DNA of 37,929 nucleotides from IMG/VR virus record IMGVR_UViG_3300048034_000615, positions 1 to 37,929 of that record; one strand, written 5' to 3'. The notes under the pieces were generated by a model. It searched no databases. It saw only the letters and a program-made list of their open reading frames with translations, and was not told where the DNA came from. The stretch is from a virus. The first letter of the stretch is position 1; each line of letters begins with the position of its first letter. A program made the position numbers and the translations under genes. Of this stretch, positions 1 to 37,929 are shown in pieces.

Positions 1-2
1 TT

Positions 3-1850
3 TCTTTAGCAAGTGCATCATTGCCCGGATTTAACGTCGTAAATGAAAGTGAATTGGAAGATATCATTCCTCTAGTTTCAACTCAACTCACCACTTCACA
101 CACTAGTGTGCTTGAAATTGAAAATAAGACTAACCGAGATACATCACGTCCTGGACTTTCTTATGTTCTGGAGACATTTGATAATAACAAATTCTCTTAT
201 GAACCGCGTGATCTTAATGATCCATTAGCATCTTATCTTGGTACTGGTGTTACTATTGAAATGATTAACAGATATGCCCCTGCTCTTACAGTTGGTGATT
301 TTACTACTCATAGAGGAGCTACGCAAGGAGCAACTGAACCAAATATTATTAATATCGGACCAGAAGCGTATATGTCATATGGATTCACACTTCCTAATGG
401 TGCTTCTAGCACAGATACTATAATTGAAATTGATGGCTCAATTAATAATGTTCCTTCCAGCGGATTTATTGAACTTGGAGATGAGTTAATTGATGCCGAA
501 AGAATTTCTGGACCAACAACTCCAGGAGTTCAGGCAGTAGTTGATATTACTGGAGTTGGTTATGTTGATTCAGTAAATGTTTCAAACGCTGGTAGTGGAT
601 ATGAAACAACTCCAACGGTATCTGTTACATCTCCAAGTGGAACTGATGCTACAATTACTGCTAATCTAACAACTTCAGGATCATTTAAGAGATTTGATGT
701 TACTAGTGGTGGTTCCAACTACACTTATCCACCAATCGTTACTTTGGGTGGTGGAATGACTGGTGTAAGTGCTACTGCTGAGATTACGGCAGGAGTTCTC
801 ACAGGAATTTCTCTTGATGGAATAAGTTACAACACTACAAATAGTAATCAAATTTTTGAATTTGGTAATGGAACTAGTATCGCTCAAAATGGTTCGGGAT
901 CTGGATCTACAGGTGGATTTGATATCGGTGGTTCCCATTTGAGATTTGGTGGTGCCAATGGAACTAGATTTGCAACATTGAATGCAGTTGATACAACAGA
1001 TGCTGATACTGTTAGAGTATATGCAATTAGAGGTACTGGTAGTAATGGCGGAGAAACACCAGATGTTGTTGGAACAGAAGATTTAGTGCTTCAATACCAA
1101 ACCACTGCTGTCGGAACAGATCCTGACAATTCATCATGGATTACTCTTGGAATTATTATTGATGCTGTTCCTAATGGATCAGGCACTGGCGTTCTTGACA
1201 ACTATGACTTTGATATTTCTTCTACACCAGGAGCAATTAATTCAAATACTTGGTTTAGATTGTATCAGGAAGGAAATAGTGGAGCAAACTTTGACCACTA
1301 TGGCATCCTGAGTGTTTCATTCTTGGATACTAGCACTACCTATACAGATAGCACAGTAACTCTTTCTAATAATCCTCTTGATACTACTGGTAGTGGAGCA
1401 ACCGCTGATGTTTATATGAATAAAGAAGTTGCTAGTTTGACATTAACGGATGGTGGTACTGGATATGCTCAGGCAACTACTTATAATCTCGTATTCAGCG
1501 GCGGCAATCCAACTTCTACCGCTATTGCTACTGGAGATGCTGTGTTTGAATTTAATATTAGTATTGTAAATGCTGGAGAAAGTTATGACACTGCTACTGT
1601 GACCTTCACTGGTGGTGGTGGTAGTAATCTGGCAGCACAACTTACTGTTGATCCAAACACCACTAGAATTAGTAATGCAGTTATTACCAACCAAGGAAGT
1701 GGTTACACATCAGTTCCTTCATTCCAAGTCTCCGCTCCAGATGATGTTTGGAATTATAATCACATTAAAGTAAAAACACGCGGAGCAAATGGAACGACAG
1801 CATCTACACATGCTACTGGAAAATACGCGAGACTCGCTTGGCGAGGGTGA
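3..1850 (+). CDS. Virion structural protein upstream of gp8, 5'-truncated by the window edge
   Basis: The reading frame is open from base 3, so the gene continues to the left; the TTG at 21 is probably internal. It is one position upstream of gp8, where T4 has gp7 and cyanophages often carry a gene called vrlC, so a baseplate-associated role is likely; I cannot confirm either name. Visible content: tandem beta repeats with GSGY/GVGY turns (about 525-780 and 1430-1730), and between them (about 891-1335) a roughly 145-residue module resembling a reelin-type repeat, with a GFDIGGSHLRF start, an NGGETPDV turn, a DLVLQYQ strand and a FDHYGILSVSF end. No membrane segment or enzyme motif is seen. 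The start is outside the window and the function is inferred from position and composition. Confidence 0.75.
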   Translation, partial: SLASASLPGFNVVNESELEDIIPLVSTQLTTSHTSVLEIENKTNRDTSRPGLSYVLETFDNNKFSYEPRDLNDPLASYLGTGVTIEMINRYAPALTVGDFTTHRGATQGATEPNIINIGPEAYMSYGFTLPNGASSTDTIIEIDGSINNVPSSGFIELGDELIDAERISGPTTPGVQAVVDITGVGYVDSVNVSNAGSGYETTPTVSVTSPSGTDATITANLTTSGSFKRFDVTSGGSNYTYPPIVTLGGGMTGVSATAEITAGVLTGISLDGISYNTTNSNQIFEFGNGTSIAQNGSGSGSTGGFDIGGSHLRFGGANGTRFATLNAVDTTDADTVRVYAIRGTGSNGGETPDVVGTEDLVLQYQTTAVGTDPDNSSWITLGIIIDAVPNGSGTGVLDNYDFDISSTPGAINSNTWFRLYQEGNSGANFDHYGILSVSFLDTSTTYTDSTVTLSNNPLDTTGSGATADVYMNKEVASLTLTDGGTGYAQATTYNLVFSGGNPTSTAIATGDAVFEFNISIVNAGESYDTATVTFTGGGGSNLAAQLTVDPNTTRISNAVITNQGSGYTSVPSFQVSAPDDVWNYNHIKVKTRGANGTTASTHATGKYARLAWRG

Positions 1851-1854
1851 TAAA

Positions 1855-1862
1855 TATAAATA
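1855..1862 (+). promoter_or_regulatory. T4-type late promoter motif TATAAATA upstream of gp8
   Basis: An exact TATAAATA lies just after the stop of the preceding gene and 36 bases before the gp8 ATG. T4-like phages use this octamer as the -10 element for late transcription by the gp55/gp33-modified host polymerase. Its intergenic position on the coding strand supports a real late promoter. Confidence 0.65.
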
Positions 1863-1898
1863 ACACAAGGAAAACCGTAAACATTAACATTTATAGAA

Positions 1899-3470
1899 AT
1901 GCCAGCACTTATTTCTGAACAGTTTAGAATTCATAATGCCCAACAGTTTGAGGAAGCATTTTCTGAGGCAGCACCCACGAACATGTATTTCTTCATGGGC
2001 AGACCCCAAGACTGGGATACCGCTGCTGTAGCTGGTGCGACTTCATATGTCGGTCAAGCTTCAGGTAGTCAGCACAGTGGATCTTATCTCGCAGCTCCTG
2101 ATGAGAACAATCCACCCACACCCATCGATAGTTTCAATTACGAAAAAGAAGTTTTTGATGATATGATTTCTCTTAAGAGAATTCAATCGTCAGATGTTAG
2201 ATTAGTTGTCAATAGATACAACTGGACATCAGGAACGACATATTCAATGTATCGTTCTAACTACAGCGCAGACTTCAAGGCAAACTCTGCCGGAGAAAAT
2301 GCACCTCATATTTACTCAGCGAAATATTATGTTGTAAGTGACTATAAGGTTTACAAGTGTATCTACAATGGATCATCACCCGCTAACCCTAATGGTATTG
2401 CTTCGACTGTTGCTCCTAGTGGAACTGGAACTACTATTTTCACAACTGCTGATACTTACAAGTGGAAGTTCCTCTACAGTATCGGAACCGATGATGTAAT
2501 TAAATTCTTCACAACCTCCTATGCCCCTGTTCCCGCTAACTGGGGCGTCGGAACTGCTGGAGACCCTGCTAATGGCGTTGATGTTAAAGCAGCTGCTGTA
2601 GACGGTGCTATCGACACTGTAGTGATTAATACTGGTGGTACAGGATATACTGATAATGCTTCAACCGGATATACTAACGTCCCCATCCGTGGAGACTGGG
2701 CGCAAAACGGAGGTGTTCAAGCACTTGCGACAGTTAAAGTTAGTAGCGGTGCTGTAACTGAAGTAACAATCACCACTCCTGGATCTGGTTATACTTATGG
2801 TTATATCAACGTAAACTCGACTGAAATCTCTGGTATCGGTGCCCCCGGAACAGAAGCAGTTTTAGAAGTTATCATTCCTCCTGCAGGCGGACACGGATAT
2901 AACATCTACAAGGAACTTGGCACTAAGCGTGTTATGATCAACTCCAGAGTTCAATATGATGAGAATCTTGAGTTCCCTGTTGATACTGATTTCAGAAGAA
3001 TTGGTGTTCTTCGCAATCCCGAAGAATCTGGTGGTGGTAGTGCTTCTGGTTCTACCTATAATGGTTTGACTGCTATTAAATTCCCATCTGCAACAGTTGC
3101 TTCATTTAATATTGACGAGACTGTAACGCAAACTACAACTGGCGCTACTGGTAAAGTCGTCTCTTGGGATTCTGCTACTAAAATTCTTAAAGTTTATCAG
3201 AGCAGCTACGAGCACATTGTTACTGGCAACCAAGGTGGAGATTTAACTCCTTTCTCAGGTTCAAATGCAATCACTGGAGCACTTTCATCATCTGTTGAAA
3301 CTCCAGACACTACTTACAGTTTGACTACTTCCAATCTAACTTTTGCTAATGGTTATTCAGCGCCAGAAATTAAAAAATATACTGGTGACATCATTTATGT
3401 TGAGAACAGAAGAACTGTTTCTCGTTCTATTGATCAAATTGAAGATGTCAAATTGGTCGTAGAATTCTAA
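1899..3470 (+). CDS. gp8: Baseplate wedge protein gp8
   Basis: Homologue of T4 gp8, a wedge component of the tail baseplate. The C-terminus is diagnostic: GDIIYVENRRTVSRSIDQIE lines up with GEMIYMENRPPIIMAMDQTE of T4 gp8, and both end in a hydrophobic strand closing with F. Further matches are the N-terminal FFMGRPQDWD (T4 has ITFGRSEPWS), YKVYKCIYN (T4 LVYRCLD) and YKWKFLYSIGTDD (T4 YVWEYLFEIPPD). At 523 residues it is much longer than T4 gp8 (about 334). The extra length is a GSGY beta module (about 2590-2850) and a second small beta module (about 3120-3290, core GKVVSWDSATKILKVY), both found again in gp14 below. The ATG at 1899 follows a late promoter motif; an AAGGA at 1867 is too far upstream to be a normal ribosome binding site. 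Confidence 0.93.
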   Translation: MPALISEQFRIHNAQQFEEAFSEAAPTNMYFFMGRPQDWDTAAVAGATSYVGQASGSQHSGSYLAAPDENNPPTPIDSFNYEKEVFDDMISLKRIQSSDVRLVVNRYNWTSGTTYSMYRSNYSADFKANSAGENAPHIYSAKYYVVSDYKVYKCIYNGSSPANPNGIASTVAPSGTGTTIFTTADTYKWKFLYSIGTDDVIKFFTTSYAPVPANWGVGTAGDPANGVDVKAAAVDGAIDTVVINTGGTGYTDNASTGYTNVPIRGDWAQNGGVQALATVKVSSGAVTEVTITTPGSGYTYGYINVNSTEISGIGAPGTEAVLEVIIPPAGGHGYNIYKELGTKRVMINSRVQYDENLEFPVDTDFRRIGVLRNPEESGGGSASGSTYNGLTAIKFPSATVASFNIDETVTQTTTGATGKVVSWDSATKILKVYQSSYEHIVTGNQGGDLTPFSGSNAITGALSSSVETPDTTYSLTTSNLTFANGYSAPEIKKYTGDIIYVENRRTVSRSIDQIEDVKLVVEF

Positions 3471-3512
3471 TATATACCATATAAGATCAAAACAACATTC
3501 TAGTCTAGTAAT

Positions 3513-6500
3513 ATGCCCCAGAGTACTAATCTAAACAAAGCTCCATACTTTGATGATTTTGATCCGAATAGTAACTTTCATAGAGTTCTTTTCAGACCTG
3601 GATACTCAATTCAATCTAGGGAGTTAACAACTCTACAATCTATTCTACAAAATCAAGTCGAAAGTCTCGCTAAAGCAAACTTTAGGCAGGGATCTGTTGT
3701 TGTTCCTGGGGAAGTTATTGTAGATAAACAGTATAGTTATGTAAAGGTAAGTTCCTTTACAAATAACTTACAAATTACCGATTATATCGGTAAGAAAATG
3801 ACGGGTAATATTTCTGGTGTAGTTGCTACGGTATTAAATGCCACAGCTTCCACAACAACAGATTCTCCTACTTTGTTTGTTAAGTATGAAACTGGTGGTA
3901 ATAGTAATACTGCAGTTACATTTAGTGAAGGTGAGACCATCACTTCTAATTCACCAGGAGCTCCTACAGCAATTGTTGGTATTACTGGAAATGTGAAACC
4001 TACTCAAAGTGCTGCCATGGGGTATGGCTCTGCTGTTTCAGTTAGAGAAGGTATCTATTTTATCAATGGATCTTTGGTAAAAAATGAGAATGCTACTATA
4101 CTTTTAGACAAGTATGGCAATACTCCTACTTATAAAGTAGGTTTCATTGTATCAGAGCAACTTATTACTCCAGAAGAGGACTTCTCTCTGCTTGATAACG
4201 CTCAAGGTTATTCTAACTATGCTGCTCCTGGCGCTCACAGACTTAAGTTATCTGTAACGTTAGTAACAAGACCTATTAACTTAGAAGCACAAAAAGATTT
4301 TGTAGAGTTACTTCAAGTAAGAAATGGAAATGTCGATGCTACTGTAGATCTTGTTTCTCCTAATGCTCTTATTGAAGATATTCTTGCTAGAAGAACATTT
4401 GACGAATCCGGTGATTATGTCGTCAAAGAGTTTCTATTAAACTTTAAAGAAAGTTTAGCAACTGCAGATAATAATGGTGTATACTCTGCAACTCAAGGTG
4501 GATCAGAAGATAAATTTGTAGCAGTCATTGAACCTGGAAAGGCATATGTAAAGGGGTATGAAATTGAAACTACATCAGTAAGATATGTTGAAATTGATAA
4601 AGCAAGAACAACTGAAACACAAGAAAATAATTCACTGAGCCCCGGCGAAGGATCTAATTTTACTGTAAATAATCTTTTATCATTCCCTGATGTTGAAAGT
4701 AAGTCTTCGTCATTGACTGGTACTGGATTACTTAGTACCAATGCATATCAGGAACTTAAATTATATGATAAGTATACTGACGTTGTATTTGGAGAAACAA
4801 CTGCTAATCTTGACGGCACTGCACCAGAAGCAGAAAATTTCTGGATGGTTACAATCGAGACGTTATCTTCTGCAGATGTAGTTGCATTAAATAGCAACTG
4901 GAGTAATGGTGCTCTTTCCGGTCAAGTTAGATACTACCAATTAAATGCTTCTTTAACTGAAGCAGTTGCTATTCTTACGAAACCATCATCAGTTGGATTT
5001 AGTATCGGTGAAAATATCACCATGGGGGCTGTTTCAGGAACATTGAAAACAGCAGAAAGACTTACGACACCTTATATTGGTATTGGTAAAACTAAATCAG
5101 TTAAATTTCTTACTGGAACTTCGCAAAATGGAGTTTATGATAGATCATCACTTTACAAACTTGGTTTATTTGGTGTAGAATATTTTACTAAAATTTTATG
5201 CCAAAATCCACTAAATTTCTCGGTAGGTAAATTTATTACCGGTCAGACAAGTGGTGCTAGAGGTATTGTAGAGCAATTACTTACTGATACAAATGAACTA
5301 ATTTTATCTAGAGTTTCTGGCACTTTCGCTAATGCAGAGACTTTACTTTCAGAACAAGATGGAACTACAACCCCATATAATTTCGTAGAACCAAGAGGTT
5401 CTTTAGCGTCATTTAAAGTAGTATCTTTTGGTGCTACATATGCGGCAAATACAGATATCACTGCAATTAATATCAATGGTGTAAATAGACTTACTGAAAT
5501 TGGTTCTTCAAATATCACTATTTTAAATAATGAAATTAGATCTATTGTGATCACAGATTCTGCAAGAGCAGCAATAGGAGTATTCACAACTACTCCTACT
5601 ATAGAAATTGTTGACCCAACTGGAAGTGGATGTGTTGTTTCTGCAGATTTGAATGATAGCACCATCGTAAATTATGATTCATCTTTTGTAAAAAGTTTCT
5701 TTAACGCTACGACAGGAAATAATTTTGCTGGAGATATTTACAGCAATGATCTTTCATATTATATTGATAATGGAGCTACATTTAGTGGCACTGAAGGAAA
5801 CTATTTTATTACTGCAGACAATCTTGGTTCCAGACCAGATGTAGATCTAGTAAAAGGAGATGTTATTGCTGTTGTTGATAATGCTGGTGTTACCAGAAAA
5901 TATCTAGTAAAATATTCAGTACCTGATGGTGCTGGAGGTTCTGCTAAAATCTTTATCTATGGTGCTGTTCTTTCAGCATTCTCAACTAAGAAAATTTCTA
6001 GAATTCGTTCAAAACTTTCTGGTGCTGAATCCAATACTTTATTATATCCACTACCAAATAAGCATGTAAAAACAATGGTGTTGGATCCCGATAACACCAA
6101 CATTGATTATACCGTACAGCAACAATTCTTAGGAAATCTCGATAGTAGTGGTTCTATCAGTATCAGTGTAGGAACGAACGAACAGTTCCTTGGATACACA
6201 TCAGAAAATTATATAATGTCGAACCCAAATACGGGTGAATTACTTGATCTCGGTAATAGTGATCCCAATAGTCCTAAAGTATCTTTGGGTAATAGTGCTC
6301 AAAGTATCACACTTGATCTTGGTGCTACATTTGCTGACATTCCGTTTAAGTTAATTGCTCCTGTAAGAAAGGCAGATACTTCTCCCAAGACTAAAATTCT
6401 CGTAGAAAATCAAGAATACAATGTATCTACAGGATTTTCAGATCCATCAATTCCAATTCAGTATGCTGATGGATTGAAATTAAAAGCAGTTTATATGTCT

Positions 6501-9500
6501 GCTACTGCTGCAGATGCTACCAACAATGACGTTGAGGTTACTGATCGTTTTGATTTTGACGGCGGTCAAAGAGACACACACTACGATCTTGCTCGTATTA
6601 CATTAAAACCAGGAGCAATTGCACCTACTAGTAAACTTCTTGTAGTATTTGATTACTTTAAGCATATTGGTGGTGTTAACACTGGTGATTATTTTACAGT
6701 AGACTCATATACTAATATTACTTACAGTGATATCCCATATTATAATTCAAGTGTTTATGGAAAGATTTCACTTAGAGATACAGTTGACTTTAGACCTAGA
6801 GTTTCTGACTATGATGGTCTAGACACAGCTACAGTTCTTCCTGGATATAGTGATAAAGTAACTGTAAATGCTCTTAAATTTACTGGAACAGGATCTTCAC
6901 CATCCACACTTCCTATTGCAGGAACATCTTTTGATTCTGGATATGAATTCTATCTGAATAGAATTGATGCTGTTTACATTAGTAAGAGTGGTGGTTTTGT
7001 TGTTTCAAAAGGAACTCCGGCATTAAACCCACAGACACCCCAAGAAATTTCTGATGGTATTCTTTTATACCACTTAAACATCCCTGCATATACCTACAGT
7101 CTTTCTGACATCACTTCCAAGAGTTTCGATAACCGTCGTTACACGATGCGTGATATCGGTAAACTGGAGAAGAGAGTTGAGAAACTTGAATACTATACAG
7201 TATTAAGTCTCCTGGAGCAGGATACATTTAATACCCAAGTCAGAGACGAGTTTGGTAATGACAGGTTCAAGAATGGTATTCTTGTAGATAACTTTGAAGG
7301 TCATGGAATTGGTAACACAGCATCAACAGATTATAGATGTGCTATTGACACTCAACTAGGAATTTTAAGACCTAGTTATGCTGCTTCTCAATCAAGTCTT
7401 ATCGAAAAAGATTTAAATGACGCTCAAAGAGCTGTTAGTGGATATGTAAGAAAAGGTGAGCTTATCATGCTACCTTATACTGAGATAACAACAGTAGAAA
7501 ATTTAGCTGCTACTAAAACCATTACAGTCAACCCAAATAAATCAGCAAAGTTTACTGGGTTGATGACATTAGAACCTAATATCGATGAGTGGAAAGATAC
7601 TTATAGAGCACCTGAGTTAATTGTAAATGAGAATTCAGTTTTTGATAATATCAAAAATAACAATCCTGAATTATGGGGAAGTCTTTGGAATGAATGGCAG
7701 ATCTCATGGACTGGAACTCCAACGTATGCTCTGAATAACTCTACTAACTTTACTGGTTCTTCCAATCAATTTGCTGCTGTACCTGATGTTGCTATTGCAA
7801 GTAAGACTAGAACGAGATCCAGAAATGGTACATTAAATAGAGTTTCACCTTATGGATCTGCTGCATTAGACAGAGGTCAAAGATCTTTAGCAACTCCTTA
7901 TAATCCTTATATCAGAACTAAGAAAGTTCAATTTGTTGTCAATGGTTTAGAACCAAATACTAAGTTGTATGCTTTCTTTGATGGCATCTCAGTTTCCTCA
8001 TGGGTAAATCCAGATGATGTAACTAATATCACAACACCATTTACTGGTATTGCTGGATATGCTGAAAAAGGTTTTGGTGAAGATATTGTTACTGATGATA
8101 ATGGAAGCATCAGTGGTATTTTCTTAATTCCTAGTGGATATGCTCCAATCAAAAGTAAGAAGACAATTGATTTACAAACTTCTCCTGGAACATTTTATGA
8201 TACCACAAGTTCCAAGAAATCATTCGTTGTTGGCAACAAATCATTTAGATTAACATCGAGTGGTACTAATAGTGGTTCTAATTCAGATGTTTCTACTTTT
8301 GCAGAAGCATCATATAATGTAACTGGATTACCAGAAACATTTACAACTTCTATCCAATCTACTAGAGTACCATATATCAGCAGAAGATCAACTTCAAATT
8401 CTGATACCGTTCAATATATTGGAAGTTCACTAGTTAATATCAATCAGTCTGGATTATTAGATCCTCTCGCTCAAACATTCCGAGTTTCTGGTTTCGAGGA
8501 AGGAGTATTCCTTTCTAGTATTGATCTTTACTTTGCTAATAAAGCAACTCCAACTGAAGAAGATACTAATAGACCTGTTAGTGTATACTTAACAGAAACT
8601 AATGGTGGTGTCCCTACAAGAACTGTTTTACCTTTTAGTGAATGCACTATGGATTCTGATACTAGACTCAGAATTAAAATGAGTGTTGATATTCCTTCTG
8701 GTATTACACTCCTTGCTGGAGAAACAATCACTGGAAAAACTTCCGGTGCTGTAGGAACAATTAAAACTAATCTAACTGTCACAACAGCAAACGCTAGATA
8801 TAACTTAATTCTTTCAAACCATAATGGAATTGAATTCCTTGCCGGTGAAGAATTTACTGTCAACAGATCTCCTGCAATCACATCTACGGTATTCAATGTA
8901 GATGATGATTCTGGTATTGTTGAAAAAATTAAAGTTACTAGCTTTGGTTCTCAATACGAGGATTCGACTACAACAGTTAATATCACTGGTGACATTGGTG
9001 GTTCATTTGGTTCTTCTGCTACTGCATCAGCTAAAATTTATAATGGTAAAGTATATGATGTCAATCTATCAAACAAAGGATCCGGTTATTATACCGCACC
9101 AACAGTAATTATTTCTGGTGGTGATAATTTAGCATCCGCTACAGCGGTATTTAAAGTGACAAATCCAGCTGTTAGAATGGGTATTTCTACTTCAACTGAT
9201 GCTTCAAATAGAACTAAGTTTAATTTCAAATCACCTGTTTATTTACGGAATGATGCAACATATGCTGTAGTCGTAACTACATCATCTAAAGATTATACTT
9301 TATACAGTTCTGTAGTAGGAGATGCACTTTTAAATAGTGTTATTGCTGCTGCCGCTCAACCAAATGTAGGGTCGCTGTATAAATCACAAAATTCTTCTTC
9401 ATGGGTTGAAGATAAATTACAAGACCTTAAATTTGTTGCTAACAGATGTGTGTTTAATACTGCAGGAACAGCAAATATTGAATTAGTGAATGATGATTTA

Positions 9501-11093
9501 GATGTTATAGAACTTCCTGACAATGCTATTTCCGTTGATGATACTTTAGGAACCTCTGCACTATTTGGTTCTAATCAAAAAATTCTTCGTGTCAATCAAC
9601 CCAATCATGGTATGAAAGAAGGTGATCTTGTCATAATTGATAATGCTGTTGGTGCAGGTGCAGAAAATGGTATTTTTGGAGTTCCAGTAACACTAATCAA
9701 TGGTTTGCATTCTGTAAGTAATGTTGGTATCGATGAGTATTGCATTTTTATCGACACTACTCTTTGGAATGCTGCTAATGTCTCTATGACTGGAAGTGGT
9801 TCTGGAGGTGGAAATGCAATGACAGCAACCACCAATAAGTTATATCAAATCGTTTCTCCTCAAGTTGCTCTTCTAAGTTTCCCATCATCAACAGTTTCTC
9901 AGAATATAAAAACTGTTTATGGCAAACCAGTTGACTCAAATACAACTAATGAATATAAAATTTCTCCTACCTACTTCATTACTTCTAATGATAATTATTA
10001 CTTTGAAGAAAGTAGAATAATTGCCTCGGCAGTCAATGAAGTATACAGAGCTCAATCATCTTTAATGAATGGGGAAAGATCTGTAACTCAAACTATTTCG
10101 CTTCAAACATCAAAAGATAATATATCACCTGTGCTTGATGCGAACAGATGTAATTTAATTACTGTTTCTTCCCGAATGGATAATCCAACTGGTAAAGAAG
10201 ATAGATTTGGTACTGTCTCACAAACTTTGAGTGTAGATGTAAATTCAGACTATACAGTATCAACTGTTAGCCCTGATGTAGTTTCTACAGGAGTGTTTAC
10301 TTATTCTAGTCCTAGTGGTGGTGATTTTATTAATACTATTGATACTTCTACTAGATTAGTACAATCAGGTTCTGGTGCATCAGGTCAAATTGTTGATGTT
10401 GATTTATCAAACAGTACACTAAAATTAATTGATATTACAGGAACTTTTGTTGCAGGTAATTCTGTTACTCAAGATGCGGTCACGGCAACATTAGATACTA
10501 CCACGCTCAAATCTGGTATTGTTATTGGTTGGGATTCTGGAACTGGATCACTGAAAGTTAAAGTTACTACTGAAGATTTATTCACAGCTGGTGATATTAT
10601 TGATGATAGTAACACAGGAACATCTCCAATAACGGATAGACTTATTAATTCAATCACAGGATCTAATGGTTTCTTATTCGTAGGTGAAGATTCGTTTAAT
10701 AGTTCTTCATCTTCTAAGTATCTCACCAAAGAGGTAACATTAGAAACTCCAGGAACATCTCTTGATTGTAAGATTACTGCAAATATGTTTGATAATAAAA
10801 ATATCAAAGTCTTCTATAAAGTAAGACCTGATGGCAGTTCTGACGATTTCAAGAATATCTCATGGGAAGCCTTCAATGGCACAGGATACTCGGACAATAC
10901 GGATATCGTAATTCCAAGTAATCTTAAATCTTTCTCTCAATCGGTAGAAGATTTAGGTTCATATCTGGAATATGCTTATAGCGTAAATGATCTGAAACCA
11001 TTCTCATCATTCGCAATTAAAATTGTGTTTGTCGGAAATGATCCATCACTTGCTCCAAGAATTGAAGACCTTCGTGCTATCGCTCACTCATAA
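3513..11093 (+). CDS. Giant DUF4815-like virion structural protein
   Basis: A 2,526-residue protein whose N-terminus (YFDDFDPNSNFHRVLFRPGY, then a QSRELTTLQSILQNQVE helix) is typical of the DUF4815 family, large structural proteins of T4-like cyanophages. Around residues 1211-1235 there is a short helical segment (GKLEKRVEKLEYYTVLSLLE) conserved in the family. Around 1470-1500 is the VNGLEPNTKLYAFFDG motif. Repeated beta modules follow: two GSGY-type units (about 8920-9150), several SGAxGxI units (for example 5230-5340, 8720-8870, 10360-10500) and an NHGM unit at 9602-9760. The C-terminus (KVFYKVRPDGS, then PRIEDLRAIAHS) is also family-like. It occupies the T4 gp9-gp12 position after gp8, suggesting a peripheral baseplate role, which is inference. 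There is no clear ribosome binding site upstream; the stop overlaps the next ATG by one base. Confidence 0.88.
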   Translation: MPQSTNLNKAPYFDDFDPNSNFHRVLFRPGYSIQSRELTTLQSILQNQVESLAKANFRQGSVVVPGEVIVDKQYSYVKVSSFTNNLQITDYIGKKMTGNISGVVATVLNATASTTTDSPTLFVKYETGGNSNTAVTFSEGETITSNSPGAPTAIVGITGNVKPTQSAAMGYGSAVSVREGIYFINGSLVKNENATILLDKYGNTPTYKVGFIVSEQLITPEEDFSLLDNAQGYSNYAAPGAHRLKLSVTLVTRPINLEAQKDFVELLQVRNGNVDATVDLVSPNALIEDILARRTFDESGDYVVKEFLLNFKESLATADNNGVYSATQGGSEDKFVAVIEPGKAYVKGYEIETTSVRYVEIDKARTTETQENNSLSPGEGSNFTVNNLLSFPDVESKSSSLTGTGLLSTNAYQELKLYDKYTDVVFGETTANLDGTAPEAENFWMVTIETLSSADVVALNSNWSNGALSGQVRYYQLNASLTEAVAILTKPSSVGFSIGENITMGAVSGTLKTAERLTTPYIGIGKTKSVKFLTGTSQNGVYDRSSLYKLGLFGVEYFTKILCQNPLNFSVGKFITGQTSGARGIVEQLLTDTNELILSRVSGTFANAETLLSEQDGTTTPYNFVEPRGSLASFKVVSFGATYAANTDITAININGVNRLTEIGSSNITILNNEIRSIVITDSARAAIGVFTTTPTIEIVDPTGSGCVVSADLNDSTIVNYDSSFVKSFFNATTGNNFAGDIYSNDLSYYIDNGATFSGTEGNYFITADNLGSRPDVDLVKGDVIAVVDNAGVTRKYLVKYSVPDGAGGSAKIFIYGAVLSAFSTKKISRIRSKLSGAESNTLLYPLPNKHVKTMVLDPDNTNIDYTVQQQFLGNLDSSGSISISVGTNEQFLGYTSENYIMSNPNTGELLDLGNSDPNSPKVSLGNSAQSITLDLGATFADIPFKLIAPVRKADTSPKTKILVENQEYNVSTGFSDPSIPIQYADGLKLKAVYMSATAADATNNDVEVTDRFDFDGGQRDTHYDLARITLKPGAIAPTSKLLVVFDYFKHIGGVNTGDYFTVDSYTNITYSDIPYYNSSVYGKISLRDTVDFRPRVSDYDGLDTATVLPGYSDKVTVNALKFTGTGSSPSTLPIAGTSFDSGYEFYLNRIDAVYISKSGGFVVSKGTPALNPQTPQEISDGILLYHLNIPAYTYSLSDITSKSFDNRRYTMRDIGKLEKRVEKLEYYTVLSLLEQDTFNTQVRDEFGNDRFKNGILVDNFEGHGIGNTASTDYRCAIDTQLGILRPSYAASQSSLIEKDLNDAQRAVSGYVRKGELIMLPYTEITTVENLAATKTITVNPNKSAKFTGLMTLEPNIDEWKDTYRAPELIVNENSVFDNIKNNNPELWGSLWNEWQISWTGTPTYALNNSTNFTGSSNQFAAVPDVAIASKTRTRSRNGTLNRVSPYGSAALDRGQRSLATPYNPYIRTKKVQFVVNGLEPNTKLYAFFDGISVSSWVNPDDVTNITTPFTGIAGYAEKGFGEDIVTDDNGSISGIFLIPSGYAPIKSKKTIDLQTSPGTFYDTTSSKKSFVVGNKSFRLTSSGTNSGSNSDVSTFAEASYNVTGLPETFTTSIQSTRVPYISRRSTSNSDTVQYIGSSLVNINQSGLLDPLAQTFRVSGFEEGVFLSSIDLYFANKATPTEEDTNRPVSVYLTETNGGVPTRTVLPFSECTMDSDTRLRIKMSVDIPSGITLLAGETITGKTSGAVGTIKTNLTVTTANARYNLILSNHNGIEFLAGEEFTVNRSPAITSTVFNVDDDSGIVEKIKVTSFGSQYEDSTTTVNITGDIGGSFGSSATASAKIYNGKVYDVNLSNKGSGYYTAPTVIISGGDNLASATAVFKVTNPAVRMGISTSTDASNRTKFNFKSPVYLRNDATYAVVVTTSSKDYTLYSSVVGDALLNSVIAAAAQPNVGSLYKSQNSSSWVEDKLQDLKFVANRCVFNTAGTANIELVNDDLDVIELPDNAISVDDTLGTSALFGSNQKILRVNQPNHGMKEGDLVIIDNAVGAGAENGIFGVPVTLINGLHSVSNVGIDEYCIFIDTTLWNAANVSMTGSGSGGGNAMTATTNKLYQIVSPQVALLSFPSSTVSQNIKTVYGKPVDSNTTNEYKISPTYFITSNDNYYFEESRIIASAVNEVYRAQSSLMNGERSVTQTISLQTSKDNISPVLDANRCNLITVSSRMDNPTGKEDRFGTVSQTLSVDVNSDYTVSTVSPDVVSTGVFTYSSPSGGDFINTIDTSTRLVQSGSGASGQIVDVDLSNSTLKLIDITGTFVAGNSVTQDAVTATLDTTTLKSGIVIGWDSGTGSLKVKVTTEDLFTAGDIIDDSNTGTSPITDRLINSITGSNGFLFVGEDSFNSSSSSKYLTKEVTLETPGTSLDCKITANMFDNKNIKVFYKVRPDGSSDDFKNISWEAFNGTGYSDNTDIVIPSNLKSFSQSVEDLGSYLEYAYSVNDLKPFSSFAIKIVFVGNDPSLAPRIEDLRAIAHS

Positions 11094-11296
11094 TGAATAA
11101 GATCAAAGTAGAAGGTCACAGCAACTTATATCGTGATGCACAAAGTGGTGCTGTGATCAATTCCAATCGTTCGGAATATGAAAAATATATGATAGCCAAA
11201 CAAAATAGAACTGGCATGAGAAACGAGATAAATACTTTGAAGCAAGAACTTGATGAAATCAAGCAGTTACTAAAGAAACTTACAAATGGCAATTAG
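11093..11296 (+). CDS. Small coiled-coil protein, conserved cyanophage hypothetical
   Basis: A 67-residue protein starting in a TAATG junction with the giant structural gene, which suggests translational coupling. The N-terminal half reads VEGHSNLYRDAQSGAVINSN, a pattern I recognise from small proteins in the structural clusters of T4-like cyanophages. The C-terminal half (about residues 42-63) is a leucine-spaced amphipathic helix, NEINTLKQELDEIKQLLKKL, likely a coiled coil. Its position between the giant protein and the fibre gene suggests a virion or assembly-helper role, but function is unknown. It overlaps the next gene by 11 bases. Confidence 0.8.
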   Translation: MNKIKVEGHSNLYRDAQSGAVINSNRSEYEKYMIAKQNRTGMRNEINTLKQELDEIKQLLKKLTNGN

Positions 11297-13286
11297 AGAA
11301 GTATTAGTTAGTTTTACATTCGAGCAACAGCGTCAGATGCTCAATCTGATCGGCGCTGATGTGGGAGATGCAAGTTTATTACTAACACCGACAAATGTTG
11401 TAGTTACTGCAATCAATGAGATCATCACTGGTGATGTTGATTTATCAAACCAAACTATTGGGATGGATGATGGCACCCTATCATCACCAAGTTTATTCTG
11501 GGATGCAGGTCAAGGATTTTATAAAGTAGATGCTAATAAATTAGGATTAACTACCAGTCTTGCCGTTACTGGTAACTTAGAAGTAGATGGAGATATTACA
11601 TTTAGAGCTGGTTCTGGAACTGGAGGAACATTAACATTCGGTGATCTTGATACTGATAATATTGTAATTAACGCAGATGTTCAATCAAGTATCGTTCCTG
11701 ATAGCACAGCGAATTATAATTTAGGTAGTCTTAACAAGCAATGGAATAACTTATGGATTGATGGAACTGCTTCTATTGATACACTAGAAGTAGATTTGAA
11801 TACTACACTTACTGGACAACTTGCAGTAAACTCAGGTATTCTTAAGGTTGATCCTAGTACTGCAACAACAGCAACTATTTTCAATAATTATATCACCACT
11901 GCACAAGTCCTTATGGACGCAACTGATATTACAATAGGTGCTGATGTTGCTGGCAGTCTTTCTATCAGAAATGATAATATTGTAACATCGAGAACTTCCA
12001 TCAATGTTTTTAATACAATAGCAACAACAGTCAATGCTTTTGGTGCTGCCTCTAATGTGGTTACTGGTCTTAGTACTTTTGGAACAACTGGAGTAAACAG
12101 TAACTTTAATATTAGATCTGATGATACGGTTTTAGATGGTGACTTAAACGTCAATGGTGGTGAAATTCTTTCACAAGAAAATACTTTTGATCTTTTAATT
12201 GCTAATAATGATGTAAGAATTGGAGCTGCTAATGGTGTTGGCGAAACAGTAATTAATAATTCACTGAAGGTTACTGAGAATGTAAATCTTGCAAACTCAG
12301 GAACAAACATTACTATTAAAGATAATACAGCAAACGCTCTTGCTATTAAGGAAGGATCTAATACTTACATTACCTTTCAGACGACTGATGCATCTGAAAG
12401 AGTTATTGTTTATAAAGATCTTTATGTTGTAGGTAACCTTGATATCTCTGGTGCATCAACAGTCATTGATACAACTACTTTAACAGTAGAAGATAAGAAT
12501 ATTGAACTTGGAACTAGCGGATCACCTTCCGATGCCACAGCCGATGGTGGTGGAATTACATTGAAGGGAACTACTGATAAGACGATTGCTTATAGTAATA
12601 CCACTGGAGTTTGGGAAAGTAATATTGGTTTTGGAGTAAAAGGATCTGACACTCCAACTGGTTTGTACAGTGCTATCAGCAAATATGGTTCACTGCTGAT
12701 AGGCACCTCTTCACAGATAGTTACTGATGCAAAATTGTCTATTGATGCAGGCAATGGCAACCTCAATTCTATCGGAACTGCCACGTTTGCTAACACTGTA
12801 AGAGTAGATCACTCAAATAACGTAGGTAGTGACCAACTTCTTCGTCTCGGCAATGTCAACAATAGTGGCACTAACTCAGCTCATCTGTTCCTGGCTAATG
12901 GTTTCTATGTAAGTCCTACTGATGTTGACGGTACTGGCGCAGCAGCAAAAATTCTTGCCGATGGCACCATCGTGGGAAGACTTGGAATTCATGCAGGTGC
13001 TGGCGTCAATATTAGTCTTACAACTGCACATGTAAGTTATTTAAGCAGAATGACTGCCAGTGGTACAATAGTAACTGTTCCTGCAGGTACATTGACAGCA
13101 GGTGATATGTGTAGTGTATTTAATGCCTCAGCAGGTGATATAACTATTGCGGTAGCAGGAGGAGTTACGATGTATCAGGCAGGTACTGGAAATACTGGAG
13201 CTCGGACGCTAGCCGAAAAAGGTTTATGTACCATTCTTTGTAGTGCTAGTAATGAATTTATTATTTCTGGTGCGGGGTTAAGCTAA
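11286..13286 (+). CDS. Tail-fibre-like structural protein
   Basis: A 666-residue beta-rich protein with features of phage fibre shafts. There are repeated short strands such as LAVTGNLEVDGDITF and LYVVGNLDISGASTV, an LGSLNKQWNNLWIDGTASID unit, and a SPSDATADGGGITLKGTTDK segment common in phage tail fibres. The C-terminus (from about residue 555) resembles a trimerising fibre head, ending AGDMCSVFNASAGDITIAVA then a Gly/Ala-rich tail. No catalytic motif is seen. It overlaps the preceding small gene by 11 bases, and its stop overlaps the start of the glycine-rich gene downstream. The order fibre then glycine-rich tip protein is like gp37-gp38 of T2-type phages; the analogy is inference, and sequence identity to gp37 is not visible. 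Confidence 0.82.
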   Translation: MAIREVLVSFTFEQQRQMLNLIGADVGDASLLLTPTNVVVTAINEIITGDVDLSNQTIGMDDGTLSSPSLFWDAGQGFYKVDANKLGLTTSLAVTGNLEVDGDITFRAGSGTGGTLTFGDLDTDNIVINADVQSSIVPDSTANYNLGSLNKQWNNLWIDGTASIDTLEVDLNTTLTGQLAVNSGILKVDPSTATTATIFNNYITTAQVLMDATDITIGADVAGSLSIRNDNIVTSRTSINVFNTIATTVNAFGAASNVVTGLSTFGTTGVNSNFNIRSDDTVLDGDLNVNGGEILSQENTFDLLIANNDVRIGAANGVGETVINNSLKVTENVNLANSGTNITIKDNTANALAIKEGSNTYITFQTTDASERVIVYKDLYVVGNLDISGASTVIDTTTLTVEDKNIELGTSGSPSDATADGGGITLKGTTDKTIAYSNTTGVWESNIGFGVKGSDTPTGLYSAISKYGSLLIGTSSQIVTDAKLSIDAGNGNLNSIGTATFANTVRVDHSNNVGSDQLLRLGNVNNSGTNSAHLFLANGFYVSPTDVDGTGAAAKILADGTIVGRLGIHAGAGVNISLTTAHVSYLSRMTASGTIVTVPAGTLTAGDMCSVFNASAGDITIAVAGGVTMYQAGTGNTGARTLAEKGLCTILCSASNEFIISGAGLS

Positions 13287-14647
13287 TGATAATGCAGCAA
13301 CTTTTACTTGGTTATGGTGGATCCACTGGTAGTGGCGGCGGTGGCGGCGCTGTTTCTGAAATGATGTTTACTGAACCAGGAACATATGATTTTGTTCCTC
13401 CATCTGGTGTAACTTCAGTTAATGTAGTTGCTGTTGGAGGTGGTGGCGGGTGTGCTCACTATCCAAATAGTGTTACAGGAACTAGTGGAGGTGGTGGTGG
13501 GTCACTATCATATAAAAATAATATTTCAGTATCTTCTTCAAACACTTATACTGTAACTGTTGGTGTTAGGGGAACTGGTGCTTCAACAGCGACTGGACAT
13601 ACCTATCCCGAAGGATATCAAACAAGTGCTTCGTCCACAGCTGGTGATGGAGGAACTTCTCAATTTGCTTTAGGTGGCACTATCTATTGTAAGTCTGTTG
13701 GTGGAGCGGGTGCCAATGGTGGAGCAGGTGGTGTTGGAGGAAATAGTAGTTCAAATATTGGTGATGGTGGCGGATCTGGTGGAGATGGTGGAGATAATGC
13801 TGGATCATCATCATATTGGGCCCATGGAGGTGGTGCTGGAGGATATTCTGGAGATGGTGGTCATGGTGGACGTTGGGAAGCAGGTGGAAATCATAATAAT
13901 GGTGCGACAGATGGTGCTTCTAACAGTGGCGCAGCTGGTGGAGCGGCAGGATGGGCTATTACTTGTGGTGTAGGTGTCTTCGGAAAAGGTACTACTGGTG
14001 CTATTAACCAGCCTGGTTCTGGTGGAACTCAAAGTCTTAGTGGCAAAAGTGGTGGCACTCAGTTCGGAAAGTATGGTGGTGGTGGATCTGGTCATGGAGC
14101 TGGAAATCCTGGATTGGCTAATATTGGACATTCAGGTGCTGTTAGAATTGTTTGGTATTCTGGAAGTAGTTTCCCCTCTACTAACGTAGACGCACCAGCA
14201 GGTCTTACAGACGAAGAACTTAGAACTAAAGGAACTGCTATTGGTAATATGACACAGAATGGTGGATTATCTGCTGCTTTTGATGGAACTACCACTGGCG
14301 ATTATACAGTTTCAGCAAGATTAGATCCTTCTGCTGGTGCTTGGATTGGGAAGGATTTTGGCGAGAATGTATCTATAAAGCAAGTTGTTATAACCAGACC
14401 TGACGGTAATGGCACCTCTGGCAGCAATTGTTTCCCTGGATCTGGAAATGGATCAGTTACTCCAATGTATCTAGAACATTCTCATGATGGTACGACATGG
14501 CAAGAAGCAATCAGTAGTAATAATACTTCAAATAAAGATTTAACAATCAGTATTGGTGTTAATATTGTGGCGCGTTATTGGCGCGTTAGATTTACTGGTG
14601 ACATACATGGTGGATCTGTCAGAGAGTGCGTATTTAAGTCTTCTTGA
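13286..14647 (+). CDS. Glycine-rich tail adhesin with C-terminal discoidin-like (F5/8 type C) domain
   Basis: A 453-residue protein. Residues about 12-30 are a Gly/Ser linker. Residues 28-60 form a PGTYDFVPPSGVTSVNVVAV strand pair typical of phage glycine-rich proteins. Residues about 52-290 contain dense GGGGG/GGAGG/GDGG tracts, as in the gp38 adhesins of T2/S16-type phages, where glycine tracts fold as polyglycine-II helices. Residues about 305-453 look like a discoidin/F5-8 type C sugar-binding fold: AFDGTTTGDYT, then WIGKDFGENVSIKQVVITRP, then LEHSHDGTTWQEA and ARYWRVRFTG. The combination points to a receptor-binding protein at a fibre tip. Start is the ATG overlapping the upstream TAA; a second in-frame ATG lies at 13292. 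Its stop lies inside the -35 box of the next promoter. Confidence 0.82.
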   Translation: MIMQQLLLGYGGSTGSGGGGGAVSEMMFTEPGTYDFVPPSGVTSVNVVAVGGGGGCAHYPNSVTGTSGGGGGSLSYKNNISVSSSNTYTVTVGVRGTGASTATGHTYPEGYQTSASSTAGDGGTSQFALGGTIYCKSVGGAGANGGAGGVGGNSSSNIGDGGGSGGDGGDNAGSSSYWAHGGGAGGYSGDGGHGGRWEAGGNHNNGATDGASNSGAAGGAAGWAITCGVGVFGKGTTGAINQPGSGGTQSLSGKSGGTQFGKYGGGGSGHGAGNPGLANIGHSGAVRIVWYSGSSFPSTNVDAPAGLTDEELRTKGTAIGNMTQNGGLSAAFDGTTTGDYTVSARLDPSAGAWIGKDFGENVSIKQVVITRPDGNGTSGSNCFPGSGNGSVTPMYLEHSHDGTTWQEAISSNNTSNKDLTISIGVNIVARYWRVRFTGDIHGGSVRECVFKSS

Positions 14648-14672
14648 CAAACTAAATAAATTGTAGTATAAT
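14644..14672 (+). promoter_or_regulatory. Perfect-consensus sigma70-type promoter
   Basis: TTGACA at 14644-14649, a 17-base spacer and TATAAT at 14667-14672: both hexamers and the spacing match the sigma70 consensus exactly. The -35 box overlaps the TGA stop of the adhesin gene. Transcription should begin near 14679, leaving a leader of under 20 bases before the ATG at 14696. This type of promoter is used by unmodified host polymerase, so early expression is expected. Confidence 0.9.
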
Positions 14673-14695
14673 AACAACTGAAACTGAGGAACCAC

Positions 14696-14893
14696 ATGGA
14701 AGCAGCAACACTGCGTGAAAATTTCACACAACAATTTAATAGTGCCATCGAAGAGATCAAAAATCTCCAAGCACAAGTCGAAGCAAAGAAAGAACTTGCT
14801 TTAAAACTCAAAGGTGCTCTTGAAGCAATTGATCTGATGGAACCACCCGAAGAAACTACAGAACCAGAAGTAGTAACTCCAGAAGTAGAATAA
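14696..14893 (+). CDS. Small acidic coiled-coil protein in its own early-type transcription unit
   Basis: A 65-residue protein. Residues about 5-48 are a single amphipathic helix (ENFTQQFNSAIEEIKNLQAQ, continuing through a Lys/Glu/Leu-rich stretch), and the last 17 residues are an acidic Pro/Glu/Thr/Val tail (PPEETTEPEVVTPEVE). A GAGGA at 14686-14690 sits five bases before the ATG. The gene is alone between a perfect sigma70 promoter and a strong terminator, so it should be transcribed independently of the surrounding late genes. I cannot assign a function. A helix plus acidic tail would fit a small binding protein or scaffold-like factor, but that is speculation. Confidence 0.85.
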   Translation: MEAATLRENFTQQFNSAIEEIKNLQAQVEAKKELALKLKGALEAIDLMEPPEETTEPEVVTPEVE

Positions 14894-14903
14894 TATAAAT
14901 ACT

Positions 14904-14939
14904 GACCTTCCTTATAAATAACAAGGAAGGTCTTTTTTT
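14904..14939 (+). terminator. Rho-independent terminator with an embedded late promoter motif
   Basis: A 10-bp perfect stem (GACCTTCCTT at 14904-14913 with AAGGAAGGTC at 14923-14932), a 9-base loop, then seven T (14933-14939). It ends the 65-codon early unit. The loop is almost entirely the TATAAATA late motif of the next gene. Confidence 0.93.
14913..14920 (+). promoter_or_regulatory. T4-type late promoter motif inside the terminator loop
   Basis: An exact TATAAATA spans the last base of the left stem arm and most of the loop of the terminator at 14904-14939. It lies on the coding strand 23 bases before the ATG at 14944. Late transcripts starting a few bases downstream would begin in the right arm and so would not form the hairpin. 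Confidence 0.65.
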
Positions 14940-14943
14940 GTAT

Positions 14944-15282
14944 ATGTCCGCAATTACACTTAACTTAGTGATAGAACAGGGGACTGATTTTTCAGCAACT
15001 TTTACTATCAAGAATTCGGATGGCGCACCAGTTAATCTTTTAGGTTTTACTGCTGCTGCTAAACTGAAGACTAGTTATTACACAACCAGTGCTGCAACAG
15101 ATTTTGCAGTTACTTTCGTCAATAGAAGTAGTGGTATAATTAGAATTGATTTATCGGATACTGTTACGACTACATTGAAGGCAAGAAGATATGTTTATGA
15201 TATTGTTCTGACATCAGCGACTGGAAATAAAACCAGATTTATTGAAGGGATTGCAACAGTAACACCAGGAGTGACAGTATAG
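14944..15282 (+). CDS. Small beta-rich virion protein, cyanophage hypothetical
   Basis: A 112-residue protein (MSAITLNLVIEQGTDFSATF...) with an immunoglobulin-like or BppU-like strand pattern: an N-terminal strand and EQGTDFSATFTI motif, a KNSDGAPVNLLGFTAAAKLK hairpin, and a C-terminal YVYDIVLTSATGNKTRFIEG strand pair. Such proteins usually lie among tail/fibre genes of cyanophages; function is not established. I start at ATG 14944. An in-frame TTG at 14938 has AGGAAGG seven bases upstream, within the terminator's right arm, so a start two codons earlier is possible. The stop TAG overlaps the GTG start of the next gene. Confidence 0.78.
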   Translation: MSAITLNLVIEQGTDFSATFTIKNSDGAPVNLLGFTAAAKLKTSYYTTSAATDFAVTFVNRSSGIIRIDLSDTVTTTLKARRYVYDIVLTSATGNKTRFIEGIATVTPGVTV

Positions 15283-15986
15283 TGTCGAATTACGAAATTA
15301 ATACTACAAATTTTACTGTAACTCAAGGGGCGAACGATCCTTATAGTATTGGTCTTAATTATGAAGCACCAGTAAAAGGTGTTCAATATCAAAATTTAAT
15401 TCTGGATGATATTGCTTCTCAATTTGATGGTGCTCAAACAGTGTTTAACTTGGGTACTTCCGGTACATCATATGAACCATTAAATGATCAGCAATTGATT
15501 ATTTCGGTTGATAGTACTATTCTTCAACCTGGAGTTGGATATACAGTATCTGGAAATCAGATCACATTTGCAACGCCGCCTGCTAGCACTAGTGTGCCGT
15601 TTTTTGGCATTGCTCTTGCTAACACTGCTGATCTGACAAGAACAATTAATTATGTTGTAGACAATGGTTCACGACCAATGACTACAGGTAACAAAGGTTA
15701 TTTGTCAATTGATGTTACCGGTACTATTAAATCATGGGTGTTGCTTTCTGATGCAGATGGAACATTGGAAGTAGATTTGAGAAAATCTACTTTTGCTGAC
15801 TATCCTAATGTGGTATCAATTTGTGGCGGTAATACTCCACAACTTGTAACTACTAATAAAAATACTGATATTGATTTAACTAATTGGGATACCACTTTGA
15901 ATGCAGGTGACATCATACAATATGAAGTTATAAATACTACAGTATCAATCAGTAATTTTGCTATCTCATTGAAAGTAGAATTATAA
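15282..15986 (+). CDS. Fibre/structural protein with a phage-fibre beta module
   Basis: A 234-residue protein beginning with GTG in a TAGTG overlap with the gene before it, implying coupled translation. Residues about 40-112 contain a module common in marine phage fibres: DDIASQFDGAQTVFNL, then QQLIISVDSTILQPGVGYTV and an ITFATPPA strand ending in FFGIAL. The second half (TGNKGYLSIDVTGTIKSWVL, then a YEV...VEL terminal strand) is beta-rich with no catalytic motif. It is predicted to be a virion component, probably working with the 112-residue protein upstream. Followed by an AT-rich hairpin carrying a late promoter motif. Confidence 0.78.
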   Translation: MSNYEINTTNFTVTQGANDPYSIGLNYEAPVKGVQYQNLILDDIASQFDGAQTVFNLGTSGTSYEPLNDQQLIISVDSTILQPGVGYTVSGNQITFATPPASTSVPFFGIALANTADLTRTINYVVDNGSRPMTTGNKGYLSIDVTGTIKSWVLLSDADGTLEVDLRKSTFADYPNVVSICGGNTPQLVTTNKNTDIDLTNWDTTLNAGDIIQYEVINTTVSISNFAISLKVEL

Positions 15987-16010
15987 TAATTTTACTTTGA
16001 GTAAAATTAT
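15986..16010 (+). terminator. AT-rich perfect hairpin at the gene end
   Basis: ATAATTTTAC (15986-15995) and GTAAAATTAT (16001-16010) are exact inverse complements with a 5-base loop, beginning on the last base of the stop codon. There is no T-run after it, so termination efficiency is uncertain. Its right arm overlaps a late promoter motif. Confidence 0.55.
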
Positions 16011-16015
16011 AAATA
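16008..16015 (+). promoter_or_regulatory. T4-type late promoter motif upstream of the 391-residue structural protein
   Basis: An exact TATAAATA whose first three bases belong to the right arm of the hairpin at 15986-16010. It sits 40 bases before the ATG at 16056, which also has an unusually good ribosome binding site (GGAGGA at 16041-16046), suggesting strong late expression. Confidence 0.65.
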
Positions 16016-16055
16016 TAAACAGATAAAACGAATTTTCCGTGGAGGAACACTTTAA

Positions 16056-17231
16056 ATGGCACTTTTAGTACCTAACATTGGTGAGGTAGAGTCACTTCGC
16101 TATTTGCTGAATGCTACTCATCAAATCCCTAGAAACTTAACTCTAAAGCTTTTCACATCAAACACAGACCCCGCAGAAGGTGATGTTCCTTCGGCAACTG
16201 CTTACTATGAGCCTTATGCTGATGGTAACACTAATGGTTATGGATCGGCAGTTGATACAGGTTATCCTTTAGTAGATAACAACCGTGCTGATCAATCATA
16301 TGATGCTAACTATGGTATTCTTTTGAATGGTAATCGCTGGGCGATTGCTACTGCTGGAGATCCTATTGCTTCTGGAACCGGCGCTGGAACTGCCGCTGAA
16401 TATACAATTACAGTTTCTTCTGTAACCGGAACTATTAGTGTTGGCAATCTTGTAGCAGGTACAGGAATTGGAACGGGAGCAAAAGTTTCCAGAGTTTCTG
16501 GTTCAACAATTGTTCTCACAGTTGCCAACTCTGGTGCTGTTTCTGGAACAATCAACTTTTCTGGTGGTGTAACTACTGCTACTTATCCTGAGCAAACCTT
16601 CACATTCACCGCTGCTGCTGGTAATGTTTATGGTTACTACTTGGCTCGTGCTAACAACATGCCTCTGACAATTCAGGGTGTAGTTGATGCTGCCGGTGCT
16701 TCTGCAGGAACTACCCTTACTAAGGGTGATAATACAAATCCATGTAATGGTGTTGTTGGTAATTCCTACATCACTCTTCCAAACGTCGCTTCCGTTATGG
16801 ACGACATCACAGTTGGAATGGATGTTACTGGTAACAATGGCGTTGCATCAAACACCGTTATCATTGGTATTGATCTTCTTAATAGAATTCTCTATTTGAA
16901 CAATGCTTTAATCGATAACATTCAGGTTGCTACTGACTCATCAATCACTCTTGAGTATAGTAAAGTAACTGCTACCTCTCATGGTCTGGTCGCTGGTGAT
17001 GTTATTTACATCGCACAGGGTTCAACAAACACCGGTACAGTTGCTGCTACATATACAATCTTCTCTGTAGATGATGCCAACACATTCACTACAACTCCTG
17101 CTTTGAAAGGAACGGGCGACCTTACTCTTTACAGCAGCATCATGTTTGCTGAAAGATTTACAAATGGTCCATACCCCATTCAGAACAACGGTGACCAAAT
17201 CAAGATCACGTTGAACGTCAGCCTCGACTGA
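16056..17231 (+). CDS. Cyanophage virion structural protein (391 residues)
   Basis: The N-terminus, MALLVPNIGEVESLRYLLNA followed by LTLKLFTSNTDPAE, and the C-terminus, MFAERFTNGPYPIQNNGDQI, match a structural protein type I recognise in T4-like cyanophages. Between them lie inserted beta modules: EYTITVSSVTGTISVGNLVA with a GTGIGTGAKV turn (about residues 110-170), and an HGL unit (SHGLVAGDVIYIAQG, about residues 308-350) found in other proteins of this window. No enzyme motif is present. GGAGGA nine bases before the ATG is the best Shine-Dalgarno match seen here and, with the late promoter motif, suggests an abundant virion protein. Its exact place in the particle is unknown. Confidence 0.82.
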   Translation: MALLVPNIGEVESLRYLLNATHQIPRNLTLKLFTSNTDPAEGDVPSATAYYEPYADGNTNGYGSAVDTGYPLVDNNRADQSYDANYGILLNGNRWAIATAGDPIASGTGAGTAAEYTITVSSVTGTISVGNLVAGTGIGTGAKVSRVSGSTIVLTVANSGAVSGTINFSGGVTTATYPEQTFTFTAAAGNVYGYYLARANNMPLTIQGVVDAAGASAGTTLTKGDNTNPCNGVVGNSYITLPNVASVMDDITVGMDVTGNNGVASNTVIIGIDLLNRILYLNNALIDNIQVATDSSITLEYSKVTATSHGLVAGDVIYIAQGSTNTGTVAATYTIFSVDDANTFTTTPALKGTGDLTLYSSIMFAERFTNGPYPIQNNGDQIKITLNVSLD

Positions 17232-17266
17232 TATATAGTATACAACTTTTTATTATTTGTTTTTGC

Positions 17267-17289
17267 GGGGGGATTATGTCCCCCCTTTT
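17267..17289 (+). terminator. GC-rich hairpin terminator after the 391-residue gene
   Basis: GGGGGGA (17267-17273) pairs with TCCCCCC (17279-17285) around a 5-base loop, followed by only four T (17286-17289). The stem is strong and the T-run short, so a partial terminator is likely. Confidence 0.7.
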
Positions 17290-17306
17290 AATGACAAAAA
17301 ACATTA

Positions 17307-20300
17307 ATGAATACATTTAACTACAATACATCAAGCATAAACCATTATGTAACTACGGATTTGGGATCTCTTGGAGATACTCCCACGTCCGTAGTCGATA
17401 ATGGTGAGACTGCGTATGATTTAGTAGTTTCTGGTGATTATATTGTTACTGGTGATATATTAGTTAACTTCTTCACTGAAGAAGATTATCAAGAAATTAA
17501 TTTTACTGAAACAACTTATCCGTTCGGCACGTTTAAGGTTTCCAATACTACAGACTCTGCAGCTACAGTAGTATTCGTATCGAAACCAGAACCGATCAAG
17601 TTATATCAAAAAGCAATAGTAGTTAGAAAACAAGCCTGGACCGGTTCAGGAACCCTCTTTGAGATCGCTGACGGACGCGAGAGGATGGTTGCCCCATGGA
17701 TAGGATCATCTGGACCTCTGAGGGTTTCTGGCGGCGCTGAGAGCAGCGTAACGCATAAATTTACAGAAGACTCAATTAAAACCTATGGTAGTAGCGTTGA
17801 CTATGGACTAGTCCCTGCTGCTGTAGGTTCTTCTATAGCTTATGGACCAATTAGCGATATTGTTGATGAAGGAGAATTTGATAATGGTGATATCGTATCA
17901 GGAGATGGCAGACCCTACGGGTTATTCTCACTAGAAGGATTTAATAGTAGTAATTTCAGAATTAAAGCATGGGCTGGTTCTGGTAACATTCATATCTCTG
18001 GGCAAGAAAGTTCCCAGTTAGATGAACCAACCCCACAAATCTATATTGTAAGAACATCTAAACTGACTGGTGTTGGTTTAAATATTTACAATTCAATCAA
18101 TCCAGATTCATTCACCCGAGCAACATATCAGGGAAGTGGATCACTATTTGAAATTGGTCAGAAGGACGAAAGAGCAGTATTTGTTTATAACATAAAAGAT
18201 AAAGGATCTTACATACCAGATCTTGTACTTGACACAACGTCTAGTTATGATAATACAAATAGTAATGTAGCAATCAGATCATCAGGATCAGGTATTGGAT
18301 CAAGTGGTGGATTTAATTCTACTGGATCTCATTGGATTTATACTGGTCAAAATATTAATGTTGACAGAATTTTACGACTCAATCCACTTGATGGTAGATT
18401 GTATAGTGATATCACTCTAAGTGTTATTGCAGGAACCAGTCTTAATGGGGGAGAAACACCCGATGCTAATGCTAATGAAGATCTATTAATTTCATATAGT
18501 ATTGATGGAGGACTTAATTTCACTCTGTTTGAAACTATTGATACGGAAGATGCTGAAGTTACTGGATCTACTTTTGGTCAAAAAACCATTGCCATTCCAG
18601 AAGCGGCAAAAGTTGCTGATGTAGTATTTAAAATTTATCAGAGTAATCATACTGGACAAACTTTTGATAACTGGGGTGTTGACTTAATTACATTAACGGG
18701 CGCATCAACTTTCGCTTCTGGACAAGAATACGAGTCAATCGATAATGTTAATAATGGAACTGTTGATCAATCAGCAGGAACTACTGAAAGTTATGGAAAT
18801 ATTTCTTCTCCAACAACAAATGGAATTTTAGATTATGGTCAATTAAATCCAGGACTATTTAAGTTTGGTGACATCAATATTTCGGGTGGAGATAGAGCAC
18901 ACGCAAATCCAAAAGCATACCGTGGTGGCATTCAAGTTGAAGATATCCCTTCGACAGTTAATACAACTATCCTCCCAGATGAGTTCATACCTGATTATAA
19001 TGGATCAATTAATTATAGTCGATGGTCTATTGAAGATAGCGGAACCGGTTTATCATCGCAAGGCGGATTTAATATTGGAAGGCATTTAAGGTCCACGGCG
19101 GGACAACCGAGAGAACTTGAATTCGATTTTGATACAAGATTATATAATGAAATTGCCATTACTTGTATCCGAGGAAACAATTCTAATGGTGGTGATCAAC
19201 CTGAGTCTAATGATGTTCTAAAACTTTCATACTGGAAAAATAACCTTTTTTGGTCTGAAATAAGTATTGTTCTTGCTCACGATTCTGTAGATGGAGTTAC
19301 TGAGGTAGTCCGTAATGTTATTACGATACCAGAAGAAGCTAAAAGTGAAACAACTAGATTTAAAATCCATCAAACACAAAGTTTCAATAATTTAGATAAT
19401 TATGGTATAACCAAAGTTGAGATACTTGGTGCTGTGGGTGCTCCTGCAGGATCATTTGATCTGCAACCAACATTGCTTAATGTCAATGGTAATGCTACGG
19501 TTCAGTTTGTGGAACCAGCAGCGCAAATTTATGTTGTAAATGGTTCTGGTGTTCTTACATTATCAGGCACAATGCCTGAGCAATACATTATAGGAAACTA
19601 TAATACAACTGGTTCATTCATTGCTTCCGGTCAGAATGATGAGAGAGCAGTATTTGATTACAATGATAGTTCCATTGAGGTAGTACAAGATCCTATTGAT
19701 AATGGATCTCTGTCTTCCTTTGGATCTACATCTGATTACGGTCAAGTTACTCAACCTTCTGTTGGAGAAACAAATTACGGTCAGGTAGCAGTACCATATA
19801 CCATACAACCATTTGGAAGACTATTTGAAGTTACCGGTGGAGATAGAGCACACGCAAATCCAAAAGCATATCTTGGTGCTACTGCTGAGATTAGAATTAC
19901 TGGTGGATATAGTAATCTACAATTCACTTCTCAGGCTGGTGAATCAACAGTTCTATTCAATACTTCTGGTGGGGATGCTGATAGTTTTGGTAGAATTTTC
20001 ATTGGTTCTGGTTCACTCTTCCATATTGGAGATCGTGTAGAGAAGGCAGTATATGCTTATAATAGTTCTTCAACTATAAAATATGAAGAACCAGTTGATG
20101 ATGGATTAATCACAAATAGTGCCACCCAATTTACAGACTACGGTTCTGTAGGTTCTGATTATTATCCTAATATTAATTATGGATCTGTCTTAGTTGATGG
20201 ATCAGATGTCAATCCACTCGGAAAATTATTTGAAATTGGTGGAACAGCATCCGAAGACTTCTTCCCAACATTTGCTTGGAACCGTCAAAGTCCTCCAATT

Positions 20301-23300
20301 AGGATCTTCAACGAACAGCAAGATCCTGCTGACTTTAGATTCCGTCCACATTGGAGAACTGATACTACTACAACTAATCCTCCAAAACTTAGGAATGCTC
20401 CAGATGGAGAGTTCAACACATATGCTCAGGTTAGACCTTTCATTGCATCTGGTTCACTCTTCCATATTGGAGACAAACTTGAAAGTGCAACATATGATTA
20501 TAATGAATCATCAGTAGTTGAATTCACCCCAGGTGGAGACTATGGTTCTATTACATCAGCATCGTCTGCTAATATTGATTATGGTGCTGTAACTGGTATA
20601 GTTACAGAAGGTGAATTTGATAACGGTCAATTAGTAATTACAGAAACTACACAACCTTATGTTGGATTGTTTAGTTTCCAAGGTGTTGCTTCAACATTCT
20701 TCATTCGCGGACCTTATAGTTCCAAAGAAGGTGTCATTAGGATCTTTAACGAACAGCAAGATCCTGCTGACTTTACTTTCCGTCCACATTGGAGATCACG
20801 TCCTTACGAGCAAGGAAAACTTACTGGTAATGCTGAAACACCAAGAACTAGACCCTTCATTGGTTCTGGTTCACTGTTCCATATTGGAGACAAAATTGAG
20901 AAGGCAGTATTCACATACAATAATTCTTCAATAACAATTTTTGAAACTGCTGAAGATTATCAATCTATTACATCAAATGCAACTTCAAATATTGACTATG
21001 GTGCAGTTGATGGAATTGTAACTGAAGGTGAATTTGATAATGGTCAGCTAGTAATTACCGAAACCACACAACCATACGGTCTATTTAATATTACTGGCAA
21101 TTCCGTTGATAAGTGGCATCAGTGCTTTACTAAGATTGGTAGTGGATCACTATTCTCATTCAACGGCGGAATTGAAAGAAGAACAGATGATTATCCAGAA
21201 AGCACGGTACTGTTTAACTTTACTGGTAACCTTACAGAAAGTTTCAGTAAGGGACTTTACACTGGTTCTGGTTCACTGTTCCATATTGGAGACAGAATTG
21301 AGAAGGCAGTATTCTCATATAATAATTCTTCGATTATTGCTAGTGCATCTCCTAATGAGGAGTTTGGTTTCGTTACAGATCCAAGCACTACATCAAGCGA
21401 TTATGGTTCAGTAGTAAATGCTTATCTGCCACCTAATACTGATAATGGTGATTTAATAACTCTTCCTGGAGATGAAAATCCATTCGGTCTCTTCAAAATT
21501 GCTGGTGGAGACATTGGTCACAAACAGACCTTTAGAGAATTCTCTAGCGGATCTCTGTTTGGTATTGGTAATGCTGCTGAAGCAGCAGTCTGGCAGACAC
21601 CCGAAGAAACCTTCCTCCTCAAGATGCGTGGTGGCGCAGTTGAGAAGCATGTTGAGAACTGGGTCGGATCTGGAACTATCAAATATCCAGAGGATACACC
21701 TCTTGCTCCCAATGCTGCTGTTAGATTCCGTCCACACTGGAGAGGACGTTCCTTTGAATCTCCAATTACCCTTAATGGTGTTTGTGGTGAATTCTTCCGT
21801 GGATCTTATGTTGGTAATAAATCCAATGTCAGCTTCAAAATTCTTACTCCCAATGAAGGATTTGAGTGGAGACAGTATAGACCATCACCACGTTATGTCA
21901 ACTCTGTATATGGCAAGATCGGTGGATCAGCAACAGTTGCTGGTATATCAGTATCTCAAAAAGTTAATGTTTATGGATATTATGGTGATGATAGAGATCC
22001 AGGAACTTCTGGTTCACTATTCACATTTAATAGTGCTACAGAAGTAGCTGGTTATAATCCAGTAACAGATACAGTTCTTTATACTGCTTCTGGTACTGCT
22101 GCTTCTAAATGGAATCCAGCATGGACATCACGTCCTGATGGTTCACCTAGACTTTCTGGTACTCCTGAACTTCAACTTAGATTCAACATCTTCACTAATC
22201 CTGAAGTTGAAGTATTCAAATTTGATGGCACTCCAGATCTCAAGATCACTCTTAATTATAATGGGTCTGGAACATTATTTACTACTAATGGATCTAGTGA
22301 AGTTCTTGGGTTCAATCCATCAACAGATACAGTTCTATTCAGAGCAAGTGGAAATCCAATTGTTCTGTTCTCGCTGTTACATATTGGTTCTGGATCACTA
22401 TTTGGTTTCGGATCTGCTGCAGAAGCAAGAACAATTCTTGCACCAGAAAGCACAGTTCTATTCATTCCATCTGGTTCAGGAACAGAAAACTTTGTTCGCG
22501 CACATGAAGGTTCAGGAACAAATATTGTTTCTGGAACTGTCGAAGAAACATTTACAAATGCATATCAAGGAGAGGGTTCACTCTTCAGTGCAGGAAGTGC
22601 AGCAGAAGTTACAGCAATTTCCGAAGCAGAAAGCACTGTTCTATTCAAGGCTTCTGGTGGAGAAGCAAATGCATTCGTCAGATCTGCTACTGCTGAAGGT
22701 AATGTTACTATCAGCGATAATCTGGATGAGGCATTCGCAAGACCTTATGTTGGCGAAGGTTCGCTCTTCGGATTTAATGGTGCTGCTGAAGCGGTAACAG
22801 TAGACGAAGAATCTACTGGTCTGTTTAACTTTATTGGTGATGCCAATATCGTTAGAGATAGATCTTTTGTTGGTTCTGGATCACTATTCGGTATTGGTGG
22901 AGCATCAGAAGCAAGTGTTATCTCACCTGATCTTGAAACAGGTCTGTTTGAAATTACTGGTTCTGCTGTTGGAATTAGAACTAGATCCTTTACTCCTGAT
23001 GGTGGAGAAACATTTGTTTATGGTGATGGTGGTGTAGTATCAACCAGAATTTACACTGGTAAAGGTTCACTCTTCGGAATTGGTGGTGCTACCGAATCTA
23101 CTACAACTAATCTACCACAAAATACACTTCTTTACACTGTCGAAGGACGTGGTGTTGTTACTAGAGCAAGAGATTTTGCTGGTTCTGAATCTATATTCAT
23201 TAGTGGCAATGCCCTTCCTGTTGCGGCAGTTGTATTTACCGGATCGGGAACACTCTCAACATTCAATGGTGCTGCAGAATCCAGAACAATTACTTCCGAA

Positions 23301-23705
23301 AGCACTGTCCTCTTCAAACCAAGTGGTGGTGCAACAGAAAGCTTTACTGAAGGAAATTATGATGCTTCTGGAAGCACAACAATTTCAGGTGAAGCATCTG
23401 ACATTAAGAATACTCGTAGTGAGACAGTATTTGCATATGTATCAACTAATGGTGAAGCAATCGCCCGACAGACATATGCTTACCTTGGAACTGGTACATT
23501 CTCGACATTCAATGGTGCTGCTGAAGCGAGAGCAATTGACATTGAAACACCAGTATCTGTTAATCTGTTCACTGTTGTTGGAAATAACCCAGGAAGTGTT
23601 ACTAGAGTTACTCAACCAGAAACAGCGAAGTTTGTTCTGAGTGGTGCATCTGTCAATGTTTTAAAACTGTTCAGTCCAATCAGAATATTCAGTACGATAA
23701 TATAA
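17307..23705 (+). CDS. Giant repeat-built virion protein (2,132 residues)
   Basis: An almost wholly repetitive beta protein. A GSGSLF-type unit runs from about 17643 to 23580. In the middle it takes the form GSGSLFHIGDRIEKAVF plus YNNSSI; in the last 450 residues it becomes GSGSLFGFGSAAEA plus ESTVLF. Other repeats are EGEFDNGQLVITETTQPYG, RIFNEQQDPADF with FRPHWR, and GGDRAHANPKAY. Two reelin-like modules lie at about 18277-18710 and 19030-19440. No catalytic motif, signal peptide or membrane segment is seen. It lies between proven structural genes, so a long fibre or tail-decorating protein is the likely role (inference). It starts at ATG 17307 after a GC-rich hairpin and lacks a clear ribosome binding site. 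The nearly identical DNA copies suggest growth by duplication. Confidence 0.83.
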   Translation: MNTFNYNTSSINHYVTTDLGSLGDTPTSVVDNGETAYDLVVSGDYIVTGDILVNFFTEEDYQEINFTETTYPFGTFKVSNTTDSAATVVFVSKPEPIKLYQKAIVVRKQAWTGSGTLFEIADGRERMVAPWIGSSGPLRVSGGAESSVTHKFTEDSIKTYGSSVDYGLVPAAVGSSIAYGPISDIVDEGEFDNGDIVSGDGRPYGLFSLEGFNSSNFRIKAWAGSGNIHISGQESSQLDEPTPQIYIVRTSKLTGVGLNIYNSINPDSFTRATYQGSGSLFEIGQKDERAVFVYNIKDKGSYIPDLVLDTTSSYDNTNSNVAIRSSGSGIGSSGGFNSTGSHWIYTGQNINVDRILRLNPLDGRLYSDITLSVIAGTSLNGGETPDANANEDLLISYSIDGGLNFTLFETIDTEDAEVTGSTFGQKTIAIPEAAKVADVVFKIYQSNHTGQTFDNWGVDLITLTGASTFASGQEYESIDNVNNGTVDQSAGTTESYGNISSPTTNGILDYGQLNPGLFKFGDINISGGDRAHANPKAYRGGIQVEDIPSTVNTTILPDEFIPDYNGSINYSRWSIEDSGTGLSSQGGFNIGRHLRSTAGQPRELEFDFDTRLYNEIAITCIRGNNSNGGDQPESNDVLKLSYWKNNLFWSEISIVLAHDSVDGVTEVVRNVITIPEEAKSETTRFKIHQTQSFNNLDNYGITKVEILGAVGAPAGSFDLQPTLLNVNGNATVQFVEPAAQIYVVNGSGVLTLSGTMPEQYIIGNYNTTGSFIASGQNDERAVFDYNDSSIEVVQDPIDNGSLSSFGSTSDYGQVTQPSVGETNYGQVAVPYTIQPFGRLFEVTGGDRAHANPKAYLGATAEIRITGGYSNLQFTSQAGESTVLFNTSGGDADSFGRIFIGSGSLFHIGDRVEKAVYAYNSSSTIKYEEPVDDGLITNSATQFTDYGSVGSDYYPNINYGSVLVDGSDVNPLGKLFEIGGTASEDFFPTFAWNRQSPPIRIFNEQQDPADFRFRPHWRTDTTTTNPPKLRNAPDGEFNTYAQVRPFIASGSLFHIGDKLESATYDYNESSVVEFTPGGDYGSITSASSANIDYGAVTGIVTEGEFDNGQLVITETTQPYVGLFSFQGVASTFFIRGPYSSKEGVIRIFNEQQDPADFTFRPHWRSRPYEQGKLTGNAETPRTRPFIGSGSLFHIGDKIEKAVFTYNNSSITIFETAEDYQSITSNATSNIDYGAVDGIVTEGEFDNGQLVITETTQPYGLFNITGNSVDKWHQCFTKIGSGSLFSFNGGIERRTDDYPESTVLFNFTGNLTESFSKGLYTGSGSLFHIGDRIEKAVFSYNNSSIIASASPNEEFGFVTDPSTTSSDYGSVVNAYLPPNTDNGDLITLPGDENPFGLFKIAGGDIGHKQTFREFSSGSLFGIGNAAEAAVWQTPEETFLLKMRGGAVEKHVENWVGSGTIKYPEDTPLAPNAAVRFRPHWRGRSFESPITLNGVCGEFFRGSYVGNKSNVSFKILTPNEGFEWRQYRPSPRYVNSVYGKIGGSATVAGISVSQKVNVYGYYGDDRDPGTSGSLFTFNSATEVAGYNPVTDTVLYTASGTAASKWNPAWTSRPDGSPRLSGTPELQLRFNIFTNPEVEVFKFDGTPDLKITLNYNGSGTLFTTNGSSEVLGFNPSTDTVLFRASGNPIVLFSLLHIGSGSLFGFGSAAEARTILAPESTVLFIPSGSGTENFVRAHEGSGTNIVSGTVEETFTNAYQGEGSLFSAGSAAEVTAISEAESTVLFKASGGEANAFVRSATAEGNVTISDNLDEAFARPYVGEGSLFGFNGAAEAVTVDEESTGLFNFIGDANIVRDRSFVGSGSLFGIGGASEASVISPDLETGLFEITGSAVGIRTRSFTPDGGETFVYGDGGVVSTRIYTGKGSLFGIGGATESTTTNLPQNTLLYTVEGRGVVTRARDFAGSESIFISGNALPVAAVVFTGSGTLSTFNGAAESRTITSESTVLFKPSGGATESFTEGNYDASGSTTISGEASDIKNTRSETVFAYVSTNGEAIARQTYAYLGTGTFSTFNGAAEARAIDIETPVSVNLFTVVGNNPGSVTRVTQPETAKFVLSGASVNVLKLFSPIRIFSTII
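18885..18919 (+). repeat. Exact 35-bp duplicate, copy 1
   Basis: These 35 bases, encoding GGDRAHANPKA, recur without a mismatch at 19836-19870. The copies are about 950 bases apart, and each opens an equivalent section of the giant protein, consistent with recent internal duplication or gene conversion. Confidence 0.9.
19836..19870 (+). repeat. Exact 35-bp duplicate, copy 2
   Basis: Identical to 18885-18919. Flanking sequence diverges quickly after the repeat (CGTGGTGG in copy 1, TCTTGGTG in copy 2). Confidence 0.9.
20004..21330 (+). repeat. Cluster of near-identical coding repeats in the giant protein
   Basis: Four copies of a unit encoding GSGSLFHIGD start at 20004, 20445, 20862 and 21264, spaced about 400-440 bases, with only scattered base changes. 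Two copies of an RIFNEQQDPADF/FRPHWR unit lie at about 20297-20356 and 20735-20794, and two copies of an EGEFDNGQLVITETTQPY unit at about 20608-20661 and 21022-21075. The order of units is conserved, so the array is a tandem duplication of about 420 bases. Confidence 0.85.
22263..23580 (+). repeat. C-terminal GSGSLFG/AAEA/ESTVLF repeat array
   Basis: Eight units begin at 22263, 22386, 22569, 22752, 22872, 23058, 23241 and 23487. Spacings are 123, 183, 183, 120, 186, 183 and 246 bases, so the array has a 41-residue and a 61-residue unit form. Core residues are G-x-G-S/T-L-F, then A-A-E-A/S, then E-S-T-V-L-F. Confidence 0.8.
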
Positions 23706-23712
23706 TAGTTCT

Positions 23713-23720
23713 TATAAATA
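23713..23720 (+). promoter_or_regulatory. T4-type late promoter motif
   Basis: An exact TATAAATA in the gap after the giant repeat gene, 31 bases before the ATG at 23751. It is flanked by a small TTCTT/AAGAA inverted repeat (23709-23713 and 23722-23726) that places the motif in a loop, as at 14.9 kb but much weaker. Confidence 0.62.
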
Positions 23721-23750
23721 AAAGAAGAAAAACTCCCAGTTTAATAGAAA

Positions 23751-23939
23751 ATGACAACCCAAGTACAGTTTCGTAGAGGAACTACAGCACAACATCAAAC
23801 ATTTACTGGCGCTGAAGGCGAAATCACCGTTGACACAGACAAAAAAACTGCTGTCGTTCATGACGGAGTACAACCTGGAGGACATGAGATGGCTTCTCGA
23901 ACAGCATTAGTTGCTTATTCGATAGCCATGGGTATTTGA
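23751..23939 (+). CDS. Stand-alone Mtd N-terminal-like small protein
   Basis: A 62-residue protein with the pattern QFRRGTTAQHQTFTGAEGEI then VDTDKKTAVVHDGVQPGG. This is the short N-terminal attachment fold seen in many phage fibres and in the major tropism determinant Mtd of Bordetella phage, where it anchors the fibre to the tail. Here the protein ends after that domain (MASRTALVAYSIAMGI) with no receptor-binding part. It could be an adaptor between the flanking giant proteins, or a cut-down fibre. A late promoter motif lies just upstream; the next gene follows after 39 bases with an AAGGAAA ribosome binding site of its own. Confidence 0.8.
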   Translation: MTTQVQFRRGTTAQHQTFTGAEGEITVDTDKKTAVVHDGVQPGGHEMASRTALVAYSIAMGI

Positions 23940-23978
23940 AAATTTATTATATTTAAAAATCATAAGGAAATTTAAAAA

Positions 23979-26900
23979 ATGGCAAAGAAATTAGTTACCT
24001 ATTACTCATTTGAACCTTCTACAAATACTGTAAAGATTCCGGGTAATATCAAAGCAGAAAAACTTCTGCTGATCACAAATATTACTGAAAATACACCAAT
24101 TTATATTTTCTCGGACCAATTTCTTGGTCTAGAATCTTCAACTTACAATCAAACTACAGAAGAAACTGAGTTTGTTCTGACTTGCAATTGTTCTACAATG
24201 TCCTCTACGGACAAGTTGCAAATTTTCTACGACAAACCATATGTAAGTATTGAACCTTCCGAGACTTTCGTTGACGCTGTTTCAAAGTTTAGAGTTTCAA
24301 ATCCAGAAAACCTGATTGATACTGACTTTGAGTATGGTCCTCAGGCTTCTAAATGGGAAACTCTTCAGACGATTAATAATATTCCGTCTTTCTACTCATC
24401 CTCTTCTGATACTACGATTTCGTTTATCACGAAAGTAGAATCATTTGCTGGTAGTGAATTAATTACTGTTACTACTAGTTTCGACCACGGTCTTACTTCT
24501 GGTCTTCCAATTACAGTAACTGGTCTTTCCTCCACTACTGCAGAAGGTACTTATTTAATCCAGGCAGTACCAACTACTACAACATTTACATTCAAATGTA
24601 GAGCATCACAACCTACTAGTAGAGAACTCCAGGGTACTTACACCTCTATTATTCCTGGTAAATTCTTCCAAGGTTCTCAAATTGCTCTTGATGAATCACA
24701 AGGAATTGTCAGCGAACTTTACAATTTCCGAGTCAAAGTTTATTCTGTCTGGCAATTTACACTTCCTTCAGTTCCTACTGCATGGGAAGTACAAGATTAT
24801 ATTACCATTGATAGCGGTGGTGCGGGTGTAATTTCAAAAATTGATGGAAATGATGTTTGGGTCCACTTCAGTTCTGTTGCTCAGTCTAATCCTCAGGATG
24901 CTGATACACTCACAGCGAAAGATATTGACGTTGTTGTAACAACAGTTGTAGGAGCAAGTAACAAGTATTTCATTAACTCATCTGAAGCTTCAGGAACTGA
25001 ATATAATGATCAACAATATGTTCAGCAAGAAACATTAAATCTTGCTAAAAAAGCGATCTATACTTTTGATGTATCAGATCTATCAATGAACACCCACCCA
25101 TTTGAATTCAGTACAACTGATAATGGTGTTCATGGTTCCGGCGGTGTGGAATATACAACTTTTGTTTATAAGCATGGAACTCAAGGAACTGCTGGTGCTT
25201 ATGTAAGAATTTACTTCGATTATAATACCCCAGATAACTTATATTATTATTGCCAGGCTCACAGTGGAATGGGTGGTGATATAGTCACAGCCATCACCAC
25301 TAACTCCAAAGTGTTCCTGACAACATCTGCAGAACATGGTTTTGCTGATAATACTAATTTCTACTTTGTTAATACAGTTTCACCTAAGATCTTTGATATT
25401 CAAGATGGGTCAGCAACAGCAGCTGATGGTGAGCCGACAATTGCACATGAAGATACATTTACTAATGTTATCGCACCTGATATTACTAAAACAGATCCAT
25501 ATAATATCGAATCTACATATACATTAAGATTTGATGAGGCAGATATTAATTATGGCACCGATAGAATTACCCTTCCCAATCACCAATTTGAGACTGGTTA
25601 TTCAATTCTTTACTATCCAAATCCAGGAGACATTCCTATTGGTGGATTGAGCAGAATGTCTGTTTATTATGTCAAAAAAATTGATGATAATACCATTGAA
25701 TTATATGATTCAATGAGAGTTCAGGCAAGTTATCTGAAGAACCTTAGCGTCGGTGGTACATTTACGCATGGTCAACATAATTTTGGACTGGTATATAATA
25801 TCTACAGAGAGTATAAAGGATATTATGATTGGTATACTTACTTCTACCCATACTATCATAACTTTGGTTCTACATATTCCGGTTATGATCTTAGAAGCAA
25901 TCAATATGGTTTAGGAGGTCAGAACTGGGATAGAACGATCTTCTTCTCTCAAACCAGAACTCATGCTGGTGGTAATAGTGGTAATGATAGATTTAGGTAT
26001 TGCGATACGTGGTTCAGATTCTACGGTACATTCTGGAAAACATATGGTTACAATCATGTAACTCTTCCACTAGGAACATCTGCTCAGTTCCAGGGAACTT
26101 ATGATATGCTGACTGATACTCAGCATAATGGGTATAGTAACAGTAGTTACAGTAATGCATATTGGGTTGGTGCTTATAATGGTAATGGTCCTGCCGGTGT
26201 AGGAAATCCTTACTATTGGACATCTAATTTCTATATTGACTATGTTCAGACTGGAAACTCACCATACATTAGAATGCGTGGTAATAACTGGTTCTTCTGG
26301 TATCACCAAAACGGAAATGGATACTATCTGGATAGAAGATTTGGAGAGTATTATAATGATGGTGGAACCAACATGTATATCATGTTTGGTAAGCAAAATA
26401 CTACCACAAATGATTCAGTATACAAAGAAAATCACCTTGCTGAAACTGGACAGAACTTCACATTAGATACTACTAATGGCGATATTCATTACTTCTATGA
26501 TGGTGCTGCTAATAGAACTCAACTTGGAAATGGGACAACTATTAACGTAGAAAAAATTGATAATAATAGATTCCGTCTGAGAGACACGGGTAATACAGTA
26601 TACAGATTAGCAGCTGTTACAGGTGCTCCTACAATGTCTGCTGTAATTACATCACCATTCAAAAACTCAGTTTTTGTTGCTGAACATCAATTCTCAAACA
26701 ATGAGTATTTAAGATATGATCAAATCGGATCTGCCCCAATTGCAGGACTTACTTCTGGTCAGTCTTACTATGTAAAAGTTGTTGATCAAAATAGATTCCA
26801 ACTAGGAACTACAGTCGGTTTCTCAACTGAAGTTGACTTCACTAATTCAGGAACTGGACTTCAGTCATTTGAAAATACAACCGCTGCTTTCGGTACAACT

Positions 26901-29684
26901 GATGGTTCATATACGACTACTAAGGCAGTTAGTGATACTAAACTTTCTGTGACAATTCCGTTCAAAATTCCTCCTGCATTGAAGGGATTTGATGCTGAGG
27001 CAAATGTCACTCTTGCTAATGATTATATCACAATTAATAATCACTATTTTGCTACTGGAACAAGGGTCATCTATGATGCTCAAGGAGGAACAGTACTTGG
27101 TGGATTGACTGATGGTGCGGATTACTACATCATTGTTATTGATAACAATATCTTCAAACTAGCAACAACTTTGGCAGATGCTGTTGCAGGAAATGAAATT
27201 ACCCTTTCAACTAAACCCGGATCTAGTGAAACACAACAATTCATTAGTGCTAGTATGTCAGGTCAGGTTTCTGGCACTGGTACAGTAGAAGTTACATCTG
27301 GTAGCAGACTTGTTACTGGATCAAATGCTGCATTCCAGAGATTCTATAAGATTGGTGATAAACTGAGAATTGTTAATAATGCAACTACACCTGGTGTAAT
27401 TGTTGAGAAGACAATTACAGCAATTACTGATGATGATAATTTGTTGGTTGATACAGCATATGACTTCAGCAACAGTGGTTTAAATTATCTAATTCCTTCT
27501 TACATCTATGTAAGACCTGATGGTTTCTATCTCCACAGACCATTTGACGGTGGCATGGAAATTGGTACTTCTAAGTCACCTAACTCTAGAATTTCTAGAC
27601 AGACTCGTAAGTATTTCCGTTATCAGTCAGGTAAAGGTATTCAGACTTCATTCGCTATTAACTTCATTCCTCAGGTTCCTGTTCAAACAATTTCGTATAC
27701 TCCAATTGGAACTACTACGATAGTAACAGGTGCTACGATGACACAGGGTTCATCAACATTGACTGTTAGTGATACATCAGGTTTGACAGTAGGACAAATT
27801 GCTACTGGAGAAGCTGGTCTTGGATCCAAGTCTAGAATTGTTCAAATCATTGATGCTACGACATTGGAGATGAGCACAGGTTGCACCGGAGCTTTCACTG
27901 GAGGCACAATTACATTCGCTAAAGTCGAACTTGCGACTATCGTCTGCACAAAACCACACCAGTTTGAAGATGATGTTCAAGTTACAGTCAAAGATTGTAG
28001 TGTTGAAGGATTTAATGTTACTGCAGATATCTACGATCTTGTAAATGATTTCTCATTCAGATATATTCTCCCAGCACAACCCACATCTGATGTTGGTGGT
28101 GGATTCACTACCGTATCTATTGTTGCCTGGAGTGACTGTTCAATCCGTGCTGGTATGTTTGATGATCAGAATGGTTTCTACTTTGAATATGATGGTGCAA
28201 CACTTAACTGTGTCAGAAGATCTTCTGTCCAACAACTTCCTGGAACTATCGCTGTAACAAACTCCAGTCAAATTGTTACTGGAACTAATACATCGTTTAT
28301 CTCTCAAGTTGCCGTTGGTGAGCATCTCGTTATTCGCGGAATGACATATCAAGTTGTTAAGATTGCTAGCAATAGTCAACTTACAATCCAACCTTCTTAT
28401 CGTGGTGTTACTGCAACTGACGTTATTTGCACCAAAACTATTAATACTGCAGTAGCGAAAGAAAATTGGAATATTGATAAAGCAGATGGTAATGGTCCAT
28501 CTGGTTACATCCTGAACCTTGATAGAATTCAGATGTGCTATATGGATTACTCTTGGTATGGTGCTGGTAAGATCCGTTTCGGATTTAAAGATCAAGATGG
28601 ACATGTTAAGTATGTCCATGAATTTAAGCACAACAACCGTTTGACGGAATCTTACTTCCGTTCTGGTAACCTACCTGCTCGTTATGAAGTAGTTAACTTC
28701 ACTTCACCGACATATGTCGGAACCTTGTTCCACTGGGGTACTTCAGTTATCATGGATGGTACAATGCAAGATGACGAAGCATATCTCTTCACAGCATCAG
28801 GCAACGTCCAGAAGTATACAAATGCTACTGCCGAAAGTTCTAGCACCAACGCCAATAGTTTCCTGAGATCCTATTACCAAGGCACATGGTGGAACAGAAC
28901 GTTCTATCTCATCATGCGTTTCCCATCTAGTGAAGCATCCAAGTTCTCAATTAACACATTGATTTATGAGAACACTGCTGCCAATGGTTACTTCTTAGAA
29001 GGTAGACCAATTGACTCCAAGTCTCGTGTCTCAGGTAGTTACTATGAAGCTGCAATTCAATATGTAGAAGGAACTGCAACTGTATTCCCATACAACTATA
29101 CCAGTGCGATTAATTCTGCCATTGGAAATCCTGCTGTTCCTTCAGGAACAACAATGAATATCGGTGCCCCTGCTGGTGTTGATAACATTATTCCTGATAA
29201 CATCCCACTGATTTCCATCAGACTGGCACCTTCAGTTGACTCTTCAATTACTGGTGCTCTCGGAGAACGTGAAATTATCAACAGAATGCAACTTAAACTT
29301 GACTCTGTTGGTATTCTAACTACACATGAGACGGAACTATCACTGATCTTGAACCCACAACTTTCAACAGATGAGTTCCAGAATGTTGACGAACCTTCGC
29401 TCTGTCAACTCGTTAAGCATGGTCCTAACGATGTTATCACAGGCGGTTCTAAGATTCTCTCATTCAGAGCATCTGGTTCTGGAGATGGTAATACATTCTC
29501 AACAGAATACGATCTTACGAAACTGAGTGACTTGGGTAACTCAATTCTTGGTGGTGATGGTGTCTATCCAAACGGACCTGACCTACTTTGCGTTGTTGCT
29601 AACATTGTTGACTCAACAGGTGTTAGCGTTGCAAACCCATACTCAGTATCTGCTAGAGTTACCTGGCAGGAATCACAAGCATAA
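23979..29684 (+). CDS. Giant virion structural protein with cupredoxin-like and aromatic-rich segments (1,901 residues)
   Basis: A very long beta protein starting MAKKLVTYYSFEPSTNTVKI. Several 'H-x-x' modules recur: DHGLTSG (24484), EHGFADN (25336), NHQFETG (25578), EHQFSNN (26688), NHYFATG (27041) and PHQFEDD (27957); several continue with a YYVK/YYII strand and end NxFxL. Residues about 355-440 form a cupredoxin-like segment with His373, Cys425, His428 and Met431. Residues about 605-808 are extremely rich in Tyr, Trp, Phe, Asn and Gly. The C-terminal 450 residues look like a conserved globular or lectin-like region (WWNRTFYLIMRFPSSEASKF). It lies among structural genes with no clear late promoter directly upstream; AAGGAAA precedes the ATG. 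Probable fibre or tail surface protein; this is inference. Confidence 0.82.
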   Translation: MAKKLVTYYSFEPSTNTVKIPGNIKAEKLLLITNITENTPIYIFSDQFLGLESSTYNQTTEETEFVLTCNCSTMSSTDKLQIFYDKPYVSIEPSETFVDAVSKFRVSNPENLIDTDFEYGPQASKWETLQTINNIPSFYSSSSDTTISFITKVESFAGSELITVTTSFDHGLTSGLPITVTGLSSTTAEGTYLIQAVPTTTTFTFKCRASQPTSRELQGTYTSIIPGKFFQGSQIALDESQGIVSELYNFRVKVYSVWQFTLPSVPTAWEVQDYITIDSGGAGVISKIDGNDVWVHFSSVAQSNPQDADTLTAKDIDVVVTTVVGASNKYFINSSEASGTEYNDQQYVQQETLNLAKKAIYTFDVSDLSMNTHPFEFSTTDNGVHGSGGVEYTTFVYKHGTQGTAGAYVRIYFDYNTPDNLYYYCQAHSGMGGDIVTAITTNSKVFLTTSAEHGFADNTNFYFVNTVSPKIFDIQDGSATAADGEPTIAHEDTFTNVIAPDITKTDPYNIESTYTLRFDEADINYGTDRITLPNHQFETGYSILYYPNPGDIPIGGLSRMSVYYVKKIDDNTIELYDSMRVQASYLKNLSVGGTFTHGQHNFGLVYNIYREYKGYYDWYTYFYPYYHNFGSTYSGYDLRSNQYGLGGQNWDRTIFFSQTRTHAGGNSGNDRFRYCDTWFRFYGTFWKTYGYNHVTLPLGTSAQFQGTYDMLTDTQHNGYSNSSYSNAYWVGAYNGNGPAGVGNPYYWTSNFYIDYVQTGNSPYIRMRGNNWFFWYHQNGNGYYLDRRFGEYYNDGGTNMYIMFGKQNTTTNDSVYKENHLAETGQNFTLDTTNGDIHYFYDGAANRTQLGNGTTINVEKIDNNRFRLRDTGNTVYRLAAVTGAPTMSAVITSPFKNSVFVAEHQFSNNEYLRYDQIGSAPIAGLTSGQSYYVKVVDQNRFQLGTTVGFSTEVDFTNSGTGLQSFENTTAAFGTTDGSYTTTKAVSDTKLSVTIPFKIPPALKGFDAEANVTLANDYITINNHYFATGTRVIYDAQGGTVLGGLTDGADYYIIVIDNNIFKLATTLADAVAGNEITLSTKPGSSETQQFISASMSGQVSGTGTVEVTSGSRLVTGSNAAFQRFYKIGDKLRIVNNATTPGVIVEKTITAITDDDNLLVDTAYDFSNSGLNYLIPSYIYVRPDGFYLHRPFDGGMEIGTSKSPNSRISRQTRKYFRYQSGKGIQTSFAINFIPQVPVQTISYTPIGTTTIVTGATMTQGSSTLTVSDTSGLTVGQIATGEAGLGSKSRIVQIIDATTLEMSTGCTGAFTGGTITFAKVELATIVCTKPHQFEDDVQVTVKDCSVEGFNVTADIYDLVNDFSFRYILPAQPTSDVGGGFTTVSIVAWSDCSIRAGMFDDQNGFYFEYDGATLNCVRRSSVQQLPGTIAVTNSSQIVTGTNTSFISQVAVGEHLVIRGMTYQVVKIASNSQLTIQPSYRGVTATDVICTKTINTAVAKENWNIDKADGNGPSGYILNLDRIQMCYMDYSWYGAGKIRFGFKDQDGHVKYVHEFKHNNRLTESYFRSGNLPARYEVVNFTSPTYVGTLFHWGTSVIMDGTMQDDEAYLFTASGNVQKYTNATAESSSTNANSFLRSYYQGTWWNRTFYLIMRFPSSEASKFSINTLIYENTAANGYFLEGRPIDSKSRVSGSYYEAAIQYVEGTATVFPYNYTSAINSAIGNPAVPSGTTMNIGAPAGVDNIIPDNIPLISIRLAPSVDSSITGALGEREIINRMQLKLDSVGILTTHETELSLILNPQLSTDEFQNVDEPSLCQLVKHGPNDVITGGSKILSFRASGSGDGNTFSTEYDLTKLSDLGNSILGGDGVYPNGPDLLCVVANIVDSTGVSVANPYSVSARVTWQESQA

Positions 29685-29702
29685 TTTTAGGAGAAATCTA
29701 AC

Positions 29703-29972
29703 ATGCCACAAAACGAAATCGATGTGCCTCTAAATGAGGCACCAGAGTCTGCGACACTTGCTGCTTATGAAACAGCCGTTCAAGCAATTGATTGGTCATA
29801 CGCTGATGGTGATGAAGCAGCATTACAATCTTTCTATGCTGCTAAAGTATTGGAAAATGGATTAAGACAGCAATTTGGTGGGTCAAAACCATCTGATTTA
29901 AATAAACCGGGTATGGAATCAATTATCAATATCTGGAATAAGTATGCTCCGGCATCAGAACGACTAATTTAA
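29703..29972 (+). CDS. Small hypothetical protein at the end of the plus-strand block
   Basis: An 89-residue, mostly helical, soluble protein (SATLAAYETAVQAIDWSYAD, then EAALQSFYAAKVLENGLRQQ and a GMESIINIWNKYAPA end). An AGGAG nine bases before the ATG is a good ribosome binding site. It follows the 1,901-residue gene by 18 bases, so it is probably cotranscribed with it, and is followed by a bidirectional terminator. I do not recognise the family. A chaperone or connector for the giant protein is possible from position only. Confidence 0.75.
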   Translation: MPQNEIDVPLNEAPESATLAAYETAVQAIDWSYADGDEAALQSFYAAKVLENGLRQQFGGSKPSDLNKPGMESIINIWNKYAPASERLI

Positions 29973-29996
29973 GTTTACAAAATAAACAAAAAAAAT

Positions 29997-30019
29997 GGAG
30001 GGTAACCCCTCCTTTTTTT
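29997..30019. terminator. Bidirectional terminator between convergent genes
   Basis: GGAGGG (29997-30002) pairs with CCCTCC (30007-30012) around a TAAC loop, with seven T after it and an A-run (about 29988-29995) before it. It can therefore end both the plus-strand block and the minus-strand cluster. Its T-run touches the stop codon of the minus-strand gene. Confidence 0.9.
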
Positions 30020-30797
30020 ATGAAATTGCGCCAACTAAAGAATATCTAATAGATTTATATTCATCAACATCATACCCTATACTGTGATAGAAATCTCCTT
30101 TGTATATGGTAAGTGAATTAAAATCAGCTGATATGGAATGATACCTTTCATATTGATCATCTGATTTAAATCTAATCCATTTACCAATTTTTTTATCATC
30201 CATCAAAGTATCTTTACGAGAATTATCTTCTTCAAATTCCTCAGAATATTTGAACATACGAGATCCTCTATAGTTATAAGAATTATTTTTAAGTTTATAT
30301 CTAAAAAAATCTGTGTAACTTTCTTCGTTCTCGGTTAGAAATAAATTTAAAGCGAGTGAAAATGGATCTGTATGGGGACGATAGTTTGAGCAATATGAGG
30401 GCATTCCGGGATAGCAACAATTAGTATAATAATTCCAATTAATTCTTTTATATTCATACTTTACTATATGATAGTGTTTAAGAATATTATAAAATGCTAT
30501 TGATATATTATTTCTAAAAAATGTTTCTGGAACTGGTGCTTGAAATCCCGGAGCCATACTACTACTATTGCTAGATTTAGTAGTTCCATCGATTATAGAT
30601 TTAGATTTATCTTCGGAAGGAAAATGAGATATAAAATTTCTCAAATCTATAGGATTTTTTAGGAAATTATGAACTTTAATATATTCAAGTTCTTCTACTT
30701 TAAAAGCTTGAATGTCCATATCAGAATTTACTTCTGTTAATTCCTTAATTTCACCAGCACTATACCTAGGTATAACGTCATAATTAAAATCATTCAT
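30018..30797 (-). CDS. 2OG-Fe(II) dioxygenase-like protein (intact metal site)
   Basis: A 259-residue protein from the ATG at 30797 (an upstream ATG at 30824 would add nine residues). The facial triad of a 2-oxoglutarate/Fe(II) oxygenase is visible: His and Asp in RPHTDPFSLALNLFL (His codon 30372-30374, Asp 30366-30368), the distal His in IYKGDFYHSIGY (30084-30086), and Arg in IRYSLVGAIS (30045-30047) to bind 2OG. The N-terminal YIKVHNFLKNPIDLRNFI resembles the start of DUF6445-type proteins. The substrate is unknown. It is the last gene of a three-gene minus-strand cluster and overlaps its upstream neighbour by 8 bases. That neighbour is a divergent paralogue. I preferred the inner start because it reduces the overlap; a weak GGA lies 11 bases upstream. 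Confidence 0.75.
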   Translation of the reverse strand: MNDFNYDVIPRYSAGEIKELTEVNSDMDIQAFKVEELEYIKVHNFLKNPIDLRNFISHFPSEDKSKSIIDGTTKSSNSSSMAPGFQAPVPETFFRNNISIAFYNILKHYHIVKYEYKRINWNYYTNCCYPGMPSYCSNYRPHTDPFSLALNLFLTENEESYTDFFRYKLKNNSYNYRGSRMFKYSEEFEEDNSRKDTLMDDKKIGKWIRFKSDDQYERYHSISADFNSLTIYKGDFYHSIGYDVDEYKSIRYSLVGAIS

Positions 30798-31692
30798 TTG
30801 AAATATATTCCATTGGCATTTCATTAGACATTTGATCGCCCATTACATTTCCAAAACCATCCTCTTCTTTAGCAGGAAGATTTAAACATCCTTCAAGATG
30901 ATAGTGCTCAGAAACATTATCGTAAACATTCTGATACCAAGAGTTGCCTGGATAAAGAATTGCTCTATTGTATTTTGCTGGCACATGAATAAGTTTATTA
31001 AAATATTCATCACCATCCCAATTTTCATATTGTTTAGTGGTATTTTGAGGTACATACTTATAATTAAGTAAATCCATAATCTCTCGTTTAGATTCAGGAT
31101 CCGTAATACCTTCAAATAACTGAGTTACACCATAATAAATTTTATGTTCATAAGCAAAATTATAGAATGACATACCACTTTTTCCAAGTGCTTCATCTTC
31201 AGAACCTAAAAATATTTTCATATTCATATAAAAATTTCCAGGATGACACTTTTCTTTATTAGTATTAATTGTCATATTAGGATAATAATAATTTCCAGTC
31301 CAAAGACAACTACTAATCATCCTTTCAAATTCTTCTGGAGTTGTTTGACTATTACTATCATTTGGAATATAATCCCATTCCTTTAGAACGCCAACGGCAT
31401 TCATTGTTAATTGCTGAGTAATATTTGGATGAAATAATTGGTTCTCACCCATAGGTTTTTGAAATTGATATTTGTTATCACTTTCTCTTCTAGATTCTTC
31501 TTCTAAAGTTTTTTGTCCAGTATCGAAAGGAACAGATAACAAATTATCTAAACTATTACCAGGATCTTTAAAAAAATTATCAATTACCAAACAACTAAAT
31601 TCAGATACTCTTTTTTCCTGAACCATAGCATCATCGGACATTTCAAATCCGAAGTTATTAATATATTTAATTTTTGATTGAATATCTTTCAT
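30790..31692 (-). CDS. Degenerate 2OG-Fe(II) dioxygenase-like paralogue
   Basis: A 300-residue protein from ATG 31692, with GGTGGAG eight bases upstream; a TTG at 31698 is also in frame. It aligns by eye with the downstream dioxygenase: VIDNFFKDPGNSLDNLL with VHNFLKNPIDLRNFI, HPGNFYMNMKIFL with HTDPFSLALNLFL, and LYPGNSWYQNVYD with IYKGDFYHSIGYD. At the metal site the Asp is Gly (HPG instead of HTD) and the distal His is Tyr, so ordinary Fe(II) binding looks lost. HxG is also the arrangement in 2OG halogenases, but those keep the distal His, so a pseudoenzyme is more likely. The fold resembles DUF6445. It starts two bases after the stop of the first cluster gene. Confidence 0.75.
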   Translation of the reverse strand: MKDIQSKIKYINNFGFEMSDDAMVQEKRVSEFSCLVIDNFFKDPGNSLDNLLSVPFDTGQKTLEEESRRESDNKYQFQKPMGENQLFHPNITQQLTMNAVGVLKEWDYIPNDSNSQTTPEEFERMISSCLWTGNYYYPNMTINTNKEKCHPGNFYMNMKIFLGSEDEALGKSGMSFYNFAYEHKIYYGVTQLFEGITDPESKREIMDLLNYKYVPQNTTKQYENWDGDEYFNKLIHVPAKYNRAILYPGNSWYQNVYDNVSEHYHLEGCLNLPAKEEDGFGNVMGDQMSNEMPMEYISNE

Positions 31693-31694
31693 AA

Positions 31695-32144
31695 TCAACG
31701 CTCCACCGTAGGTGTTCCTCTAGCAGCATCGCTCCAAATTTCATTTTGGTTTCCTCCAATTTCATCAGAATGAACTAAAAATGAATTATCAAGTTCAATA
31801 GTTTTAACATATTCCTGAACCCATTTGCTCAGAATAGACATATATGCATTAGTTACATCAGTATGAGGTTCGTAAATGACATCAATAAAATCGTGCGTAA
31901 CATTAAAACTTCTTTCATTTGATAATGGAAATAGTCTACCGAATTGAAGTTCACCTTGTTGAGCAGGAAGTTCTGTAACATTCATATCCTCATCAATATT
32001 AGACAAAACATTATTGACACATTCAACAGTAAATGGATCCGAAATGATATAACCTAAACTTTTATTTTCTTCTTTATCCAAGGCTTCTTTAACATCACAA
32101 ACAATTGTTGTTTGATTTTTGAGTAGGCAAAGTTTAACTGTCAT
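31695..32144 (-). CDS. Conserved phage protein of unknown function, first gene of the minus-strand cluster
   Basis: A 149-residue protein. The N-terminus (VKLCLLKNQTTIVCDVKEAL, then SLGYIISDPFTVECVN) and the middle (FGRLFPLSNERSFNVTHDFI, then VIYEPHTDVTNAYM) match a recurring small-protein type in T4-like cyanophages and related marine phages, recognised by its LLK...VKEA...LGY...P strand pattern, which looks Sm-like. I know of no assigned function. The C-terminal 25 residues (VHSDEIGGNQNEIWSDAARG...) seem disordered. It is the first gene after the minus-strand sigma70-type promoter, with a very short leader and no clear Shine-Dalgarno. The next gene follows after two bases. Confidence 0.78.
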   Translation of the reverse strand: MTVKLCLLKNQTTIVCDVKEALDKEENKSLGYIISDPFTVECVNNVLSNIDEDMNVTELPAQQGELQFGRLFPLSNERSFNVTHDFIDVIYEPHTDVTNAYMSILSKWVQEYVKTIELDNSFLVHSDEIGGNQNEIWSDAARGTPTVER

Positions 32145-32166
32145 TGGTATTTAAATTTATGGTATA

Positions 32167-32195
32167 ATTATAATACAGAATTTAGTTCACGTCAA
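32167..32195 (-). promoter_or_regulatory. Sigma70-type promoter for the minus-strand cluster
   Basis: On the minus strand, TTGACG (32195-32190), a 17-base spacer and TATAAT (32172-32167): 11 of 12 consensus bases at ideal spacing. It lies 23 bases upstream of the first cluster gene (start 32144), giving a leader of roughly 15 bases. Confidence 0.85.
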
Positions 32196-32221
32196 CCCGC
32201 TAAATAAATTCAGTTCATCAA

Positions 32222-32229
32222 TATTTATA
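32222..32229 (-). promoter_or_regulatory. Possible minus-strand late promoter motif
   Basis: The minus strand reads TATAAATA here, upstream of the sigma70-type promoter of the minus-strand cluster. If active, the cluster would be transcribed both early and late. The motif is short and the region AT-rich, so chance is possible. Confidence 0.4.
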
Positions 32230-32239
32230 ACCTACTAAA

Positions 32240-32560
32240 ATGACTACTGTTTCGGATATCCCCCTATATGAAATCGTTCAGGAAATTGAAAAAGTGCATG
32301 GTTCGGAAAAACATATGGTAATTGAAATTATTACCAATGATGAAGCAACTGAAGATAAACCTCATCCATTAGTTAGAGAGGAAGACATCTACAGACCAGA
32401 TGGATGGCAATTAAATGACGGAATTTGGTTCTGGTGTGAATTTGAAAATCAAGTTGCTGTATTTGATAATGTTACTGCGGTAAAACATTGGTTTATTGAA
32501 GATTGTTATAGAGAAAACAAAGAAGATAATACTGATATCAAAATAAAGCAAGACTTATAA
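32240..32560 (+). CDS. Hypothetical acidic protein diverging from the minus-strand cluster
   Basis: A 106-residue acidic protein. It has an N-terminal helix (DIPLYEIVQEIEKVHGSEKH), a middle with DIYRPDGWQLNDGIWFWCEF that looks like a beta sheet rich in Trp, and a helical KHWFIEDCYRENKED end. No family recognised. Its promoter is not obvious: the shared 95-base gap holds a palindromic TATAATTATA (32163-32172) that offers a -10 box on the plus strand as well, but no good -35 at the right spacing. The stop codon is immediately followed by the ATG of the oxygenase gene, so the two are probably cotranslated. Confidence 0.75.
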   Translation: MTTVSDIPLYEIVQEIEKVHGSEKHMVIEIITNDEATEDKPHPLVREEDIYRPDGWQLNDGIWFWCEFENQVAVFDNVTAVKHWFIEDCYRENKEDNTDIKIKQDL

Positions 32561-33157
32561 ATGAAACTAAATAAATTATTTCCTAAAATTGTTGCTGAGT
32601 TTGATGATGTATGCGTAGATAATATTCCAGCGATGATAAAGGAGGTTGAAGAATTATCATCATATGGCACTATGAGAAATAATACATTGAATGTAGAATC
32701 TTCTCATAGATCTATTCAAACAATTCATAGATTACCCGTATTCAAACTGCTGGCAAAGAAAGCACTTTCAAATTCGGTAAAATTTTTAAATGAATATGGG
32801 TATGCTAATTTTTTAACAGATAACCTCTACATTACTAACATGTGGTTTAATGTTTCTGGAAAGGGAGATTATTTATTTCCTCATACTCATCCAGGATCTT
32901 TATTATCTGGAGCGTATTATCTTGAAACAGATCCATCACATAACATTTATTTCTATGATATGCAAAGAAATCTTATAGAACAACCTAATATGCCTACGGA
33001 TTTAAATACAGATACATATCCTATGCCATGTACTCCAGGAAAGATGTATCTATTTAATTCAGATTTTGTTCATGGAGTCCCCAAACAAGAAGCAGATGCT
33101 AGAAAAATTGTCATTTCATTCAACTTATGTTTTGAAAATTTGAAATCCCTACGTTAA
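32561..33157 (+). CDS. Putative 2OG-Fe(II) oxygenase (2OG-FeII_Oxy_5 type)
   Basis: A 198-residue protein matching the small 2OG-Fe(II) oxygenase group common in cyanophages. Motifs: ITNMWFNVSGKGDYLFPHTH then PGSLLSGAYYLE (His108 and His110, the HxH form usual in this group), GKMYLFNSDFVHGVP (His171), and ARKIVISFNLCFE (Arg181, the 2OG-binding Arg). The N-terminus (LNKLFPKIVAEFDD) is also family-like. Phage members have unknown substrates; protein or nucleic acid modification has been proposed for relatives. It starts directly after the stop of the upstream gene and ends before a hairpin with a late promoter motif, so these two genes form a small unit ahead of the neck operon. It is only distantly similar to the minus-strand pair. 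Confidence 0.85.
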   Translation: MKLNKLFPKIVAEFDDVCVDNIPAMIKEVEELSSYGTMRNNTLNVESSHRSIQTIHRLPVFKLLAKKALSNSVKFLNEYGYANFLTDNLYITNMWFNVSGKGDYLFPHTHPGSLLSGAYYLETDPSHNIYFYDMQRNLIEQPNMPTDLNTDTYPMPCTPGKMYLFNSDFVHGVPKQEADARKIVISFNLCFENLKSLR

Positions 33158-33158
33158 T

Positions 33159-33166
33159 TATAAATA
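33159..33166 (+). promoter_or_regulatory. T4-type late promoter motif upstream of gp13
   Basis: An exact TATAAATA right after the oxygenase stop codon and 30 bases before the gp13 ATG. It should drive the gp13-gp17 neck and packaging block. Its bases from 33162 form part of the left arm of the hairpin at 33162-33188. Confidence 0.65.
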
Positions 33167-33190
33167 CCTTTAGGAAACTAGGGTATTTTT
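33162..33190 (+). terminator. Hairpin terminator before gp13
   Basis: AAATACC (33162-33168) pairs with GGTATTT (33182-33188) across a 13-base loop and ends in a T-run (33186-33191). It should end the 32.2-33.2 kb unit. The left arm shares bases with the gp13 late promoter motif. Confidence 0.65.
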
Positions 33191-33195
33191 TATTC

Positions 33196-33990
33196 ATGGC
33201 AAAACCCTCGACACGCCAGGAGCTAATTGATTATTGTCTGAGGAAATTAGGATTCCCAGTATTAGAGATTAATGTAGATGATGATCAAGTTGAAGATCTT
33301 GTAGATGATGCAATTCAGTTCTTTCAGGAGCGTCATTTTGACGGAAGCGTCAAAACATTTTTAAAACTAGAAGTAACTGACCAGATGATTACCGACGCGA
33401 AAGTGAACGGTTCAATTGCTGGTTCGGATTTTAAAGAGCAAAATAATTTTGTAACTGTCCCAGAACATGTTTTGGGAGTAACTAATGTATATGCTTATGA
33501 TAATAGTTCATCAGCAGTATCAGGAAATATCTTCAGTATGAAGTATCAGTTGTTCTTGAATGATTTCTATAATTTTGGTTCTATGGAAATCTTGAATTAC
33601 TATATGGTAAAGCAGTATCTGGAAACAGTTGATTTTGTAATCGGTAACTTTAAACCGATTAGATTTAATAAGAGAGAAAATAAACTATACATTGATACTG
33701 ATTGGGATCAATTAAATGGTGGTGATATGATGTTGATTGAATGTTATAGGATGATAGATCCATCAACTGCTACTGAAGTTTATAATGATGTGTGGATGAA
33801 GCGTTATCTTACTGCTCTTATTAAAAGACAGTGGGGTCAAAACCTCATTAAGTTTAAGAACGTTCAACTTCCTGGTGGAACAACTCTAAATGGTAGAGAG
33901 TTCTATGAAGATGCACAACAAGAAATTGATACAATTCTTGGTGAATTTAAGTTAGCAGCAGAGTTACCACCACTAGACATGATCGGATAA
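33196..33990 (+). CDS. gp13: Neck protein gp13
   Basis: Homologue of T4 gp13, a head-completion (neck) protein that with gp14 seals the filled head and receives the tail. The N-terminus (TRQELIDYCLRKLGFPVLEI, then DDQVEDLVDDAIQFFQERHF) is the conserved gp13 helical start, and the middle VTVPEHVLGVTNVYAYDNSS and C-terminal WMKRYLTALIKRQWGQNLIK are family features. At 264 residues it is slightly shorter than T4 gp13 (about 309). The next genes are gp14, gp15, gp16 and gp17 in T4 order, which secures the call. A late promoter motif lies 30 bases upstream. The gene ends one base before the gp14 ATG. Confidence 0.93.
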   Translation: MAKPSTRQELIDYCLRKLGFPVLEINVDDDQVEDLVDDAIQFFQERHFDGSVKTFLKLEVTDQMITDAKVNGSIAGSDFKEQNNFVTVPEHVLGVTNVYAYDNSSSAVSGNIFSMKYQLFLNDFYNFGSMEILNYYMVKQYLETVDFVIGNFKPIRFNKRENKLYIDTDWDQLNGGDMMLIECYRMIDPSTATEVYNDVWMKRYLTALIKRQWGQNLIKFKNVQLPGGTTLNGREFYEDAQQEIDTILGEFKLAAELPPLDMIG

Positions 33991-33991
33991 A

Positions 33992-35140
33992 ATGACTAGA
34001 AATTTATATTTTACACAAGGAACTACGGGTGAACAGAACTTAGTACAAGATCTGGTTGACGAACAGATTAAAATGTATGGTCTGGAATGTTATTACATTC
34101 CTCGTCAGATCTACGAAGATAAGTTATGGAATGATATCTACTACTCTCAGTTTAAGGATAGTTATCTCATTGAGATGTATCTAGAAAACTTTCAAAATTT
34201 TGGTGGCAATGGTGACATGCTATCAAAGTTTGGTCTTCGAGTAACTGATGAAGTAACACTTACACTTTCCAGAAGAAGGTGGCAGGATTTTGTAGATGTC
34301 TCTACTAATAAAATTGTATCTGGAAGACCTAATGACGGAGATCTCGTATGGTTTCCTTTGAATGAAACTGTATTTGAAATCAAGTATGTAGAAAATCAAA
34401 AACCTTTCTACCAATTAGGAAGTCTATATACATATACGTTGACGTGTGAAGTCTTTGAATATGGCGATAGTATCTTTGATACTGGCGTTACTTCTATTGA
34501 TAACACTGAAATGGAATCTGGAGTATTCCCAATTCTATTGAACCTCAATGGAAGTGGATACTTTACTGAAGATGAAAAAGTTTCTGGAACTAGATTTGAT
34601 GCTACTGCAACCGCAGTCGCTGATGAAGATGGAGTTCTTGGTGCGATTACTATCACATCAGCTGGTCAGAAATACGAAACTGCTCCAAATGCATTTTGGT
34701 ATTCCCCCACTGGAACATTCATTACTTCATCTACAACTGCGATCACCAATGGTGTAGTCAGTGCTGTTAATTCTCCTTCTGGATCATACATATATGGAGA
34801 TGTTGTTTATGATGACAACGATGAAATTGAAAGTATCACTGGATGGAATCCAACTATCATAATTGATTCCTCACCAGCAAACATTGTTGGTAAAGTAGCT
34901 GAATATGATCCTAGTACTAGGACATTGAAAGTTGCTTATATGAACGGCAATTTTGATTTAAATGAAGAAATTGTTGGTGCTGATTCAAATGCACGATGGA
35001 CCGTAGGTTCATTTGATACTCTCGATATGACTGATAGTTTCTCTGAAAACAGAGAACTTGAAACAGCAGCGGATGACATTCTTGATTTTACAGAAGTAAA
35101 TCCGTTTGGCGAATTTGGCAATTTTACTGGTAGCTTTTAA
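33992..35140 (+). CDS. gp14: Neck protein gp14 with an inserted beta-module region
   Basis: Homologue of T4 gp14, partner of gp13 in the neck. Residues 1-170 match the family: EQIKMYGLECYYIPRQIYED (T4 ESIQMRGVECYYVPREYV), KFGLRVTDEVTLTLSRRRW, DGDLVWFPLNETVFEIKYVE and PFYQLGSLYTYTL. At 382 residues it is about 125 longer than T4 gp14. The extra part (about 34530-35030) holds a GSGY-type beta unit (NGSGYFTEDEKV, then AITITSAGQKYETAPNAFWY) and a second unit (VGKVAEYDPSTRTLKVAYMN), the same two modules that enlarge gp8. The C-terminal tail (VNPFGEFGNFTGSF) resembles the T4 end. Its TAA overlaps the gp15 ATG by one base. Confidence 0.92.
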   Translation: MTRNLYFTQGTTGEQNLVQDLVDEQIKMYGLECYYIPRQIYEDKLWNDIYYSQFKDSYLIEMYLENFQNFGGNGDMLSKFGLRVTDEVTLTLSRRRWQDFVDVSTNKIVSGRPNDGDLVWFPLNETVFEIKYVENQKPFYQLGSLYTYTLTCEVFEYGDSIFDTGVTSIDNTEMESGVFPILLNLNGSGYFTEDEKVSGTRFDATATAVADEDGVLGAITITSAGQKYETAPNAFWYSPTGTFITSSTTAITNGVVSAVNSPSGSYIYGDVVYDDNDEIESITGWNPTIIIDSSPANIVGKVAEYDPSTRTLKVAYMNGNFDLNEEIVGADSNARWTVGSFDTLDMTDSFSENRELETAADDILDFTEVNPFGEFGNFTGSF

Positions 35141-35946
35141 TGTTAGGAAATTATTTTTATCACCAAATTATTAGAAAGACTGTAACCACTTTTGGTACTC
35201 TTTTTAATAACATTCAACTAAAGACCCTTGATGCTAATGGTGATCTAGTCACTCAGCAAAAAGTTCCTTTAGCGTATGGACCTGTTCAGAAATTTTTAGC
35301 AAGACTTCAGCAGTCTCCTGATCTTGATAAGAAAGTAACTATTACTGTTCCTAGGTTATCATTTGAGATGACATCTTTACAGTATGATGCTGGAAGAAAA
35401 GTTCCTCCTATTCAAAGGAACCGAGCAGTTGGTGATGGTGAAACAACCACTACTAAGGTGCAGTATCTTCCCGTTCCTTATACTATTGGATTTGAACTTA
35501 ATGCCATCGCAAAATCTCAAGATGATGCTCTTCAAATTATCGAACAGATTTTACCATTCTTTCAACCACAGTTTACCATGACTGTCAATCTTATTCCAGA
35601 AATGAATGAGAAAAGAGATATTCCAATTATCTTAGAAAGTATTGATTTTACTGATGATTATGAAGGTGATTACTCTACCAGAAGATACATTTATTATACA
35701 TTAAGATTTAGCGTCAAGACCTTTATGTATGGTCCTGTTGCTGCTAATGATATCATTAGAAAGTCTATTGCTACTACCCTTGTTGGTGATAGAAATACTA
35801 ATCAAAGAGCACTTGAGTATAATGTTACTCCTAAAGCATTAGAAGATAAGAACACTGATGGTGTTATTAATGCTGCTGATGATGCTTTGCTACAACCAGA
35901 TGATGACTTCGGATTTAATGAGGGGATGATATATCATGGACAATAA
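35140..35946 (+). CDS. gp15: Tail completion / proximal sheath stabiliser gp15
   Basis: Homologue of T4 gp15, which caps the tail tube and sheath at the head-proximal end and binds the neck. The start MLGNYFYHQIIRKTVTTFGT then LFNNIQLKTLDANGD parallels T4 MFGYFYNSSFRRYATLMGD then LFSNIQIKR. The middle VTITVPRLSFEMTSLQYDAG resembles the T4 ETILPRINLHLVDFSYNA. The length of 268 residues is normal. Near the C-terminus, residues 236-247 read DKNTDGVINAAD, a dockerin/EF-hand-type calcium loop pattern. The gene overlaps gp14 by one base and gp16 by 11 bases. Confidence 0.93.
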   Translation: MLGNYFYHQIIRKTVTTFGTLFNNIQLKTLDANGDLVTQQKVPLAYGPVQKFLARLQQSPDLDKKVTITVPRLSFEMTSLQYDAGRKVPPIQRNRAVGDGETTTTKVQYLPVPYTIGFELNAIAKSQDDALQIIEQILPFFQPQFTMTVNLIPEMNEKRDIPIILESIDFTDDYEGDYSTRRYIYYTLRFSVKTFMYGPVAANDIIRKSIATTLVGDRNTNQRALEYNVTPKALEDKNTDGVINAADDALLQPDDDFGFNEGMIYHGQ

Positions 35947-36352
35947 ATTTCAACAGAACATGGAAGATGTTTTTGACATCACTCCTATGGATGAAGAGGA
36001 GCAACCTAAACCCAAAAAGGTTGATGTTACTAGTGCTGACATAGAGACAGATTATAAGTATGCCCGTGGTGAGTTATATGAACTCATTCAGAAGGGTCAG
36101 GTTGCCATTGAGGAGTTGCTTGACGTTGCTAGGAGCAGCAATCACCCAAGAGCATATGAAGTCGCCTTCCAGGGCATTAAGAACGTTGCTGACATCACTG
36201 ATAAATTATCTGATCTTCAGAAGAAGATGAAAGATCTGGGTCAAGAAGAAAAGAAAGGACCAACAACAGTTAATAATACTATGTTTGTAGGATCTACTGC
36301 TGATCTTGCTAAGATGTTGAAGCAAGCAAAAAATAAATTAGAAGATAAATAA
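35936..36352 (+). CDS. gp16: Terminase small subunit gp16
   Basis: Homologue of T4 gp16, the small terminase that recognises DNA and stimulates the gp17 packaging motor. Diagnostic central helices: DIETDYKYARGELYELIQKG then SNHPRAYEVAFQGIKNVADI and TDKLSDLQKKMKDL. The acidic N-terminus and Lys-rich C-terminus are typical flanking parts. Length 138 residues (T4 about 164). It starts inside the end of gp15. gp17 lies downstream but, unlike T4, two small genes are inserted between gp16 and gp17. Its stop overlaps a GATAAATA motif that could be a late promoter. Confidence 0.93.
   Translation: MDNKFQQNMEDVFDITPMDEEEQPKPKKVDVTSADIETDYKYARGELYELIQKGQVAIEELLDVARSSNHPRAYEVAFQGIKNVADITDKLSDLQKKMKDLGQEEKKGPTTVNNTMFVGSTADLAKMLKQAKNKLEDK
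36344..36351 (+). promoter_or_regulatory. Candidate late promoter motif GATAAATA
   Basis: GATAAATA at the gp16 stop, 18 bases before the ATG at 36370. It deviates from TATAAATA in the first base, which is tolerated in cyanophage late motifs. It may be coding coincidence, as it encodes the last Asp-Lys-stop of gp16. Confidence 0.35.
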
Positions 36353-36369
36353 TTAAAAATTACAGAACA

Positions 36370-36618
36370 ATGATTATCAAACCCGTATCAGTTGCTGTCG
36401 ATCTTGACTCTGCAGCAAGCAATGTATCTTCAGCAACATTAGTTTCAGTTGTCAACACTAATAGTGCTGCTTGCTTGATTGTCAATAGCAATGGAAATAA
36501 TTTTTATCTTGCCGCTGGTGAGCGTGTTGAGGTAAAAAAACTTCCTGCAGAAACTCTTGAAGCAACTACAGGTTCTTCTGCTTCTGTATGGGCATCTGCT
36601 ATCGCATACCTTGATTGA
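36370..36618 (+). CDS. Small hypothetical beta protein between gp16 and gp17
   Basis: An 82-residue protein that looks like a small beta barrel or virion decoration: MIIKPVSVAVDLDSAASNVS, then LVSVVNTNSAACLIVNSNGN, FYLAAGERVEVKKLPAETLE and ASVWASAIAYLD. The LAAGERVEVKKLPAETLEAT stretch resembles short phage beta proteins in which a neutral value is clamped to a structural frame, but no family is certain. It is in the packaging block, so virion assembly is likely. No clear ribosome binding site. It is followed by an AATAAATA motif before the next gene. Confidence 0.75.
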   Translation: MIIKPVSVAVDLDSAASNVSSATLVSVVNTNSAACLIVNSNGNNFYLAAGERVEVKKLPAETLEATTGSSASVWASAIAYLD

Positions 36619-36625
36619 ATAAATA
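36618..36625 (+). promoter_or_regulatory. Candidate late promoter motif AATAAATA
   Basis: AATAAATA at the end of the 82-residue gene (its first A is the last base of the stop codon), 24 bases before the ATG at 36650. One base differs from the canonical octamer; intergenic position supports it, AT-rich background weakens it. Confidence 0.4.
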
Positions 36626-36649
36626 AACTAGTAAACCCTCCCTGCTGGC

Positions 36650-37078
36650 ATGAAGTCATTTAAAGAATTTAGAGAACTAAGCGAAGCGAAACGTGGACTT
36701 TATGCTAACATCCACGCTAAAAGAAAGCGTGGAGAAGCACCTGCTAAACCTGGATCCTCCGACTATCCAGACAAGGATGCTTTTAAAAAATCAGAGAGGA
36801 CTGCTAAAGAAGAAGTTGAACTCACCCAAGAAGGCGCAGCCTGGACAAAAAAGTCAGGAAAAAGTAAGTCTGGAGGACTTAACGCTAAAGGACGCAGATC
36901 TTATGAAAAGGAAAATCCAGGATCTGACCTTAAAGCACCAAGCAAAAAAGTTGGAAATCCCAGGAGGGCATCCTTCTGCGCTAGAATGAAAGGAATGAAA
37001 AAGAAACTAACTAGTAAGAAGACTGCTAGTGATCCTGATAGCAGGATCAACAAATCACTGAGAGCTTGGAACTGTTGA
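36650..37078 (+). CDS. DUF6321-like basic protein
   Basis: A 142-residue, Lys/Arg/Ser-rich protein. The C-terminal part is the conserved phage/bacterial DUF6321-type pattern: AAWTKKSGKSKSGGLNAKGR then SYEKENPGSDLKAPSKK, PRRASFCARMKGMKKKL and DPDSRINKSLRAWNC. The N-terminus has FKEFRELSEAKRGLYANIHA then KRKRGEAPAKPGSSDYP, also widespread in marine phages. No catalytic residues are assignable; the basic character suggests nucleic acid binding. It sits directly before gp17, three bases from its start, in the gp16-gp17 gap. Function unknown. Confidence 0.85.
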   Translation: MKSFKEFRELSEAKRGLYANIHAKRKRGEAPAKPGSSDYPDKDAFKKSERTAKEEVELTQEGAAWTKKSGKSKSGGLNAKGRRSYEKENPGSDLKAPSKKVGNPRRASFCARMKGMKKKLTSKKTASDPDSRINKSLRAWNC

Positions 37079-37081
37079 TAA

Positions 37082-37929
37082 ATGGCTGATAAAGTTTATA
37101 AAGGTTCGCCCAATCTAAAAGCGGCGAACGTGGAAATGAGTTTCACTCCCAAACAAGTTCAGGAGTGGTTGAAATGTGCTGACGATCCAGTCTATTTTAC
37201 TAAAAATTATATCAAGATTGTGTCACTGGATGAGGGTCTGGTGCCATTTAAGATGTGGGACTTTCAAGAAGATATGATTGAAAGGTTCCATAGTAATCGT
37301 TTTAATATTGCTAAACTGCCACGTCAGACTGGTAAGAGTACCACTGTGGTTTCTTACCTGCTGCATTATTGTATCTTTAATGATAATGTCAACATTGGTA
37401 TCCTAGCAAACAAACTAAGCACATCCAGAGAACTTCTCGGCAGGTTACAACTTGCTTATGAGAACCTTCCTAAGTGGATGCAGCAAGGTATTGTGTCGTG
37501 GAATAAAGGATCTCTAGAACTTGAGAATGGTTCTAAGATCATGGCAGCATCTACTTCTAGTTCTGCTGTCCGAGGTATGTCATTCAACATCATCTTCCTG
37601 GACGAATTTGCTTTCGTTCCAACTCACATTGCCGAGCAGTTTTTCTCCTCAGTATACCCTACGATCTCCTCTGGTAAGTCTACCAAGGTTATTATCATCT
37701 CCACCCCTAACGGGATGAATATGTTCTACAAACTTTGGCATGATGCTGAAAGGGGTAAGAACGAATATATCACCACAGAAGTACACTGGAGTCAAGTTCC
37801 TGGTAGAGATGCCAACTGGAAAGCACAAACGATTGCAAACACTTCCCAGCGACAGTTCACTCAAGAATTTGAGTGTGAGTTTCTGGGATCTGTAGATACG
37901 TTAATTGCTGCAAGCAAATTGCGAACAAT
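37082..37929 (+). CDS. gp17: Terminase large subunit gp17, 3'-truncated by the window edge
   Basis: The ATG at 37082 opens a frame that runs to the window edge (282 codons visible). It is the packaging motor ATPase/nuclease of T4-like phages. N-terminal ATPase motifs are clear: FTPKQVQEWLKCADDPVYFT (adaptor helix), MWDFQEDMIERF (adenine-binding Q motif), Walker A LPRQTGKST at residues 79-87, Walker B IIFLDEFAFV with Asp174-Glu175, and the coupling motif STPNG at 207. VPGRDANWKAQTIANTSQRQ follows. The C-terminal nuclease domain lies outside the window. The start is three bases after the DUF6321-like stop, in a GATAAATGG context without a strong ribosome binding site. Confidence 0.97.
   Translation, partial: MADKVYKGSPNLKAANVEMSFTPKQVQEWLKCADDPVYFTKNYIKIVSLDEGLVPFKMWDFQEDMIERFHSNRFNIAKLPRQTGKSTTVVSYLLHYCIFNDNVNIGILANKLSTSRELLGRLQLAYENLPKWMQQGIVSWNKGSLELENGSKIMAASTSSSAVRGMSFNIIFLDEFAFVPTHIAEQFFSSVYPTISSGKSTKVIIISTPNGMNMFYKLWHDAERGKNEYITTEVHWSQVPGRDANWKAQTIANTSQRQFTQEFECEFLGSVDTLIAASKLRT

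Follow-up and report, generated by a model that had tools for sequence, protein, structure and literature searches.

The window analyzed here is the whole 37,929-base virus record (G+C 37%), which comes from the structural part of a T4-like marine phage genome and carries baseplate-wedge genes, fibre-type giants and the neck and tail genes gp13–gp16. Between a 1901-residue fibre-type protein (phrog_5838) and gp13, three genes lie on the opposite strand, namely U149 and the two genes that we refer to as A and B (Table 1). The A reading frame encodes 300 residues from the ATG at 31692, or 302 if a TTG start is used, and follows the end of U149 after a gap of 2 nt. The B frame encodes 268 residues when read from the ATG at 30824, from which its residues are numbered throughout; alignment of its relatives favours the ATG at 30797, in which case the B start overlaps the A stop by 8 nt. 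A hairpin closes the operon and could act on both strands. The third 2OG oxygenase of the region, a member of the PF13759/phrog_81 group known from cyanophages, is of the same superfamily as B but of a different, unrelated family; its gene lies 417 nt from U149 in the opposite orientation, and some of the loci that retain A and B lack it.

Table 1. Positions of the operon, its predicted signals and its neighbours in the window
Feature	Positions	Strand	Remarks
Allelic-exchange island	24690..33154	.	divergent even where the DNA on both sides is 85-95% identical from phage to phage
Fibre-type virion structural protein, phrog_5838	23979..29684	+	exchanged together with the operon from about residue 235 onward
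Terminator-like hairpin, T-runs on both strands	29997..30012	.	between B and the fibre-side genes
B, DUF6445-type 2OG-Fe(II) oxygenase	30018..30824	-	intact H151-T-D153, H247, R260; probable true start ATG 30797
A, pseudo-oxygenase paralogue	30790..31692	-	metal/2OG positions occupied by H150-P-G152, Y253, H263
U149, first gene of the operon	31695..32144	-	phrog_431; weak DUF6561 similarity
Predicted sigma70-type promoter of the operon, TTGACG-N17-TATAAT	32167..32195	-
Late-promoter-like element, TATAAATA	32222..32229	- (operon strand)	motif in PMC2984593
o106, divergent neighbour	32240..32560	+	beside the operon in every locus reaching that far
Separate 2OG-Fe(II) oxygenase, PF13759	32561..33157	+	some relatives lack it

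On their sequence, U149, A and B appear to form a translationally coupled operon behind one conserved promoter. In all 23 loci, the -10 element of the best sigma70-type site precedes the U149 ATG by 27–30 nt, as compared with a mean of 0.46 loci (maximum 3) in shuffles, with the qualification that the 23 loci are related and hence not 23 independent cases. A TAAATA core is found farther upstream on the operon strand, again in 23 of 23 loci, and takes the form TATAAATA in the window. The cyanophage late promoter is NATAAATA, and the combination of early and late promoters is thought to give middle expression (PMC2984593).

The original prediction was that A and B are paralogous dioxygenases, and both reading frames are indeed found on the minus strand, with a similarity beyond chance in BLASTP (20% identity over 250 residues, E = 4e-6) and in hhalign profile-profile alignment (probability 98.9, E = 4e-17, 229 columns). 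Both proteins match phrog_1644, and both match PF20043 (DUF6445) just above its gathering score of 24 (24.7 bits for A and 24.6 bits for B); a DUF6445 match at E ≤ 0.01 was obtained for 14 of 14 B members and 4 of 13 A members. More distant searches returned little: in the phage collection, B retrieved only the single-copy Synechococcus phage relatives described below and A retrieved no match by tblastn, an NCBIfam search gave no match, a scan of genome contigs found no cellular homologues of B, and sequence searches for solved homologues yielded none for B and only spurious PUF matches for A. AlphaFold2 models of the individual proteins (pLDDT 72.6 and pTM 0.74 for A, pLDDT 78.1 and pTM 0.78 for B) agree with a shared fold, as both are predicted to be DSBH proteins and match 2OG oxygenases in Foldseek. 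When the PDB matches are ranked by probability, OGFOD1 and Tpa1 come first or close to first (A-OGFOD1, probability 1.00, E 5.8e-4; B-Tpa1, probability 1.00, E 9.7e-4). TM-scores are below 0.5; B is assigned to the DSBH fold although these scores are modest. Searched against viral models, B matches cyanophage proteins.

The two proteins differ at the metal site. The H-T-D motif, distal His and Arg reported for the downstream protein are all present in B (Table 1), and the metal/2OG positions are H, D, H and R in every B homologue that reaches them. B thus has the HxD...H facial triad and the basic 2OG-anchoring residue of Fe(II)/2OG oxygenases and is probably an active 2OG hydroxylase. In A, by contrast, H-P-G aligns with the H-T-D of B and Tyr253 with His247 in both BLASTP and hhalign, as had been described for the upstream protein, while the 2OG-anchoring Arg260 of B aligns with His263. 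A search for an alternative Fe(II) triad in A and its 24 homologues found none. The Asp position is D in 0 of 25 A proteins, being occupied by G, A, V, S, L, R, M or E; the first His is kept in 6 of 25 and the distal His in 3 of 25, never both together, and two ligands are found in no homologue. Whether the substitutions are conserved therefore has a divided answer: the loss itself extends to all 25 A proteins, whereas the exact residues vary (SPA, CPS, QPA, SPV and others elsewhere). Because the site is lost throughout the A proteins, H-P-G is simply the version found in the window clade.

To follow the pair across loci, searches were seeded separately with B and with A, and the viral contigs, most of them fragments, came down to 25 different A and 26 different B proteins. 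It should be noted that these contigs were retrieved via short conserved peptide patterns, so that relatives with divergent motifs, possibly including B without A, could be missed. The A-B pair is carried, always side by side, by uncultured marine T4-like phages: A is directly upstream of B in every contig that extends far enough, and the single exception to the pairing is L028, whose contig begins inside B. The distance from the A stop to the B start is -8 to +6 nt where inspected, and the A reading frame is open in every locus. Gene order is likewise constant, with the fibre gene followed by B-A-U149, o106, the PF13759 oxygenase (sometimes missing), gp13, gp14, gp15 and gp16. The combination of an enzyme with a ligand-less paralogue, first noticed in the window, is hence a conserved arrangement and not one degenerate copy. 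In one of these contigs (G001, 177686 bases; locus L025), two adjacent PF00124 (PsbA/PsbD-type) genes are located at 54389-57099, which identifies this phage, at least, as a cyanophage. U149 always heads the operon, and its relatives in isolated cyanophages are found near hsp20 and DNA polymerase gene 43, which makes U149 of no help as a pointer to the substrate.

DUF6445 proteins also occur in single copy. Five such proteins, encoded by isolated cyanophages and by a single-cell virus, have H-D-H-R intact, and those of phages S-SSM7, Sf-FS3, S-ShM2 and Syn9 (DUF6445/phrog_1644, the same family) have the H-x-D...H...R positions as in B. The cyanophage proteins are 24–26% identical to B, and no pseudo-paralogue was found next to their genes; in S-SSM7 and Sf-FS3, the gene also adjoins a tail-fibre or S74-peptidase gene, like the operon in the window. 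In a tree rooted on three of the five single-copy proteins, A (support 100/99) and B (99/95) are sister clades, although the outgroup branches are long and the root is therefore less certain than the two clades. Taken together, the sister clades and the intact single-copy outgroups indicate that A and B arose by a single duplication of one ancestral DUF6445 2OG oxygenase, with one loss of the site at the base of A; since the single-copy cyanophage homologues are intact, A is accordingly a derived, maintained pseudoenzyme. The dN/dS ratio within the window clade is 0.19–0.23 for A and 0.19–0.20 for B; in other orthologue pairs it is 0.12 for both A and B in one and 0.4–0.65 in two. These ratios indicate that the closest orthologues of both A and B are under purifying selection.

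Comparison with related contigs places the operon in a region of allelic exchange. Between the window and contig G002 (L073-L075), the proteins flanking the region are mostly 80–97% identical (gp13 86%, gp15 93%, baseplate wedge 97%), whereas U149, o106 and the PF13759 oxygenase are 34–38% and the fibre protein 57% identical. DNA similarity breaks near position 24,690, at about residue 235 of the fibre protein, and is back at 33,154, the end of the PF13759 gene. The right-hand boundary is nearly identical (~33,155) in the comparisons with L013, L015 and L043, and relative to L015, gp13–gp15 are 95–98% identical against 27% for A and 37% for B. The evolutionary distances of A, B and U149 correlate with one another at r = 0.94–0.95, compared with 0.38–0.52 against the neck genes; for A and B, the r of 0.95 contrasts with 0.39–0.49 against the neck genes. 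The divergence of A follows that of the fibre gene as well (Spearman 0.75). The co-variation of A and B, together with the island, shows that the two genes are inherited and exchanged jointly, along with most of the fibre-type gene; as U149 is linked as tightly as B, the functional unit may comprise all three proteins.

By analogy, the OGFOD1/Tpa1 proteins appear to be the best precedent for how A and B might work, without implying membership. OGFOD1 and Tpa1 consist of a catalytic DSBH plus a DSBH without a metal site (the OGFOD1 CTD is metal-less), and the degenerate domain has been proposed to have lost its site by redundancy after duplication and to have a role in substrate or partner binding (PMC4396695). 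A and B share with these ribosomal prolyl hydroxylases (OGFOD1/Tpa1/Ofd1) the combination of a catalytic and a metal-less DSBH, but the latter are one fused eukaryotic chain with the catalytic domain first, whereas A and B are two phage genes with the pseudoenzyme first, and the sequence relation is not significant. Being two genes, in reverse order and in phages, A and B are thus not members of the OGFOD1/Tpa1 subfamily. Paralogous pairs in which a dead member is retained as partner or activator include METTL3-METTL14 and the trypanosome AdoMetDC-prozyme; these have other folds and chemistry, and their physical pairing is proven, whereas that of A and B is proposed.

We consider it reasonably probable that B acts as an Fe(II)/2OG hydroxylase and that A serves it as a non-catalytic partner, the two working as one unit. 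A dead copy that has been kept beside the live copy since one ancient duplication, and that is swapped jointly with it, suggests a working partner, and the "regulatory or structural heterodimer" of the original prediction would fit genes that always adjoin, are translationally coupled, are exchanged jointly and co-vary. In such a scheme, the ancestral DUF6445 2OG oxygenase would have duplicated, with B retaining the full Fe(II)/2OG site and A losing it once. A would then bind B and either stabilize it or present the substrate, as is thought for the degenerate second DSBH of OGFOD1/Tpa1, and B, whose activity we assume from its residues, would hydroxylate a target using Fe(II), O2 and 2OG. Since exchange involves both the unit and the fibre gene, and since distant DUF6445 genes also neighbour fibre genes in the genomes of two cyanophage isolates, the target is most likely allele-specific and could be the phage's own fibre, another virion protein or a host factor met by the fibre; we infer that A and B heterodimerize and act on a substrate connected with the variable fibre module. 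The most specific version of this proposal must be regarded as tentative and as less likely than not: that A and B are a two-gene heteromeric 2OG hydroxylase with a dedicated pseudo-oxygenase subunit, modifying either the fibre-type protein exchanged with them or whatever host structure that fibre recognizes, and belong to the variable host-interaction module of marine T4-like phages. For the many 2OG oxygenases of marine T4-like phages, roles in DNA repair and in modulating the 2OG levels of the host have been put forward (PMC3037559); a strictly conserved live/dead pair exchanged with a fibre-type gene would rather suggest a complex that modifies proteins and is connected with host interaction. 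If this is true, the pair would be a phage two-gene counterpart of the catalytic plus degenerate DSBH arrangement, which the OGFOD1 structural paper calls eukaryote-restricted (PMC4396695).

Some of the data weaken the case for A as a partner of B. U149 co-varies equally well (r 0.94), so the linkage may reflect a shared cassette rather than contact; A follows the fibre gene as closely as it follows B; two orthologue pairs have the higher dN/dS values given above; and the TM-scores to OGFOD1/Tpa1 are low. A might accordingly be an independent ligand-binding or inhibitory protein, a DSBH repurposed to sense or sequester some factor, sharing the operon with B but making no contact with it. A does have invariant residues of its own (D38, G82, Q85, N114, M140, P151, G173, D198, N242, R243 and Y264), and 21 of 25 A proteins have a basic residue (R, K or H) at the position of the 2OG-anchoring Arg, so that an anion pocket may survive; the equally tight linkage of U149 is also in line with this account. 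We nevertheless think it unlikely, given that A is never apart from B in loci extending far enough, that it is the sister paralogue of B and that the A-B co-variation persists once the gp13 signal is removed (partial Mantel 0.70, p = 0.001).

Little credence can be given to A and B being virion components in which the metal site of B is structural or vestigial. The genes are located among virion genes, a late-promoter-like element is present, and phrog_1644 is labelled "minor coat protein", a label repeated in RefSeq records. However, B retains all its catalytic residues despite high divergence, the fold is that of the same DSBH enzymes, and the operon points away from the virion genes and has a sigma70-type (host-type) promoter. 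The PHROG label is itself unsupported: a literature search on DUF6445, the "minor coat protein" label and 2OG pseudoenzymes turned up nothing relevant and nothing behind the label. On DUF6445 proteins with an intact 2OG site (NC_015287, NC_015281, NC_008296), it looks like a misannotation carried into RefSeq.

That A is a decaying, functionless duplicate is scarcely credible: it evolves faster than B (mean distance 0.68 versus 0.57), but its frame is open everywhere, its dN/dS is ~0.2 among close orthologues, it has invariant positions and it keeps the same location across the whole clade. It is also most improbable that A is catalytically active through a non-canonical site such as a halogenase-like HxG center, a reading disfavoured from the start, for although the window clade has H-x-G as 2OG halogenases do, the distal His that those enzymes retain is Tyr here and missing in 22 of 25 A proteins, 19 of 25 lack the first His, and the three positions vary freely between clades.

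A second questionable name was encountered among related proteins. Those called "DNA endonuclease V" (Q58MQ0 from Prochlorococcus phage P-SSM2; phrog_274) match these DSBH oxygenases in both fold and profile, and the name is probably wrong.
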